DNA of 64,000 bases from positions 1 through 64,000 of the forward strand of contig CALGKB010000007.1 of the NCBI GenBank assembly GCA_937927915.1, read 5' to 3'. Position numbers and translations under genes: made by a program. Shown here piece by piece: positions 1 through 64,000 of the stretch. The stretch is from an uncultured Pseudanabaenaceae cyanobacterium (GTDB taxonomy: Bacteria; Cyanobacteriota; Cyanobacteriia; Pseudanabaenales; Pseudanabaenaceae). The notes below the pieces were generated by a model. The model saw nothing but the letters and a program-made list of their open reading frames with translations. It was not told where the DNA came from and did not search any database. Within the stretch, counting starts at the first letter, position 1; every line of letters starts with the position of its first letter.

Positions 1-76
1 GACTAAAGACTAAAGACTAAAGACTAAAGACTAAAGACTAAAGACTAAAGACTAAAGACTAAAGACTAAAGACTAA
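1..76. repeat. GACTAAA heptamer tandem repeat
   Basis: Ten exact head-to-tail copies of GACTAAA start at position 1, followed by a partial copy GACTAA. The array touches the window edge and may be longer. A period of seven puts stop codons in every frame on both strands, so it is not coding. Heptamer tandem arrays (STRR sequences) are known from filamentous cyanobacteria. A looser A-rich echo (AAAAACT units) follows at about 127-142. Confidence 0.95.
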
Positions 77-155
77 TTATGAATAAAATAAACGAAGGAT
101 ACGTGAGGTGATAACGCCTCTAAATCAAAAACTAAAAACTAAAAAAGTTCTTCTT

Positions 156-1067
156 CTAGGAAGCAGCTTTAAACTCAAGACATTGGTCATAAGAAACCTG
201 AAATTGTTGACAAAAATCAATAATTTCAGATTCTTCATTGTCTTTCCATTTTAAACCAACTAAACGACTAATACTAAAGTCAGAAAAAGGCAAAGTAACT
301 ACGCCAGGTATTTCTATTTCTCCAGGAACTATGGCTAATCCTTCTCCTGAAGAGATAAGGGAATTAGCTAAATAATCATGTTGAGTTTTTCCAGTAATTT
401 TAGGGTTGATTTTTCTCGCTTTAAATACTTTTTGGAGATACGGTCTAATCTCACAATCCATGCGATCTATATACGGAGTTCCATTTAGTTGTTCAATAGA
501 AAAAGATGTCTTTTTGGCTAATAAATGCTCTTGAGCAACTGCTATTAGATATTTTCTATCGAATAGCATATTAGAGGTTTTATCTATTCGCTTAATTCCT
601 TCATTCTCTTTGGAAAAGATGCTAAGCATAACATCAATATTACCTTGTTCTAAGCAGTTTTTTAAGTTCAAGCTGTTATCAGTTATTTGCTCGATTATGA
701 TATGAGGAAAAGCTGCGCGAAGAGCTATGATAAATTTGTGTACTAGTTTAGTTGAGATACTAGGAATAGTTCCTAACTTTAATATTCTAGTATTTACATT
801 ATCGTGATGTAATTCTAGCTTTATTGATTCAAATTGACCTAAAATATATTTGGCTTTGTCAAGAAAGTATTTTCCTGAATTAGTCAAACTAATTGATGGT
901 TTTTGACCTTTTTTTGTCCTATTTAGCAGCTTTACTCCCAGATTACTCTCTAATTTTTGAATACTGATAGATAAAGTAGGTTGAGTTATGAATAAATGCT
1001 CTGATGCTTTACTAAAACTATTAAATTCTGCGACGGCAATAAAATATTTTAGGTAGTTTAAATTCAT
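156..1067 (-). CDS. LysR-family transcriptional regulator
   Basis: A 303-residue protein of normal length for the LysR family, DNA-binding regulators that respond to a small co-inducer. The N-terminal winged helix-turn-helix (about residues 1-60) is clear: the start MNLNYLKYFIAVAE, then FSKASEHLFITQPTLS and IQKLESNLGVKLLNR. The rest (about 90-295) has the periplasmic-binding-protein-like effector fold, with the characteristic LKLGTIPSIS strand. The target is unknown: the nearest gene is an AAA-CHASE2 ATPase on the same strand, about 460 bases upstream of this start. The gene is AT-rich like the rest of the left 6 kb. The ligand cannot be read from the sequence. Confidence 0.9.
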   Translation of the reverse strand: MNLNYLKYFIAVAEFNSFSKASEHLFITQPTLSISIQKLESNLGVKLLNRTKKGQKPSISLTNSGKYFLDKAKYILGQFESIKLELHHDNVNTRILKLGTIPSISTKLVHKFIIALRAAFPHIIIEQITDNSLNLKNCLEQGNIDVMLSIFSKENEGIKRIDKTSNMLFDRKYLIAVAQEHLLAKKTSFSIEQLNGTPYIDRMDCEIRPYLQKVFKARKINPKITGKTQHDYLANSLISSGEGLAIVPGEIEIPGVVTLPFSDFSISRLVGLKWKDNEESEIIDFCQQFQVSYDQCLEFKAAS

Positions 1068-1125
1068 GATTAATTTCGCTCAATTTATCTAATTTTGGTT
1101 TTTCTTCACAAATCAGGTCTTGTAT

Positions 1126-1166
1126 CTCGCTACAATGGCGAGGGACCCTGGTGAGGAAACCTCACC
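1126..1166. repeat. Two adjacent hairpins
   Basis: CTCGC (1126-1130) pairs with GCGAG (1138-1142), and GGTGAGG (1150-1156) pairs perfectly with CCTCACC (1160-1166) around an AAA loop. GGG-A-CCC lies between them. Neither is followed by a T tract, so they do not look like simple terminators. They may belong to a structured 5' leader or a small repeat element. Confidence 0.7.
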
Positions 1167-1475
1167 TAAGGAAAAAGCATTCTTATCTCCAAATGATGAC
1201 ACCTCTCTACTGAATTAAAGTGTAGATAATAGATTCAATTCAAAGTTGAGGTTAATTCAGGTTGTGAATTCAGGTAAATTGAGGAGATAAATATTAATTT
1301 AGCTGAATAGAGAAGAAGCCCCGCATCTGTATTTATTTACTGCGCTATCGCGCAGCAAACTATATCAGTGTCGGGATGATATTTTGGCAAAAGAGACAAA
1401 AAAGGAAAAAGCGAGGGTAAATAAAGGTTTATATGCTTCTTGCTTCTATCAAGCGATCGCAGAATAAACTTGGCA

Positions 1476-1509
1476 TTCTATTAATATTTATTAATAAATA
1501 TTAATAGAA
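1476..1509. terminator. 34-base perfect AT-rich palindrome after the CHASE2 ATPase gene
   Basis: The arms TTCTATTAATATTTA and TAAATATTAATAGAA flank TTAA, giving a symmetric 34-base palindrome with no mismatch. It lies 17 bases beyond the stop codon of the minus-strand AAA-CHASE2 gene. The position suits transcript 3'-end formation, but the stem is almost all A/T, so an RNA hairpin would be weak. A protein-binding or recombination site is equally possible. Confidence 0.5.
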
Positions 1510-1526
1510 AAATTTCCAGTTTTTGT

Positions 1527-3848
1527 TTAACGACGATGAGATATTTGCTCTTGATAAATATAAAGAGTACTGCTAACTAAGATAACAACCAGGATAGAAG
1601 GCAAGAGGGGAAACCATCCGCCCATAGTAGAGAGCAAGATCCAACAACTGCCCGAAATCGTCACAATTATCAGGCTCATCCCCGTAATGACTTGGTAACC
1701 TGATCGCCCGTAATAGAACAAGATTCCTCCAGTTAAAGACCAACTAATAATCCAAATAGATTCTCCAACCTGAGAAAGTGTCCATAGTAAAGGTCGATCA
1801 TCTAAGACAGCACTCAGAATTTGACTAGTCATATGTGCCTGGATTTCGACGCCTGTTTGGGAGTCATCACAAGATGTCCGCCAGAAATCATCATTAAAGC
1901 TGGAAGCTTTGACACCAATCACAACAATACGGTCTTTAACTAAATTGAGATCGAAGCTATCTGCAAGAGCTTCCTGTAGAGAAACTGTTTTGGCAACGCG
2001 AATGGAGTTACGACAGTTGAGTAAAATTTGATGTCCGCTGCGGTCTAGTTTTTGATATCCCCCTGTCGTTATAGCCAGAGGCTTAAATGGTGTATTCCCT
2101 AGCTGTAAATAGTTGTTAACGACTTTAGCTTTAATACCTAAATCCTGTAAGTAACGAGTTGCTAAATGCCAATTAAGAGCATATCCATTATTACAAGGTT
2201 GCGGATTACTAACAGCGATGATTTGACGGCGTAAAACTCGGTCTGCATCGGGTTCAACATTATTAAAACCATGACGAGGGACAACCTGAACAGAAGCAGG
2301 AACGCCAGGATTGCCAAATTGACAAATCATATGAAAGCGATCGCTTTGTTGCATTGGAGCGATCGCTGACTGATATTGTGCTGCTAAGGGAGCTTCTCGA
2401 AAGATGTCTAGCCCAATTACTCTTGCTGATGATTTCTCCAATTTTGCTAATAGTTGAGCCAAAGAACGATCTGAGATGGATGCTCCTCCTCTTTCTACCG
2501 CTGGTTGAGACTGAACATCTTCTTCAGTTATGTTCACAATTAATAGTCGCTTGTCAGGCATTTCTTTTGGTCGCAAACGCATCAATAAGTCTAAAGACTT
2601 TAGCTCTAAAGGCTGTAGCCGCCCCCAGGAACGAATCCCTATTAGGGAAGTAGCGATCGCTAAACTAATCAAAATTACTCTTCCAAAAGGAATCAAATTG
2701 GAGTCACTACGATTTAACTCTCGTAATTGTTGTTCTAACCAAGTTTGATCGAACACTGACTTGTAAATACGATTTTTGACCACCAGATATCCTTGGTTGC
2801 TTGCAACTAAACCCGACAGTCTTAGTTCCAAATGTTCCACCGAATCTCTTAGGGGAATTTTTCCCCGAAGTAAAATCTTACGGTAAATTTTAATTAATTT
2901 TTGACTAGAGTTATTTTTAGTTGTCCCAAAACTCCGATTAGCAAAACGACAGAGACGATCACGAATAGTTCGCAGATGTTCAGGATCATCCTGAGATTCC
3001 CAGTTGCGGAGAATTTTATCCTCAACCAATTGATCTAGAGATTGGACATCAGTAACTTGCGAATTTTGTTCGATTAGCCGGCACAATTTTTGAGTTAAAA
3101 AGGGTTGTCCCCCAGTCCATGATAGTATCTGAGCCAAAATTTCTTCTGGTTGCTCAAGGCGATCTCTAAATCCTTGAACTAACGGCAAACTCTCGGATAA
3201 TTCAAAACCATGTAGTTCAATTGACTTACCAATATTAAAAGGTGTGGAGCTTTGTCCTTGAATTAAATCTGCTGGTGTTGCCACTCCCATTAAGGCAAAG
3301 GTAAGACGACGGTATTCGAGATTAGTTGCTCGTTTGTTGTAAAAATTGTGGATTAAAGCCAAAAAATCATCCGTAGGAAAATCCAAGCTGAGAACACTAT
3401 CGATCTCGTCAATAAAAATAACAATGTCTTGTTTAATCTGTTTCAATAGAACAGTCTCAATAAATTCTCCTAAACGTTGACAGGGAGAAAGATCTTCTCG
3501 CTCCCGCCACCAACTGCGACGATTTATGCTTAGCTCAAAACCATCAATCAGTTCTTGAACGATGCCTCCATACCACTGTAATGCAGTAATATTATGGCTA
3601 CCAATACCCGTAAGTTCAATTTCAGAACAGGCAATTCCTCGATCTTGAAGCTTGTTCATGGTGCGGACACGCAAACTAGATTTTCCCATTTGCCGTGCAT
3701 TGAGAATATAGCAATACTCTCTAGCCAGCAAACTATCCAAAAGATCTCGATCTGCTTGACGCATCACATAAGTCGGTGCATTAGCAGGAAGACTTCCCCC
3801 TATTTGATATTTAGAACATCTATGGCAATCTTGATTCATTATGTTCAA
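1527..3848 (-). CDS. AAA-like ATPase fused to a CHASE2 sensor domain, membrane anchored
   Basis: A 773-residue protein. The N-terminal half is an AAA-like (AAA_35 type) NTPase module with Walker A NARQMGKSSL (K56) and Walker B IVIFIDEID (D147/E148). A membrane segment near residues 388-405 leads into a CHASE2 domain (about 410-680; LKSLDLLMRLRP, ARVIGLDIF), expected outside the cytoplasmic membrane, and three more membrane segments close the protein (about 688-765). CHASE2 is a sensory domain usually attached to kinases or cyclases; here the putative output is the ATPase. It is divergent from a second AAA-like gene, and the 147 bases between them carry a 15-base inverted repeat. The ATG start gives MNIMNQDCHRCSKY. 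The signal and partners are unknown. Confidence 0.85.
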   Translation of the reverse strand: MNIMNQDCHRCSKYQIGGSLPANAPTYVMRQADRDLLDSLLAREYCYILNARQMGKSSLRVRTMNKLQDRGIACSEIELTGIGSHNITALQWYGGIVQELIDGFELSINRRSWWREREDLSPCQRLGEFIETVLLKQIKQDIVIFIDEIDSVLSLDFPTDDFLALIHNFYNKRATNLEYRRLTFALMGVATPADLIQGQSSTPFNIGKSIELHGFELSESLPLVQGFRDRLEQPEEILAQILSWTGGQPFLTQKLCRLIEQNSQVTDVQSLDQLVEDKILRNWESQDDPEHLRTIRDRLCRFANRSFGTTKNNSSQKLIKIYRKILLRGKIPLRDSVEHLELRLSGLVASNQGYLVVKNRIYKSVFDQTWLEQQLRELNRSDSNLIPFGRVILISLAIATSLIGIRSWGRLQPLELKSLDLLMRLRPKEMPDKRLLIVNITEEDVQSQPAVERGGASISDRSLAQLLAKLEKSSARVIGLDIFREAPLAAQYQSAIAPMQQSDRFHMICQFGNPGVPASVQVVPRHGFNNVEPDADRVLRRQIIAVSNPQPCNNGYALNWHLATRYLQDLGIKAKVVNNYLQLGNTPFKPLAITTGGYQKLDRSGHQILLNCRNSIRVAKTVSLQEALADSFDLNLVKDRIVVIGVKASSFNDDFWRTSCDDSQTGVEIQAHMTSQILSAVLDDRPLLWTLSQVGESIWIISWSLTGGILFYYGRSGYQVITGMSLIIVTISGSCWILLSTMGGWFPLLPSILVVILVSSTLYIYQEQISHRR

Positions 3849-3864
3849 CTTTTCAGCAGATAGC

Positions 3865-3960
3865 TGGCAAATTTAGACTATCTTATATCTAGAAGTAATA
3901 TGGGCACCAGGATCATCATTTATTCTAGTGTTAACATTTGTTGTGAGTCTAAATTTGCCA
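3865..3960. promoter_or_regulatory. 15-base inverted repeat in the divergent promoter of the two AAA genes
   Basis: TGGCAAATTTAGACT at 3865-3879 is the exact reverse complement of AGTCTAAATTTGCCA at 3946-3960, with 66 bases between the arms. One arm lies 16 bases upstream of the CHASE2 ATPase start and the other 35 bases upstream of the second ATPase start, so each gene sees the same sequence in the same orientation. This looks like a shared operator for a divergent pair. The repeat is read directly; the regulatory role is inferred. Confidence 0.6.
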
Positions 3961-3995
3961 ACCGAGCTCCATTAAACGTTCAATGTATCAATCTA

Positions 3996-5357
3996 ATGAC
4001 TGAGTTTAACTTAGAAAAAGTAATAGCTATAGCCAATAAATTAGTTATTCAAGCAGCAGATAGAAACTTAACAGATGTTGAAATTACCATATTGACTGGG
4101 GCTTGGAAGCGAGAAGAATACGATACCATCGCTGCCCAAAATAATTATTCCACTAGCTATCTCAGTCAAGATGTTGCACCAAAACTGTGGAAGCTCTTAT
4201 CTGAAACTCTGGAAGAAAAAGTTAAAAAGAGTAATTTCAAAGAAGCCTTAAGACGTTATTGGCAAGCAACAGATAAAGAAGCAACACTTACAATTAAACC
4301 TAAAGATAATCAATTAGACGAGGGAGGGAACACTCGAAAAACAAATTCTAATTTAGGATCTAACGTTTATGTCGAAAGACTAGCAATAGAATCAGTTTGT
4401 TGTCAAGCTTTATCACAACCAGGAGCTTTATTACGTCTGAAGGGAGCCCGCTTGCTCGGCAAAACATCTTTGATGGAAAGGGTGTTAGTAAAAATGAGCA
4501 ACGATGGTTATGCCGTAGTCAATCTGAGCTTAAAATTAGCTGACAAAAACACTCACTTAACTGATCTTAATCGCTTTTTGCGCTGGTTATGTAGCAATAT
4601 TAGCAAGGAATTAGAATTACCCAACCAGTTAAAAGAATATTGGGATGAGGAAGACTTGGGTTCTAAAGTAAGCTGCACTTCGTACTTACAAGACTATATC
4701 TTAAATAAGCTTGATCGCCCGTTAATATTATGTCTAGATGATGTCGATCTGCTGTTTCCCTATCCAGAAATTTACGAAGATTTTTTTGCCCTGCTGCGCT
4801 CTTGGTACGAGAAAGCAAGAACCCGTAAAAGGTGGCAAAATCTACGCTTAACTCTCGTCCACGCTACGGATGTTTATATCCGTCTCAATATCTATCAATC
4901 TCCCTTCAATATAGGATTACCTCAAGAATTACCAGAATTTACCATAATCGAAGCTAGGGAGTTAACCATCAAGCACCAAATCGAACTCAGCGAAACCGAT
5001 CTGACTTCCCTGATAGATCTAATTGGAGGACATCCTTTTTTATTGCAGAAAACTTTTACTTTACTGAAAAGCGATCGCAATTTGAACCTAAAAGATATTT
5101 TGGCAAAAGCTGCTACCGAATCTGGAATTTTCAGCCACCACCTACGAAAAATTTGGCTAGATTTACAGCAGCATCCTGAACTAGCTTTTGCTTGTAGTAA
5201 ATTATTAGTTGCCGAAGAACCAATTTCATTAGATCCGATCCAAGCATATCAATTACAAAACATAGGATTGATTAAACTGACGGGAAATTTAGCTGAGTTA
5301 CGTTGTAATTTGTATCGTCATTTTTTTAGCAAACATCTTAGACAAGATAGCTTTTAA
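3996..5357 (+). CDS. AAA-like ATPase with N-terminal vMAP-type helical domain
   Basis: The open frame begins at 3900, but the conserved protein starts at the internal ATG at 3996 (MTEFNLEKVIAIANKLVIQA), giving 453 residues. The first ~90 residues resemble the helix-turn-helix-like domain found at the N-terminus of vWA-MoxR-associated (vMAP) proteins (ADRNLTDVEITILTGAW, YSTSYLSQDVAPKLWKLLSE). An AAA-like module follows, with Walker A GARLLGKTS (K156) and Walker B LILCLDDVD, and sequence related to the ATPase half of the divergent CHASE2 protein (AFAL-like LTLVHATD, PFNIG). There are no membrane segments or effector domain. vMAP-type proteins are proposed signalling or conflict-system components. 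The actual role here is unknown. Confidence 0.75.
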   Translation: MTEFNLEKVIAIANKLVIQAADRNLTDVEITILTGAWKREEYDTIAAQNNYSTSYLSQDVAPKLWKLLSETLEEKVKKSNFKEALRRYWQATDKEATLTIKPKDNQLDEGGNTRKTNSNLGSNVYVERLAIESVCCQALSQPGALLRLKGARLLGKTSLMERVLVKMSNDGYAVVNLSLKLADKNTHLTDLNRFLRWLCSNISKELELPNQLKEYWDEEDLGSKVSCTSYLQDYILNKLDRPLILCLDDVDLLFPYPEIYEDFFALLRSWYEKARTRKRWQNLRLTLVHATDVYIRLNIYQSPFNIGLPQELPEFTIIEARELTIKHQIELSETDLTSLIDLIGGHPFLLQKTFTLLKSDRNLNLKDILAKAATESGIFSHHLRKIWLDLQQHPELAFACSKLLVAEEPISLDPIQAYQLQNIGLIKLTGNLAELRCNLYRHFFSKHLRQDSF

Positions 5358-5832
5358 TTACTCACTCGATATTACTAAAAATTCATCTGTTTCTCAGACT
5401 TTAATTAGCTTTTGTTCAGCAAAACTGAAGAATATAGTGGCAAGATCAAAGTTGACGATCACGCTACTAGTAGTTCGGCAATCCACCTATCAATTAAGTA
5501 GATGCATAATCACTTTTAGTTCATCATATAAACAGAGTAATAATACTGTCACATGAGGTGTTGGATTATTGGTGGATATTTATATTCAACTCAAGATAGT
5601 TCAACATTTACTCAAGATAGTTGAACCTTTATTACAGATTAAACGTCTAAACATTCAGTCGGACAGTCAACATAATATTAACACCCTCACATGATGGGAT
5701 GCAGGTTGACGAGTAGCTGATCTCTTGGAATTTTCAAGAGTTTGGATGTTCCGCCGCTTTGCGCGGTGCAAATTAGCAAAATCGAGAAGTATCACTGACT
5801 TTTGAAGTTTATAAGGAGTCATAACTGTACAG
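5358..5832. other. 475-base AT-rich leader region upstream of the sigma factor gene
   Basis: No gene is visible. The region contains a direct repeat ACTCAAGATAGTT at 5589-5601 and 5610-5622. The bases after the first copy (GTTCAAC) and the second (GTTGAAC) are also inverted complements. An AAGGAG ribosome-binding sequence lies at 5813-5818, somewhat far (14 bases) from the sigma factor ATG. The repeats could be regulator sites for the sigma gene. Confidence 0.5.
5589..5622. repeat. Direct repeat ACTCAAGATAGTT, two copies 21 bases apart
   Basis: Two exact 13-base copies, two helical turns apart, about 210 bases upstream of the sigma factor start. The second-copy flank GTTGAAC is the reverse complement of the first-copy flank GTTCAAC. 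The spacing suits cooperative regulator binding on one DNA face, but no regulator is identified. Confidence 0.5.
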
Positions 5833-6816
5833 ATGCCTAAAGCCAAAATTAACAAAACAACCCCTAAAGGAAACTACTCAGCAGATATGGTCAGAACTTA
5901 TCTGCATGAAATTGGTCGGGTACCCTTGTTAACCCACGAACAAGAAATTGTTTATGGTAAGCAAGTGCAGAAAATGATGAACCTGTTAACTGAAAAAGAA
6001 GAGTTAGAACGCGACCAAGGATGCGAACTCAGCCTGAAGGAGTGGGCAGCCAATGCCCAACTGAGTGAAATCGAACTTAACAGGATTATCAAACAAGGCC
6101 AAAGAGCTAAACAAAAAATGATCGAGGCCAACCTGCGTTTGGTAGTGGCGATCGCCAAAAAATATCAAAAGCGCAATATGGAATTTCTCGATCTGATTCA
6201 GGAAGGAAGTTTGGGTCTAGAAAGAGGTGTGGAAAAATTCGATCCCACTAGAGGATATAAGTTTTCTACCTATGCCTACTGGTGGATTCGCCAAGCCATT
6301 ACCCGTGCCATTGCCCAACAGGCGCGTACCATTCGTCTACCTGTGCACATCACGGAAAAACTGAACAAGATCAAGAAGGCACAGCGGCAGCTCTCCCAAC
6401 AGTTGGGGCGGGTAGCTACAGCCCTAGAGGTGGCAGACTACCTGGGGATCAAACCAGAGCAAGTGCGGGAGTGTCTCTCCTTGGCGCGGCAGCCGGTATC
6501 CCTGGATTTGCGCATTGGCGATAACCAAGATACAGAGTTGGCAGAACTGCTGGAGGATGAGGGTACTTCGCCGGAAGAATTTGCCGTGAACGAATCTCTG
6601 CGGGACAGCATTAGAGAATTGCTCTCGGAGCTGACTCCCCGTCAACGCCAGGTGATGATTATGCGCTATGGTTTAGAGGATGGGCAGGAGATGTCCCTAG
6701 CCAGCATCAGCAAACAGCTAGACCTCAGTCGCGAACAGGTGCGCCAAATTGAACGCCAAGCCATGGACAGCTTGCGCAAACGCAAGTCTAGGATGCGGGA
6801 ATATCTGGCTAGCTAA
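5833..6816 (+). CDS. Group 2 sigma-70 factor (SigB/SigD-like)
   Basis: A 327-residue non-essential-type (group 2) sigma factor; it lacks the long acidic N-terminal region 1.1 of the principal sigma. Region 1.2 is seen in VRTYLHEIGRVPLLTHEQE, region 2 in ANLRLVVAIAKKYQKRNMEF and the YAYWWIRQAITRAIAQQ segment that melts and reads the -10 element, and region 4 (the -35 reader) in LSREQVRQIERQAMDSLRK. Cyanobacterial group 2 sigmas act in light, heat, nitrogen and salt responses. The gene ends by overlapping convergent cobO by four bases. The 5' half is AT-rich with AAA lysine codons and GCGATCGC, while the 3' half from about 6280 is GC-rich with AAG codons, so the gene looks like a chimera of two sequence backgrounds. 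Confidence 0.92.
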   Translation: MPKAKINKTTPKGNYSADMVRTYLHEIGRVPLLTHEQEIVYGKQVQKMMNLLTEKEELERDQGCELSLKEWAANAQLSEIELNRIIKQGQRAKQKMIEANLRLVVAIAKKYQKRNMEFLDLIQEGSLGLERGVEKFDPTRGYKFSTYAYWWIRQAITRAIAQQARTIRLPVHITEKLNKIKKAQRQLSQQLGRVATALEVADYLGIKPEQVRECLSLARQPVSLDLRIGDNQDTELAELLEDEGTSPEEFAVNESLRDSIRELLSELTPRQRQVMIMRYGLEDGQEMSLASISKQLDLSREQVRQIERQAMDSLRKRKSRMREYLAS

Positions 6817-7427
6817 AACTCGATGCCCACCTGGGCGGGTATGCCTTGCTGGATGGGGTGTTTGATGAGTCGCATCTCGGAGACGAGGTCGGCGTGGTCA
6901 ATTAACTCCTGGGGGGCGTACCTCCCCGTACTCACCACATGACAGTGATAGGGACGGCTCTGAATCACGGGTAAGACTGTCTCTACACTGATTTGTTGAT
7001 GTTTGATAGCAATGTGGAGTTCATCTAGGACTACCAGGTTGATGGCGGGGTCCTGGATATAGCCTTTTGCCACTTGCCAAGCCTCCTCTGTCGCTCTTCT
7101 ATCTTTGGCAGGGTCTTGGGTTTCCCAGGTGAAACCTGCTCCCAATGTGTGAATCTGGACGGGAAAACCCATTTTTTGCAACCGCCTTAAAAACAACCGA
7201 TCGCCATCGGGGTATGCCTCACAGTTTTTGACAAATTGCACCACAGCGGCGGATAAATCATGGGCTAAATGGCGATAGACCAAATTCATGGCACTGCTAG
7301 TCTTGCCTTTGCCTAGCCCTGTAAAGATGATGTACAGACCTTTTTCGTTACCTTTGCGCCGATCGCGGCTGGCATCCTTTGCCTGTTTGATTTTTTGCAG
7401 GCGTTCTAGTTCTCTCGTCTCCATCAT
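6813..7427 (-). CDS. cobO: Cob(I)yrinic acid a,c-diamide adenosyltransferase
   Basis: A 204-residue CobA/CobO/BtuR-type enzyme that transfers the adenosyl group from ATP to the cobalt of corrinoids in cobalamin (or pseudocobalamin) synthesis and salvage. The family's nucleotide-binding loop is clear: [17 protein letters not shown]. The conserved [11 protein letters not shown] segment and the Arg/Pro-rich [16 protein letters not shown] segment follow. Length is typical. The start codon overlaps the stop of mnmG by four bases, so the two are read as one operon (mnmG-cobO) with probable translational coupling. The end overlaps the convergent sigma factor gene. No cobalamin riboswitch sits in front of it, as expected for an internal operon gene. 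Confidence 0.93.
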
Positions 7428-9301
7428 GCGCGCATTTGGTGTAGTTCCAGGTGAATGAGGAGGGCGTTGATATCAGCAGGATTGACTCCCCCAATGCGGC
7501 TTGCCTGCCCGATCGTCAGGGGTCTAATTTTCGCCAGTTTCTCCCGTGATTCTTTGGAGAGGGTATCAATGGCAAAGTAGTCCAAATCGGGGGGCAGTTT
7601 CCGATCGGCTTGTTTGGCAATTGCCTCAATCTGTTGTTGTTGTCGCTGGATATAGCCCTCGTATTTCACTTCAATTTCTACTACCTTCTTTTCAATGTCC
7701 GTGAGGTCAGGGTTGCCCAGCTGATAGCGATCGAGGTCCGCATAGGTGATGCCCTGCCGCCGCAACAGGTCAGCGAGGATGATGGCACTTTTGATGGTTT
7801 GTCCTGTCTCCTGGGCAATGATTTGCCCGATGGGTTCCTGTTCTTTGATGCGAGTTGTCCGCAGGCGTTCTTTTTCCCTTTGGATGTGCCGTTGTTTTTC
7901 TGTAAATAATGACCAGCGATAGTCATCAATTAAACCCACTTCTCTACCTAAGGGAGTCAAGCGTTGATCGGCATTGTCAGAGCGCAACAAAAGGCGATAT
8001 TCCGATCGGCTGGTTAACATCCGATAGGGTTCCCGCAGTTCCTTGGTGCAGAGGTCGTCAATCAAAGTGCCAATATAGCTAGATTCGCGGGAAAGAGTGA
8101 TTAACGATCGGTTTTGCACATACAAAGCGCTGTTGATACCTGCGACGATCCCCTGGGCGGCTGCCTCTTCGTAACCCGTTGTGCCGTTGATCTGTCCAGC
8201 ACAGAATAAACCTTCTACCAGTTTCGTCATCAAGGTCGGAAAACACTGGGTAGCAGGCAGATAGTCATATTCCACTGCATAGGCCGCCCGCAACATCTGA
8301 CAGTTTTCTAAGCCCGGTAGAGTGCGCAGCAATTGCAGTTGTAACTGTTCGGGAAACCCAGTGGAAAAGCCTTGAATGTACAGTTCGGGAATGTCCCGCC
8401 CCTCTGGTTCAATGAAAATTTGGTGGCTCTCTTTATCAGCAAAACGGACAATCTTATCTTCAATGCTCGGGCAATAGCGTGGTCCCTTGGCATCAATCAT
8501 GCCGCCATAGACAGGGGAAAGGTGGAGATTCTCTTTGATTAAGCGATGGGTTTCGGGAGTTGTGCGGGTCAGATAACAGTTCATTTGCTCTCTTATCACC
8601 CAAGCCTGGGGGTCAAAGCTAAACCAGTTGTGTTCTTCGTCTGGCGGTTGTACTTCCATCTTGCTGTAGTCCACCGTGCGTTTGTCCACCCGTGCTGGCG
8701 TACCCGTTTTTAAGCGATCGGTAATAAATCCCAAATCCTGTAACTTCTCTGTCAAGCCACTGACAGCAAATTCCCCCGCTCTTCCTGCCGGCATCGATCG
8801 GTTTCCTACCCAAATCCTGCCGTTGAGGAACGTGCCTGTGGTCAAAATCACCGCCTTGCAGGCATAGGAGACACCGAATTGGGTGGTTACCCCGATTACC
8901 CGATCGTCTTTGATCTGCACATCGATCACTGTCCCCTCCCGCAGGTAGAGGTTAGGTTGGTTTTCCACCACTTTTTTCATCTCCCGCGCGTATTCCCGTT
9001 TGTCTGTCTGCGCCCGTAATGCCCACACTGCTGGACCCCGTGAGCGGTTGAGGATACGCTTTTGTAAATAGGTTCTGTCGGTAATCTTGCCAATTTCTCC
9101 CCCTAGGGCATCCACTTCATGGACTAACTGGGACTTCGCCGGTCCCCCTACAGCAGGGTTACAGGGTTGCCAGGCAATCCGATCGAGGTTAAGGGTGAGT
9201 AGGAGAGTCTTTGCCCCTATGCGCGCCGCCGCCAGAGCCGCCTCACAACCTGCGTGCCCTGCCCCTACTACTACTACGTCAAAGGAGTCAAGCCAGTCCA
9301 T
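7424..9301 (-). CDS. mnmG: tRNA uridine-34 carboxymethylaminomethyl-modifying enzyme, FAD subunit
   Basis: MnmG (GidA) works with the GTPase MnmE to install the cmnm5 group on wobble uridine 34 of several tRNAs, using FAD. The N-terminal FAD-binding motif [17 protein letters not shown] is intact, as are the family signatures [34 protein letters not shown] and the [30 protein letters not shown] region. The C-terminal helical tRNA- and MnmE-binding domain ends in [10 protein letters not shown]. The longest frame opens with a TTG at 9322. I prefer the ATG at 9301 ([15 protein letters not shown]), giving 625 residues, the usual size. It is the first gene of the mnmG-cobO pair. Confidence 0.96.
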
Positions 9302-9395
9302 GTTTGTCTTGTCTGTCCACAACTAGCTCCATTTTAGCCATTGTCCGACTCACCTGAGCTTTGCGCCCTCGCTTCTACCTAATGAGTGCCAAAAC

Positions 9396-10016
9396 TTATG
9401 GCAACAAATCCGTTATTGTTTTTATTATTTTAAGTAGTGTTTCTAATCCCGAAGTAGTCTTTCTCTCAGTTGTTTTAATTTTGTCAGGTATGTATCGGTA
9501 AAGGTAGTCATGTACTCTCTTTAAGTCCTGTGGTTTCTGCAAGGGCAGCCGTCTTTCCCCAGGATGAGAAAATTGCCACCAGGGTTTTCTTTTGTCATTC
9601 TTGAGATGAATAGTTATGTAATTTTCTTCAGCTTGCTTATTGATCAAGACAAAGTCAACGGCAGTCCAAATAATTTCTTCCTTCTCCATAGATAAGGGGT
9701 TCGTTTTAGTATGAATAATTATCATTGATTTGAATTCCCAGCGCTCTACAGGAGGAAGGATCGCAGTTAAAAATAAAACTACCACAAAAATTATGCATCC
9801 TATAGTAAATGGGAGAGAATGATATTGAGGCTGCATTGTAGTGATTAGAGCAACCCCATAATAAGCGCAAAATGCCATAAAGGTAGCAAGAAAGGTGCCT
9901 ATCTTTATATAGTCCTCACGTGAGGGCGTGGTTAACACCATGCTATAGCTGGAATAAGTTTCAATACTCAGGGCAAGCATAGATAATTTGCTGAAGCCTA
10001 GTAAAAAATCTACCAC
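9396..10016 (-). CDS. Uncharacterised protein with two membrane segments
   Basis: A 206-residue protein I do not recognise. Two hydrophobic stretches near residues 43-62 (ATFMAFCAYYGVALITTM) and 71-90 (FTIGCIIFVVVLFLTAI) suggest a membrane hairpin. The rest is soluble, beta-rich (WEFKSMIIIHTK, ENYITIHLKND), with a basic C-terminus. The longest frame starts with GTG at 10016; an internal ATG (MLALSIETYSSYS) at 9980 is an alternative. It is AT-richer than its neighbours and stands alone between mnmG and a 430-base spacer. No function is inferred. Confidence 0.6.
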   Translation of the reverse strand: MVDFLLGFSKLSMLALSIETYSSYSMVLTTPSREDYIKIGTFLATFMAFCAYYGVALITTMQPQYHSLPFTIGCIIFVVVLFLTAILPPVERWEFKSMIIIHTKTNPLSMEKEEIIWTAVDFVLINKQAEENYITIHLKNDKRKPWWQFSHPGERRLPLQKPQDLKRVHDYLYRYIPDKIKTTERKTTSGLETLLKIIKTITDLLP

Positions 10017-10444
10017 ACTCTAGCAAAAACTAGGAGTTTCTAAGGAAAATTAGATGATTAGATGATCTGAACAATCCCCACTGCTGGTACACCGCGGCAA
10101 TCCTTATTTCTACTGACACGCTGCACAAAAATATTCGATTTCTCTATAAAAGCCCTCGATCGCTGCATCTGTTTGGGAAATAAACGGCAGGCTAGGCAGC
10201 AAGCTTAGTAACCCGATTCTATGTTTCTGTAGGGTCAGCTGGCAGATAGGATTTGTGATCCTAGGTGTTGGTCACTCACAAAAGTCCGATAGGACAGTTA
10301 TTGTAGGGCTGGTCAAAGGAAGACCAAAAGGTTGCCAATGTAGACTATTCCCGCAGGGATAACTTCTCCACCTCTGCACGCTATGCACGCACGGGGGGGT
10401 TCTGCTGTCGTTAATCTGCACCATAGAACTTAAGCCAATTATAT
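10017..10444. other. 428-base spacer, possible structured RNA
   Basis: There is no open frame of note. Four small inverted repeats stand in a row on either strand: TAGGAT/ATCCTA (10247-10263), GTCC/GGAC (10284-10295), TGGTC/GACCA (10310-10326) and TCCC/GGGA (10349-10359). A near-direct repeat TGCACGC...TGCACGC follows near 10374-10390. The clustering is suggestive of a folded RNA. I could not match it to RNase P RNA, tmRNA, SRP RNA or a known cyanobacterial small RNA, and I cannot fix ends or strand. Confidence 0.3.
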
Positions 10445-11134
10445 TTATTCTACCCTAGAATAGGCGACAAATTGCAGTTTGGGGTCAAAGATAAAAATCC
10501 GATCGGGATTCTGGGCACTTTTCTCAATCTCTTGTTTTGTCTTGCTATCTAATAGATATGTCCGATCGTCGGCAGGCACTTCCCAAAACACCACCCGCTC
10601 CCCAACTCTTACCCCCGTAGTGCGAAATAAACCCCGATCGAGGACAGGTTCTAGCAGCACTCTGTAGGTTTTGCCCTGATAAATTAAGACAGGGGGTAGC
10701 ACCTGACTGATGTAGACAGAGCGACGATTTTCCGGCACCCGCAAAAACTGCTGGAGACTATTTGTCCACTCCTGGGCGAGGGCTGCCAAAGAAATTGCTC
10801 CTTGTCTAATCACATCCTCTTCCCCCACTGCCAGCAAAAAACTGTTGTTGAGAAATACCTCAATCCTCTGCAGCTTTTGCACCGTCTTGGGCTTTGCCTT
10901 GGGGTCTTTACTCTTCTCCGTTACACTGATGTAAATAGGTTGTTGACTGACTGTCCAGTTTGCGTGGGGGTCGCTGTTGCGGATGATTTGGGCTAGACGA
11001 TCGTTAATTTCACTGATGCGACTTTCCTGCCCTCCGGCGAATGTAATGATTGTCTGTCCTACCAGCTGCCAGGGCTGGGCGATCGCTACCAGAGGAAAGA
11101 GAAACCACAGACTAACCCAACGTAAACAGATCAT
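10445..11134 (-). CDS. Secreted or periplasmic protein of unknown function
   Basis: A 229-residue protein with an N-terminal signal peptide (CLRWVSLWFLFPLVAIAQ, likely cut near residue 19). The mature part is beta-rich, with charged loops. The segment SRISEINDRLAQIIRN resembles the periplasmic N-terminal part of some cyanobacterial MscS-type channels, but no channel pore is present; that resemblance is weak. The ATG at 11132-11134 has a clear AAGGAG six bases upstream and lies inside the 3' end of the BLUF gene (23-base overlap), so the two are probably cotranscribed and coupled. It could be a light-regulated partner of the BLUF protein, but this rests on position only. Confidence 0.7.
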   Translation of the reverse strand: MICLRWVSLWFLFPLVAIAQPWQLVGQTIITFAGGQESRISEINDRLAQIIRNSDPHANWTVSQQPIYISVTEKSKDPKAKPKTVQKLQRIEVFLNNSFLLAVGEEDVIRQGAISLAALAQEWTNSLQQFLRVPENRRSVYISQVLPPVLIYQGKTYRVLLEPVLDRGLFRTTGVRVGERVVFWEVPADDRTYLLDSKTKQEIEKSAQNPDRIFIFDPKLQFVAYSRVE

Positions 11135-11543
11135 ACAACTCCTTCATAAAGTGAAAACATTGGTCAGCCGTCATCTGTTCCGGCGAAAAGGTATGGAAGT
11201 CAGAGAATTTCAAAATGAGACTTTTGACATTATCAGGTATTTTATCATCCAGTTGCACTAACTTCATTGACCATTCCGGGAAATTGCGCGCTTGGATAGC
11301 ACGGAAATCTATAATCTCAGGACTATGGTGCCGATGGTCTTGGACAATACGGTGGTAAGTCTGGTTGACCATTTTGCGATTGCCTTCCAGAATTTGCAGA
11401 AAAATCCCATTACCGTAACATAGCATTCCTGTTATACCTGCTTGCGCATTGTTAACCTCCGATTTGTCCATAATGTCCCGCAGATCACTGTAGCCTATAC
11501 CGGCACGAGCATAACTCAAATAAATTAAGCGATGTAAACTCAT
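11112..11543 (-). CDS. pixD: BLUF-domain blue-light photoreceptor (PixD-like)
   Basis: A 143-residue FAD-binding BLUF protein very like Synechocystis PixD (Slr1694), which controls phototaxis through light-dependent assembly with PixE. With the ATG at 11543 (MSLHRLIYLSYA) the key photocycle residues fall at the PixD numbers: Y8, N32, Q50, W91 and M93, and this numbering is the reason for preferring it to the GTG at 11558. The C-terminal two-helix extension of PixD is present (SDFHTFSPEQMTADQCFHFM). No PixE-type response regulator is adjacent; instead a secreted protein gene overlaps its end. Confidence 0.93.
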   Translation of the reverse strand: MSLHRLIYLSYARAGIGYSDLRDIMDKSEVNNAQAGITGMLCYGNGIFLQILEGNRKMVNQTYHRIVQDHRHHSPEIIDFRAIQARNFPEWSMKLVQLDDKIPDNVKSLILKFSDFHTFSPEQMTADQCFHFMKELYDLFTLG

Positions 11544-11709
11544 ATTTTTACCACCCACAAACAGCGCTATTATACTGGAAACGCTTCCTAAATCATTGAG
11601 TATGACTACCCAGGAGTATAATCAAAACTAATAGCAATAGTAGCAAAATCTTTATTGTAGGGGGAGGGGTTGGTGCTAAACTAAGGGACTACCAACAGAG
11701 ATAGAGGTT

Positions 11710-12420
11710 ATGAAGGATTTAATTCAGGGGTTAAGGGACTTCCGCAACCGCTATTTTTGCACCCACCAAGACCTATTTGAACAACTGGCAGAGGGACAGC
11801 ACCCCACCGTTCTATTTATCACCTGCTCCGATTCCCGCATTGACCCCAATCTGTTAGTAGATGCCGACCTCGGGGAACTATTTGTCATCCGTAATGCAGG
11901 GAACATTGTACCCCACTACACTAAGTCTAAAGGAGGAGAAGGTGCCACGATCGAGTACGCCATTAAAGCCCTGGATGTCAGGAATATTATTGTTTGCGGG
12001 CACACCCACTGTGGGGCAATGAAGGGACTATTCAAACTAGAGAAACTGCAGAAAGAAATGCCCCTCGTCTATGAGTGGCTCCTCCATGCGGAAGAAACCA
12101 GAAAAGTAGTACAGCAAAAGTGCCACCACTGCGACCAGGAAGAACTAGTAGAATTGGCGGTGGCAGAAAATGTCCTCACCCAATTAGAGAACCTGCGTTC
12201 TTACCCCGTTGTACAGGAAAAATTGCGCTTAGGTCAGCTCAATCTCTACGGTTGGATATATGACATAGAAACGGGGAATGTGCTCTCCTACAACCCCGAT
12301 CGGGGACAATTTTTACCCCTTTTAACTGAGCCTGCCGTATGTGAATTACCTGTGCGCAGTTGGTTGCCCCCCGAACAGCAGGAACGTATTTATCGTGGTT
12401 CAAATTCCTTAACCCGCTGA
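11710..12420 (+). CDS. ccaA: Beta-class carbonic anhydrase (CcaA/IcfA-like)
   Basis: A zinc enzyme that interconverts CO2 and bicarbonate; in beta-carboxysomal cyanobacteria the CcaA type supplies CO2 to Rubisco inside the carboxysome. The zinc ligands are C39 (FITCSDSR), H98 and C101 (VCGHTHCGAMKG), with the D41/R43 dyad, the same positions as in Synechocystis CcaA. At 236 residues it is shorter than Synechocystis CcaA (about 270), so it lacks most of the C-terminal extension. Whether it enters a carboxysome is therefore open. No ccm genes lie nearby; ftrC follows on the same strand after 53 bases. Confidence 0.93.
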   Translation: MKDLIQGLRDFRNRYFCTHQDLFEQLAEGQHPTVLFITCSDSRIDPNLLVDADLGELFVIRNAGNIVPHYTKSKGGEGATIEYAIKALDVRNIIVCGHTHCGAMKGLFKLEKLQKEMPLVYEWLLHAEETRKVVQQKCHHCDQEELVELAVAENVLTQLENLRSYPVVQEKLRLGQLNLYGWIYDIETGNVLSYNPDRGQFLPLLTEPAVCELPVRSWLPPEQQERIYRGSNSLTR

Positions 12421-12473
12421 CCAGAGTAGATGTGCTATGAATTAACTACATAGTTAAGAAGCAGGTATAAATT

Positions 12474-12839
12474 GTGGAGACAACAACAGCAACAACAAGG
12501 GGGAAAAACAAAGCCTCCCAGCGGGCCTTTGATGCCATGCGCAAATTTGCCGAACAGTATGCCAAACGCACAGGCACGTACTTCTGTGCTGACCCCGCCA
12601 TCACCACCGCTGTCATTGAGGGCTTAGCCAAACACAAAGAAGAACTGGGTGCCCCCCTCTGTCCCTGTCGCTTCTACGAAGACAAAGAGGCAGAAGTGAG
12701 AAACACATACTGGAATTGCCCCTGTGTGCCTATGCGGGAACGCAAAGAGTGTCACTGTATGCTCTTTCTCACGGCAGATAATCCCTTTGCCGGCACCAAA
12801 CAGGAACTAGAACCCACAGAAATTAGCTACGATAGCTAA
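12474..12839 (+). CDS. ftrC: Ferredoxin-thioredoxin reductase catalytic beta subunit
   Basis: This subunit carries the 4Fe-4S cluster and redox-active disulfide that pass electrons from photoreduced ferredoxin to thioredoxin, switching carbon-metabolism enzymes with light. The diagnostic cysteine pattern is complete: LCPCRFY, NCPCVPM and KECHCML, plus TYFCADP. The start is GTG (VETTTATTRG...), giving 121 residues, normal for the family. It lies 42 bases upstream of ftsH on the same strand. The variable subunit (ftrV) is not in the window. Confidence 0.96.
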   Translation: METTTATTRGKNKASQRAFDAMRKFAEQYAKRTGTYFCADPAITTAVIEGLAKHKEELGAPLCPCRFYEDKEAEVRNTYWNCPCVPMRERKECHCMLFLTADNPFAGTKQELEPTEISYDS

Positions 12840-12881
12840 AAGTCTATATTAAGTTTTGCAAACGAGGGTAGGAGTCCAACG

Positions 12882-14732
12882 GTGAATAAGAAAAAAAATG
12901 ACAAATGGTGGCGGAATTTCGGTCTAGTTGCCCTATTGACGATCGCTATTGTGGCAGTGATTACGGCATTTTCGGGCAGTCAACCGCAGCCCCAGGAGCA
13001 ATGGCGCTACTCCCAACTCCTAGAGGCAGTGCAGAACAAGCAGGTAGCGCGGGTCACCCTCAGTCGTGATGGTACAATGGCGGTAGCGACAGTTTCCCAG
13101 GAGACGGGAGCAAAGCGGGTGAAGGTGTTTTTGCCCAATGACCCCGAATTTGAGTCCATTTTGCTCAAGAACGGTGTGGAGTTTGATGTGGCGGCGCGCA
13201 CCAATGACGGGGTACAGTGGCAGAATTTGAGCACCCTGGTTCTACCTGCTCTCCTCCTGGTGGGGTTATTTTTCCTCCTCCGCCGTGCTCAGAATGCCCC
13301 TGGCAACCAAGCCATGAATTTTGGGAAGTCGCGGGCGCGGGTACAGATGGAACCCCAAACCCAGGTCACCTTTGACGATGTGGCGGGGATTGACCAGGCA
13401 AAACTAGAGTTGGCAGAGGTGGTGGACTTCCTGAAGAATCCCGATCGTTACACGGCTGTGGGTGCCAAGATTCCCAAGGGGGTATTGTTAGTGGGACCGC
13501 CAGGGACGGGTAAAACCCTGTTGGCGCGGGCTGTAGCGGGGGAAGCGGGGGTACCCTTCTTCAGCATTTCTGGTTCCGAGTTTGTGGAGATGTTTGTGGG
13601 GGTCGGTGCCTCCCGTGTACGGGATTTGTTTGAACAGGCAAAGGCAAATGCCCCCTGTATTGTCTTCATCGATGAGATTGATGCGGTAGGTCGCCAGCGG
13701 GGCGCCGGTCTGGGGGGTGGCAACGATGAACGGGAACAGACCCTCAACCAGTTGCTGACGGAAATGGATGGCTTTGAGGGCAACACAGGCATTATCATTA
13801 TTGCTGCTACCAACCGTCCCGATGTATTGGACGCGGCGTTGCTCCGTCCTGGGCGCTTTGACCGCCAAGTGGTTGTCGATCGTCCTGACTTTAACGGTCG
13901 CTTGGAGATTCTGAAGGTACACGCCAAGGGCAAGACCCTAGCCAAGGATGTGGATTTAGAAAAGATCGCGCGGCGGACACCGGGGTTTACGGGGGCTGAC
14001 CTCTCCAATCTTCTGAATGAGGCGGCAATTTTGGCAGCGCGGCGTAACCTGACGGAAATCTCTATGGACGAAATTAACGACGCTGTCGATCGGGTGTTGG
14101 CAGGTCCGGAGAAGAAGGACCGCGTGATGAGTGAAAAGCGCAAGCAGCTGGTGGCTTACCATGAGGCTGGTCATGCCTTAGTGGGTGCCCTGTTGCCGGA
14201 GTATGACCCCATTCAAAAGGTGACGATCATTCCCAGGGGGAGAGCGGGGGGTTTGACCTGGTTTGTTCCCACTGAGGACAGGATGCAGAGCCGTACCTAC
14301 CTGCGCAATCAGATGGCAGTGGCTTTGGGGGGTCGTGTAGCGGAGGAAATCGTGTTTGGGGAGACGGAGGTGACAACGGGCGCTTCCAGTGACCTGCAGC
14401 AGGTGGCTAACATTGCCCGCCAGATGGTGATGCGCTTTGGCATGAGTGAAGAGTTAGGGCCTGTGGCTTTGGGTCGTTCTTCCGGCAATATGTTCCTGGG
14501 CAGAGAGATTGCGACGGAGCGAGATTTCTCGGAGGAGACGGCAGCCATGATTGATGCAGAGGTAAACAAACTGGTGGCAGAGGCATACCAACGTGCCAAG
14601 ACAATTCTGGTCAACAACCGTGCTATTCTCGATCGGGTGGCGCAACTGCTGATCGAAAAAGAGACGGTAGATGCAGAAGAGATGGAAGAGATTATCAATT
14701 CCAGTCCTGTGAATTTGGCAGGGGTGATCTAA
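12882..14732 (+). CDS. ftsH: ATP-dependent zinc metalloprotease FtsH
   Basis: A 616-residue membrane-anchored AAA protease. Thylakoid FtsH hexamers degrade photodamaged D1 in photosystem II repair; other paralogues act on the cytoplasmic membrane. Two N-terminal membrane segments (about residues 13-30 and 110-128) flank the lumenal domain. The AAA module has Walker [10 protein letters not shown] and Walker [13 protein letters not shown] with the [22 protein letters not shown]. The zinc site is HEAGH in [16 protein letters not shown]. It starts with GTG behind a GGGTAGGAG ribosome-binding site and is followed by a strong terminator. Which of the usual cyanobacterial FtsH paralogues it is cannot be decided here. 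Confidence 0.97.
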
Positions 14733-14758
14733 GTTTCTCTTCTGTATCTGGATTGAGG

Positions 14759-14786
14759 AGCCTGGGATAATTGCTCAGGCTTTTTT
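14759..14786 (+). terminator. Rho-independent terminator of ftsH
   Basis: AGCCTG (14759-14764) pairs with CAGGCT (14776-14781) around an 11-base loop and runs straight into a T6 tract. It lies 27 bases after the ftsH stop. Confidence 0.85.
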
Positions 14787-14819
14787 GTTTTGCTACCAGC
14801 ACAGCCAGTTAACTGTGTA

Positions 14820-15356
14820 TTAGAAGATGAAGGGGGTCTGCCAGTATTGCCAGTTTTCTTTGTTGAAGGGAGAACGCCAATGGTGAATTAACAGGGTTTC
14901 TAGCTGCTGCCGCGATCGTTTATTGACTGGGACTTGCCAAGCAAAACTAAACCCGATTGTGCTGTGAAAGACGGATCGATATTGTTGCAGGTACCTTTTA
15001 CAGTCATGCATGCCTTGCCAGCGCTGGGGGAGATTATGGGTTTCACCAATGTAGAGGATGAGAGTGGCATCTAAATCGAGGACAAAATAAATGCAGGCAT
15101 CTCTATCTAGGCGGGGGCAACGGTGGAAATCTTCCGGATACAAGGGCAAAGTAAAGGGGTCAAGGGGGTAGCAATTACTATCAGGCAAAAGACTCGTTTG
15201 GCTCAGGGAAATACGGCGGGCTTGTTGTTGAAAAGCCTGGACTTTTAATTGCCAAGTAGATAGAGTTTCACGGTTGAGCGGGAAGGAGGAATCTCCCCCA
15301 TCAGTAACGCGATAGGGACGAGGGGAAAATAGTTCCCCTTGGTAGTAACTGGTCAC
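14820..15356 (-). CDS. GIY-YIG nuclease-fold protein
   Basis: A 178-residue protein. The C-terminal half (about 85-170) has the GIY-YIG fold: CIYFVLDLDATLILYIGETH supplies the two conserved strand motifs, QRW the conserved arginine region, and the Glu in RQQLETLLIHHW the usual metal-binding glutamate. Close homologues are common in cyanobacteria as stand-alone proteins of unknown role. The N-terminal ~80 residues are not recognised. It is adjacent to and on the same strand as hemJ, which ends three bases before its start, so the two probably form an operon. Confidence 0.8.
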   Translation of the reverse strand: MTSYYQGELFSPRPYRVTDGGDSSFPLNRETLSTWQLKVQAFQQQARRISLSQTSLLPDSNCYPLDPFTLPLYPEDFHRCPRLDRDACIYFVLDLDATLILYIGETHNLPQRWQGMHDCKRYLQQYRSVFHSTIGFSFAWQVPVNKRSRQQLETLLIHHWRSPFNKENWQYWQTPFIF

Positions 15357-15358
15357 GA

Positions 15359-15925
15359 TTATTGACTCACAGGTGTAGCAGCTTTTTCCGCATCCAGGCG
15401 GCGTTTGCGGGCATAGAGCTGAATAGCAACAGCAAATACGATCGTGGCAACAACCACTCCGATGGAAGTGACATCCCAGGGCAGACCGTCTTTGAAAATT
15501 ACCAACAAAACAATCACACCCAACAACAAAGTTGGTACTTCATTGAACGCCCGTAGTTGTTTGCTTGTCCATTGGCAGGTGCCCGCTTCTAACATCCGCA
15601 TCAATCGTTTGCAGTACAAGTGATAGCCTAGGAGTAATGCCGCCAAAGCAATTTTAATGTGTAGCCAACCCTGCTTTAATAACTCCGGTTGCACCACTAG
15701 CATACCGATAGCCATCCCGATCGTGATCATCATGCCAGGGTTCATAATGATACTGTAGAGACGCTTTTCCATCAGGGCATATTGATTCTTGAGAATAGAG
15801 CGCGCGGGTTCGGGCTGTTCGTTCGCTTCCACATGATAGACAAACAGACGGGGAAGATAAAAGAGACCGCCAAACCAGGCGACCATGGCAATAATATGAA
15901 ACGCCTTGAACCACAGATATGTCAT
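15359..15925 (-). CDS. hemJ: Protoporphyrinogen IX oxidase HemJ
   Basis: HemJ oxidises protoporphyrinogen IX to protoporphyrin IX, the branch substrate for both haem and chlorophyll; this is the form used by most cyanobacteria instead of HemG or HemY. The 188-residue protein is a heme-b-binding membrane protein with about five membrane segments. The start region MTYLWFKAFHIIAMVAWFGG and the FYLPRLFVYHVEA segment match Synechocystis Slr1790 closely, including the conserved histidines. The frame is open back to 15997, but the ATG at 15925 matches known HemJ starts. It is divergent from pstB with 51 bases between. chlH, further right in the window, uses the same pathway's product. Confidence 0.92.
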   Translation of the reverse strand: MTYLWFKAFHIIAMVAWFGGLFYLPRLFVYHVEANEQPEPARSILKNQYALMEKRLYSIIMNPGMMITIGMAIGMLVVQPELLKQGWLHIKIALAALLLGYHLYCKRLMRMLEAGTCQWTSKQLRAFNEVPTLLLGVIVLLVIFKDGLPWDVTSIGVVVATIVFAVAIQLYARKRRLDAEKAATPVSQ

Positions 15926-15976
15926 AATCAGTAAGCAATTACAACTGTTGCCTAGTGTAACGCAAGTACCGCTATT

Positions 15977-16756
15977 ATGCCAGAGCCGATCCTGCAAATC
16001 AGAAATTTAAGTGTCAGTTACAAACGATCGCCCATTTTACAGGACATTAATTTAGCAATCTATGAGCGGGAAATTTTGGGTTTGATTGGGGCATCAGGCA
16101 GTGGTAAAAGTACATTACTGCGGTGTTGTAATCGCTTAAATGATGTCATTGCGGGTATGAAAGTGAGGGGAGAAGTAATCTACAAGGGGCAAAATATCTA
16201 TGCTCCCCACATCGATCCTGTGAAGGTACGGCAGCAAATTGGTATGGTATTTCAGCGCCCGAATCCTTTTCCCAAATCGATATATGAAAATATTGCCTTT
16301 GGCTTGCGCGTCAATGGCTACAAAACCAATTTAGACCAGCAGGTGGAACAGGCACTGCGGCAGGCGAATTTGTGGGAGGAGGTCAAAGATAAACTCAACG
16401 AAAGCAGTAAAATTCTATCGGGAGGACAGCAGCAAAGACTGTGTATTGCCCGTGCCATTGCCCTTAAACCCCAAATTATTTTAATGGATGAACCCTGCTC
16501 CGCCCTTGATCCCATTTCTACTGCTAAAATTGAAGAATTACTGCTAGAATTAAAACAAACCTACACCATTGTAATTGTCACCCATAATCTGCAACAGGCA
16601 AAGCGCATTACCGATCGGGTGGCGTTTATCAACGTAGAAATTAACGATCGGGGGGAACGGGTGGGAAGATTGGTGGAATGCAATACTACAGCAGAAATAT
16701 TTAGCAATCCCCGGGAGGTTTCTACCCTAAACTATGTGCAGGGGCGTATGGGTTAG
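15977..16756 (+). CDS. pstB: Phosphate ABC transporter ATP-binding protein, orphan copy
   Basis: A 259-residue ABC ATPase with Walker [10 protein letters not shown], the signature [10 protein letters not shown], Walker [15 protein letters not shown] and the switch histidine in [12 protein letters not shown]. The PstB-specific features [20 protein letters not shown] and YVQGRMG at the C-terminus support phosphate import. No pstS, pstC or pstA is adjacent, so it either serves a Pst system elsewhere or is a spare ATPase. The last 30 bases overlap the convergent glycosyltransferase gene. Confidence 0.9.
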
Positions 16757-17569
16757 AAAGGCAATTACTCCCTTTAATTTGCCATGACCTTGGGGGAAAT
16801 TTCTGAGGATTTGCCAGAGGGAAACGAGGATAATTCTGCAGAGGCGATACCATAAAACGGGGGGGGGCGTATGCCTAGCTAGGGTGAGAAGATAGCTATA
16901 AATTTCCTGGCTTACTTTAGCTTGATTTAACTGCGAGGTGAGGCTGGATTTGGCATGGATTACCTGCAGAGCACGACAGATATAACAGGGGGCATAACGA
17001 CGGCAGAAATCAAAATCTTCATAGTACAAAAAATAAGACCGATCGAATAGGGGGCAGATAGGGAAATGGGCTAAGTTAATAATCATACTGCCACCACTCA
17101 CCCAATCTGTTGCCCTAATTAGTTCAGATTTTGCCTCTGTTTCTTCAACAATTACTCCCCACCACCGCCGAAATTTACCGCCACTAAAAATTAACTTGCC
17201 CTGGGGGTCATAGATGTAAGTGCCCACGATCGGGTAAGCCTGTAAATTAGGCAATATTTCCCCTAGGGCAGCCACATCGTCAAAATAGGCATCGGGGTTA
17301 ATTAGCCACACTGTTGCTTGGGGCGATCGGGCATAAATTAACTCTAAACCCACATTACAAGCACCCCCAAACCCCAAATTTGCTCCCGTTTCTATCACTT
17401 CCAAGCAGGGATATTGCAGCTGTTTGATCCCTTCGTCCCAGGGGGAATTATTAACCACGATCACCTGATGTTTAAGGGTTAAATTGGCTAGGGACTGCAA
17501 CAACTTACTAATTAAGGGGGCAGCGTAGTAATTAACCGTAAGGAAATACAACATCAGATGGCAGAACAC
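16727..17569 (-). CDS. Family 2 glycosyltransferase (rhamnosyltransferase-like)
   Basis: A 280-residue GT-A fold enzyme that would transfer a sugar from a nucleotide sugar to a surface glycan. The N-terminal strand [21 protein letters not shown], the [17 protein letters not shown] loop and the metal-site INPDAYF (an NxD variant of DXD) are typical of WcaA/RfbF-type GT2 enzymes, as is [14 protein letters not shown] near residue 185. The start overlaps the end of the upstream Ser/Thr kinase gene by 16 bases, so the two are probably cotranscribed; the end overlaps convergent pstB. The acceptor is unknown. Confidence 0.87.
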
Positions 17570-18672
17570 CTGGAGTCGGGATTGGGCAGTTTTTGTTGTT
17601 TTTCACAGTAACAATTGGGGTCACTCTCAAACGTACACTCCTCTTTCTTAGAGGGAGTTGCTAAGAGCCAAATCACAAAACCAATGGCAACCAAAATCAC
17701 GCTTAAACAGGCAATTACCCATCCCCAGGGTATACCACTTGTTGTGCCTAAAGGGGCAGTCACCACCGTCCTATTTTCCTGAATAGCAGTTTGTAAAGCC
17801 GCTGCCAAAGCCACCGCCGAAGGGAAACGCCGATCGGGAGATTTTTCTAAACAGCGCATGACTACCGCTTCCAATGCAGGGGAGATATGTTCACAATCAG
17901 GTTGCTGCCGCAGGGGAATGGGAGGACGATTGAGGTGTGCCTTTAACCAGGCTTGCATTTTTGTATTGCCCTCTGCCACTAGTCCAAAGGGATCAGTGCC
18001 ACTGAGCATTTCATAGAGCATCATACCCAAACTATAGATGTCAGATGCTGGGCCCACTGGTTCCACTCTAATTTGTTCGGGGGAGGAGTAGTGGGCTGTG
18101 CCTAGAAACATCCCCTGTTGGGTTGTGGGAATCAAGGTACTCTGAATTTCACTGCAAATTTTGGCAATCCCAAAGTCCAGGATTTTGACTAATTCCCCCA
18201 TGCCACTGTCCACAATAAAAATGTTTTCCGGTTTGAGGTCGCGATGTACGATTGTCACTCGCCGTCCCTGGTATTCAAACCCCTCGTGGGCAGCTGCTAA
18301 GCCATTACAAATTTGGATAGCAATGTTGACAGCACGGGCAGGACTTAAGCGTCCCTCTTCCATTAAAATACTGCTTAAACTTCTGCCGTCTAAATATTCC
18401 ATCACGTAGTAGGGATAGCCTTCCTCCGTCACACCACAGTCCGTTACTTGCACAATATTGATGTTAGAAAGGGCAGCACAAACCCGCACTTCTTGGTCAA
18501 AGCGGCGACGAATGCCCTCATTTTCTGCCATGCGTTCTTTTAGCAGTTTGAGCGCCACTAATTTGTGATGGAATAGGGTATCCGAGGCTAGAAATACCTG
18601 CCCCATACCCCCTTCTCCTAGGGATCGTTCTAGGCGGTAGCGGTTGCCGATAATGCCCTGGGCGGTACTCAT
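17554..18672 (-). CDS. Membrane Ser/Thr protein kinase (PknB type) with short Cys-rich tail
   Basis: A 372-residue Hanks-type kinase. The kinase domain (about 10-275) is complete: glycine loop GEGGMGQVF, VALKLLK lysine, HRDLKPENIF catalytic loop, DFGIAK metal site and SSPEQ. A single membrane segment (about 312-335, WVIACLSVILVAIGFVIWLL) is followed by only ~36 residues outside the cytoplasm, with five cysteines (EECTFESDPNCYCEKQ, DSRCSAI) instead of PASTA or sensor domains. The tail could be a disulfide-based redox sensor or bind a partner. It is co-oriented and overlapping with the glycosyltransferase gene and divergent from sdhA. Confidence 0.93.
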   Translation of the reverse strand: MSTAQGIIGNRYRLERSLGEGGMGQVFLASDTLFHHKLVALKLLKERMAENEGIRRRFDQEVRVCAALSNINIVQVTDCGVTEEGYPYYVMEYLDGRSLSSILMEEGRLSPARAVNIAIQICNGLAAAHEGFEYQGRRVTIVHRDLKPENIFIVDSGMGELVKILDFGIAKICSEIQSTLIPTTQQGMFLGTAHYSSPEQIRVEPVGPASDIYSLGMMLYEMLSGTDPFGLVAEGNTKMQAWLKAHLNRPPIPLRQQPDCEHISPALEAVVMRCLEKSPDRRFPSAVALAAALQTAIQENRTVVTAPLGTTSGIPWGWVIACLSVILVAIGFVIWLLATPSKKEECTFESDPNCYCEKQQKLPNPDSRCSAI

Positions 18673-18792
18673 AGCCAGATTCCCACAACTTCCATTACTA
18701 TAGGATACTAGGCATTATTCCCGCCGTGATGGTAGAGATTGACAAAGCTCCCTTCCTTCCGTCACTATAGACTAGCTGGGTCATGGTCTGTA

Positions 18793-20532
18793 GTGGTGCA
18801 ATCCTACGATGTAGTAGTTGTGGGGGGGGGGTTAGGGGGTTCCCAGGTCGCCAGAATGGTGGCGCAGGCAGGACGATCGGTAGCTCTCCTTTCCAAAGTG
18901 CATCCCTTACGTTCCCATTCCGTGGCTGCCCAAGGAGGGATTGCCGCCAGTTTGCAAAACCTGGACAGCCAAGATGACTGGCTCACCCACGCCTACGACA
19001 CGATCAAGGGGTCGGACTATCTGGCAGACCACGACGCAGTAGAAATTTTAACTAAACTTGCCCCTACGGTATTGCGGGAGTTAGAGCATTTGGGGGTGTT
19101 GTTTTCCCGTTTCCCCGACGGCAGGATAGCGCAGCGGGCGTTTGGGGGGCATTCCTATCGCAGGGTGTGTTTTGCTGCTGATAAAACAGGTCATGCTATT
19201 CTCCATGAGTTGTTTCTCTCCCTAGGACGCTTGGGTGTGCATATTTACGATGAATGGTACGTTACGACCCTTGTGTACGAGGAAGGAGAGGTAAAGGGGG
19301 TGGTGGCGTTCCGCCTGGAGACGGGGGAATTGGCGGTGTTCCGAGCTAAGGCGGTGGTGATGGCAACGGGGGGCTACGGGCGCGTTTTCAACACTACTTC
19401 CAACGATTTTGCCAGTACGGGGGATGGGCTGGGGCTGACTTGGGCTTGTGGGCTGCCGTTGCAGGATATGGAGTTTGTGCAGTTTCATCCCACGGGTCTC
19501 TACCCGGCGGGGGTGTTGATTTCAGAGGCGGTGCGGGGAGAGGGGGCTTACCTCATCAATGATCTGGGGGAGCGGTTTATGGCTAATTACCCCATCAGTG
19601 CCCAGGCAATGGAATTGGCACCCAGGGACATCACTTCCCGCTGTATTGCCTACGAGATTGCGGCGGGGCGGGGGATCGGCGGTGGTCCCTATGTGCATTT
19701 GGATTTGCGCCACTTGGGGGCAGAGTTAATCTGTGAGCGGTTGCCCTTTGCTAGGGAAGAGGGGTTGCGTTTGGCGGGCGTGGATTGCATCACTCATCCC
19801 CTGCCTGTGCGTCCGACGGTGCATTACTCTATGGGGGGAATCCCCACTAACACCAATGGACAGGTCCTCGATCGTTCTCTTGTGCCTGTGCCTGGCTACT
19901 TTGCGGTGGGGGAATGTGCCTGTGTGTCGGTGCATGGGGCAAATCGGTTGGGGGCTAACTCTCTCCTGGAATGTGTGGTGTTTGGCAAGTGGGTGGGGGA
20001 AAAGGTGGCGGACTATGTGCAAAACCGATCCCTCCCTTCTCTGGCTCCCGATCGCTATCTTGCCTCTGGACAAAGGCAGCTAGAGAGCATCCTGCAGAGG
20101 CGGGGTAAGACGAGAATTGCTGCACTGCGCAGGGAGCTGCAGGAAGTGACGACCAATCACTGTGGTATTTTTCGTAGGGCGGAGAGTTTGCAAGGGGGGT
20201 TAGTAAAAATTAGCAAGCTGAAAGAACGTTACCAGCGGGATTTACATATAGACGATCGGGGCAAGGTCTTCAACTTGGAGTTGCAGCAGGCGTTGGAGTT
20301 GGGCAATTTGCTGAGAGTGGCAGAGGCGATTTTAAGTAGTGCCCTGTACCGTTGTGAGAGTCGGGGTGCCCATTTCCGTGAGGATTTCCCCCATCGGGAT
20401 GATGTCAACTTTCTCCATCATTCTCTGGTATGGCAGGGGGAAGGGGGAATAGAAATCGGGCAGCGTCCTGTAGATTTGAGTTTGCGTCATATTGACCCCG
20501 ATCGTTTTGCTATCAAAGCGAGGACTTACTGA
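18793..20532 (+). CDS. sdhA: Succinate dehydrogenase/fumarate reductase flavoprotein subunit
   Basis: The FAD subunit that oxidises succinate to fumarate and feeds the plastoquinone pool from the thylakoid or cytoplasmic membrane. The FAD motif YDVVVVGGGLGGSQVA, the covalent-FAD histidine region RSHSVAAQGGIAAS, the substrate-site HPTGLYPAGVLISEAVRGEG and the closing SVHGANRLGANSLLE are all present. The longest frame starts at a TTG (18739) that falls in the probable promoter; alignment with known SdhA favours a GTG at 18793 or 18796. That gives about 579 residues. sdhB is not adjacent; an SDR gene follows with a TGATG overlap. Confidence 0.9.
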   Translation: MVQSYDVVVVGGGLGGSQVARMVAQAGRSVALLSKVHPLRSHSVAAQGGIAASLQNLDSQDDWLTHAYDTIKGSDYLADHDAVEILTKLAPTVLRELEHLGVLFSRFPDGRIAQRAFGGHSYRRVCFAADKTGHAILHELFLSLGRLGVHIYDEWYVTTLVYEEGEVKGVVAFRLETGELAVFRAKAVVMATGGYGRVFNTTSNDFASTGDGLGLTWACGLPLQDMEFVQFHPTGLYPAGVLISEAVRGEGAYLINDLGERFMANYPISAQAMELAPRDITSRCIAYEIAAGRGIGGGPYVHLDLRHLGAELICERLPFAREEGLRLAGVDCITHPLPVRPTVHYSMGGIPTNTNGQVLDRSLVPVPGYFAVGECACVSVHGANRLGANSLLECVVFGKWVGEKVADYVQNRSLPSLAPDRYLASGQRQLESILQRRGKTRIAALRRELQEVTTNHCGIFRRAESLQGGLVKISKLKERYQRDLHIDDRGKVFNLELQQALELGNLLRVAEAILSSALYRCESRGAHFREDFPHRDDVNFLHHSLVWQGEGGIEIGQRPVDLSLRHIDPDRFAIKARTY

Positions 20533-21338
20533 TGCCAACCGTCTTGGTGACAGGGGCAGGGGCAGGGATTGGGCGGGCAACAGCCCTCTATTTTCAACAA
20601 CAGGGGTGGAATGTAGTAGCGGGGGTACGCCGTCCTGAGAGTGCCACAGGGTTTGAGGGCTTAGACCATTGTCTCTGTCTGCCGTTGGATGTGAATGTAC
20701 AGGACACCATCGATCGGGCAATCGCACAAACTATGGATTACTTTGGCGGGCTAGATGTGTTAGTGAACAACGCCGGCTTTGGCACATTTGGCGCCTTTGA
20801 GTACTCTACAGAAGAACAGATACTACAGCAGTTTCAGACCAATGTCTTTGGTGTGATGCGCATGACCCGATCGGTGTTACCCCACTTCCGCGCTAAAAGG
20901 CAGGGCATGATTATCAACATCTCTTCCGTTGGTGGTCGTCTTGCTTTTCCTCTCTATAGTCTTTATCATGCCACTAAATTTGCCATAGAAGGTTTTAGCG
21001 AATCTTTGCAGTACGAACTGGCTCCCTTTCACATCCAAGTCAAACTGATTGAACCAGGAGCAATGAAAACCGACTTCTTTCAACGATCGCAAGTGGTTCT
21101 GCAACACCCCACTCTCCACAGCTACGACGACTATCAAAGCAAAGTATGGCAAAAACTGCAGGCTATAGAAGCAAATGCCCCCTCCCCTGACCTAGTGGCA
21201 AAAGTCATCTGGCAAGCGGCAAACGACAAAACCGATCGATTACGTTACAGTGTCGGCGATCAAGTCCCCCTTCTGTTATTCCTGAATCGACTAATCCCCC
21301 ACAGTTGGCTGCGGTCAATGATCAAAAGCACCTTTTAG
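20532..21338 (+). CDS. Short-chain dehydrogenase/reductase
   Basis: A 268-residue classical SDR with the NAD(P)-binding VTGAGAGIGRATALYF, the NNAG motif (LVNNAGFGTFG), catalytic Ser in ISSVGG and the YHATK catalytic Tyr/Lys. The AGVRRPES segment after strand 2 suggests preference for NADP. Substrate is unknown; the family includes steroid-, sugar- and lipid-acting oxidoreductases. The start ATG overlaps the sdhA stop (TGATG), so translation is likely coupled. It converges on thrS with 19 bases between. Confidence 0.88.
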   Translation: MPTVLVTGAGAGIGRATALYFQQQGWNVVAGVRRPESATGFEGLDHCLCLPLDVNVQDTIDRAIAQTMDYFGGLDVLVNNAGFGTFGAFEYSTEEQILQQFQTNVFGVMRMTRSVLPHFRAKRQGMIINISSVGGRLAFPLYSLYHATKFAIEGFSESLQYELAPFHIQVKLIEPGAMKTDFFQRSQVVLQHPTLHSYDDYQSKVWQKLQAIEANAPSPDLVAKVIWQAANDKTDRLRYSVGDQVPLLLFLNRLIPHSWLRSMIKSTF

Positions 21339-21357
21339 CCTGGGGCGGGCAAGCCCA

Positions 21358-23160
21358 TTAAAACCAACCCTTCGTGGCGATAGCGTGGCGCACCTTATCG
21401 ATCACCTCTGGCAGGGGAATAGCCCCCAACTCCCCCTGTTGCCGCGTGCGAATGCTCAACGAGCCGGATTCCACCTCCTTATTACCAGCGATCGCCATCA
21501 CAGGAATCTTCTCCAATTCCGCCTTGCGAATCTGTTTTGCCATTCTTTCCCCCGATCGATCGAGTTGTACCCTAATTCCTGCCTGCTTCATCTTTTGCTC
21601 CACTTCCGTCAGATAGGGAATTTGCTCATCGGAAACGGCAATCAGCCGCACTTGCACAGGCGCTAGCCAGAGGGGGAAATCCCCCGCATAGTTTTCCACC
21701 AACACCCCAAAGAACCGTTCCAGGGAGCCAAACAGAGCACGGTGAATCATAATCGGACGCTTGCGCAAACCATCCTCTGCCACATACTCCAAGTCAAACC
21801 GTTCTGGCAAATTAAAATCAACCTGGATCGTAGAACACTGCCACTTCCGACCGATCGCGTCTTCAATTTTTATATCAATCTTGGGTCCGTAGAAAGCACC
21901 CCCTCCCTCATCCACCTTGTACTGCCAACCTTTTTGTTGCAACGCCTGCCGCAACGCCCCTGTTGCCTTCTCCCAAATGGCATCCTCCCCCACATACTTC
22001 TCAGGTCTGGTAGAGAGATTCACCTCATATTCAGCAAAGCCAAAGGTAGACAGCAAGTCTTCCGCCAGATTTAACACCCCCAAAATCTCACTGGCAATTT
22101 GGTCTTCCGTACAAAAGATATGGGCATCATCCTGGGTGAAGCCCCGCACCCGCATCAGACCGTGCATCGTCCCCGATCGTTCATAGCGATAGACTGTCCC
22201 CAACTCCGCATAGCGAATCGGCAGCTCCCTGTAGGAATGCAGACTATCCTTGTAGATGAGAATGTGGAAAGGGCAATTCATCGGTTTTAACTGATAAGCC
22301 TGCTCTTCCACCTCCATCGTGTCAAACATACTGTCACGGTAGAAGTCATTGTGCCCCGAAGTCTTCCACAGCTCCAAATTAGCAATGTGGGGAGTAGTCA
22401 CCAACTCATAGCCCGCCTGCAGGTGTAATTCTTTCCAAAAATCCTCGATCGTTTTGCGCATCAACGCTCCCCTGGGATGCCAGAAGACCAGACCACCCCC
22501 CGCCTCCTCTTGGATACTAAACAACTGCAAATCCTTGCCAATTTTGCGGTGGTCCCTCCGCTTCGCCTCCTCTAGTTGGTGTTTGTAAGCCTCCAGTTGT
22601 TCCTTCCTCTCCCATGCCGTACCATAGATACGCTGCAGCATGGCATTTTTTTCATCCCCCCGCCAGTAAGCCCCCGCAATACTCTCCAACTCAAAAGCCT
22701 CAGGGTCAATCTCCCCCGTCCTCTCCAAGTGGGGACCGGCACATAAATCCCACCAGGGGTTCTGGTCTTTCTCCGGGTCACCCAAAAAATAACGCGTGAT
22801 TACCGCTCCTGGGGGAATAGCATCCAACAATTCCAACTTGTAAGGCTCATTTAACTTGTTAATCTCTGCCCTGATCACCTCCCGATCGATTTCCTGCCGC
22901 ACCACCGGCAGATTTGCCTTGATAATCTTCTTCATTTCCTTCTCGATCTTTTTCAGGTCTTGGGGCGTGAAGGGTTCCTTGCGGTCAAAGTCATAGTAAA
23001 ACCCAGTCTCCGTCGCCGGTCCAATGGTCACCTTGGCATCGGGAAAGAGCTTCTGTACCGCCATCGCCATCACGTGGGAACAGGTATGACGAATACGATG
23101 CAAACGATCGGGGTCAGCACTCTTGAGAATATCACTAGGTTTGACTGCAGATTGCACCAT
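21358..23160 (-). CDS. thrS: Threonyl-tRNA synthetase without TGS domain
   Basis: A class II aminoacyl-tRNA synthetase of 600 residues. The N-terminal editing domain is seen in RIRHTCSHVMAMAVQKLFPD. The catalytic core has motif 2 YRYERSGTMHGLMRVRGFTQ, the zinc ligands in LKPMNCPFHI, HSYRELPIRYAE and motif 3 HRALFGSLERFFGVL. The anticodon-binding domain closes the protein (APVQVRLIAVSDEQ). The ~60-residue TGS domain that opens E. coli ThrRS is missing, which explains the length and is usual in cyanobacterial forms. The ATG start (MVQSAVKPSDILKSAD) has no in-frame room for a TGS domain upstream. Confidence 0.97.
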   Translation of the reverse strand: MVQSAVKPSDILKSADPDRLHRIRHTCSHVMAMAVQKLFPDAKVTIGPATETGFYYDFDRKEPFTPQDLKKIEKEMKKIIKANLPVVRQEIDREVIRAEINKLNEPYKLELLDAIPPGAVITRYFLGDPEKDQNPWWDLCAGPHLERTGEIDPEAFELESIAGAYWRGDEKNAMLQRIYGTAWERKEQLEAYKHQLEEAKRRDHRKIGKDLQLFSIQEEAGGGLVFWHPRGALMRKTIEDFWKELHLQAGYELVTTPHIANLELWKTSGHNDFYRDSMFDTMEVEEQAYQLKPMNCPFHILIYKDSLHSYRELPIRYAELGTVYRYERSGTMHGLMRVRGFTQDDAHIFCTEDQIASEILGVLNLAEDLLSTFGFAEYEVNLSTRPEKYVGEDAIWEKATGALRQALQQKGWQYKVDEGGGAFYGPKIDIKIEDAIGRKWQCSTIQVDFNLPERFDLEYVAEDGLRKRPIMIHRALFGSLERFFGVLVENYAGDFPLWLAPVQVRLIAVSDEQIPYLTEVEQKMKQAGIRVQLDRSGERMAKQIRKAELEKIPVMAIAGNKEVESGSLSIRTRQQGELGAIPLPEVIDKVRHAIATKGWF

Positions 23161-23327
23161 AGTTACTGCTAGAGACCAGGTCAGACCTATCTTAGCCTAA
23201 GTTGCCATTGATTTTGTCCTACTTCCCCAGAGGGAGAAAAATTTTCAGCAACAATTCCGCCCGTCCATCTGCTAGATTAAAGGACATTAACAATTGTTTA
23301 TATTAGGCAGTTATAGGAAAAAGCTAT

Positions 23328-24281
23328 ATGAATTTACTGGTCGTGGGTGCAACGGGCACATTGGGCAGGCAGGTCGTTCGCTATGCCCTCGATCAGGGGT
23401 TACAGGTGAAATGCCTAGTGCGTAATCCCAAACGGGCGACATTTTTGCGGGAATGGGGCGCCGAATTAGTAGTAGGTGACTTGACCAAGCAAGAAACGAT
23501 TGAGGCTGCCCTTAGAGGTGTGACCCATGTAGTAGATGCCGCCACTACTCGCCCCACCGACAGCTTGCGCATCAAAGAAGTGGACTGGCAGGGCAAAGTT
23601 CATCTTATCCAGGCAGTGGAGAAAGCAGAGATCAGTAAATTCGTCTTTTTTTCCATTCTCCATGCCGAGAAGTATCGCCAGGTGCCCCTTATGGAAATTA
23701 AATACTGCACTGAGCAGTTCCTTGCCCAGACCCAGCTAGATTACACCATTCTCAAGCCCTGTGGCTTCATGCAAGGTTTGATAGGGCAATACGCCATTCC
23801 CATTCTAGAAGGACAGACCATTTGGATTACAGGGGAATCCTGCCCCATTGCCTACATGAACACCCAGGATGTAGCGAAATTTGCCGTCAAGGCCCTGTCT
23901 ATCCCTGCAACCAAGCGCCAGAGCTATGCTCTTGCCGGGGTAAAAGCCTGGTCTCCCAGTGAAATCGTTGCCCTCTGTGAAAAACTGTCGGGGAAAACTG
24001 CCCGCACAGCGGGAATGCCCCTTGGTCTTTTGCGGTTTGTACGTAATGTCGCCCTTGCCTTTGAGTGGACTTGGAGCGTGGCTGAGCGCATGGCATTTGT
24101 AGAAGTGATGGCAGGAGGAATCCCCATCGATGCCCCCATGGCAGAAACCTGTGCCCTGTTTCAAATCCCCGCCAGTGAAATCACCACCCTAGAAGACTAC
24201 CTACAGGACTACTTCTCCCGCATTCTGCGCAAACTACGGGAACTACAGTACAAAGACCCCAAAATCAAGACCCCCTTCTAG
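23328..24281 (+). CDS. ycf39: Photosystem II assembly factor Ycf39 (atypical SDR)
   Basis: Ycf39 (HCF244 in plants) is an NAD(P)-binding atypical short-chain dehydrogenase that works with high-light-inducible proteins to supply chlorophyll to new D1 and assemble the photosystem II reaction centre. The 317-residue protein opens with the Rossmann motif MNLLVVGATGTLGRQVVRYA and continues with CLVRNPKRATFLREWGAELV and TILKPCGFMQGLIGQYAIPI, all highly conserved in the family. A small hli gene follows 96 bases downstream on the same strand, which matches the known Ycf39-Hlip complex. An AACAATTGTT palindrome (23289-23298) lies just before a TATATT -10-like sequence. Confidence 0.93.
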   Translation: MNLLVVGATGTLGRQVVRYALDQGLQVKCLVRNPKRATFLREWGAELVVGDLTKQETIEAALRGVTHVVDAATTRPTDSLRIKEVDWQGKVHLIQAVEKAEISKFVFFSILHAEKYRQVPLMEIKYCTEQFLAQTQLDYTILKPCGFMQGLIGQYAIPILEGQTIWITGESCPIAYMNTQDVAKFAVKALSIPATKRQSYALAGVKAWSPSEIVALCEKLSGKTARTAGMPLGLLRFVRNVALAFEWTWSVAERMAFVEVMAGGIPIDAPMAETCALFQIPASEITTLEDYLQDYFSRILRKLRELQYKDPKIKTPF

Positions 24282-24377
24282 CCCTATTTCCCCCCCCAGA
24301 AAGACCCAGCCAGGCATTAACTGTAGTACTATTTACTTAGTTATTAACAAAACTTCACACTCACAGGAGGAAGGACT

Positions 24378-24521
24378 ATGCAAAACAGTGAACCCAAATT
24401 TGGCTTCAACACCTTCGCAGAAACTTGGAATGGTCGCTTGGCTATGCTTGGTTTTGTAATTGGTTTAGCCACCGAGTTCCTGACTGGTCAAGGCATTTTG
24501 TCCCAATTGGGCTTGATGTAA
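24378..24521 (+). CDS. High-light-inducible protein (Hlip/Scp)
   Basis: A 47-residue single-helix chlorophyll-binding protein. The LHC-type motif ETWNGRLAMLGFVIGLATEF contains the Glu/Asn/Arg chlorophyll and carotenoid ligands (ExxNGRxAMxGF). Its ATG follows an AGGAGGAAGG ribosome-binding site. Hlips pair in the thylakoid membrane, quench energy and shield new chlorophyll proteins. Being next to ycf39, this one is a candidate member of the Ycf39-Hlip complex (HliD/HliC type). It is followed by a terminator and faces psaK. Confidence 0.93.
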   Translation: MQNSEPKFGFNTFAETWNGRLAMLGFVIGLATEFLTGQGILSQLGLM

Positions 24522-24539
24522 TTGCAGTGTAGAGATAGC

Positions 24540-24563
24540 GCCCCCATCAGGGGGCAATTTTTT
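24540..24563 (+). terminator. Rho-independent terminator of hli gene
   Basis: GCCCCC (24540-24545) and GGGGGC (24550-24555) pair around ATCA, followed by AATTTTTT. It lies 19 bases after the hli stop and ends just before the 3' end of convergent psaK. Confidence 0.88.
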
Positions 24564-24565
24564 GT

Positions 24566-24832
24566 CTACAGACCACCTGCTTGGGCTAGACCCAAAATCA
24601 TTCCAATTCCGAGGATGTGACCAAAGCTAGCTGTTGCCAACAATTCTGCTGTACCAAAGCCCGTAAACATAGCAGGTAGCGGGAAAGGAAGGGCAGGACT
24701 CAATCCCTTTTGTTGGATGGCATAGCGCCCGATCGCTACAGCAAACAGATTGCAAGTAATCATTATTAAAGCCACCTTAAAATTCCAAGTGGTGGTGGCG
24801 GGCACACCCAAACTCATAATATAGTTAAACAT
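24566..24832 (-). CDS. psaK: Photosystem I subunit PsaK
   Basis: An 88-residue thylakoid protein with two membrane helices that sits at the edge of the photosystem I monomer, binds chlorophyll and helps couple antenna (phycobilisome or IsiA) energy transfer. The mature N-terminus region WNFKVALIMITCNLFAVAIG and the second helix FGTAELLATASFGHILGIG are conserved family features. A short N-terminal extension (MFNYIMSLGVPATTT) fits the presequence seen in cyanobacterial PsaK. It is monocistronic and convergent with the hli gene. Confidence 0.92.
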   Translation of the reverse strand: MFNYIMSLGVPATTTWNFKVALIMITCNLFAVAIGRYAIQQKGLSPALPFPLPAMFTGFGTAELLATASFGHILGIGMILGLAQAGGL

Positions 24833-24980
24833 GATTGTGCTCCTACTCTAAACTTCTTTGAAATAGCAATAAAACAACAGCTGCAAGACAATTAGCCTTG
24901 CAAATTCCGTCACATTTATTTTTACAGACGGGGATTACTCCCATCATTTCCATTAACAAGAATTAACAGACGGGGAAAAG

Positions 24981-25958
24981 CTAACGCTGGGGGGAGAGGG
25001 ACTGCAAAATCCGATCGAATGTCCCACCCTCTTGGAAGAACTCCGACTGTGCTTTTGTCCACCCCCCCAAGTCTTGGACGGTGAAAAGACGATGGGTAGG
25101 AGCAAACTGAGACTGAAACTCTTGACTAACGGCGGGGTCAACAGGGCGAAAGCCGATCTTGGCAAATTCCCGTTGGGCGGTGGGACTGTAGAGATAGCGC
25201 ACGAATGCCTCTGCTACAGCACGATTGCCATGGCGATCGACGTTGCGATCGATGACCACCACAGGCTGTTCTATAGCAAAGTTGACGGGGGGCACGAAAA
25301 AATCCATCTTTTGTCCCCTTTGTTGAGCAAGGATGAGTTCATGTTCGTAGTTGAGGAGGACATCCCCCTGCTGGCGTTTGGTGAATATATCGGTGGCTTC
25401 GCGGGCAGTTCTGGGCAGGATAGGGGCATTTTTGTAAACTTGTGCCACGTAGTCAAGGGAATTACTGACCGCTAGCAGACTGAGGAAATTCCACTTCGCT
25501 ACCCCCGAAGTTTTGGGATTGGCAGTGATGACTTTGACCCCGGGGCGAGCTAAATCTGCCCAATCTTTGATGCCCTTGGGATTTTGCGGGCGGACAGCTA
25601 AGGCAACCACCGATCGGGTGACGCTAGAGTTATGGGGGAACTTTGTCTCCCAGCCAGGTTTGACCAGACCCGCTTTTTGCAGATTGTAGGTATCAATGGG
25701 AATTGCCAGATAAGCCACATCCCCTGGCAGTCCGTCGATGAGCGCCCTTGTCTGGGTCCCCGATGCCCCATAGCTCTGGTAGATGTGCACGCGCTGTCCC
25801 GTTGTCCGTTGCCATTCCTGCTCAAACTGGGGAATAATTTGTTTAAGGGCGAGGGCAGGGCTACTAAAGGAAACGATCGTCAGTTCCAGGGTTTTAGGAC
25901 CGCTACAACTAGTTAAGATCGATGCCCACAGTAGTAATCCCAGCAACCATCGCCCCAT
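24981..25958 (-). CDS. sbpA: Sulfate ABC transporter substrate-binding lipoprotein
   Basis: A 325-residue periplasmic sulfate-binding protein. The start at 25958 gives a lipoprotein signal MGRWLLGLLLWASILTSCSG with a LTSC lipobox, so the protein is probably anchored to the membrane; the frame is open further upstream to 26051. Sulfate/thiosulfate-binding signatures are IVSFSSPALALKQIIPQFEQ, YQSYGASGTQTRALIDGLPG and ANPKTSGVAKWNFLSL. It is divergent from cysTWA, with 55 bases between the starts, so one control region probably serves the whole uptake system. Confidence 0.92.
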   Translation of the reverse strand: MGRWLLGLLLWASILTSCSGPKTLELTIVSFSSPALALKQIIPQFEQEWQRTTGQRVHIYQSYGASGTQTRALIDGLPGDVAYLAIPIDTYNLQKAGLVKPGWETKFPHNSSVTRSVVALAVRPQNPKGIKDWADLARPGVKVITANPKTSGVAKWNFLSLLAVSNSLDYVAQVYKNAPILPRTAREATDIFTKRQQGDVLLNYEHELILAQQRGQKMDFFVPPVNFAIEQPVVVIDRNVDRHGNRAVAEAFVRYLYSPTAQREFAKIGFRPVDPAVSQEFQSQFAPTHRLFTVQDLGGWTKAQSEFFQEGGTFDRILQSLSPQR

Positions 25959-26013
25959 GTCCTGTTTCCCTTTGGCTTGACAGACAGCAAGTTTTTTAGT
26001 ATTCCATAAATTC

Positions 26014-26865
26014 ATGTATTTGTATAGCAAAGTTGGGGAGAGGAGGATCACAGCGCCAGCGGTTTTTATGGTGCTCTATTTGCTGTTGATGCTTTTCTTA
26101 CCCATCCTTACTCTGTTTGCCACAGGTTTTAGTTTGCCCCCCGATCGGTTCTGGTCAATTGCCACTAGTAATCTAGCCTGGGCGACCTACGGTATCACCA
26201 TCAGTTTGGCATTGGGGTCGGCGGTGTGCAATGGGGTGTTTGGGACCTTGGTGGCGTGGGTGTTAGTGCGCTATGATTTTCCTGGCAAAAAGCTAATTGA
26301 TGCCTCCATTGATATTCCCTTTGCCTTGCCGACGGCGGTGGCGGGGGTAGTTTTAACAACTGTCTACAGTGAAAATGGTATTTTGGGTCGTCTGTTTGCC
26401 CCTGGTTCTCCCCTAGGCAGTTTGTGGGGGGAAGAAGGTTTGCGCCTTGCCTTTGCCCGCCCGGGGGTCTTTATTGCTATGACTTTTGTCAGTCTGCCCT
26501 TTGTCATTCGCACGGTCCAACCTGTGTTGGAAGACATGGAAAAAGAAGTAGAAGAGGCGGCTTGGTGTTTGGGGGCATCTCCTGCTACTACTTTCTGGTA
26601 TGTGATTTTTCCGCCCCTCATACCCTCGATTTTGACTGGTGTAGCTTTGGCTTTTTCCCGCGCGGTGGGGGAATTTGGTTCCGTCGTTATCATTGCTGCC
26701 AACTTGCCCTTTGATGACATGGTCAGTTCTGTTTTAATCTTCCAACGCCTGGAACAATTTGATTACCCTGGTGCCACAGTGATTGGAATTATGATGCTAT
26801 TTCTATCGGTGGCATTGCTGTTTGTGATCAACCTATTGCAAAATTGGAGCAGTAAGAGTGGTTAA
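26014..26865 (+). CDS. cysT: Sulfate ABC transporter permease CysT
   Basis: One of the two membrane channel subunits of the sulfate/thiosulfate importer: 283 residues, six membrane segments, and the cytoplasmic EAA loop that docks on CysA (EVEEAAWCLGASPATTFWYV). IDIPFALPTAVAGVVL is a strong CysT/ModB-type signature. It starts at an ATG 55 bases from sbpA in the other direction and overlaps cysW by eight bases. Confidence 0.93.
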   Translation: MYLYSKVGERRITAPAVFMVLYLLLMLFLPILTLFATGFSLPPDRFWSIATSNLAWATYGITISLALGSAVCNGVFGTLVAWVLVRYDFPGKKLIDASIDIPFALPTAVAGVVLTTVYSENGILGRLFAPGSPLGSLWGEEGLRLAFARPGVFIAMTFVSLPFVIRTVQPVLEDMEKEVEEAAWCLGASPATTFWYVIFPPLIPSILTGVALAFSRAVGEFGSVVIIAANLPFDDMVSSVLIFQRLEQFDYPGATVIGIMMLFLSVALLFVINLLQNWSSKSG

Positions 26866-27685
26866 AGGGAAGAAAATATCGATCGAGTTCCTGCTCATTA
26901 CTATTGCCCTGTTATTTTTGGGAGCGATGATTTATATGCCTCTGTTGGCTCTATTGGCAGAAGTGGTGCAGGGGGGGTGGGATGTCATAGTAAAAACTTG
27001 GCACGATCGTAATTTTCAGAGTGCGGTGCTATTAACTATTTTGACGGCGGGCATTGCTGTGCCTTTGAATACGATATTTGGCTTATGTACGGCGTGGGTA
27101 TTGGTGCGGCAGCGTTTTCCGGGGCGTGCTCTCGTTATGACTATTTTAGATTTGCCTTTTTCCATCTCCCCTGTGGTAGTGGGTTTGATGCTAGTTTTAC
27201 TCTATGGCAAACATGGTTGGCTGGGACAGATATTTGATCGCTTTAATATCCCGATCGTTTTTAATTTACCAGGCATGGTGTTGGCGACAATTTTTGTCTC
27301 TTTGCCCTTTGTGGCGCGGGAAGTGATGCCCATTTTAGAAGAAGTGGGGACAGCAGAAGAGGAAGCAGCAAAAACTTTAGGGGCATCGGGTTGGCAGACC
27401 TTTTGGTTAGTAACCGTACCCAATATCAAGTGGGGGATTCTCTACGGCGTGCTTCTAACTAATGCGCGGGCGATGGGGGAATTTGGGGCAGTTTCTGTCC
27501 TCTCAGGTAACATTTTGGGCAAGACACAAACCCTACCCCTCTTCATTGAAGAAGTCTACACTAATTACCAAACGGGGGAGGCATTTGCTGCTTCCTTGGT
27601 GTTAGCTATGCTGGCACTGGTTACCCTAGTATTAAAGGAATGGCTCAGCCAGAAGACGGGTAGTGGGCACAGAAGGATACACTGA
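26858..27685 (+). CDS. cysW: Sulfate ABC transporter permease CysW
   Basis: The second channel subunit, 275 residues with six membrane segments. The EAA loop is [20 protein letters not shown], and [18 protein letters not shown] plus [20 protein letters not shown] are typical of CysW. It starts with GTG inside the cysT end and overlaps cysA by one base (TGATG), giving tight coupling through the operon. Confidence 0.93.
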
Positions 27686-28689
27686 TGGAACAGGAGTTAG
27701 GCATTTCCGTTAAGAATGTCTCCAAACGATTTGGCGATTTTGTCGCTGTCGATCGGGTGAATTTGGAAATCAAAGCCGGGGGATTAGCAGCATTACTAGG
27801 TCCTTCGGGGTCCGGCAAATCCACTTTGTTGCGCTTAATTGCAGGCTTAGAACTACCCGATGAGGGGCAGATTTTATTGACAGGCAAAGACAGTACCTAC
27901 GAACAAGTGCAAGACCGCAATATTGGCTTTGTCTTTCAACATTACGCCCTCTTCAAACACATGACAGTGCGAGAAAATATTGGCTTTGGTCTGCGCATCC
28001 GCCGTGTTCCCCACAAACAAATAAAAGCCAGGGTGGATGACCTCCTAGAACTAGTACAACTGCGAGGATTGGGCGATCGGTATCCCCATCAACTGTCAGG
28101 GGGACAACGCCAGCGAGTAGCCCTTGCCCGCGCTTTAGCCGTAGAACCGAAAATTCTCTTGTTGGATGAACCTTTTAGCGCCTTGGACGCCCAGGTGAGA
28201 AAGGATTTGCGTCAATGGTTGCGGCGTTTACATGAAGAAGTGCACGTCACTACTGTCTTTGTCACCCATGACCAAGAGGAAGCCATGGAAATTGCCGACC
28301 ATATCGTGGTGATGAACAAGGGCAAAATTGAACAAGAAGGCACCCCTGCCCAAATCTATGACCATCCTGCCACTCCCTTTGTCATGCAATTTATCGGTCC
28401 TGTCAACGTCATGCACAGACAAAAAGAACAGGTGTTTATCCGTCCCCAAGATGTAGTCGTCACTCTGTCTCCCCCCACGGAACCAGGCACATTTACTGAT
28501 CGGGCAAGGGTAAAACGCATCATCAATTTGGGTTGGGAAGTACAGGTAGAGCTATCCCTAGATGACGGACAGAGTTTGATGGCACACCTATCGCGGGAAC
28601 AGTTTGCTGATTTAGCTTTGACAGTAGGACAAGTGGTTTATACTACCTCTAAAGATGAACGTTCTTTCCCTTTAGATTATGTCATTTGA
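27685..28689 (+). CDS. cysA: Sulfate ABC transporter ATP-binding protein CysA
   Basis: A 334-residue ABC ATPase that powers sulfate import. Walker [11 protein letters not shown], signature [16 protein letters not shown], Walker [13 protein letters not shown] and the switch [10 protein letters not shown] are intact. The C-terminal ~95 residues form the regulatory TOBE-like domain ([12 protein letters not shown]). The stop overlaps the start of the exchanger gene by 11 bases, so the sulfate operon seems to read on into downstream genes. Confidence 0.94.
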
Positions 28690-29653
28690 TTGGTTATGGT
28701 CGTTGCTAATCCTCCCTGCTGTCGCTTTGATTGTGTGGGGGGCAGAAACCTTTGCCCATCATATCGGTAAGGTGTCCCTGGGTTTGGGGCTAAGTAGCTT
28801 TGCCCTCGCTTTGCTCTTGGCGGGGGCAGAACCAGAGGAGTTAGCTACAGCTATTGCTGCTACTTGGAGAGAAGTGCCTGCCATTGCTTTGGGAGATGCG
28901 ATCGGGGCTAACATTGCCATTTGTCTGGTGGCTTTGGGAGTGGGCGCTATCTTTACCCCTTTGCCCTTTAGCAAAAAAGTCTGGTTATACGGTCTGTTGG
29001 GTTTGCCTGTGAGCACGATCGGCGTTTTGGCGATTTGGGATGGCTTGGTAACGCGCTTGGAAGGTGTCTTATTGGTACTTTTGTATGTTTTGTACGTGGG
29101 TTTGATTTGGTGGCAGGAGAAAGAACCGCCCGCTTTGGGGGAGATAGAAGAGTTTTTGGAAGCAGAGGCAGAAATACAAGAGCAGAAAGGACAATTAGCA
29201 GTAGGTAAAGAGTTGCTCTATGTATTTTGGGGGCTGGTGGGAATGACGATCGGGTCTATTTTGTTAGTGGAAGGGGTGAGGAGGATTGCCCCTGTAGAGG
29301 CAACACAAACTCTCGTGTCCCTCAGTTTAGTGGGATTTGCCACTGCCTTTGAATTGGTAGTTCTCTGTTGGTCAGCCGCCCGCAAAGGAGCGACAGATGT
29401 GGTCATTGCTGGTGTAGTGGGGTCTTTTGCCTACAACATGACCATGACCGTCGGTTTAGCTGCCCTCCTGCGCCCCCTGCAGATAGAAGAGGGAACTTTG
29501 TTACATCGTCCGTCTATAATCATGCTAGCGGCTTTGGGTTTAGCACTCTTACTGGCAGTGCGGACAGGGAAAATCGATCGCGGCGGTGGTTTTATTTTGT
29601 TAGCCAGCTACCCCCTATTTCTTGCCAGTTTGTTTTTGCCAAGGCTATCATAG
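28679..29653 (+). CDS. Sodium/calcium-exchanger-family membrane protein
   Basis: A 324-residue integral membrane protein of the CaCA superfamily, with about ten helices in two inverted halves. The two alpha repeats are recognisable: [14 protein letters not shown] with [14 protein letters not shown] in the first half, and [18 protein letters not shown] with [15 protein letters not shown] in the second. The ion carried cannot be told from the sequence. A long acidic loop ([15 protein letters not shown]) lies between the halves. It overlaps cysA by 11 bases. A role in sulfate or cation homeostasis is possible but unproven. Confidence 0.82.
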
Positions 29654-29674
29654 AAAAAAAGGGAGAACAAGTAG

Positions 29675-30535
29675 GTGCAAACGGTAGCATTCTTGGGCAT
29701 GGGGGTCATGGGCAGCGCAATGGCAGCTAATCTTGCCCAGGGGGGCTATCGCGTGTATGTGTGGAATCGCACTCCCCAACGGGCGGCAATCAAACGGGCT
29801 ACCGAGCGGGGGGCAATCTGGTGTGACTCCATCGCGGCGGCGGTGCACAAGGCAGAGGTGGTGTTTATCTGTGTGGGGGAGGGGGCAGATGTAGAACAGG
29901 TCTTGTTTCCCCATGTGGTAGACCATCTTTCCGCCGGTAGCGTAGTGGTGGACTGTAGTACGATCGGTGTCCCGGCTGCCCAGAAGATCGGCGCGGAGTT
30001 AGCTAGCTATGACTTGGACTTTTGCGATGCACCTGTGTCGGGGGGAGATATTGGGGCACAGAGGGGTACATTGACGTTTATGGTGGGAGGTAAGCCAGAG
30101 ACCTACGAGCGTATTCTCCCTCTCCTGCAGATGATGGGCAAAAATATTTTTTACTGTGGGGCAGTGGGGGCAGGGCAAGCTGTAAAACTCTGCAATCAAG
30201 TCCTCGTTTCCCACTATATGATGGGCATTTGTGAAGCCATGACTTTAGCGCAAAAACTCCATATTCCCCCCGCCCTCGTAGTAGAGGTGTGTGGCAGCGG
30301 GGCAGCGGCGTCCTGGGCATTGAGCAACTTGGGCATGAAGGTAGCGACGGGGGATTTTGCCCCTGGCTTTATGATTAAACATATGCTCAAGGATTTACAC
30401 CTCGTGGCAGAGGCAAAGGGGGACTTGCATTTACCTGGCACAGATTTAGTTACAACCCTGTTTGAGCACGTCTATCATCTGGCGGAGGGGGCGGAGCAGG
30501 GGACACAGGCATTGGTGCGGTTTTATGGAAAGTAA
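29675..30535 (+). CDS. 3-hydroxyisobutyrate-dehydrogenase-family oxidoreductase
   Basis: A 286-residue beta-hydroxyacid dehydrogenase. It has the N-terminal NAD(P)-binding FLGMGVMGSAMAANLAQGGY, the substrate-site DAPVSGGDIGAQRGTLTFMV and the catalytic-lysine segment GAGQAVKLCNQVL. VWNRTPQR after strand 2 (Asn-Arg-Thr) favours NADPH, as in glyoxylate/succinic semialdehyde reductases, so that activity is the best guess. The start is GTG, 21 bases after the exchanger gene; the end overlaps the M50 protease gene by 11 bases. Confidence 0.88.
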   Translation: MQTVAFLGMGVMGSAMAANLAQGGYRVYVWNRTPQRAAIKRATERGAIWCDSIAAAVHKAEVVFICVGEGADVEQVLFPHVVDHLSAGSVVVDCSTIGVPAAQKIGAELASYDLDFCDAPVSGGDIGAQRGTLTFMVGGKPETYERILPLLQMMGKNIFYCGAVGAGQAVKLCNQVLVSHYMMGICEAMTLAQKLHIPPALVVEVCGSGAAASWALSNLGMKVATGDFAPGFMIKHMLKDLHLVAEAKGDLHLPGTDLVTTLFEHVYHLAEGAEQGTQALVRFYGK

Positions 30536-31808
30536 TCGCCGGGGTATACAGATTGCCACTATCAATGGGATTCCTGTCCTCGTTGACCTCAGTTGGCTAC
30601 TGATTGTTTTATTCCTTACCCTGGGCTTGGGCAATTTCTACAGGGAGTCCTTACTCCAGTGGGGATGGCTGATTGGCTGGGCGGTCAGTTTGTTTTACTT
30701 TACCTCGATTTTGTTGCACGAATTAGCCCACAGTTTAGTGGCACAACGATCGGGAATTAAAGTGAATTTTGTTGTTTTGCATTTCTTCGGCGGTCTCTCC
30801 TCTTTGGCGCAGGAACCCCGAACTCCCCTTATAGAAGCTCTCGTCGCAGGGGCGGGACCTCTGACGAATTTTATCCTATCCCTTATTGGTCTCGGTGCTG
30901 TCTATGCCCTAGTGGGGGACAATTTCCCCTATCCCATCACTAAGGAGTGGATCAAAAAACTCCTAGATAGTCACAGCTACTTCCTTATCTCCCTAGCGAT
31001 CGTGCTCTATCACGTGGCAAGTTTGAATATGTTTGTTGCCATTATCAATATCTTTCCTGGCTTACCTTTGGATGGCGGCAGACTGTTGCGGGCGCTGTTG
31101 TGGTGGCTCTATCGCAGTAAATATCAAGCTACGGTTACTGCTGCCCGATCGGGGCAATTTCTAGGTTGGATAATCATAATCTATGGCGCATTGCTACTAT
31201 TTTTGCTTGATAGTGTTGCTGGTCTCCTCCTGTTCTTTGTGGGTTGGATGTTTGTTTCAGAGGCAACGCAAACTCTTCGCCTGACGGAATTACAATTTGC
31301 CCTCACTAAAACTACCGCAGAAGTGACAATGACCAGGGATTTCCGCTTGGTGGATGGCAGGACTACCTTGAGGGAATTTGCGGATAATTATCTCCTCAAG
31401 GAACAATCTAATGTGAAGCCCCTTTATTTCGCTACCACTGATGGCAGGGACAAGGGCTGGATCGATCAACAAAAACTTGGTCAAATTCCTAACGAGCGGT
31501 GGGCGCAGGTGACAGTAGAAAGCATCACTGTTCCCCTCAAGCGCCTTGACACGGTAAGTTTGGATACACCCCTTACCCAGATCATCCATATTTTAGAGAG
31601 CAATAAATTGCGGTGGGTGGCAGTTTTATCGCCAGTAGGGTCAGTAGCGGGGGTAATCGATCGGGGGGATATTTTACGCGCCCTGGGGAAAGTAATGCGT
31701 TGGAATTTAGGGGAAAATTTTATTCAGCAAGTGAAACTAGAAGGTGTTTTTCCTGCGGTTTTACCCCTAGGGGAAATTAGTGCCCAAATCCAGGATAACA
31801 ATAATTAA
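30525..31808 (+). CDS. Site-2-type (M50) membrane zinc protease with CBS-like domain
   Basis: A 427-residue intramembrane protease. The active-site HExxH is HELAH in ILLHELAHSLVAQRSG and the third ligand is in NIFPGLPLDGGRLL. Five to six membrane segments cover residues ~20-255. The C-terminal part holds CBS-like repeats, best seen in ILESNKLRWVAVLSPVGSVA and GVIDRGDILRALGK. CBS pairs usually sense adenine nucleotides. Such proteases release membrane-bound regulators; the substrate is not evident. The frame is open from 30462, but ATG 30525 (MESNRRGIQIATINGIPVLV) matches family starts. It overlaps the convergent permease gene by four bases. Confidence 0.9.
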   Translation: MESNRRGIQIATINGIPVLVDLSWLLIVLFLTLGLGNFYRESLLQWGWLIGWAVSLFYFTSILLHELAHSLVAQRSGIKVNFVVLHFFGGLSSLAQEPRTPLIEALVAGAGPLTNFILSLIGLGAVYALVGDNFPYPITKEWIKKLLDSHSYFLISLAIVLYHVASLNMFVAIINIFPGLPLDGGRLLRALLWWLYRSKYQATVTAARSGQFLGWIIIIYGALLLFLLDSVAGLLLFFVGWMFVSEATQTLRLTELQFALTKTTAEVTMTRDFRLVDGRTTLREFADNYLLKEQSNVKPLYFATTDGRDKGWIDQQKLGQIPNERWAQVTVESITVPLKRLDTVSLDTPLTQIIHILESNKLRWVAVLSPVGSVAGVIDRGDILRALGKVMRWNLGENFIQQVKLEGVFPAVLPLGEISAQIQDNNN

Positions 31809-32650
31809 TCGCTCCGCTGCCAGGTGCGCCACTGCCAATAAACTAGACCCATGACGATCACCAAAAGCACGATCGTGAGGGCGCCGCCATAGCCAAAGTC
31901 AAAGAAACTAAATGCCTGCTCATAGATGTAATAGACGAGGATATTAGTACTATTTAATGGTCCACCCCCTGTGAGGACATACACCTGTTCAAAACTGCGA
32001 AAGGTAAAAATAGTAGTGGCAATAATGACAAAAATTGTCGTTGGACGCAGCCCAGGCAAAGTAATATAGCGAAACAACTGCCAATTATTAGCGCCATCCA
32101 GGCGAGCTGCTTCATAAAGGGTAGGGGAAATTGCCTGTAAGCCTGCCAGGAAAACCACCATATTAAACCCCAATTGTTTCCAAATACTCAACAGGATTAA
32201 TGCCACCATTGCCCAGTGGGGGTCACCCAGCCAATTGACATTGCCCCAAAATCCCTGGGGTTGCAACAACCACCGCCAGCCCAATCCCGCTGCCACCATC
32301 GAGACCACCGCCGGCAAAAAATAGAGCGTCCGCAATAGTCCCCGCCCTGGAATCGCCTGGTCCAAGCCCACCGCTAACGCCAAGGGGATGATCACACTGG
32401 GAATCACCGTCGCCACTGTGAAGTAGACTGTGTTAGCCAAAACTTGCCAAAAATCAGGGTCGGCGAGCAAGTTCAGGTAGTGCCGTAACCCCACCCAACT
32501 GATACCCGATCGAGTCAAATGTCCTGTGGTGACACTGAGAAATAAGACATACAAGATGGGTAGAAAGACAAAAATGGACAACAGCAATAGAGCAGGAAAG
32601 AGAAATACCCACGGTAAGAGGGAGAAGCGCTGGGCAATTTTAGCAGTCAT
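31805..32650 (-). CDS. Sugar-type ABC transporter permease (MalF/UgpA family), orphan
   Basis: A 281-residue membrane permease with six helices. The EAA loop (EAARLDGANNWQLFRYITLP) is typical of carbohydrate or glycerol-phosphate importers (CUT1 family), as are the N-terminal ALLLLSIFVFLPILYVLFLS and the C-terminal VYVLTGGGPLNSTNILVYYI. No second permease, binding protein or ATPase lies beside it in the window, so its partners must be elsewhere. eda follows upstream on the same strand after 25 bases. Confidence 0.9.
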   Translation of the reverse strand: MTAKIAQRFSLLPWVFLFPALLLLSIFVFLPILYVLFLSVTTGHLTRSGISWVGLRHYLNLLADPDFWQVLANTVYFTVATVIPSVIIPLALAVGLDQAIPGRGLLRTLYFLPAVVSMVAAGLGWRWLLQPQGFWGNVNWLGDPHWAMVALILLSIWKQLGFNMVVFLAGLQAISPTLYEAARLDGANNWQLFRYITLPGLRPTTIFVIIATTIFTFRSFEQVYVLTGGGPLNSTNILVYYIYEQAFSFFDFGYGGALTIVLLVIVMGLVYWQWRTWQRSD

Positions 32651-32675
32651 AACAGTAAAGTGAGAACTTTACTTA

Positions 32676-33311
32676 TTATGGTGGGGGCACCAGAGTCTGC
32701 ATCAAGCGTTGAATCCGATCGGTAATTGTTTGCCAATTCTGCTGCTGCACCAGAGGAGGAGGAAATAAGTCAGTGGCAAGACCGACAGCCAGGGCACCCG
32801 CCTGCAGAAAAGCTTGGGCATTTTCCAGTGTCACTCCCCCCGTAGGGATGAGGGGAATATGGGGGAAAACAGGCTGCAATGCCTTGATATAACTGACCCC
32901 CCCCAAATTAGCGACGGGAAAAACCTTCACTGCCGTTGCTCCCCGCTGCCAGGCGGTAAAAATCTCTGTAGGGGTAGTAGCTCCTGCCACGATCGGGACT
33001 CCCTCCTCTTGGGCGGCGGCAATAACCTCTATTGTATGCACAGGGGAAAACAAAAAGCGACTCCCCCACCGCACTGCCTCCTTGACCATTGCCCCCGTTG
33101 TCAGTGTTCCCGCCCCCAACACCAAATCAGGGAAATCCTGCCCTAGCTGCTCTAGCACCCACTCCACCTGGGGGGTCTGCCAACTGATTTCTACCAAAAC
33201 AATACCTCCCTCCCTGGCACACCGCGCACAGTGAATTGCCCAAGAGGGAGTAGGAGTACGAATGACCGCCACAACGGGCGATCGGTGCAGGAGAGAAAGA
33301 AAATCAGACAA
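32676..33311 (-). CDS. eda: 2-keto-3-deoxy-6-phosphogluconate aldolase
   Basis: Eda splits KDPG into pyruvate and glyceraldehyde 3-phosphate, the last step of the Entner-Doudoroff pathway, which runs in cyanobacteria. The Schiff-base lysine lies in ATAVKVFPVANLGG. GAGTLTT and LIPTGGVTLENA make up the phosphate and substrate site; VEISW carries the catalytic Glu. A start at TTG 33311 gives 211 residues, the usual size, and overlaps the upstream gene by eight bases. The longest frame starts at GTG 33368 and would overlap by 65. The TTG start is inferred from length. Confidence 0.87.
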   Translation of the reverse strand: MSDFLSLLHRSPVVAVIRTPTPSWAIHCARCAREGGIVLVEISWQTPQVEWVLEQLGQDFPDLVLGAGTLTTGAMVKEAVRWGSRFLFSPVHTIEVIAAAQEEGVPIVAGATTPTEIFTAWQRGATAVKVFPVANLGGVSYIKALQPVFPHIPLIPTGGVTLENAQAFLQAGALAVGLATDLFPPPLVQQQNWQTITDRIQRLMQTLVPPP

Positions 33312-33558
33312 TTTCCGCTGGTTGCCACTGCAGAACGACGTCAGCACTGACTGCCCGTAACTCCTCACAACAGATTGTGTCGCTGGGGAGAGCAGTCACA
33401 TCTGCATGGATTTCTACAACAGAACCAAAGGGAGCATCAAATACAATACATTGATTAGGGAAAACAGTCCGCTCAAAGTAGGCACGAGCATCGCTAATCC
33501 GCAGAACCTGGGGGTGACTTGCCAGATTACGATAGGTGCAGGGTACTAAGCTGTTCAT
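33304..33558 (-). CDS. DUF1830-like small cyanobacterial protein
   Basis: An 84-residue soluble protein. The segment VLRISDARAYFERTVFPNQC followed by FDAPFGSVVEIHADV and SDTICCEELRAV matches the pattern I know from DUF1830, a small family found almost only in cyanobacteria, of unknown function. It is just upstream of eda with an eight-base overlap, so it is probably cotranscribed. The CC pair near residue 64 (TICCEELR) replaces the single conserved Cys usually seen there. Confidence 0.75.
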   Translation of the reverse strand: MNSLVPCTYRNLASHPQVLRISDARAYFERTVFPNQCIVFDAPFGSVVEIHADVTALPSDTICCEELRAVSADVVLQWQPAEIV

Positions 33559-33648
33559 AGTGTAGGAGGCTTGCTATAAGTATAAATCTACAGGAAAGCG
33601 GAGCCAACGATCGGTATAATGTAACACTCTTTTAAGAAATTTGCGGAT

Positions 33649-34305
33649 TTATTTCCTTAGACGGATTTGCCTGACCAGTTCCTTGAAACTATCGCGGCGG
33701 AGATAGGGGTAATCACTCACCCACAGGCGCAGGCGGGGGATATAGGCATCGCTGGTAAAGCGGCTTAGACGTTCAAAGTTGCGATCGGCGGCAAAAATAA
33801 TCAGACAGATGTCTTCTCCTGGCTCAATGCGTTTGTAAGCTCGCTGCATAGGCGATCGGTAGGTAAGTACTATATCAGTGTCGTCGTCCCCTAGCTCCAG
33901 ATTGATAAAACTTTCTGTGGCGTAGCTGACATCCAACCGTCCCCGTTCATCCACCTTTTCCTGTTTTGTTGCTACTTCTTCCGAAAGATAGCAGTCATCA
34001 ATGACGGCATACCAGAGGGCAGCGTAGGGGTACTTGCGCAGTTGGCTATTGCGGCGCATGGCAGAGGGGACAGGACCCAGCAACCAGTAGAAGGCTCCCA
34101 CCGCCCCCATGATAAACACCACCAGTTCCCAGGCAGTATTTACTACCCGAAAATGCAGCACCCAGGCGATCGTGGCAATTGCCCCTGAGACCATGATACG
34201 GCGAAACAAATCCTGTCCCGTACCCCAGTAATACTCGTACTGTTCCTTAGTGGGAATGAGGGGGAGTAGCTCATTTAACTGCTGACGGCTCAAGGGTAAA
34301 AGCAT
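33649..34305 (-). CDS. Conserved membrane protein of unknown function
   Basis: A 218-residue protein. Two hydrophobic helices (about residues 40-57 and 60-80, VVFIMGAVGAFYWLLGPVP) form a hairpin near the N-terminus. They are followed by a soluble domain with FINLELGDDDTDIVLTYRSP and ICLIIFAADRNFERLSRFTS. Proteins of this type are widespread in cyanobacteria; some are labelled phosphate transporter permease, for which I see no support here. It is monocistronic. Confidence 0.7.
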   Translation of the reverse strand: MLLPLSRQQLNELLPLIPTKEQYEYYWGTGQDLFRRIMVSGAIATIAWVLHFRVVNTAWELVVFIMGAVGAFYWLLGPVPSAMRRNSQLRKYPYAALWYAVIDDCYLSEEVATKQEKVDERGRLDVSYATESFINLELGDDDTDIVLTYRSPMQRAYKRIEPGEDICLIIFAADRNFERLSRFTSDAYIPRLRLWVSDYPYLRRDSFKELVRQIRLRK

Positions 34306-35238
34306 GACCCATAGTAAAGTCTCTTGAGCTAATTATGGCATTTTTCCCATCAGCTAGGATTGGTATAGGTAGCAGTGGGGGGGGTTTTTATGGTGACAGA
34401 CAGAGAATTTATGCCTTTGCCTGCCGATGGCTATCATTTAACTTGGCTGTTGTTTTTGATGGAGAGACCTCTGGTAACCGCTGCTCCCCCGACTGTGCCT
34501 TTTTTTAGTAGAGATAGATTGGTGGTATTCCCACTGGTTATATTGAGGGTGCCCCTAGAAATTCTATCCCCAGGAAATACAGTGTCAGATTTGCCAATAG
34601 CTATTTGCATCCCCATCAATTCAAGCGATCGGGAGACTGTTTAGAAGGAGAAAGTGTCCCAGATAGAGTTGAGGTTGGTAGAGACAATCACATTGCCTGC
34701 TTCCACAGCCGTACTGGTACTGCCATAAGTCACGATTGGTTAACCCATAGAGAGCTTTAGGATTATGCCCCCTGCTAGCAGCTCCCAGCGTTGCATAGCT
34801 TGCCACCTGACTTTACAGTCATGTTAGCTGACGGTCTTAGCAAATCCCAAGGGAAAAATCAAGAATGGCCACTTAGCAAAGAAGCTGCAGCAATACAGCA
34901 GGATGCCTCTAGTAAAACAGTAACACCAATTGCCCCCACAATATCTGTTGTGCCAAAAGTAGCGATGATAAAAAACACCCAAAGCATTATTGCTATGTTT
35001 ATAAGGGTTAGATTACCGTTTTCTAGAACTTTTTTTACCCTAGTTCTGCCTTTCAACACTATTGCTTGTTTTGGTAGTTTATTTGCTGTTGCAGTTGATG
35101 TAAGTAGGTAGCAAATGGGGAAATAAAAGTTTTATCTCTATTTTCAAGACTGTTGGAAAATCATCAATAGTTTGAAGCTCTCTTATTTCTGATGAATCCC
35201 GATCGCGGGACTGAAATTTCTGGAGAACCGTCACCAAT
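34306..35238. other. Nearly 1 kb without an intact gene, possible relic of a surface protein
   Basis: No frame here is convincing. On the minus strand, scraps with repeat-like Asn/Thr/Gly-rich sequence appear in different frames, for example VEAGNVIVSTNLNSIWDTFS ending at a stop near 34642, and GTLNITSGNTTNLSL in 34434-34619. Stops and frame changes separate them. This fits decay of a gene for a beta-helical or surface-type protein. A short hydrophobic scrap lies at 34859-35059. A plus-strand frame (34375-34644) looks like an antisense shadow. Confidence 0.35.
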
Positions 35239-35263
35239 AAAAAAGCCCCCCGATCGGGGAGCT
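35239..35263 (-). terminator. Rho-independent terminator of psaAB
   Basis: On the minus strand, AGCTCCCCGATCGGGGGGCT (one mismatch, centred on GATC) is followed by TTTTTT. It lies about 30 bases after the psaB stop. The stem is built around the CCCCGATCGGGG form of the motif that is frequent in this genome. Confidence 0.88.
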
Positions 35264-35292
35264 GTGTTAAATAACTTTGTCAGTTCTGGCTA

Positions 35293-37521
35293 TCAACCGA
35301 AGGCGGTAGCAGTAGAAGCAATCACAAAGGCAGCGTAGGTGAAGATATAACCCACCGAGAAGTGAGCCAACCCTACTAGACGAGCTTGCACGATCGATAG
35401 TGCTACGGGCTTATCCTTCCATTGCACCAGATTAGCCAAAGGCGTGCGTTGGTGTGCCCATACCAGCGTCTCGATCAGCTCTTGCCAGTAACCGCGCCAA
35501 GAGATGAGGAACATAAACCCAGTTGCCCACACCAGGTGACCAAACAGGAACATCCACGCCCACACGGAGATGTTGTTCATACCGTAGGGGTTGTAACCGT
35601 TGATCAACTGGGAAGAGTTCAACCACAGGTAGTCCCGCAACCAACCCATCAGGTAGGTGGAAGACTCGTTAAACTGGGCTACGTTGCCTTGCCATACCGC
35701 CAGGTGCTTCCAGTGGAAGTAGAAGGTCACCCAACCGATCGTGTTGAGCATCCAGAACATTGCCAGATAGAAAGCATCCCAAGCGGAGATGTCGCAAGTA
35801 CCACCCCGACCAGGACCATCACAGGGGAAGCTATAACCAAAGTCCTTCTTATCGGGCATCAACTTGGAACCGCGAGCATCCAGCGCACCCTTCACCAGAA
35901 TCAAAGTAGTGGTGTGCAGACCCAGAGCGATCGCGTGGTGTACCAAGAAGTCACCAGGACCGATGGTCAAGAACAGAGAGTTGTTACCTGCATTGATAGC
36001 TTGCAACCAGCCAGGCAGCCACACATTGCCGTGATTGGGCCAAGCAGTAGTAGCAATATCAGTGGGGTTAGACAGCAACACATCGAAACCATAGAGGGCT
36101 TTACCATGCGCTGCTTGAATCCACTGGGCAAACACAGGCTCGATGAGAATTTGCTTTTCAGGCGTACCGAAGGCAACCATCACATCATTGTGGACATACA
36201 AGCCCAGGGTATGGAAGCCCAAGAACAGGGATACCCAGGACAAGTGGGAGATAATTGCCTCCTTATGATCCAGTACCCGTGCCAACACATTATTCTTGTT
36301 GGTTTCGGGGTCATAGTCACGAATCAGGAAAATCGCACCGTGGGCAAAAGCACCGACCATTAAGAAGCCGGCAATGTATTGGTGGTGGGTGTAGAGAGCT
36401 GCCATCGTGGTGTAGTCCTTAGCCAAGAAGGCATAGGGAGGCAGAGAGTACATATGCTGCGCTACCAGAGAGGTAACTACACCCAAGCAAGCCAAGTGCC
36501 AGCCCAACTGGAAGTGCAGAGAATTGTTATAGGTATCGTAGATACCCTTGTGACCATCGCCAAGCAGACCACCAAAGGGAGTGCCTTCCGGAGGACGGTG
36601 AGCAGCGAGAATTTCCCGCATACTGTGACCAATCCCGAAGTTAGTGCGGTACATATGACCAGCAATGATAAACAGCACCGCGATCGCCAAGTGGTGGTGC
36701 GCAATGTCAGTCAGCCACAGGGACTCCGTTTGCGGATGGAAGCCACCCAGGAAAGTCAAGATAGCAGTACCAGCACCTTGGGCAGTACCAAAGACATGGT
36801 TAGCCGTATCAGGATTTTGGGCATAGACACCCCAGTTACCCGTAAAGAAGGGCAACAGACCAGCAGGGTGGGGCTTAACGCTCAAGAAATTATCCCAACC
36901 GACATGAACACCACGAGACTCCGGAATTGCTACGTGTACCAAGTGCCCAGTCCAAGCCAGGGAGCTAACCCCAAACAGACCAGCCAGGTGGTGATTCAGA
37001 CGGGACTCTGCATTCTTAAACCAAGCCAAGCTAGGACGGAAGCTAGGTTGCAAGTGTAGCCAGCCCGCAAACAGCATCACACCCGCCAACAACAGTAGGA
37101 AAATAGCTCCTTGATAAAGGTCAGCGTTTGTGTGCATCCCGATCGTGTACCACCACTGGTAAACCCCAGAGTAGGAAATATCTACGGGATAGCTAGCACC
37201 AGCTTGGGTATAAGCCTCCACAGCAGCCTTACCAAATTGGGGGTCCCAAATGGCATGGGCGATCGGTTGTACATTGAGGGGGTCTTTTACCCACTGCTCA
37301 AAGTTACCTTGCCAAGCTACGTGGAACAGGTTACCCGACACCCACAGGAAGATAATCGCCAAATGACCGAAGTGGGAAGCAAAAATCTTCTGATAGAGAC
37401 CCTCTTCCGTCACGCCGTCATGGCTTTCAAAATCATTGGCAGTTGCCAAGGCATACCAGATACGCCGCGTAGTGGGGTCTTGGGCGAGCGCCTGGCTAAA
37501 TTTCGGGAACTTCGTCGCCAT
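35293..37521 (-). CDS. psaB: Photosystem I P700 apoprotein A2
   Basis: A 742-residue thylakoid protein with 11 membrane helices. With PsaA it binds P700, A0, A1 and the F_X cluster. The F_X loop [20 protein letters not shown] provides two of the four cluster cysteines. The N-terminus [20 protein letters not shown] and the C-terminus [18 protein letters not shown] are canonical, and chlorophyll-ligating histidines are spread throughout. It follows psaA after 16 bases in the usual psaA-psaB operon. The terminator described above follows. Confidence 0.98.
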
Positions 37522-37537
37522 TTCTCTTCTCCTTCAA

Positions 37538-39805
37538 TTATCCAAGTGCCCCAAAGCGTGCCAAGAAGAATGCCCAAGTCGTGGCAATTCCTCCCAACAG
37601 ATAGTGAGCTAAGCCCACAGCCCGCCCTTGCACGATACTCAAAGCACGGGGCTGAATTGCAGGCGCGAATCTGAGCTTGTTATGTGCCCACACGATCGAT
37701 TCAATCAACTCTTGCCAGTAGCCACGACCACTGAACAGGAACATCAAGCTAAACGCCCAGACAAAGTGAGCACCCAAGAAAATCAAACCATAGGCAGACA
37801 GAGCCGAACCATAGGATTGAATAACTTGGGAAGCCTGTGCCCACAGGAAGTCCCGCAACCAGCCATTGATCGTGATCGCACTTTGGGCAAAGTTACCAGC
37901 CGTAATGTGGTTGACTACCCCATCGCTAACCGTACCGAAAATGTCGGACTGCATCTTCCAGGAGAAGTGGAAAATGACGATGGAGATAGAGTTGTACATC
38001 CAGAACAGACCTAAGAACACATGGTCCCAAGCCGATACTTGGCAGGTACCACCGCGACCAGGTCCATCGCAGGGGAAGCGGAAGCCCAGATCAGCCTTGT
38101 CAGGAATGAGGCGAGAGTTACGGGCAAACAGCACACCCTTGAGGAGAATCAAAACTGTAACGTGGATTGTGAAGGCGTGGATGTGGTGCACCATAAAGTC
38201 TGCCGTACCCAGGGGCATAGGAGCCATTGCCACCTTACCGCCCACTGCCAGAACATCACCGCCAAACACAGGGCTAACAGAGTTGCTCACCCAAGGAGCA
38301 GAGTTAGCAATAAAGTTGGTGTGAATATTCTGAATCCACTGCGCAAAAATAGGCTGCAACTGGATAGCCGTATCCGAGAACATATCCTGGGGACGACCAA
38401 ATGCCCGCATCGTGTCGTTATGGACATACAGACCAAAGCTGTGGAAGCCCAGGAAAATACACACCCAGTTCAAGTGGGAAATAATCGCATCACGGTGCCG
38501 CAACATCCGATCGAGGACGTTGTCATAGGTCAACTCAGGGTCATAATCCCGCACCAGGTAGATAGCCGCGTGCGCCGCTGCCCCACAGATCAAGAAGCCC
38601 CCAATCCACATATGGTGAGTGAACAGGGAAATCTGGGTGGAGTAATCCACAGCGATGTAGGGATAAGCGGGCATAGCGTACATATGGTGGGCAACAATGA
38701 TGGACAGAGAACCCATCAGCGCCAAATTCACCGCCAATTGCGCGTGCCAGGAACTGGTGAGAATCTCATACAAGCCCTTGTGACCATTGCCACCAATGAG
38801 GAGGGGGTCCTTGTGTGCTTCTAGGATTTCCTTCATGCTGTGACCGATCCCCCAGTTAGTGCGGTACATATGCCCCGCAATGATAAACAGGGTAGCGATC
38901 GCCAGGTGGTGGTGAGCTTGGTCTGTCAGCCAAAGAGCACCCGTTTGGGGGTTCAAACCACCCTTGAAGGTCAAAAACTCACTGTAGGCAGACCAGTTAC
39001 CAGTGAAGAAGGGAATCGTCCCACTGAGGAAGCCCCAGTTCACCTTCGGGAACAACTCCGCCATCAGGGCAGGATTAAGGATAAATTCGTGGGGCAAGGG
39101 AATCTCACTGGCAGGAATACCCGCATCCAGGTAGGCATTGATGGGGATAGAAACGTGAATTTGGTGACCAGCCCATGCCAGGGAACCCAAGCCCAACAGC
39201 CCTGCCAAGTGGTGGTTCAGCATGGATTCTGCGTTCTTGAACCATTCCAGCTTCGGTGCCCGCACGTGGTAGTGGAACCAGCCCGCAAAGAACATTAAGG
39301 CTGCCATCACCAGACCACCGATCGCAGTGCAGAGCAGTTGGTACTCATTGGTGATCCCCGAAGCCCGCCACAGATGGAACAGACCAGAGGTAATCTGAAT
39401 ACCTTGGAAACCGCCGCCTACATCCCCGTTGAGGATGTCTTGCCCGACAATCTCCCACACTACCTGTGCACTAGGCTTGATGTTGATGGGGTCAGCCAAC
39501 CAAGCCACATAGTTAGAAAACTTCGCCCCGTGGAAGTACATCCCACTGAGCCACAGGAAAATCACGCCCAGATGCCCAAAATGAGCCGCAAAAATCTTAC
39601 GGGCGGTGTCTTCTTCCGAACTAAAACTATCAAAGTCGTGAGCATCGGCGTGGAGAGTCCAAATCCACTCGGTTGTCTTTGGACCCTTGGCTAGGGTGCG
39701 ATCGAAGTGACCAGGCTTTGCCCACTTCTCAAAGGAAGTAGGTACCGGGTTTTCGTCCACCACTACCCGCACCTTTGCTTCCGGCTTGTCAGAAGTAGCT
39801 GTCAT
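37538..39805 (-). CDS. psaA: Photosystem I P700 apoprotein A1
   Basis: A 755-residue core protein, partner of PsaB in the photosystem I heterodimer. The F_X loop [20 protein letters not shown] supplies the other two cluster cysteines. The start [20 protein letters not shown] and the length are normal. The ATG follows GAGAGGAG. The upstream 334 bases are shared with divergent chlH, so light control of photosystem I and chlorophyll synthesis may be linked here. Confidence 0.98.
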
Positions 39806-40139
39806 GAGTGCTCCTCTCTACTTTGTACAAGGGAAGAAGGTCTACCAAACCCCTATAGAACCGAATCTATGAATATATAAGGGCGATACCAAGAAGTCCG
39901 GTAAACCTCAGCGCTAATTATAGAGACCCGCACCCGCCTTTCTTAAAACCTCTTAACAAATTTTCAAAAACCGCCAAGGTATTGCTCGCAACAATTATAT
40001 AAACCCTAGCCTGGCTATTGACTAGGACTAATATTAACTTTTGTAAAGAAACATAGGAGAGCTGTAACATTTTTCCGTGTAGTTGCCCCACCGATCGTTT
40101 TATTTGGTAAAACAATGTAAGTACAAAAACAGGAGCGCT
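39806..40139. promoter_or_regulatory. Divergent control region of psaA and chlH
   Basis: No gene lies in these 334 bases. On the minus strand a TATAAT (39917-39922) is a good -10 candidate for psaA, about 110 bases before its ATG, with no clear -35, which is common in psaAB promoters. It implies a long untranslated leader. AT-rich direct repeats (CTTAAAACCTCTTAAC near 39942-39957) sit just upstream, where a regulator could bind. On the plus strand CAGGAGCGCT precedes the chlH ATG. I found no clear HLR1 element. Confidence 0.5.
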
Positions 40140-43100
40140 ATGTTTACTGCCCTAGAGAGTGCCAAGAAGAGACAGGTTTTACCTGCTAATGTCGACAATC
40201 GTCTATTGATGCGGGTTGTTTACGTGGTTTTGGAACCGCAGTACCAGAGTGTGTTGACGGCGGCAGCGCAGTCCATCAATAGGGAGAATCCCCACGTGGC
40301 GATCGAGTTAAGTGGGTACTTACTGGAGGAGTTGCGTAGCCCAGAGATGTACGAGGCATTCCAGCAGGATGTAGGCAGGGCAAATGTCTTTATTGGGTCC
40401 TTGATTTTTGTGGAAGACCTAGCCCGCAAGGTGATTGCGGCGGTGCAGCCCCAGCGCGATCGTTTGGATGTGTGTGTGATCTTCCCCTCTATGCCAGAGG
40501 TAATGCGCCTGAACAAGATGGGGACCTTTAGCATGGCAAATTTAGGGCAGTCTAAGAGTGCCATTGCCCAGTTTATGAAGAAGGTGAAGGGCAAATCCGG
40601 CAGTTCTTTTCAGGACAATATGCTCAAGGTGGTGCAGACACTCCCCAACATTTTGAAATACATGCCCATCGATCGGGCACAGGATGCCCGCAATTTCATG
40701 CTCAGTTTGCAGTATTGGCTGGGGGGGTCGCAACAAAATATTGAGAACTTCCTGTTGATGCTGGCGAAGAACTATTTACCCGCCGCTAAAGACATTCAGG
40801 TGCGGGACCCCATCACCTACCCGGACATGGGGATTTGGCATCCCATTGCCCCCAGGATGTTTGAGAGTTTGACGGAGTATTTGCAGTGGTTTAACTCCCG
40901 TAAAGATATTGACAGTGATATGAAAGACCCCCTAGCCCCCACGATCGGTTTGGTGCTAGCCCGTTCCCATTTGGTGACAGGGGATGATGCCCACTATGTG
41001 GCGATGGTCCAGGAATTGGAGGCGTTGGGAGCAAGAGTGATCCCTGTGTTTGCGGGGGGCTTAGATTTCTCCAAGCCGGTAGAGGCATACTTTATGCAGC
41101 AGGGCAGGGCAATAGTAGATACAATCCTGTCCTTGACGGGTTTTGCTTTGGTGGGGGGACCGGCACGCCAGGACCATCCCAAGGCGGTGGAGACATTGCA
41201 GAAATTAAATTGTCCCTACATGGTGGTGTTACCCCTGGTCTTTCAATCGACGGAGGAATGGGAGCAAAGCGAATTGGGGCTACATCCTGTGCAGGTGGCG
41301 CTGCAGGTGGCGATTCCCGAATTGGACGGGGCAGTTGATCCCATTGTCCTCTCTGGGCGCGATGGTTTGACGGGCAGGGCGATTGCCTTGAGCGATCGCA
41401 TGGAACTGATTGCCAAGCGGGCGTTGAAGTGGGCGAATTTGAAGCGGAAGCCGCGGTTGCAAAAGAAGATTGCCATTACAGTCTTTAGTTTTCCGCCGGA
41501 CAAGGGGAATGTGGGGACAGCAGCGTATTTGAATGTATTTGCTTCTATCCACAAGGTGATTCAGAGTTTGGCGGCCAATGGCTATGACGTGCAGGGCTTA
41601 CCTCCCACTGCCGACGAAATGATGGCGGAAATTCTCCACAATCCCAATGCTTTGGCGGGGAGTCCGGAGTTAAATATTGCCTACCGCATGACCGTGAAGG
41701 AATACGAGGAAAACACGCCCTACGTGGAGAGCATCACGGCACAGTGGGGACCGCCCCCCGGTCATCTCAACAGCGATGGGCAACATCTCCTCATCTACGG
41801 CAAGCACTATGGCAATATCTTTGTGGGGGTACAGCCCACCTTTGGTTATGAGGGGGACCCCATGCGCTTGTTATTCAGCAAATCTGCCTCTCCCCACCAC
41901 GGTTTTGCCGCCTACTACACCTATCTCAACAGTATCTGGGGGGCAGACGCGGTAGTGCATTTTGGTACCCACGGCTCCCTTGAGTTCATGCCTGGCAAAC
42001 AGACGGGGCTGTCCGGTGCTTGTTATCCCGACAATCTCATCGGTCAGTTGCCCAACATCTACTACTATGCAGTGAACAATCCCTCGGAGGGCACGATCGC
42101 TAAGCGGCGGGGCTATGCCACAACTATTAGCTATATCACTCCAGCGCCAGAGAATGCGGGCTTGCATCGGGGCTTGCAGGAATTGAGTGAGCTGGTGGCT
42201 TCCTACAAAGAATTGCGGCAGGGGGCGCGGGGAGTAGCGATCGTCAATAGCATCATAGACAAGGTGAAATTGGTCAATCTCGACCAGGACGTACCTTTAC
42301 CCGATCGGGACGCTAAGGACATGAGCCTGGAGGAACGAGATACCTTTGTGGGGTTGGTCTACAACAAGCTGATGGAAATTGAGTCGCGGGTTTTGCCCTG
42401 TGGTCTGCACGTGATTGGGGAACCGCCCAAACTAGAGGAAGCCGCCGATGTGATCACCAGCATTGTCAGTTTCGATCGGTGGGAAGATAACCTCAAGTCC
42501 CTACCCCGTCTTTTGGCAGAAAGTATAGGCAGGGATATTGACGAGATTTACAAAAACAGCGATCGGGGTGTTTTTGCCGATGTGGAACTCCTGGCACAGA
42601 TCAAACGGGCAAGCCACAAAGCGATCGAGGCTCTGATTCAAACCCAACTGGATGCCGACGGCAGAGTGTCCAAGGTGGCGGTGTTGAACTTCCTGCGCTT
42701 GGGCAAGAACGAACCCTGGTGGGAAGCACTACGAGAGGCGGGGTTTGCCAAAGTCGATCGGGAGCAGTTGAAGGCAGTTATGGAATTTGCCGAATTCTGT
42801 CTCCAACAGTTGGTAGCCGATAACGAGCTAGGTAGTCTGATTCGCGCCTTGGAAGGGGAGTTTATTCCCCCTAGTCCCGGTGGTGACCCCATTCGCAATC
42901 CCTTGGTATTGCCCACAGGCAAGAATATGCACGCCCTCGACCCCCAATCCATCCCCACCAGTGCAGCAGTGCAGTCAGCCCAGGTGATTGTAGAAAAGCT
43001 CCTGCAGAAACAAAGACAGGAAAATGACGGCAACTATCCCGAAACCATATCCGTTGTTCTGTGGGGGACAGATAACATCAAGACCTACGGTGAATCCCTG

Positions 43101-44099
43101 GCACAAGTCCTCTGTCTGCTGGGGGTGCGCCCCCTCCCTGATTCCCTGGGCAGAGTCAATCGTGTGGAGTTGATTCCCCTAGAAGAACTGGGCAGACCGC
43201 GCATTGATGTCGTTGTCAACTGTTCCGGTGTCTTTCGCGACTTGTTTGTCAACCAGATGGACTTACTCGATCGAGCAGTCAAACTTTGCGCGGAAGCGGA
43301 TGAACCCCTGGAGATGAACTTTGTGCGTAAACACGCCCTGGCGCAGGCACAGGAGTTAAATATTTCGTTACGCCAAGCAGCGACGCGGGTATTCAGCAAC
43401 AGTGCGGGGTCCTACAGCGCCAACGTCAACCTAGCCGTGGAAAACAGCACCTGGGAGTCGGAATCTGACCTGCAGGAGATGTATCTATCCCGCAAATCCT
43501 TTGCCTTTGGGTCTGAGATCAACAATCAACAGCAGCGGCAACTCTACGAAAGCGCCCTCAAAACTGTAGAAGTGACGTTCCAAAATCTGGACTCCTCGGA
43601 AATTAGCTTGACCGATGTCAGTCACTATTTTGACTCCGACCCCACCAAGGTAGTCGAAAAACTGCGGGGAGATGGCAAACGCCCGCAAGCCTTCATTGCT
43701 GACACCACCACAGCTAACCCGCAAGTGCGTACCCTCAGTGAAACGGTGCGACTAGATGCACGGACAAAGCTCCTCAATCCCAAGTGGTATGAAGGAATGC
43801 TCAACAGTGGCTATGAAGGAGTGCGGGAAATTTCCAAGCGTCTGGTGAACACGATGGGTTGGTCAGCCACCGCTGGGGCGGTAGATAATTGGGTGTATGA
43901 AGATGTCAATGATGTATACATCAAAGACGACCAAATGCGCCAACGCTTGATGAATCTCAATCCCCATTCCTTCCGGAAGATGGTGGGCACCCTCCTAGAG
44001 GTCCATGGGCGCGGCTACTGGCAGACCAGTGAGGCTAACATCCAACAACTGCGGGAACTCTACCAAGAACTAGAAGACCGCATTGAGGGTGTGGAATAG
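40140..44099 (+). CDS. chlH: Magnesium chelatase subunit H
   Basis: The 1319-residue porphyrin-binding subunit that inserts Mg2+ into protoporphyrin IX with ChlI and ChlD, the first committed step to chlorophyll. [20 protein letters not shown] and [19 protein letters not shown] at the N-terminus match cyanobacterial Chl[21 protein letters not shown] is the conserved active-site motif shared with CobN. The frame is open from 40083, but the ATG at 40140 has an AGGAG site and the known N-terminus. The gene is divergent from psaA. The substrate comes from HemJ, encoded earlier in the window. Confidence 0.97.
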
Positions 44100-44106
44100 A
44101 CAGCGG

Positions 44107-44131
44107 GGGGAGTATCAGCTCCCCTCAATTT
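44107..44131 (+). terminator. Stem-loop between chlH and convergent methyltransferase
   Basis: GGGGAG (44107-44112) pairs with CTCCCC (44119-44124) around TATCAG, just after the chlH stop. The following sequence (TCAATTTG) has only a weak T tract, so termination is possible but not certain. Confidence 0.45.
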
Positions 44132-44766
44132 GTGAGGGTATTGGTCATTTTGAGGTTATAACCTGAATCCCAGCCCCTGAGGACCCTCCGATCGGAATGG
44201 CGCTTAAACAGTTTGATTTTGCCCAAGTCCAAGACTAATTCAAAATCTGGTTCATGGAGGAGAAATAGACTTAGCTCTCGACAGCTATAAATTTGCGTGT
44301 CATCCACCATAATTATTCCCCCTGCCTTAAGCCCATAGTTCAGGTAGAAGAAATCAATAAAAACATTGGGGTAGTTGTGATCACCGTCGATCAAAGCTAC
44401 ATCAAAAATGGGAGCTATTCTATATCCCTCTACTAGGCGGGGTAACGCCCACTCCGAGTAATCGGCAATGAATACCACTTTATCAACATCCAGGTTATAG
44501 ATGCGCATTTGTTGTCTAATCCTTTCAAAGAGAGCGGGATTGGGGTCAATGGAGATGATCCTAGCAGGGGCAAGAAAGGAGAATAAAAGGGTGCTATTAC
44601 CTGCTCCAGTTTCGATAAATGAAAGACTTTCCCCCTGGGACATGAGGTAGGAGTAGATAGCTTGTAATTGCTGCGCGTTAAAACCCCCAGTGTTCCAAGT
44701 TTTACCTTCATCCCAGGTATGTAACTGCGGCAGATTAGCCAGATATTGATTGAGTAGTGGATGCAT
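44125..44766 (-). CDS. Class I SAM-dependent methyltransferase
   Basis: A 213-residue protein of the Methyltransf_24 type. The SAM-binding motif I is SFIETGAGNSTLLFSFL, the acidic end of strand 2 is IISIDPNP, and DVALIDGDHNYPNVFIDFFY with GGIIMVDDTQIY are the later conserved segments. Enzymes like this often modify glycans or small metabolites; the substrate is unknown. It converges on chlH and lies 60 bases from the 3' end of cheR on the same strand. Confidence 0.85.
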   Translation of the reverse strand: MHPLLNQYLANLPQLHTWDEGKTWNTGGFNAQQLQAIYSYLMSQGESLSFIETGAGNSTLLFSFLAPARIISIDPNPALFERIRQQMRIYNLDVDKVVFIADYSEWALPRLVEGYRIAPIFDVALIDGDHNYPNVFIDFFYLNYGLKAGGIIMVDDTQIYSCRELSLFLLHEPDFELVLDLGKIKLFKRHSDRRVLRGWDSGYNLKMTNTLTN

Positions 44767-44826
44767 AATTATTACTGCCCCTGCAATTTGGTCCTATGCC
44801 CATTATCTTACTATGTTTCCCAGTTT

Positions 44827-45990
44827 CTATTTTTGTTCTTTTGTTAACCGCTCGATTCTTCTTGCTAACACCTTTGCTCCCTCGCTATCCCCCAATTGCT
44901 GTTTGAGAAGCATGAGATGTACTAGGGCGGCATAATGATTGGGATTAATGTACAGAGCTTTTTGATAGGATTCCATCGCCTGTTGGATATTGTTTTGCGC
45001 CTGATAGATTTCGCCTAGGAGAGTATGGGCATGGGCATCGAGGGGTTGGTCTTGCAGATAGGTCTGACAGAGGTGGAGGGCGGTGGCAAAGTTATTGTTA
45101 TCTGCTTGGCGCTGCGCTTCTGCCAGTAGATCGGGAGCAACGACAGGGGGCGGGGGTGGGGGAGAAGGAATCGATGGGGGTAAAACAGGGGGCGGGGAGA
45201 GCGGGGGTTGGGACTTACGAAAGACAAAGGCTTTAACACTACCTGCCAAAACAAAGTTACTCTCTGCTAGACAGCCGGCTTCTGAGTGACCGACAAATAA
45301 CAGACCATTATTGGTCATCGCTCTGTGCAGATTTTGTAGGGCTTTTGCCCGACTATCCCGATCGAGGTAGATCAACAAGTTACGACAGAAAACAATGTCA
45401 TAGTAATTAACTTTTTGGAATTGCAAGATATTACCGTATTGAAAGTTAACCTGCCTTTTGATGGTATCCAGGAGTTGGTAAGTGTCATTGACAAAAGTAA
45501 AATAACGATCGATAATCTGGGGGTCAGTGCCACGGAAAGAGTTTTTTGTATAGATGCCTGCCTTTGCCTTTTCCAACGCTCGGTAACTGACATCCACAGC
45601 ATCGATGGTGAACTGATAGGGCAGCAATCCTGCTTCCAACAGAGCAATAGCAAGAGAATAGGGTTCTTCCCCCGTCGCACAGGGCAAGCTCAGCACCCGC
45701 CAAGGCAAGCGTTGTCGTTGGAGATGCTCCCTTTGCACAAAACTTTGCAGAAATAAAAATGGCTCCCGATCGCGGTAAAACCAAGTTTCCGGTACCACCA
45801 CTGCCTCAATCAGAGCTTGTAGTTCTGCAGGGGAGCGCTGTAACAGGTTGTAATAGTCCCTTGCATCTGTAACATTGACGGCAGTCATGCGTTGTTTAAT
45901 TGCCGCCACAATGGGAGCAGTCCCGATCGTGCTGCTATCTAAACCAATCTTCTCCCGCAACAGTTCAAGAATAGGAGTTGTCAACCTCAT
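44827..45990 (-). CDS. cheR: CheR chemoreceptor methyltransferase with TPR tail (WspC-like)
   Basis: A 387-residue protein. The N-terminal CheR domains (about 1-250) carry the SAM site LSLPCATGEEPYSLAIALLE, preceded by VVVPETWFYRDREPF; the latter is close to WspC-type CheR. A proline-rich linker (PPLSPPPVLPPSIPSPPPPP) joins tetratricopeptide repeats (AHTLLGEIYQAQNNIQQAME, ALYINPNHYAALVHL). The methyltransferase adds methyl groups to receptor glutamates to set adaptation. It overlaps the cheW gene just upstream by 26 bases, and this pair is divergent from the rest of the chemosensory cluster. Confidence 0.94.
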   Translation of the reverse strand: MRLTTPILELLREKIGLDSSTIGTAPIVAAIKQRMTAVNVTDARDYYNLLQRSPAELQALIEAVVVPETWFYRDREPFLFLQSFVQREHLQRQRLPWRVLSLPCATGEEPYSLAIALLEAGLLPYQFTIDAVDVSYRALEKAKAGIYTKNSFRGTDPQIIDRYFTFVNDTYQLLDTIKRQVNFQYGNILQFQKVNYYDIVFCRNLLIYLDRDSRAKALQNLHRAMTNNGLLFVGHSEAGCLAESNFVLAGSVKAFVFRKSQPPLSPPPVLPPSIPSPPPPPPVVAPDLLAEAQRQADNNNFATALHLCQTYLQDQPLDAHAHTLLGEIYQAQNNIQQAMESYQKALYINPNHYAALVHLMLLKQQLGDSEGAKVLARRIERLTKEQK

Positions 45991-46432
45991 CCCCCATTAA
46001 CAGCAACTGCGGCTTGACCTTGGAGGCTAACCGATCGAGGCGGACCTGTTGAATCACCCCCTGTTCATCCATGACCAACTGCCCGTTAGTGAAAGCCATC
46101 TCCCCCATTGCCACTGTTTCCGTCACCTTTTCCGCCATTAACCCCCAAATTTGCCGCTTTTGCTCTAGGGCATGCTCTACCAAGATAATTCTAGTACTGA
46201 GGCGCGGCGCGGCTGCTTTGCCCTGCAACAACTGGCATAAATCTACAACCGGCACCAATTTGTCAAAATAGCGCATCAAACCAGCAATATAGGGAGGAGC
46301 CTGCCGTTGGGGAATCAAACGCACTAGGGGTACGATCGTTAAAATATAGCGACATTCTAAAGCGTAGCGCTCTTCCCCGCACTGGAACAATAACATCAAC
46401 ATAGCAGGACAGCTGTGAAGCATTAAGATCAT
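45965..46432 (-). CDS. cheW: CheW adaptor (WspB-like)
   Basis: A scaffold protein that ties receptors to CheA. The CheW core begins LLFQCGEERYALECRYILTI and contains PYIAGLMRYFDKLVPVVDLC. The longest frame is 155 residues from 46432; since family members start right before LLFQ, the ATG at 46402 (145 residues) is also plausible, and neither has a good ribosome-binding site. Only 35 bases separate this start from divergent cheB, so the whole cluster may share one control region. It overlaps cheR. Confidence 0.9.
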   Translation of the reverse strand: MILMLHSCPAMLMLLFQCGEERYALECRYILTIVPLVRLIPQRQAPPYIAGLMRYFDKLVPVVDLCQLLQGKAAAPRLSTRIILVEHALEQKRQIWGLMAEKVTETVAMGEMAFTNGQLVMDEQGVIQQVRLDRLASKVKPQLLLMGDEVDNSYS

Positions 46433-46467
46433 TCTAGGACTGCCAGGGAAAAATCAATTGGAGGATT

Positions 46468-47433
46468 ATGCGCATTGCCATTGTCAACGATACACTCATA
46501 GAAGTAGAACTGCTGCGGCGGTTGATTACCTCTGTGCCAGGGTACGAGATAGCATGGGTAGCCAGAGATGGAGAAGAGGCTGTCAGTAAAGCCCAAACCG
46601 ATACCCCAGACCTGATTTTGATGAATCTCATTATGCCCCGCATGGATGGGGTGACCGCCACGGAACTGATTATGAAACAATCCCCCTGCGCTATCCTGAT
46701 CGTGACATCGGGAGTGAAGGAACATTCTGCCCGCATTTTTGCCGCTATGGGACACGGTGCCCTCGATGTGGTGGATACTCCCTCCCTCCAGGATAAAACC
46801 ATCCTCACCAAAATTGCCAATATTGCTAAACTGCTGCAAAAAAACGGTAATAGTAGTGCCAAAGTTATCCCTAAACTAATAGCGATCGGGGCTTCTACCG
46901 GTGGACCCAAGGCAGTTGCCCACATCCTAGCGCAGTTGCCCAGGGATTTAAGTGCCGCTGTAGTCGTCATTCAACACGTCGATGCCCACTTTGCCCAAGG
47001 ATTGTGTGAATGGTTGAACGAACAGTCCGCTCTGCCCGTGGAAATTGCCCAGGCAAATCAAACTCCCACTGCGGGTCGCGTCTTTCTCTCCAGTACCAAT
47101 GACCATCTGGTGATGACTGCCCAACAGACCTTCCAGTACACCCCCGAACCCAAGGATACCCCCTATCGTCCCTCCGTCGATGCCTTTTTCCGCAGTTTGC
47201 ACCAACATTGGCGCAGTAAAGGAATTGCTATGGTCTTAACAGGTATGGGTAGTGACGGTGCCGCAGGCTTGAAACTATTGAAAGAAAAGGGGTGGTACAC
47301 GATCGCCCAGGATGAAGCCACCAGCGTTGTGTATGGCATGCCTAAAGCCGCCAAGGAACTAGGAGCCGCCACTGACATTCTCCCCATAGATAGGATTGTG
47401 CCTGCCTGTATTCGCCACCTAGAGAGACTATGA
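46468..47433 (+). CDS. cheB: CheB methylesterase with Asn at phosphoacceptor site (WspF-like)
   Basis: A 321-residue receptor demethylase. The catalytic domain is intact: S143 (GASTGGPKA), H170 (VVIQHVDAHF) and D263 (TGMGSDGAAGL). The N-terminal receiver resembles WspF (MRIAIVNDT, DTPDLILM, GALDVVDTPS), but the usual phosphoacceptor Asp is Asn53 in LILMNLIMPRMDG, and the conserved receiver Lys is also absent. It therefore cannot be activated by ordinary CheA phosphotransfer, unless Asn53 is deamidated or a base call is wrong. TTGGAGG precedes the ATG. The stop overlaps the next gene by four bases (ATGA). Confidence 0.94.
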   Translation: MRIAIVNDTLIEVELLRRLITSVPGYEIAWVARDGEEAVSKAQTDTPDLILMNLIMPRMDGVTATELIMKQSPCAILIVTSGVKEHSARIFAAMGHGALDVVDTPSLQDKTILTKIANIAKLLQKNGNSSAKVIPKLIAIGASTGGPKAVAHILAQLPRDLSAAVVVIQHVDAHFAQGLCEWLNEQSALPVEIAQANQTPTAGRVFLSSTNDHLVMTAQQTFQYTPEPKDTPYRPSVDAFFRSLHQHWRSKGIAMVLTGMGSDGAAGLKLLKEKGWYTIAQDEATSVVYGMPKAAKELGAATDILPIDRIVPACIRHLERL

Positions 47434-48677
47434 ATAACAGCCGTTTTATCTCCGATTTTAGCCGTTATCCCGCCGCGGTTTTATTGGTGGATGACCAACC
47501 GATGGTGGCAGAGGCTGTGCGCCGTATGCTAGTAGGAGAGAGCAACATCTCTTTCTTCTATTGTGATGACCCTGCCCAAGCAATTAAGACTGCAATTGAT
47601 GTCTCCCCCACCGTAATTTTACAGGACTTAGTCATGCCGGATATTGATGGCATTATGCTTGTCAAATTTTTCCGCTCCCACCCCTCTACCCGCAATATCC
47701 CCATGATTGTTTTATCCACCAAAGAAGACCCCAAACTCAAAGCAGAGGCTTTTGCCGTCGGTGCCAATGACTATTTAATTAAATTACCTGACAAAGCGGA
47801 ACTCATTGCCCGCATCCGTTATCATTCCCGTGCCTATTTGAATCTCTGTTTAGCGGAGGAAAGAGCCACCCAGCTAGCCCTTGCCAATGAACAAATTAGT
47901 AAACTCAATGCCCGTCTCAAACGGGAGAATTTACGCTTGAGCACCGAGTTAGACGTTGCTCGCAAAATTCAAGCTATGATTTTACCCAAGTCCGATGAAC
48001 TAAAGGAGCTAAAAAAGTTAGATATTGATGGGTTTATGGAGCCAGCCTCTGAGGTGGGGGGAGATTACTACGATGTCTGGCAAAACAATGGTGTCTTGCA
48101 TTTGAGTATCGGGGATGTGACGGGGCATGGCTTAGAAAGTGGTCTTTTGATGCTAATGGTGCAGACAGCCGTGCGAGCCATTTCCGCTGTAGATGTTTCT
48201 GACCCCATTGCCTTTCTGCAAGCTCTCAACAAAGTAATTTATGATAATACTAGAAGAATTAACAGCGATCGGAATTTAAGTTTCATCCTTCTATCCTACA
48301 AAAACAACCAGTTGACTATCACTGGGCAGCATGAGTCTGTGATTTTGCTAAAGCATACAGGGGAAATTGAGTTAATTGATTCCATTGATCTAGGCTTTCC
48401 CTTAGGTTTAGAAGCAGACATCCAACCCTTTATTCACACTGTTAGTGCTCCTTTTGAAAGCGGCGACACGATCGTTCTATACACCGATGGCATAGTAGAG
48501 GCAGAAAACAGCAAAAAAGAACACTATGGCTTAGAGAGACTCTGTATGCAGTTAAAAGAAAATGCCTATAAACCTGCCCAAGAAATACGCAAAGCCATTA
48601 TCAAAGACCTCAAAGCTCACATTGGCAAGCAGCGCATCTATGACGACATTACTCTCTTAGTGATCAAACATCCCTAG
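47430..48677 (+). CDS. WspR-like receiver fused to a PP2C/SpoIIE-type phosphatase
   Basis: A 415-residue response regulator. The receiver (about 10-140) has phosphoacceptor D66 in PTVILQDLVMPDIDG and long stretches that recall WspR (AAVLLVDDQPMVAEAVRRML, PMIVLSTKEDPKLKAEAFAV, ARIRYHSRAYLNLCLAEE). After a coiled coil (about 140-185) comes a PP2C-type Ser/Thr phosphatase of the RsbU/SpoIIE class (about 195-412) instead of the GGDEF domain of WspR. Metal-site acidic residues are in GGDYYDV, SIGDVTGHG and RIYDDITLLV. RsbU-type enzymes dephosphorylate STAS-domain antagonists in partner switching. No STAS or anti-sigma gene is in the window. Confidence 0.93.
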   Translation: MNNSRFISDFSRYPAAVLLVDDQPMVAEAVRRMLVGESNISFFYCDDPAQAIKTAIDVSPTVILQDLVMPDIDGIMLVKFFRSHPSTRNIPMIVLSTKEDPKLKAEAFAVGANDYLIKLPDKAELIARIRYHSRAYLNLCLAEERATQLALANEQISKLNARLKRENLRLSTELDVARKIQAMILPKSDELKELKKLDIDGFMEPASEVGGDYYDVWQNNGVLHLSIGDVTGHGLESGLLMLMVQTAVRAISAVDVSDPIAFLQALNKVIYDNTRRINSDRNLSFILLSYKNNQLTITGQHESVILLKHTGEIELIDSIDLGFPLGLEADIQPFIHTVSAPFESGDTIVLYTDGIVEAENSKKEHYGLERLCMQLKENAYKPAQEIRKAIIKDLKAHIGKQRIYDDITLLVIKHP

Positions 48678-48733
48678 CAATATGTACCCCTATGGGATAG
48701 AATAAAAGCCTGTAAAGTGAGAGGGAGTCGGAA

Positions 48734-50494
48734 ATGTTCAAAAATATGACACTGCAAGCGCGTATCGTTACTGCCTTTCTGTTTATGGCAGTGCTGGTAG
48801 TTGTAGTGGCAGGTGTTGGCTTTTGGGGAATTCGCTCCCTCGCTTACCGAATTTCTGTGATTAAAACTAACTCCTATCCCACCGCTATTGTTTTATTACG
48901 CCTACAGCAGACACACCTTAACCAACAGTCTGCTATTCGTTTACTCCTCAGAAGTAATACCACCTTGGAAGAACGAGCTAGAGGAGACAGGGAATTAAGC
49001 AACGCCATTGCAGAAGCTCCTAAAGTTATCCAAGCCTACGATACTCTACCCCGTGATGAGGCGGAAGACAAAATATTTCAAAACTTCAAGGCGAAATGGG
49101 CAAACTGGGAAAGGCTACTGGGCAATATTAAAAGTTTGTTGGATGAGTACAAAGATTTGGCGGTAGTTGATCCGCGTAAAACTGTAATGGAACTGCGGTT
49201 GGCAGGACGCACTAATACCATCGAATTTACCAAAGCACAGCGATCGGTGGAAATCCTAGAAAAAATTCTGGACATCAAGAGACGGGAAAGCGATCAGAGT
49301 TTTGAGGAGGTACAGCGGGCAATAGAGGAGTTAGTAAGTTACAGTCAGTCCTTTGCCGAAAAGACGTTCCAGCAAGCGGGGCGCAATGTGCAAGTAGCTA
49401 GTTTTTGGATTACAGTCTGGACTGCCATTGGTCCTATTACTGCTGTCGTATTTGGTATTTTATTCAGCAATACTATTGCCAAACCTTTGGGGGCTAAAAT
49501 TGCTACAGTGGTTGCTATAGCGGAAAAAATAGCGCAGGGGGATTTAACTTCCCAGGTACAAGAAGCAGAGGTCAAAGATGAAATTGGGCGCTTATTGGAT
49601 GCCTTCCGTTTGATGACTTCTAGCCTTAATAACTTAATAGCCCAAGTGAACCAGTCGGGGATCAAAATTACCTCTTCTGCTACTCAAATTGCGGCATCAG
49701 GTAAACAGTTAGAAGCCACGGTCAATGAACAGGTAGCCTCCACTAACGAAGTAGTCGCTACAGCGAAAGAAATTGCTGCCACCTCCACAGAATTGTCCCG
49801 GGTGATGCGGGAAGTTGCTCACCTCGCCGATACCACAACTAGTGCTGCTGCCACAGGGCAAAAAGATTTAGAAATTATGGAAAGAAATATGCGACAAATA
49901 GCGGATGGCACTGCTTCTATTTCATCGCGGTTGGGGGTAATTAGTGAGAAGGCAAACAATATTAACACAATTGTTACTACTATCACTAAAGTTGCAGACC
50001 AGACCAACTTATTATCCCTCAATGCTGCTATTGAAGCAGAGAAAGCGGGGGAATATGGCTTAGGTTTTGCAGTGGTGGCGCGGGAAATTCGTCGCCTTGC
50101 CGATCAGACAGCCATTGCTACTTTGGACATTGAAAACATGGTGCAAGAAATGCAGTCAGCAGTAGCCAGTGGGGTGATGGAAATGGATAAATTCACCAAA
50201 GAAGTAGAGCGGGCAGTAGAAGACATCCGCAGTGTAGGGGGGAAATTAACACAAGTAATTAGCCAAGTACAGGAATTAGGACCACGCTTTGAAGCTGTCA
50301 ATCAGGGCATGGAAGCGCAGTCAATTGGTGCCAATCAAATTAGTGAGGCAATGTTGCAACTAAGTGAGGCAGCTAATCAAACAGCAGCAGCTCTGCGGGA
50401 AATCAATCGCGCAATTGAACAATTAAATGAGGCGAGTAAAGATCTAAGGCGAGAAATTTCGCGGTTTCAATTGCAACAATCCCGCCTGTTATGA
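48734..50494 (+). CDS. Methyl-accepting chemoreceptor (WspA-like)
   Basis: A 586-residue membrane receptor. The first membrane segment (about 10-32, IVTAFLFMAVLVVVVAGVGF) is followed by a ~185-residue periplasmic helical-bundle sensor, a second membrane segment (about 222-245), a HAMP domain (LGAKIATVVAIAEKIAQGDL) and a signalling domain with the standard hairpin tip VADQTNLLSLNAAIEAEKAG. The layout and the helical sensor are like WspA, which reports surface contact or envelope stress. It overlaps the next gene by four bases (ATGA). Confidence 0.94.
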   Translation: MFKNMTLQARIVTAFLFMAVLVVVVAGVGFWGIRSLAYRISVIKTNSYPTAIVLLRLQQTHLNQQSAIRLLLRSNTTLEERARGDRELSNAIAEAPKVIQAYDTLPRDEAEDKIFQNFKAKWANWERLLGNIKSLLDEYKDLAVVDPRKTVMELRLAGRTNTIEFTKAQRSVEILEKILDIKRRESDQSFEEVQRAIEELVSYSQSFAEKTFQQAGRNVQVASFWITVWTAIGPITAVVFGILFSNTIAKPLGAKIATVVAIAEKIAQGDLTSQVQEAEVKDEIGRLLDAFRLMTSSLNNLIAQVNQSGIKITSSATQIAASGKQLEATVNEQVASTNEVVATAKEIAATSTELSRVMREVAHLADTTTSAAATGQKDLEIMERNMRQIADGTASISSRLGVISEKANNINTIVTTITKVADQTNLLSLNAAIEAEKAGEYGLGFAVVAREIRRLADQTAIATLDIENMVQEMQSAVASGVMEMDKFTKEVERAVEDIRSVGGKLTQVISQVQELGPRFEAVNQGMEAQSIGANQISEAMLQLSEAANQTAAALREINRAIEQLNEASKDLRREISRFQLQQSRLL

Positions 50495-51168
50495 ACAGCA
50501 TCTTACCACCCCATTGTTGGCGAGCAATTGGTATTTGGGGCGATCGTTCCTGCTCTAAACTAGCACAGCATATTCATTGCCATAACTGTCCCATTTATGC
50601 TAGCGCAGGGAGGGAATTATTAGAGCGCTCTTCCCCCCTTGATTATCGTGAGGAGTGGACAGGATTCTTTAGCAAAATTCCTGTGGGAGAAACAGACAAG
50701 GGGATCGATACTCTGTCAGTGGGTATTTTCCGCTTGGGAGAGGAATATTTTGCCCTTGCTTCTCATCTTTTTGCCGAAGTAACCGATATTTTACCCATTC
50801 ACACCATCCCCCATCGCAGCAATGACATTCTCTTAGGTATGGTCAACATCAGGGGGGAAATTCAGTTATGTGTTTCTCTGCACAATTTGTTAGGCATTAG
50901 TAGCAACGAAAGAGCAATTACAAAAAAGAAAACCCTAGAACAGCGACGCATGGTCGTTGTGGCAAAGGGCAGCGATCGGTGGGTATTTATAGTCGATGAA
51001 ATGCATGGTATCTATCGCCTACAGGCACAATTATTTAATCCCCCCACAACAGTAAGTAAACGATCGGATGCTTACAATTACAAAGTTTTTCGCTGGCAAG
51101 AGCGCCAAGTAGGTTTGCTAGAGCCAGATTTACTATTCCAAAGTCTCAGTCGGAGGGTGTTATGTTGA
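50491..51168 (+). CDS. cheW: CheW adaptor with N-terminal cysteine motif (WspD-like)
   Basis: A 225-residue CheW. The core (about 75-220) is seen in LSVGIFRLGEEYFALASHLF and LGMVNIRGEIQLCVSLHNLL. The N-terminal ~60 residues have a fixed Cys/His pattern, CWRAIGIWGDRSC then HIHCHNCPIYA, which recalls WspD proteins and may bind a metal or a redox centre. In Wsp, WspD joins the receptor with WspB in the signalling complex. It overlaps both the receptor gene (4 bases) and cheA (7 bases). Confidence 0.92.
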   Translation: MNSILPPHCWRAIGIWGDRSCSKLAQHIHCHNCPIYASAGRELLERSSPLDYREEWTGFFSKIPVGETDKGIDTLSVGIFRLGEEYFALASHLFAEVTDILPIHTIPHRSNDILLGMVNIRGEIQLCVSLHNLLGISSNERAITKKKTLEQRRMVVVAKGSDRWVFIVDEMHGIYRLQAQLFNPPTTVSKRSDAYNYKVFRWQERQVGLLEPDLLFQSLSRRVLC

Positions 51169-53852
51169 TTGATGATTCCCTGCTCGATTTATTTCTATTG
51201 GAGGTACAAAATTATACCCATCTGTTTACCCAGGAACTATTTGGCAAAGCAGAACCTGACTTGGAGGTACTTATACGGGCAGCCCATTCTATCAAGGGAG
51301 CAGCAAAAATTGTGGGCTTACATGATATTGCCCAGTTAGCAGGCGCCCTAGAAAACTATGTGGAAAAGGGGGCAGGAGTTGAACTGGAAAAGTTGGGGGT
51401 AGCAGTCAATTTTTTGCGGGCACTGGGCTACGTTACCCCCACTGCCCTACAGCAATTATTACCTGAAATTCACAAAATTGTGCAAATTCACTTAGAAAAA
51501 ATTGCTCAGCCAGACCAACCCGAAGAAGTTGTGATACCAGTTCCTGTTAAGACTGTGCCAGAACAACCGATCGTGGACAGTACCATGCCCGATCTAAGTG
51601 ACCTTTCCATGCTGGAACTGTTCAAATTAGAGGTAGAAAATCAGGTTCATGTTTTGAATGAAGGGTTATTAAAACTAGAGAGCGACCTCAGGGACATTGA
51701 GCAAATTGATACTCTGATGCGAGCAGCACATTCCATTAAGGGGGCGGCCAGGATTGTGCAAATAGAAGCAGTGGTGCAAATTTCCCACATCATGGAAGAC
51801 TGTTTTATTAGTGCTAAGGAGGGAAAACTAACACTGACAACCCACCACTTAGATACTTTGTTTACAGCAGTTGATTTAATTGCAGCGATCGGTAAAACTC
51901 TACCAGATTCCCTGGATGATCTACAAACAGAAATTCAAGCAATAGTAAATGCTTTGCATGCTATTTATAGCAATACAGATGTCTCTCCCAAGACAACGCC
52001 TGTGCCAGAAGTTAGCAGTATAGAAAAGAGAGAAACCGAGGAAATACAAGAGCAGCCTAAACAAGTTAAACCCGATGGGAAAAGTGCTAATAAAACAGAT
52101 GTCCCTGGGACAGAAAGGGTAGTGCGAGTTAGTAAAGAAAACCTCAATCGTTTGATGGGTCTAGCGGGGGAATCCCTTGTCGCTGCTAATTGGCTACAAC
52201 CCTTTGCTGATTCCCTGTTGAAATTAAAGACTACCCAAACGGAACTATCCCGCTTATTAGAAAGAGCAAATGATGAACTTAGTAATAACAAATTCCTGGG
52301 GGAATATGAATTAAGATTTTTACGCTCTGCTATTTTAAAGGCGGAGCAATGCCGTCAATTGCTGACCGATCGGTTGAATGAATTGGAACTATTTGCCCGC
52401 CAATCAGCTAACTTGTCCGATCGTTTATATCGGGAAGTGATTGCCAGTCATATGCGCCCCTTTGCCGACGGTATTCAGGCATTTCCCCGCATGGTCAGGG
52501 ATGTCGCCAGAAAGTTAAACAAACAAGTGCACTTAGAAATTTTGGGCAAGTCCACTCAAGTCGATCGGGATATTTTGGAAAAACTAGAAGCTCCCCTCAC
52601 CCACATCTTAAGAAATGCCATTGATCACGGGATAGAACCCCCAGAGGAAAGGATTAGTAAGGGTAAACCCCCTGTGGGCACAATTCGTTTAGAAGCTAGC
52701 CATCGGGCAGGAATGTTGATGATCACTGTGACAGATGATGGGCGGGGTATTGATACAGAAAAATTGAAGGCGAAAATTATCAGTAAGGGTCTGTCCACAC
52801 CAGCGATCGTCAATCAAATGACGGAGGGAGAATTAATAGATTTTTTGTTTCTGCCCGGCTTTTCGACGGCACAACAGGTGAGTGAAATTTCGGGGCGGGG
52901 GGTGGGGTTAGATATTGTGCAAAGTATGGTGCAGGAGGTGGGGGGTACTGTCAAAGCCACATCCCAATTAGGTAAAGGCACGACATTTCATCTGCAACTC
53001 CCCCTCACCCTCTCGGTCATTCGTACTTTGTTAGTTGCCATTAGTAAAGAAACCTATGCTTTTCCCCTCTCCCGTATTGATTTTATTACGATCGTGCAGC
53101 GGCACCAAATTCACACCTTGGAAACAAGGGAGTATTTTACTTTTAATAATCAGCAGATTGGTATTATTTCTGCTGCCCAAGTCCTACAATTGCCTGCCCA
53201 TTCCCAGACAACGGATGAAATTCCTGTCATTGTCATTAGCGATCGGTTTAGTACCTATGGTTTGGTGGTGGATAAATTTTTAGGGGAAAAAGAATTAGTT
53301 GTGCGTCCCCTTGACCCCCGCCTGGGGAAAGTTCCGAATATCAGCGCTGCTGCCTTGATGGAAGATGGCTCCCCCACTTTGATTGTCGATGTAGAGGATT
53401 TGGTGCGCTCCATTGATAAATTACTCAACACTAATCTAGTAGAACATATTGCCTACGATGACAAATTAGTGACCAGGAAAAAGCGAGTTTTAGTAGTGGA
53501 TGACTCCCTCACTGTCAGGGAGGTGGAAAAGAAATTATTAGAAAATCACGGTTACGAAGTGGTAGCAGCGATCGATGGTGTGGACGGCTGGAATGTCCTC
53601 ACTATAGATGGAAATTTTGACCTCCTTATTACTGATATAGATATGCCGCGCATGAACGGCTTAGAGTTAGTCAGCCGTATTCGCAATCATCCCAACTTCA
53701 AAACTTTACCTGTAGTCATTGTCTCCTACAAAGACCGCGAAGAAGACCGCCTGCGGGGGTTAGAAGTGGGGGCTAATTTCTACCTCACCAAAAGCAGTTT
53801 CCACGACAATTCCCTCCTGCAAGCGGTGCAAGATTTGATCGGTCCGCCCTAA
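51162..53852 (+). CDS. cheA: Hybrid CheA kinase with two Hpt domains and C-terminal receiver (WspE-like)
   Basis: An 896-residue histidine kinase. Two Hpt domains both keep their phosphorylatable His: H42 and H190, each in an AAHSIKGAA motif. A Pro- and Lys-rich linker follows, then the dimerisation and ATPase domains (HILRNAIDHGIEPPEER, VTDDGRGID, GRGVGLDIV), a CheW-like domain and a C-terminal receiver with D825 (LLITDIDMPRMNG) and its Lys (YLTKSS). This is the WspE architecture, with an extra Hpt. Likely targets are its own receiver and the WspR-like phosphatase regulator; the CheB in the cluster lacks the acceptor Asp. It is the last gene of the overlapping cluster. Confidence 0.95.
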   Translation: MLIDDSLLDLFLLEVQNYTHLFTQELFGKAEPDLEVLIRAAHSIKGAAKIVGLHDIAQLAGALENYVEKGAGVELEKLGVAVNFLRALGYVTPTALQQLLPEIHKIVQIHLEKIAQPDQPEEVVIPVPVKTVPEQPIVDSTMPDLSDLSMLELFKLEVENQVHVLNEGLLKLESDLRDIEQIDTLMRAAHSIKGAARIVQIEAVVQISHIMEDCFISAKEGKLTLTTHHLDTLFTAVDLIAAIGKTLPDSLDDLQTEIQAIVNALHAIYSNTDVSPKTTPVPEVSSIEKRETEEIQEQPKQVKPDGKSANKTDVPGTERVVRVSKENLNRLMGLAGESLVAANWLQPFADSLLKLKTTQTELSRLLERANDELSNNKFLGEYELRFLRSAILKAEQCRQLLTDRLNELELFARQSANLSDRLYREVIASHMRPFADGIQAFPRMVRDVARKLNKQVHLEILGKSTQVDRDILEKLEAPLTHILRNAIDHGIEPPEERISKGKPPVGTIRLEASHRAGMLMITVTDDGRGIDTEKLKAKIISKGLSTPAIVNQMTEGELIDFLFLPGFSTAQQVSEISGRGVGLDIVQSMVQEVGGTVKATSQLGKGTTFHLQLPLTLSVIRTLLVAISKETYAFPLSRIDFITIVQRHQIHTLETREYFTFNNQQIGIISAAQVLQLPAHSQTTDEIPVIVISDRFSTYGLVVDKFLGEKELVVRPLDPRLGKVPNISAAALMEDGSPTLIVDVEDLVRSIDKLLNTNLVEHIAYDDKLVTRKKRVLVVDDSLTVREVEKKLLENHGYEVVAAIDGVDGWNVLTIDGNFDLLITDIDMPRMNGLELVSRIRNHPNFKTLPVVIVSYKDREEDRLRGLEVGANFYLTKSSFHDNSLLQAVQDLIGPP

Positions 53853-53904
53853 TTCCCCCTGGTTCGGAAAACCGCCCTGTAGATTCCCCCCCCGATTCGC
53901 TACA

Positions 53905-53931
53905 TTAGCACTCAGGTTAAGAGAGTGCCAA
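53905..53931 (+). promoter_or_regulatory. CIRCE operator (HrcA binding site)
   Basis: TTAGCACTC at 53905-53913, nine bases, then GAGTGCCAA at 53923-53931: the CIRCE inverted repeat with one mismatch in the right arm. It lies about 50 bases upstream of groES, as expected for HrcA repression of the groESL operon. Confidence 0.95.
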
Positions 53932-53981
53932 CCACTCCACTGACCTTGTAATTTGATTGATTATAGAGAGGAAGGGAAGCG

Positions 53982-54293
53982 ATGGCAACTACCACTCTGA
54001 ATGTATCTACGGTGAAGCCCTTGGGCGATCGTGTACTGGTAAAACTGAGTGAAAGAGAAGAGAAGACGGCAGGGGGCATCTATCTGCCCGATACAGCAAA
54101 GGAAAAACCCCAAATTGGTGAAGTGGCAGCCGTTGGACCTGGCAAGCGCAACGATGATGGCAGCCGCCAAGCTATGGAAGTCAAGGTAGGGGACAAAGTT
54201 CTCTACTCCAAGTATGCAGGCACGGAAGTCAAGATTGGCACAGAAGAATACGTCCTGCTCTCGGAAAAAGACATTTTGGCAATTTTGTCCTAA
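53982..54293 (+). CDS. groS: Co-chaperonin GroES
   Basis: A 103-residue lid protein for the GroEL cage; it forms a heptamer. [20 protein letters not shown] at the start, the mobile loop [20 protein letters not shown] and the C-terminal strand [14 protein letters not shown] are standard. It has the GAGAGGAAGGGAAGCG ribosome-binding region and the CIRCE operator upstream, and groEL 52 bases downstream. This is the usual groESL operon. Confidence 0.98.
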
Positions 54294-54333
54294 GCTTTTC
54301 CCCTCGTCTGACATTTTTGCATTTCATCTGTAG

Positions 54334-55983
<1,650 letters not shown>

Positions 55984-56012
55984 GCCCTAACTGCTCGCCT
56001 TAAACTGTGTGT

Positions 56013-56037
56013 CCCTCCGCAAAACGGGGGGATTTTT
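56013..56037 (+). terminator. Rho-independent terminator of groESL
   Basis: CCCTCCG (56013-56019) pairs with CGGGGGG (56025-56031), one T-G wobble, around CAAAA, followed by ATTTTT. Confidence 0.8.
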
Positions 56038-56085
56038 GTTGCCCTTTTGTGAAAGAATCAACGTAGTGCTGGCGAGAAAAGCGAT

Positions 56086-57213
56086 ATGGGCAGTGTGGAA
56101 GTAGGATCTAAGACAGCTCGGGATACCACCATCGATATTCTGCGGGGCATAGCAATTCTTACAATGGTATGTGCCAATGCGGCGGCGTATATTCTACGGA
56201 CACCCCACCCTCTGGGGATTAGACTGTATGGCACCTGGGCAGCTCCCCTATTTATTGTGTTAGCAGGTTTAATGGTGGCATTTACACAGCAGCACAAGAA
56301 CTATCACTTCTCCCACTATTTACAGCGGGGGGGGCTATTGTTGCTCACTGCCTGCCTATTTGATATGTTCTGTTTTGGCGGCTATCCCCTGTTGGGTTTT
56401 GATGTCTTGTATTTGATTGCTATTTCTATCCCCTTAGCATTTTGGTTTCATAAACTGAAAGTTTTGCCGCAATATGCCATAGTGACTGCCATCATTATCC
56501 TCACCCCTATCCTACAAAAATGGCTAGGCTACAACCCAGAGATGCCGACAGCGATTCCCCTCTTTCCTGGGGAAGAGGCAGTTAGTTTTTCCCTCCCCAC
56601 TGTCGTAAAACACTGGTTAATTGATGGCTGGTTTCCCCTTTTCCCATGGCTGGGTTTTAGTTTTATTGGTGTCATACTTGCCCAGCTAAGAGCGGAGTTT
56701 ACTAGCTTTGTCCATCCCCGCTTTCTGCTGGCAGGTGTGATTTCTCTCCTTATCGGTCTAGCTACTTGGTTTACAGAGTTGAAACATCTGACGACTGCTA
56801 CCAATCTCTCTCCCTATGTGCCCCTGTTTGCCTTTGAAAAATTAGCGATCAGGGGAGGGGAAACGGAGTATTATAGCGAAATGTTCTATCCCCCCACGAT
56901 CGGTTATTGTTTGGTGGCTTTGGGGCTAATTCTGCTGTTATTTTTCTTGGTGGATTGGCGCCCCCGTTTACCTATTTACCAACCCCTGGCACTCCTAGGA
57001 CAATGCAGCTTGTTTATGTATCTCCTCCACTACAGTTTGGTCTACCATGTCATCGATCGGTTAGTGCCAGAGGAGTCATTACCGATGGGGCAGTTTCTCC
57101 TAGTTTATTTGGCATTTATGGTGTTTCTGGTGGCAGTGGCAGCGGGGGTGAGTTGGTTAAAGCAGAAGTGGCACAAACCACCCTATCTAGTCAAGTTTGT
57201 CCTGGGGGGCTAA
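56086..57213 (+). CDS. HGSNAT/DUF1624-like membrane acyltransferase
   Basis: A 375-residue protein with about ten membrane segments. The first ~60 residues hold the pattern of the heparan-alpha-glucosaminide N-acetyltransferase-like family (TTIDILRGIAILTMVCANAA, then GIRLYGTWAAPLFIVLAGLM), with the conserved Asp-x-x-Arg-Gly at the start of the first helix. Such proteins move acyl groups across a membrane or onto sugars. It ends 33 bases before lanM on the same strand, so it could be part of the lanthipeptide operon (for product acylation, envelope protection or unrelated envelope work). That link is positional only. Confidence 0.78.
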   Translation: MGSVEVGSKTARDTTIDILRGIAILTMVCANAAAYILRTPHPLGIRLYGTWAAPLFIVLAGLMVAFTQQHKNYHFSHYLQRGGLLLLTACLFDMFCFGGYPLLGFDVLYLIAISIPLAFWFHKLKVLPQYAIVTAIIILTPILQKWLGYNPEMPTAIPLFPGEEAVSFSLPTVVKHWLIDGWFPLFPWLGFSFIGVILAQLRAEFTSFVHPRFLLAGVISLLIGLATWFTELKHLTTATNLSPYVPLFAFEKLAIRGGETEYYSEMFYPPTIGYCLVALGLILLLFFLVDWRPRLPIYQPLALLGQCSLFMYLLHYSLVYHVIDRLVPEESLPMGQFLLVYLAFMVFLVAVAAGVSWLKQKWHKPPYLVKFVLGG

Positions 57214-57246
57214 GATGGGATTGTCTTTTTCTGCAACGGCTGACCT

Positions 57247-60200
57247 ATGCTTGATCTCTCCCCAATTGCCCAGGCGGCTTTGAGTTTAGAAGAACGCATT
57301 AGGGCGACTAAGGGTTTATTTTTACCCTGGGCAAAGCCAGATAAGGTGGTCCAGAAACGGTGGGAACGTTGGCAATATGTCTGCGGTGATGAGAAGCGGT
57401 TTGCCCATCGCTTGCGCTGGTTGGGTCTGCAGAATCGGGGATTTGCCTATGCAGTGTTAGGGTCTAAGCCTGTGTCGGTGCCCCTACCCTCCTGGACACA
57501 CATACTACAACAGGTATGCCAATACGAGGTGGGGGAAGAGGATGCTGCCTATCTCCCCGCGACGCCCGTTCCCTTTGCCCATCTCTGTCTTCCCTTTCTG
57601 GCGGTGGCACGGCAACAGTTACGCCTGCACGATCGGTGGTCGGTGGTGGCTGCCCCGGCGGTAATGGAGGTACTGATTCAGCAGTTGCTAGCCTGGCTGG
57701 TAAATTTGGCGGGGCGGGCGTTTTTGGAGCAGTTTTCCCTCTTTCGCTTAGCAAAGCAACCCATGCTGGCGCGCTTAATGCTGCATATGCCGGACTACCA
57801 CAGTGACCAGCTCTACCAGGAGTTTGTGGCCCAGCAAAGGCAAGATAAGTTGCAGTCCTTTTTTAGGACCTACCCCGTCCTGGCACGATTGATGTGTCGG
57901 GTGACGGAACTGTGGATCGAGGCAACCCAGGAGTTTAGCGATCGGTTGGTGGCAGACTACGACCTCCTGCAGGAAAAATTTGGGGTTACGGGCAGGGTGG
58001 AAAAGGTGCAGCCAGAACTGGGAGACCCCCACAATGGCGGTAGGACAGTTACGGGCATAGAATTTAGCAATGGTGGGCGGGTGATCTACAAACCCCGTTC
58101 CCTGCGAGCGGAGCAGGCTTTTGCGGTCTGGGTGGACTGGGTAAACAGCCTAGGGGGCACTTTGGACTTGCAGGCAGCGAAAACGATCGACCGCGGCGAC
58201 TACGGCTGGATGGAATTTATAGCGGCGGCACCCTGCCGCGATCGGGAACAGGTGGGAAGATATTACCAGCGCCTAGGACAGTTGCTGACCCTGTTGCACA
58301 TTCTAGGAGCCAATGACTGCCACGGCGAAAATATCATTGCCCAGGGGGAATACCCCGTCCTCGTGGATTTGGAAACCATTCTCAACCATGAATTTAGGGA
58401 TACCAGCCCTCCTGGACTAAGGGAGACTAACGAGGCACTGCGCCAAACCCAGGAATTTTTGAGTAAGTCCGTCATTCGCATTGGTCTATTGCCCCGCTGG
58501 GAGGGAAGTGGGGACAAAACCCTCGACCTCAGTGGTATGGGGATTGGGGAGCAACCCCAGGTAGTGCAGGTACCGAAGTGGGAGGACATCAACACTGATA
58601 AAATGCGGGTGACCCAGGTGCCCATGGCAATTAAGCAGGAAACCGCCAGCCCGAAGATGGGGGAGGAAACCGCTGACCCCACTCAATTCATAGAGGAATT
58701 TTTGACGGGCTTCCAGCAGGCGTGGCAAACCATTGCCCAACACAAAGAGCAAGCTCCTCTGGCAGTCCTGCAGGACTTGAAAGTGCGTTCCCTGTTTCGC
58801 TCTACCCAAATTTATGCGGATATTATCTCTGCTGCCCTCAAGCCCCAGTACCTGCGCAACGGCATTGACTTTAGCATTGAGCTGGAACGGTTGGCGCGTC
58901 CCCTCCTCTGGAGTGAGAAAGTCCACCCCCTGGCACCGATCGTGGCGGCGGAGATAGCAGCCCTGTGGCAGTATGACATTCCCTTCTTCTGGGGCAGCAG
59001 TAGTGGGACAGATATGTGGGAGGGGACAAAGGCAAAACAGCCCCTGGTGAAGAACTGCTTTACAGCCCCCAGCATCAAAGTAGTAGAGCACAATCTTGCC
59101 CATCTCACTCCCGACTGTTTGGCACAACAGATGGAGCTAATTCGGGGTTCCCTCTATGCCGTGGACCTCAGTACCAGTAGACCCCCTGACCCCCAGGATT
59201 TTACCTGGCAAGACCTTGCCCCCGCCACAGGGGAGGAAGCTCTGGCAACGGCGGTAAAAATTGGGCAGGAGCTAGCGCAGCGGGCATTTCGCGGGCGGGA
59301 TGGCAGTGTGAGCTGGATTGGACTGGGGTTAGTGCCCAACGCAGATAAATTTCGACTGCAGCCAGTGGAATATTCCCTCTACGATGGGGCAGTGGGGATT
59401 GCTCTCTTTCTAGCAGCGCTGGCGAAGGAGACGGGGGAGGTAAATTGGCGGCAGCTAGCCCAGGGTGCCATTAAACCGCTTCCCACTCTATTTCTCTACC
59501 AGGATTGGATATTGCCCTTTTTCCTGGAGAGTGTGGGGCTAGGGGGAGCGGTGGGTATAGGTTCTATTATCTACGGGCTGACCAAGATTGCCCAGTTTTT
59601 AGAGGACAAAGCCTGTTTAGACCTCGCCGATCGCTTTGCCCAGCTGATTACTCCTGACCTCATTGCCAAGGACAAGATGTATGATGTGATGGCAGGCAGT
59701 GCGGGGGCAATTTTAGGGCTGCTGAGTTTGTACCGCGTCACCCAGCGGGAGCATTTAATCGATCGTGCTCTGCAGTGTGCCCACCATCTTCTAGGGCAGC
59801 GTACCCCCACTAGCACTGGGCATTTAGCGTGGCAGGGAGTAGATTTACCCCACTTGACCGGTTTTTCCCATGGACAGACGGGAATTGCCTATGCCCTCGT
59901 GCAACTCTATAGCTACACTAGAGAGGCGAAACTCTTGGCTGCTGCCCAGGAAGCGATCGCCTTTGAAGAGGCAGTGTTTATCCCTGAGCGCCAGAACTAT
60001 CCCGATTTTCGCAACGCCGATCCTACCCTGTGTATGAATAGTTGGTGTCATGGTGCCTGCGGCATTACTTTGGGGCGGTTGGGTTGTCTCACTACTTTGG
60101 ATAACAGTGACCTGCGCACTACGATCGAGCGGGGACTAGAGACGACGGGGAAGGAAGTGTTCCAAACCATTGACCACCTCTGTTGCGGCAACTTGGGTCG

Positions 60201-60441
60201 CATGGAGACCCTCCTCACTGCCAGCCACATCCTCGATCGCCCCGACCTAGCAGACAAGGTAAAATGGCAACTGGCTAACCTCCTGCGCCGTGCCCAACGA
60301 GTGGGGGGCTTTTATCTACTGCCCCATATCCCAACGGGGGTGTTCAATCCCGGCTTTTTCCAAGGTTTGGCGGGGGTGGGTTACACCATGCTAAGAATTG
60401 CTAAGCCCAGTCAGTATCCATCGGTGTTGTTATGGCAATGA
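57247..60441 (+). CDS. lanM: Class II lanthipeptide synthetase LanM, CCG zinc-site type
   Basis: A 1064-residue bifunctional enzyme that dehydrates Ser/Thr of a precursor and then adds Cys thiols to make (methyl)lanthionine rings. The N-terminal dehydratase (DUF4135, about 170-560) has the kinase-like active residues K282 (VIYKPRSL), H359/N362 (DCHGENII) and D374 (VLVDLETIL). The C-terminal cyclase (about 700-1060) has SHGQTGIAYALVQL, the zinc ligand C934 (NSWCHGACG) and C979/C980 (HLCCGNLG). The Cys-Cys-Gly replaces the usual Cys-His-Gly, as in ProcM (C924/C970/C971), a clade known for loose substrate choice. The regulator gene downstream overlaps its end by ten bases. Confidence 0.96.
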   Translation: MLDLSPIAQAALSLEERIRATKGLFLPWAKPDKVVQKRWERWQYVCGDEKRFAHRLRWLGLQNRGFAYAVLGSKPVSVPLPSWTHILQQVCQYEVGEEDAAYLPATPVPFAHLCLPFLAVARQQLRLHDRWSVVAAPAVMEVLIQQLLAWLVNLAGRAFLEQFSLFRLAKQPMLARLMLHMPDYHSDQLYQEFVAQQRQDKLQSFFRTYPVLARLMCRVTELWIEATQEFSDRLVADYDLLQEKFGVTGRVEKVQPELGDPHNGGRTVTGIEFSNGGRVIYKPRSLRAEQAFAVWVDWVNSLGGTLDLQAAKTIDRGDYGWMEFIAAAPCRDREQVGRYYQRLGQLLTLLHILGANDCHGENIIAQGEYPVLVDLETILNHEFRDTSPPGLRETNEALRQTQEFLSKSVIRIGLLPRWEGSGDKTLDLSGMGIGEQPQVVQVPKWEDINTDKMRVTQVPMAIKQETASPKMGEETADPTQFIEEFLTGFQQAWQTIAQHKEQAPLAVLQDLKVRSLFRSTQIYADIISAALKPQYLRNGIDFSIELERLARPLLWSEKVHPLAPIVAAEIAALWQYDIPFFWGSSSGTDMWEGTKAKQPLVKNCFTAPSIKVVEHNLAHLTPDCLAQQMELIRGSLYAVDLSTSRPPDPQDFTWQDLAPATGEEALATAVKIGQELAQRAFRGRDGSVSWIGLGLVPNADKFRLQPVEYSLYDGAVGIALFLAALAKETGEVNWRQLAQGAIKPLPTLFLYQDWILPFFLESVGLGGAVGIGSIIYGLTKIAQFLEDKACLDLADRFAQLITPDLIAKDKMYDVMAGSAGAILGLLSLYRVTQREHLIDRALQCAHHLLGQRTPTSTGHLAWQGVDLPHLTGFSHGQTGIAYALVQLYSYTREAKLLAAAQEAIAFEEAVFIPERQNYPDFRNADPTLCMNSWCHGACGITLGRLGCLTTLDNSDLRTTIERGLETTGKEVFQTIDHLCCGNLGRMETLLTASHILDRPDLADKVKWQLANLLRRAQRVGGFYLLPHIPTGVFNPGFFQGLAGVGYTMLRIAKPSQYPSVLLWQ

Positions 60442-61598
60442 CCTTGTGCCCTGTACCAGACCGTAGTAAGTTCGATCGTGGCGGTCAACTACAGGATTTT
60501 ATGGTGACTCCCGTCAAAGATGCCCTGTGGGAATGGAATCTGCTCAAAAATACAATCAAATTTTCCCTGGAATGGAAAGCAATGTTGGGTTATCGGGATG
60601 CGGAAATTGGGGACAGCCCTGTGGAGTGGTTACACCGCATTCATCCCGAGGACGTAGAGGCAGTACGCAGTCGCTTGGCAGCCCACTTCAACGGACAGAC
60701 CCCCGACTTTCAATCGGAACACCGCCTCTTACACCGCGACGGCAGTTACCGCTGGGTGAGGGTACGGGGACATACTTTGACCAACGGGGAGGGCATCAAA
60801 TATGTGATGATTGGCTTTCAAATCGATCTAACTCCCTACCGCCAGAGCCTTTCCACTATCCAAATGCAGAGGGTAACGATCGAGCCGATCGCTGATGCCA
60901 TTCCTTTCCCCGCTTTTATCCTCACGGAACCAGACGGCACGATTCTATATTTTAATCAGCAGTGTGAAGAACTCTTCCCCCAGATTTTGCCTGAGGATTG
61001 CTTTGACCCCACTGGACTCACCTATAGTGAATTTTTCCCCCAATCCCCCCCCCTCAACGGCAAGCCTTGCAGCCACGACATTCAAACCAAAAACAGCGGT
61101 CAATGGCTGCGTGCCCACATCTATCCCCTCACAGAGCACCTCAAGGGCTTATACCTCAGCTGTTTGGTGGACATAACAGAGCATAAACAGGTAGAATTAG
61201 ACCTCAACAAGTTTGTCGCCAGCACCAAAGTTGAACCACCCGTCCAACCTTCTTTGACCAACGTGTTTAGTTTCATCGAGGCGAACTACAGGGAGGGAAT
61301 TGCCCTCAAGGATGTTGCCAAGGCAGTGGGATATTCGCCTGCCTATTTGACCAGCATGGTGCAGCAGGCAACGGGCAAAACCGTCAATCAGTGGATTACG
61401 GAATATCGCATGGCGGAGGCACGGCTATTGTTGCTAAAAACAAATCAATCGATACAACAAATTGCCCTCAGCATAGGCTACAAGAGTGTAGAACATTTTA
61501 TCCGCCAATTCCGTCAAAACCATACCCAGTCTCCCCAAGTTTGGCGTAAAGAACATCTCAAGCAGTTAGGTCATGGACAAAAAGCAGCTCGAAAGTGA
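60432..61598 (+). CDS. PAS-domain AraC-family transcriptional regulator
   Basis: A 388-residue protein. A PAS_3-type domain (about 30-140: WNLLKNTIKFSLEWKAMLGY, HRIHPEDVEAV, RDGSYRWVRVRG) is followed by a second PAS-like domain (about 155-260: IADAIPFPAFILTEPDGTIL). The C-terminal AraC DNA-binding pair of helix-turn-helices (about 280-380) is seen in IALKDVAKAVGYSPAYLTSM and SIQQIALSIGYKSVEHFIRQ. It would act as a signal-sensing activator. It overlaps lanM at its start (10 bases) and the precursor gene at its end (26 bases), so it is most likely the pathway regulator. Confidence 0.93.
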   Translation: MAMTLCPVPDRSKFDRGGQLQDFMVTPVKDALWEWNLLKNTIKFSLEWKAMLGYRDAEIGDSPVEWLHRIHPEDVEAVRSRLAAHFNGQTPDFQSEHRLLHRDGSYRWVRVRGHTLTNGEGIKYVMIGFQIDLTPYRQSLSTIQMQRVTIEPIADAIPFPAFILTEPDGTILYFNQQCEELFPQILPEDCFDPTGLTYSEFFPQSPPLNGKPCSHDIQTKNSGQWLRAHIYPLTEHLKGLYLSCLVDITEHKQVELDLNKFVASTKVEPPVQPSLTNVFSFIEANYREGIALKDVAKAVGYSPAYLTSMVQQATGKTVNQWITEYRMAEARLLLLKTNQSIQQIALSIGYKSVEHFIRQFRQNHTQSPQVWRKEHLKQLGHGQKAARK

Positions 61599-61878
61599 AA
61601 TCATTGAACGCGCCTGGCGGGATGAGGAGTTCCGGCAGCTGTTGCTGGCAGACCCCAAACGGGCGATCGCAGAAGTGTTAGGCTGGGAGCTTCCCCCCCA
61701 CCTCCGTATCCATGTCCTGGAGGAGCAGACAGATACCCTCTACTTAGTGATTCCCCCTAACCCCAATGCCAAGGAGGAGGAAGTTCTTTCTCCGGAGGAG
61801 TTAGACCTGGTGGCGGGGGGTAGTATGTTTACGGTGATGGGACCGCAACGGCTGAGTCTTTGTCTGATTTGTCCCTAG
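61573..61878 (+). CDS. Lanthipeptide precursor with nitrile-hydratase-like leader (NHLP)
   Basis: A 101-residue precursor. The leader (1-83) has the NHLP family pattern: DEEFRQLLLADPKRAIAEVL, DTLYLVIPPNPNAKEEE and SPEELDLVAGG, ending in a double-glycine cleavage site. Cleavage after G83 would leave an 18-residue core SMFTVMGPQRLSLCLICP with Ser1, Thr4 and Ser12 as dehydration sites and Cys14 and Cys17 as ring partners, enough for two thioether rings. The Pro-ending, hydrophobic core is unlike the nisin or lacticin types. The gene starts inside the regulator gene, and its last 50 bases overlap the convergent solute-binding-protein gene. No LanT-type protease-exporter is adjacent. Confidence 0.93.
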   Translation: MDKKQLESEIIERAWRDEEFRQLLLADPKRAIAEVLGWELPPHLRIHVLEEQTDTLYLVIPPNPNAKEEEVLSPEELDLVAGGSMFTVMGPQRLSLCLICP

Positions 61879-62635
61879 ACTGCAAACCCCAAAACTGTTG
61901 CCGCTGGGAGAGCCAGCCCTCTGTCTTGAGTAGTGCCAGGGTGTCCGTGACCTTTTGCCTGAGTTCTGCGTACTGTAGCCCCTGGGGCAAAGCAATAGCC
62001 AAACTGAAAAAGTGGGGAGTAGGATAAGCCGTAAAATGGCGATTTTGCTGTAACCAGTGCAGGCTTGCCACCCCATCTAAAATCATGCCATCTACCTTGC
62101 GGGTCGTGAGGGCAAGGAATCCCTCGGCGTAGGAGCTGACAGCGATCGGTTGTGCCTGGGGCAAAGTCATTTGTAATACACTGATATTGCCAGAATGGTG
62201 CAATACTGCAACGCGGGGGTGGGGGAGAGTCGCTAAATTGGTCTGGAGAGCATGGAGAATGACCGTCCTATCAGTGTAGTAGCTGGGGGAAAACACCACC
62301 AACCTTTGCCGATTGCCAGTCACTGTCATCTGGGCAATGACCATATCCACTCTGTTCTGCCAGAGGGCGGGCAACCGCTCGCTATTTTTGAGGGGCAACA
62401 GCTGCACCTTCTCCTTACTGCCTAGTAATCGCAGCGCTAGTTCCTCGGCGATGTCAATTTCGTAGCCCACCAACTTCCCCTGGTGATCGCGGTAGGCAAG
62501 GGGGGGATTGTTATCTTTGACCCCCACAATGAGAAAGCCCCGCTTTTGTACCTCTGACCATTCTGCCGCCCCGAGATGGGGGATATAGGCGCACAGCACA
62601 AGCCCTAAAAGGAGGTGAGCACGGGGCAATGCCAT
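61829..62635 (-). CDS. Family 3 extracellular solute-binding protein
   Basis: A 268-residue periplasmic binding protein of the amino-acid/polar type (SBP_bac_3). The signal peptide (HLLLGLVLCAYIPHLGAAEW) is cut near residue 24. GVKDNNPPLAYRDHQGKLVG and YEIDIAEELALRLLG form the typical first lobe, IAQMTVTGNRQRLVVFSPSY the hinge. There is no permease or ATPase nearby, so it is an orphan; some such proteins sense rather than import. Its start overlaps infC's stop (TGATG, one base). Its last ~15 codons lie on the strand opposite the lanthipeptide core. Confidence 0.9.
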   Translation of the reverse strand: MALPRAHLLLGLVLCAYIPHLGAAEWSEVQKRGFLIVGVKDNNPPLAYRDHQGKLVGYEIDIAEELALRLLGSKEKVQLLPLKNSERLPALWQNRVDMVIAQMTVTGNRQRLVVFSPSYYTDRTVILHALQTNLATLPHPRVAVLHHSGNISVLQMTLPQAQPIAVSSYAEGFLALTTRKVDGMILDGVASLHWLQQNRHFTAYPTPHFFSLAIALPQGLQYAELRQKVTDTLALLKTEGWLSQRQQFWGLQSRDKSDKDSAVAVPSP

Positions 62636-63159
62636 CAGCGCTTGGGAGCCATAATCATGGTCATATTGCGCCCTTCCTGCTTGGGAGCCTGCTGTACTTC
62701 CGCTATATCCTTGAGGTCGTTTGCCATGCGGTTGAGCAATTCCCGTGCTAAATCGGCGTGTTGAATTTCCCGCCCCCGAAACATGACCGTTGCCTTGACC
62801 TTGTCCCCCTCTTTCAGGAAACGTTGGGCACTGTTAATGCGCACTTGGTAATCATGTTCCTCAATTTTGTAGCGCATCTTCACTTCCTTGACTTCCGAGG
62901 TATGTTGCTTTTTCTTTGCCTCTTTTGCCCGTTTTTCCTTCTCAAATTTGAACTTGCCATAGTCCATGATCCGACACACCGGCGGGTCTGCCTTTTCCCC
63001 CACCAAGACCAAATCTAGTTCCTTTTCATCGGCGATTGCCATAGCTTCCTTGGGGGTCATAATCCCCAACTGGGTGCCATCCTCATCAATCACTCGAATC
63101 TGGGGAAAGCGGATGCGCTCATTGATCATGGGAACATCTTTGGCGGTGTTTTTTTCCAT
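62635..63159 (-). CDS. infC: Translation initiation factor IF-3
   Basis: A 174-residue factor that keeps 30S subunits free and checks start codons. [20 protein letters not shown] opens the N-domain, then [20 protein letters not shown]; the C-domain has [20 protein letters not shown] and [19 protein letters not shown]. The ATG at 63159 ([18 protein letters not shown]) gives a typical N-terminal extension. It is coupled to the downstream solute-binding gene and 22 bases from aroB. Confidence 0.97.
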
Positions 63160-63181
63160 GCGCTGTTATGGCGAGACTCCT

Positions 63182-64000
63182 TTAATTGCTAGTGTAACCG
63201 ATCGCTAAAATTTCCTCGACTAGATCAACAGAAATTGTGTCAGTAATTGTGGCAGCACCAATGGTTGTGGGGAGGACAAAGCGCAGTTTTCCCCCTTCTA
63301 CCTTTTTGTCACTGCGAAGAGCTGTGAGAATTTCCGCCCTCGAGATAGAGTCAGGTAAAGTGCAGGGGAGCTTAGCCTTGCTAATGAGATTAACGAGGCG
63401 TTGGTGACAATCTGCTGACCAAAACTGCATTTTTACAGCAATTAGACTCGCAAAAACCATCCCTATTGCTACCGCTTCCCCGTGATTGATTTTATAATGG
63501 CTGGCAATTTCAATACCATGCCCGATCGTGTGCCCAAAATTGAGCAATGCCCGTAGCCCACTTTCTCTTTCATCCTGCATCACAATCTCTGCTTTCGCCT
63601 GGGCACAGCGAGTGAGAATTTCTGTCAATACAGGGGTAGAAAAATAGCGCCGTTGGTCTAAATGGGGCAGCCTTTCCAACAGGGCAAACAACTGGGCATC
63701 CCAGATCACCCCATATTTAATGACCTCTGCCATCGCCGCGCGGAACTCCCTGGGGGGCAAAGTCTGCAGTACCTGGGGGTCAATCCACACTAAGCGGGGT
63801 TGATGGAACGCACCAATTAAGTTTTTTCCCTGGGCATGATTGATACCAGTCTTGCCCCCGATGGCGGCATCCACCATTGCTAACAGGGAAGTGGGGACTT
63901 GCACAAAGTTGATGCCCCGCAGCCAGGTCGCCGCCGCAAATCCCGTCATATCCCCAATCACCCCCCCCCCGAGGGCGAGCATACAGGAGGAGCGTTCCAG
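63182..64000 (-). CDS. aroB: 3-dehydroquinate synthase, 5' end beyond the window
   Basis: AroB turns DAHP into 3-dehydroquinate in the shikimate pathway, using NAD+ and zinc. The visible ~272 residues begin inside the protein: the frame runs open through 64000, with [17 protein letters not shown] at the edge, so the ~90 N-terminal residues are missing from the window, not from the gene. NAD/substrate motifs [19 protein letters not shown] and [18 protein letters not shown] and the zinc-binding [19 protein letters not shown] and [12 protein letters not shown] segments are present. It is upstream of infC on the same strand. Confidence 0.96.

What the first reader, a model, noticed from the sequence alone, without database searches (positions are those of the whole stretch)
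44827..53852. Wsp-type chemosensory system with a PP2C phosphatase in place of the GGDEF output
All Wsp parts can be matched: receptor, two CheW (one with the WspD Cys motif), CheR with TPRs, CheB, CheA-receiver, and a response regulator whose receiver strongly recalls WspR. The regulator's output is a RsbU/SpoIIE-type phosphatase, not a diguanylate cyclase. This implies that a surface- or envelope-sensing pathway drives protein dephosphorylation (probably a STAS partner switch) in this cyanobacterium. I know of no characterised Wsp system with this output.
Basis: partly seen in the sequence, partly recalled or inferred. Interest (0 to 1): 0.85.

Follow-up and report, generated by a model that had tools for sequence, protein, structure and literature searches.

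The report
Wsp sensory array with phosphatase output
A cyanobacterium carries the same kind of sensory array that makes Pseudomonas form biofilms on surfaces, but its last part is a protein phosphatase instead of an enzyme that makes the messenger c-di-GMP; comparison with relatives suggests that the phosphatase throws a protein switch whose two other parts could be named.

Summary
In detail: all seven proteins are intact at the stated coordinates. The Wsp reading is supported by tests. The regulator's receiver is about 65% identical to Pseudomonas WspR receivers (next PDB family, PleD, is over 100 bits lower) and sits in a WspR-type clade apart from RsbU-type receivers. CheA falls in a Wsp clade apart from the genome's other CheAs, sister to Pseudanabaena, whose cluster keeps a REC-GGDEF regulator. 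So one chassis carries different outputs within one family.

The swap is not unique. WspR-type receivers are joined to GGDEF, PP2C, histidine kinase or adenylyl cyclase in many phyla. Phosphatase outputs in cheR-TPR clusters were tabulated in 2012, and Burkholderia WspH is a known kinase-output case.

New here is the probable partner. In 7 of 7 other cyanobacterial loci, and 0 of 28 with other outputs, WspR-type REC-PP2C is followed by slr1658 (SiaB-like) and, where not cut by a contig end, slr1659 (STAS/SiaC-like). The window's genome has one such pair, unlinked, plus candidate effectors, including a diguanylate cyclase with two copies of the stalk motif seen beside such pairs. Most likely the array controls a Sia-like partner switch. 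Partner and direction are inferred, not shown.

The parts
44827..45990 (-). WspC-like CheR methyltransferase with C-terminal TPRs
   Evidence: CheR 2.2e-43, TPR_1 2.4e-8; 75% identical in the same-genus genome, 40-42% in the Pseudanabaena clusters
45965..46432 (-). WspB-like CheW; likely start at 46402
   Evidence: CheW 2.1e-17; orthologues start at MLMLLF
46468..47433 (+). WspF-like CheB methylesterase with receiver
   Evidence: CheB_methylest 1e-57, Response_reg 1.6e-15
47430..48677 (+). Response regulator: WspR-type receiver joined to SpoIIE/PP2C phosphatase, in the place of WspR
47475..47822 (+). WspR-type receiver domain (about residues 16-131), phospho-acceptor D66
   Evidence: 3i5a WspR E=3e-52, 3bre WspR E=4.8e-49, next PleD 5e-18; model against 3i5a Z 22.4, 1.1 A over 147 residues, 58% identity
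47793..47981 (+). One long helix (residues 122-184) joining receiver and phosphatase in the predicted model
   Evidence: Model with mean pLDDT 83
48006..48674 (+). PP2C phosphatase domain (about residues 193-415) with D212, D229, D353, D405, D406
   Evidence: SpoIIE 1.2e-36; best solved match SiaA PP2C 6k4e, Z 28.7; invariant aspartates
48734..50494 (+). WspA-like chemoreceptor (4HB, HAMP, MCP signalling domain)
   Evidence: MCPsignal 6.4e-32, 4HB_MCP_1 6.6e-11, HAMP 9.4e-7; 56% identical to the Pseudanabaena receptor
50491..51168 (+). WspD-like CheW with N-terminal Cys motif
   Evidence: CheW 1e-19; 52% identical to the Pseudanabaena copy
50515..50589 (+). Cys motif C-x11-C-x8-C-x2-C (C9, C21, C30, C33)
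   Evidence: Same spacing in most Wsp-type CheW2 proteins from several phyla; x13 in five others
51162..53852 (+). WspE-like CheA: Hpt domains, kinase core, CheW domain, C-terminal receiver
   Evidence: inside the Wsp CheA clade, sister to Pseudanabaena

Best explanation
The cluster is an orthologous Wsp-type chemosensory array (WspA to WspF equivalents) whose WspR has kept its receiver but carries a PP2C phosphatase in place of GGDEF. Receptor, CheWs and CheA form the array; CheR-TPR and CheB adapt it; CheA should pass phosphate to D66 of the regulator. Phosphorylation is then expected to change the long helix between receiver and phosphatase and so switch the phosphatase. Its most likely substrate is the slr1659-type STAS/SiaC-like protein, with the slr1658-type SiaB-like protein as opposing kinase, encoded as a pair elsewhere in the genome. 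Dephosphorylated slr1659 would bind stalk motifs on effectors, of which this genome has a small diguanylate cyclase (two copies), a hybrid kinase (two copies), another kinase (one copy) and a weak hit in a second diguanylate cyclase. The c-di-GMP output of Wsp may thus be kept, but by a detour. Shown here: anatomy, orthology, different output on the same chassis, catalytic residues, synteny of PP2C with slr1658/9 in relatives. Inferred: phosphotransfer, substrate, direction, effector, signal.
For: Receiver is WspR-type (fold). CheA is in the Wsp clade, window plus same-genus copy sister to Pseudanabaena REC-GGDEF clusters (outputs). The PP2C belongs to the cyanobacterial subfamily whose other members lie beside slr1658/slr1659 pairs, and its best solved relative is SiaA, by sequence and by structure aligner. 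Adjacency: 7 of 7 other cyanobacterial WspR-type REC-PP2C loci against 0 of 28 with other outputs, Fisher p=1.5e-7, not corrected for kinship; with the window counted as a negative, p=9.6e-7. Own genome: one slr1658-family protein (NF052618, 228.9 bits, cut-off 200) followed by slr1659 (NF047705, 159.8 bits, cut-off 100), the latter also weakly PF09345 SiaC. slr1659 has an invariant NSSG, as SiaC has N67-T68-S69 with T68 phosphorylated (PMC8457831, PMC7647112). The stalk motif is in effectors beside slr1658/9 pairs and in at least three own-genome proteins. Two non-cyanobacterial loci have RsbW plus STAS beside a WspR-type REC-PP2C, which supports a partner switch in general.
Against: In the window's own genome the slr1658/9 pair lies on another contig, and seven other PP2C matches could serve it. 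The genome also has a classical RsbW-STAS pair (C3) and other STAS proteins. The PP2C tree puts the window's domain in the subfamily but apart from the two operon-linked Wsp-PP2C groups. In three of the seven synteny loci (G178, G141, G166) the receptor and CheA are not near. slr1658 shows no canonical DxGxG box to my eye, and its model failed (pLDDT 39), so kinase activity is only assumed. The stalk motif as a binding site is my inference by analogy with SiaD.
Confidence: 0.6

Rival explanations
1. Same Wsp-type array and phosphatase, but the substrate is a classical STAS anti-sigma antagonist paired with an RsbW-type kinase; the outcome is control of a sigma factor or another RsbW client.
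For: The own genome has an RsbW-like plus STAS gene pair at C3 (L015) and other STAS proteins. Two non-cyanobacterial loci with WspR-type REC-PP2C have RsbW and STAS next to it (L064, L073).
Against: None of the cyanobacterial REC-PP2C loci has that pair adjacent; they have slr1658/9. The PP2Cs of L064 and L073 were too far from the window's to be kept by the BLAST length filter of the PP2C tree. The own genome's ordinary RR-PP2C at C5 already has a STAS gene beside it.
Confidence: 0.2
2. The phosphatase acts on several STAS-like and other phosphoproteins: a hub without one dedicated partner, with cross-talk from the other PP2Cs in the genome.
For: Eight PP2C matches, several STAS domains and two slr1659-type proteins but only one slr1658-type protein in the genome.
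Against: Conserved synteny in seven relatives argues for a preferred partner.
Confidence: 0.15
3. The regulator works like P. aeruginosa RssB (also receiver, coil and PP2C-like domain), as an adaptor or binding protein and not as an enzyme.
For: RssB is the best full-length structural match (3f7a E 2.7e-24; 3eq2 Z 27.5).
Against: The window's receiver is WspR-type, the catalytic aspartates are intact, and the phosphatase half is nearest to SiaA (Z 28.7).
Confidence: 0.05

Closest known systems
Wsp system of Pseudomonas (WspA-F with WspR)
   Same: Component set, WspR-type receiver, WspD Cys motif, CheR-TPR, CheA with receiver in one clade
   Different: PP2C in place of GGDEF; cheR/cheW divergent from the rest; cheB and regulator before the receptor; own CheA clade in cyanobacteria
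WspH system of Burkholderia (PMC8552884)
   Same: Wsp core with the WspR output replaced
   Different: WspH is a hybrid kinase; here it is a phosphatase
cheR-TPR / ACF chemosensory clusters (PMC3447774)
   Same: Chemosensory clusters whose multidomain regulators include PP2C-type phosphatases
   Different: That survey did not single out Wsp orthology, receiver kinship or the partner genes, as far as the parts of its main text that I read show
SiaABCD of P. aeruginosa (PMC7647112, PMC8457831)
   Same: PP2C, SiaB-like and STAS/SiaC-like proteins; effectors with two stalk motifs, including small diguanylate cyclases
   Different: SiaA is a membrane sensor phosphatase (own knowledge); here the phosphatase is driven by a chemosensory array; slr1658/9 are separate families by NCBIfam
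HptB-HsbR-HsbA-HsbD of P. aeruginosa (named in PMC7647112)
   Same: A response regulator with phosphatase output acting through a STAS protein on a diguanylate cyclase (HsbR as REC-PP2C is from my own knowledge)
   Different: Input by HptB, no chemoreceptor array; receiver not compared here

Membership tests
Wsp chemosensory system | Full set: receptor, two CheW, CheR-TPR, CheB, CheA-receiver, regulator | tested here: met
   same set in Pseudanabaena and others
Wsp chemosensory system | WspR-type receiver | tested here: met
   3i5a 3e-52 and 3bre 4.8e-49 against PleD 5e-18; WspR-type clade 99% SH-aLRT
Wsp chemosensory system | CheA of the Wsp clade, apart from other CheAs | tested here: met
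   100% SH-aLRT
Wsp chemosensory system | WspD-type Cys motif in the second CheW | tested here: met
   C-x11-C-x8-C-x2-C
Wsp chemosensory system | GGDEF diguanylate cyclase output (WspR) | tested here: not met
   SpoIIE/PP2C instead, no GGDEF; so it is a Wsp-type chassis, not a WspR system
Wsp chemosensory system | Response to surface contact or envelope stress | not testable with these tools
   Needs experiments
RsbU/SpoIIE-type partner-switch phosphatase | PP2C domain with metal-binding aspartates | tested here: met
   SpoIIE 1.2e-36; D212, D229, D353, D405, D406
RsbU/SpoIIE-type partner-switch phosphatase | Adjacent RsbW-type kinase and STAS antagonist | tested here: not met
   None in the cluster; a pair exists unlinked at C3
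SiaABC partner switch | SiaA-like PP2C | tested here: inconclusive
   SiaA PP2C is the best solved relative but identity is only 22%; NCBIfam SiaA model far below cut-off
SiaABC partner switch | SiaB-type kinase | tested here: inconclusive
   Unlinked slr1658-family protein, DUF6272; SiaB_fam_kinase 27.7 bits, below cut-off 85
SiaABC partner switch | SiaC-type phosphoprotein | tested here: inconclusive
   slr1659 family; PF09345 SiaC E=0.0084 and STAS E=4.8e-4, both below cut-off

The most novel reading that the evidence does not exclude
A Wsp array drives a Sia-like partner switch (REC-PP2C, slr1658, slr1659) that in turn controls diguanylate cyclases and kinases through stalk motifs: two signalling modules known only separately are joined in series, and the same PP2C subfamily was recruited to the Wsp receiver more than once in cyanobacteria.
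Probability: 0.45. Interest if true: 0.75.

Novelty: new variant of a known kind. Interest (0 to 1): 0.58.

Why it matters
It shows that a sensory array of the surface-sensing kind can keep its input and receiver while its output is exchanged, here inside one cyanobacterial family, so the array and the response evolve as separate modules. It also gives the little-known slr1658/slr1659 proteins a testable upstream phosphatase and candidate effectors; slr1658 affects recovery from iron limitation and Pgr5 expression in Synechocystis (PMC7555055).

Tried and rejected
Ordinary RsbU-type regulator beside an unrelated che cluster: rejected by the receiver tree. Pil/Pix origin: rejected by the CheA tree; the genome's second CheR (C8) and its other CheAs are separate. 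One single origin of all cyanobacterial Wsp-PP2C fusions: disfavoured by the PP2C tree but only marginally by the AU test on the receiver (p=0.047). A clade of the window with the Pseudanabaena receivers is not rejected (p=0.48). Structure of slr1658: model too poor. Sequences of SiaC/SiaD were not compared with the stalk motif residue by residue. The trees are 'quick' ones with long branches in places. Presumed adenylyl cyclase outputs of about 505 aa were checked by Pfam only for some. Plasmid search with the regulator gave only partial matches below 60% identity. No paper on a cyanobacterial Wsp-type system with PP2C output was found in the held library, which lacks most subscription journals.

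Full report
1. What is there. CheR-TPR and the first CheW run leftwards; CheB, REC-PP2C, receptor, second CheW and CheA run rightwards, with overlaps or short gaps. The cluster lies between a long chlH-like ORF (and a small methyltransferase ORF) and groES-groEL (chlH and groESL named by eye from sequence). The genome is 2.4 Mb in 13 contigs, GC near 0.49 in the window. One same-family genome (G020) has a contig of the same length as a Pseudanabaena sp. 'Roaring Creek' contig carrying the same cluster, so I take the family to be Pseudanabaenaceae; this is an inference.

2. Is it Wsp? The receiver of the regulator matches WspR of P. syringae and P. aeruginosa at E 3e-52 and 4.8e-49; the next family is PleD at 5e-18. 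Identity to Pseudomonas receivers is about 65% by BLAST, but 24-33% to receivers of other PP2C regulators, including one in the same genome. In a tree of 65 receivers the WspR type stands apart with 99% SH-aLRT, window included. The CheA falls with Wsp CheAs (100%) and not with the genome's other CheAs; inside, window plus same-genus copy are sister (97%) to two Pseudanabaena genomes. The Cys motif of the second CheW has the same spacing in most Wsp-type loci of several phyla. What fails is the GGDEF output: I call it a Wsp-type chassis, not a WspR system.

3. The output swap. In the two Pseudanabaena genomes the same cluster ends in REC-GGDEF; in another same-family genome the regulator is a REC-histidine kinase. 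Across bacteria the WspR-type receiver is joined to GGDEF, PP2C, kinase or class III cyclase. In an even sample of 386 cyanobacterial genomes 23 have such a receiver at E 1e-30 or better, the window's own included; in the window's family it is patchy. The PP2C tree places cyanobacterial Wsp-type PP2Cs in at least three separate spots within one cyanobacterial subfamily, and non-cyanobacterial ones elsewhere, which suggests repeated recruitment. The direction of each swap was not determined. Phosphatase outputs in cheR-TPR clusters were already listed in PMC3447774, and kinase-output WspH is described in PMC8552884.

4. The partner. In Brasilonema, Rhizonema, Scytonema (cut by the contig end) and four further genomes, the WspR-type REC-PP2C is followed, directly or after cheB, by genes of the slr1658 and slr1659 families. 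The count is 7 of 7 against 0 of 28 for loci with other outputs; relatedness is not corrected for, and some of the 28 loci hold only about 3.4 kb. In the wider phylum such pairs lie beside PP2Cs of the same subfamily and beside diguanylate or adenylyl cyclases. The window's genome has one slr1658 and, next to it, one slr1659 gene (C4:447047-447984), plus a second slr1659 type at C2. slr1659 has an invariant NSSG where SiaC has N67-T68-S69 (PMC8457831).

5. Effectors. Cyclases beside slr1658/9 pairs often carry one or two copies of a coiled-coil motif, roughly K-x-D-L-E-I-x-L-E-T-x-x-E-H-G-D. SiaD likewise has two SiaC-binding motifs on its stalk (PMC8457831). A profile of the motif finds, in the window's genome, a 282-aa diguanylate cyclase (two copies, GGEEF intact), a hybrid kinase (two), another kinase (one) and a weak hit in a second diguanylate cyclase. 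That this motif binds slr1659 is my inference by analogy.

6. Mechanism. The model of the regulator (mean pLDDT 83, eight sequences) shows a receiver, one long helix (122-184) and a PP2C domain. The receiver fits WspR at 1.1 A; the phosphatase fits SiaA best, Z 28.7; full length it resembles RssB. I expect CheA to phosphorylate D66 and the helix to pass the change to the phosphatase, which then acts on slr1659 and so on cyclases or kinases. Each of these steps is inferred. Whether the array senses surfaces here is unknown.

7. Verdict.

Noticed in passing
L047 and L225 (same-genus genome G002): The cluster is split there: cheR, cheW, cheB and REC-PP2C beside a chlH-like gene near a contig end, receptor, cheW and cheA beside groES-groEL about 855 kb away on the same contig; both halves are kept at 75-90% identity. 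Repeat-like ORFs follow the regulator.
   Followed up: partly
L226 and L227 (genomes G016, G005): Wsp-type clusters without a WspR-type regulator; after cheB come two proteins of about 343-355 aa; the two tested match no Pfam family.
   Followed up: partly
50515-50589 and CheW2 of other loci: The four-Cys motif of WspD-like proteins (C-x11-C-x8-C-x2-C, or x13 in some) is nearly invariant; it looks like a metal or redox site, and PMC8552884 gives no function for the WspD motifs.
   Followed up: partly
L088 12550-14217, L086 10213-11865, L174 5159-6952: A mechanosensitive (MscS-type) channel gene follows slr1658/9 in the Brasilonema-type operons.
   Followed up: no
L195-L224, L244, L243: slr1658/slr1659 pairs with stalk-motif cyclases or kinases look like a common cyanobacterial Sia-like module.
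   Followed up: partly
L228 and L056 (own genome, contigs C6 and C8): Separate chemosensory sets with their own CheA and CheB-like proteins (C6) and a CheR-TPR and double CheW (C8).
   Followed up: no
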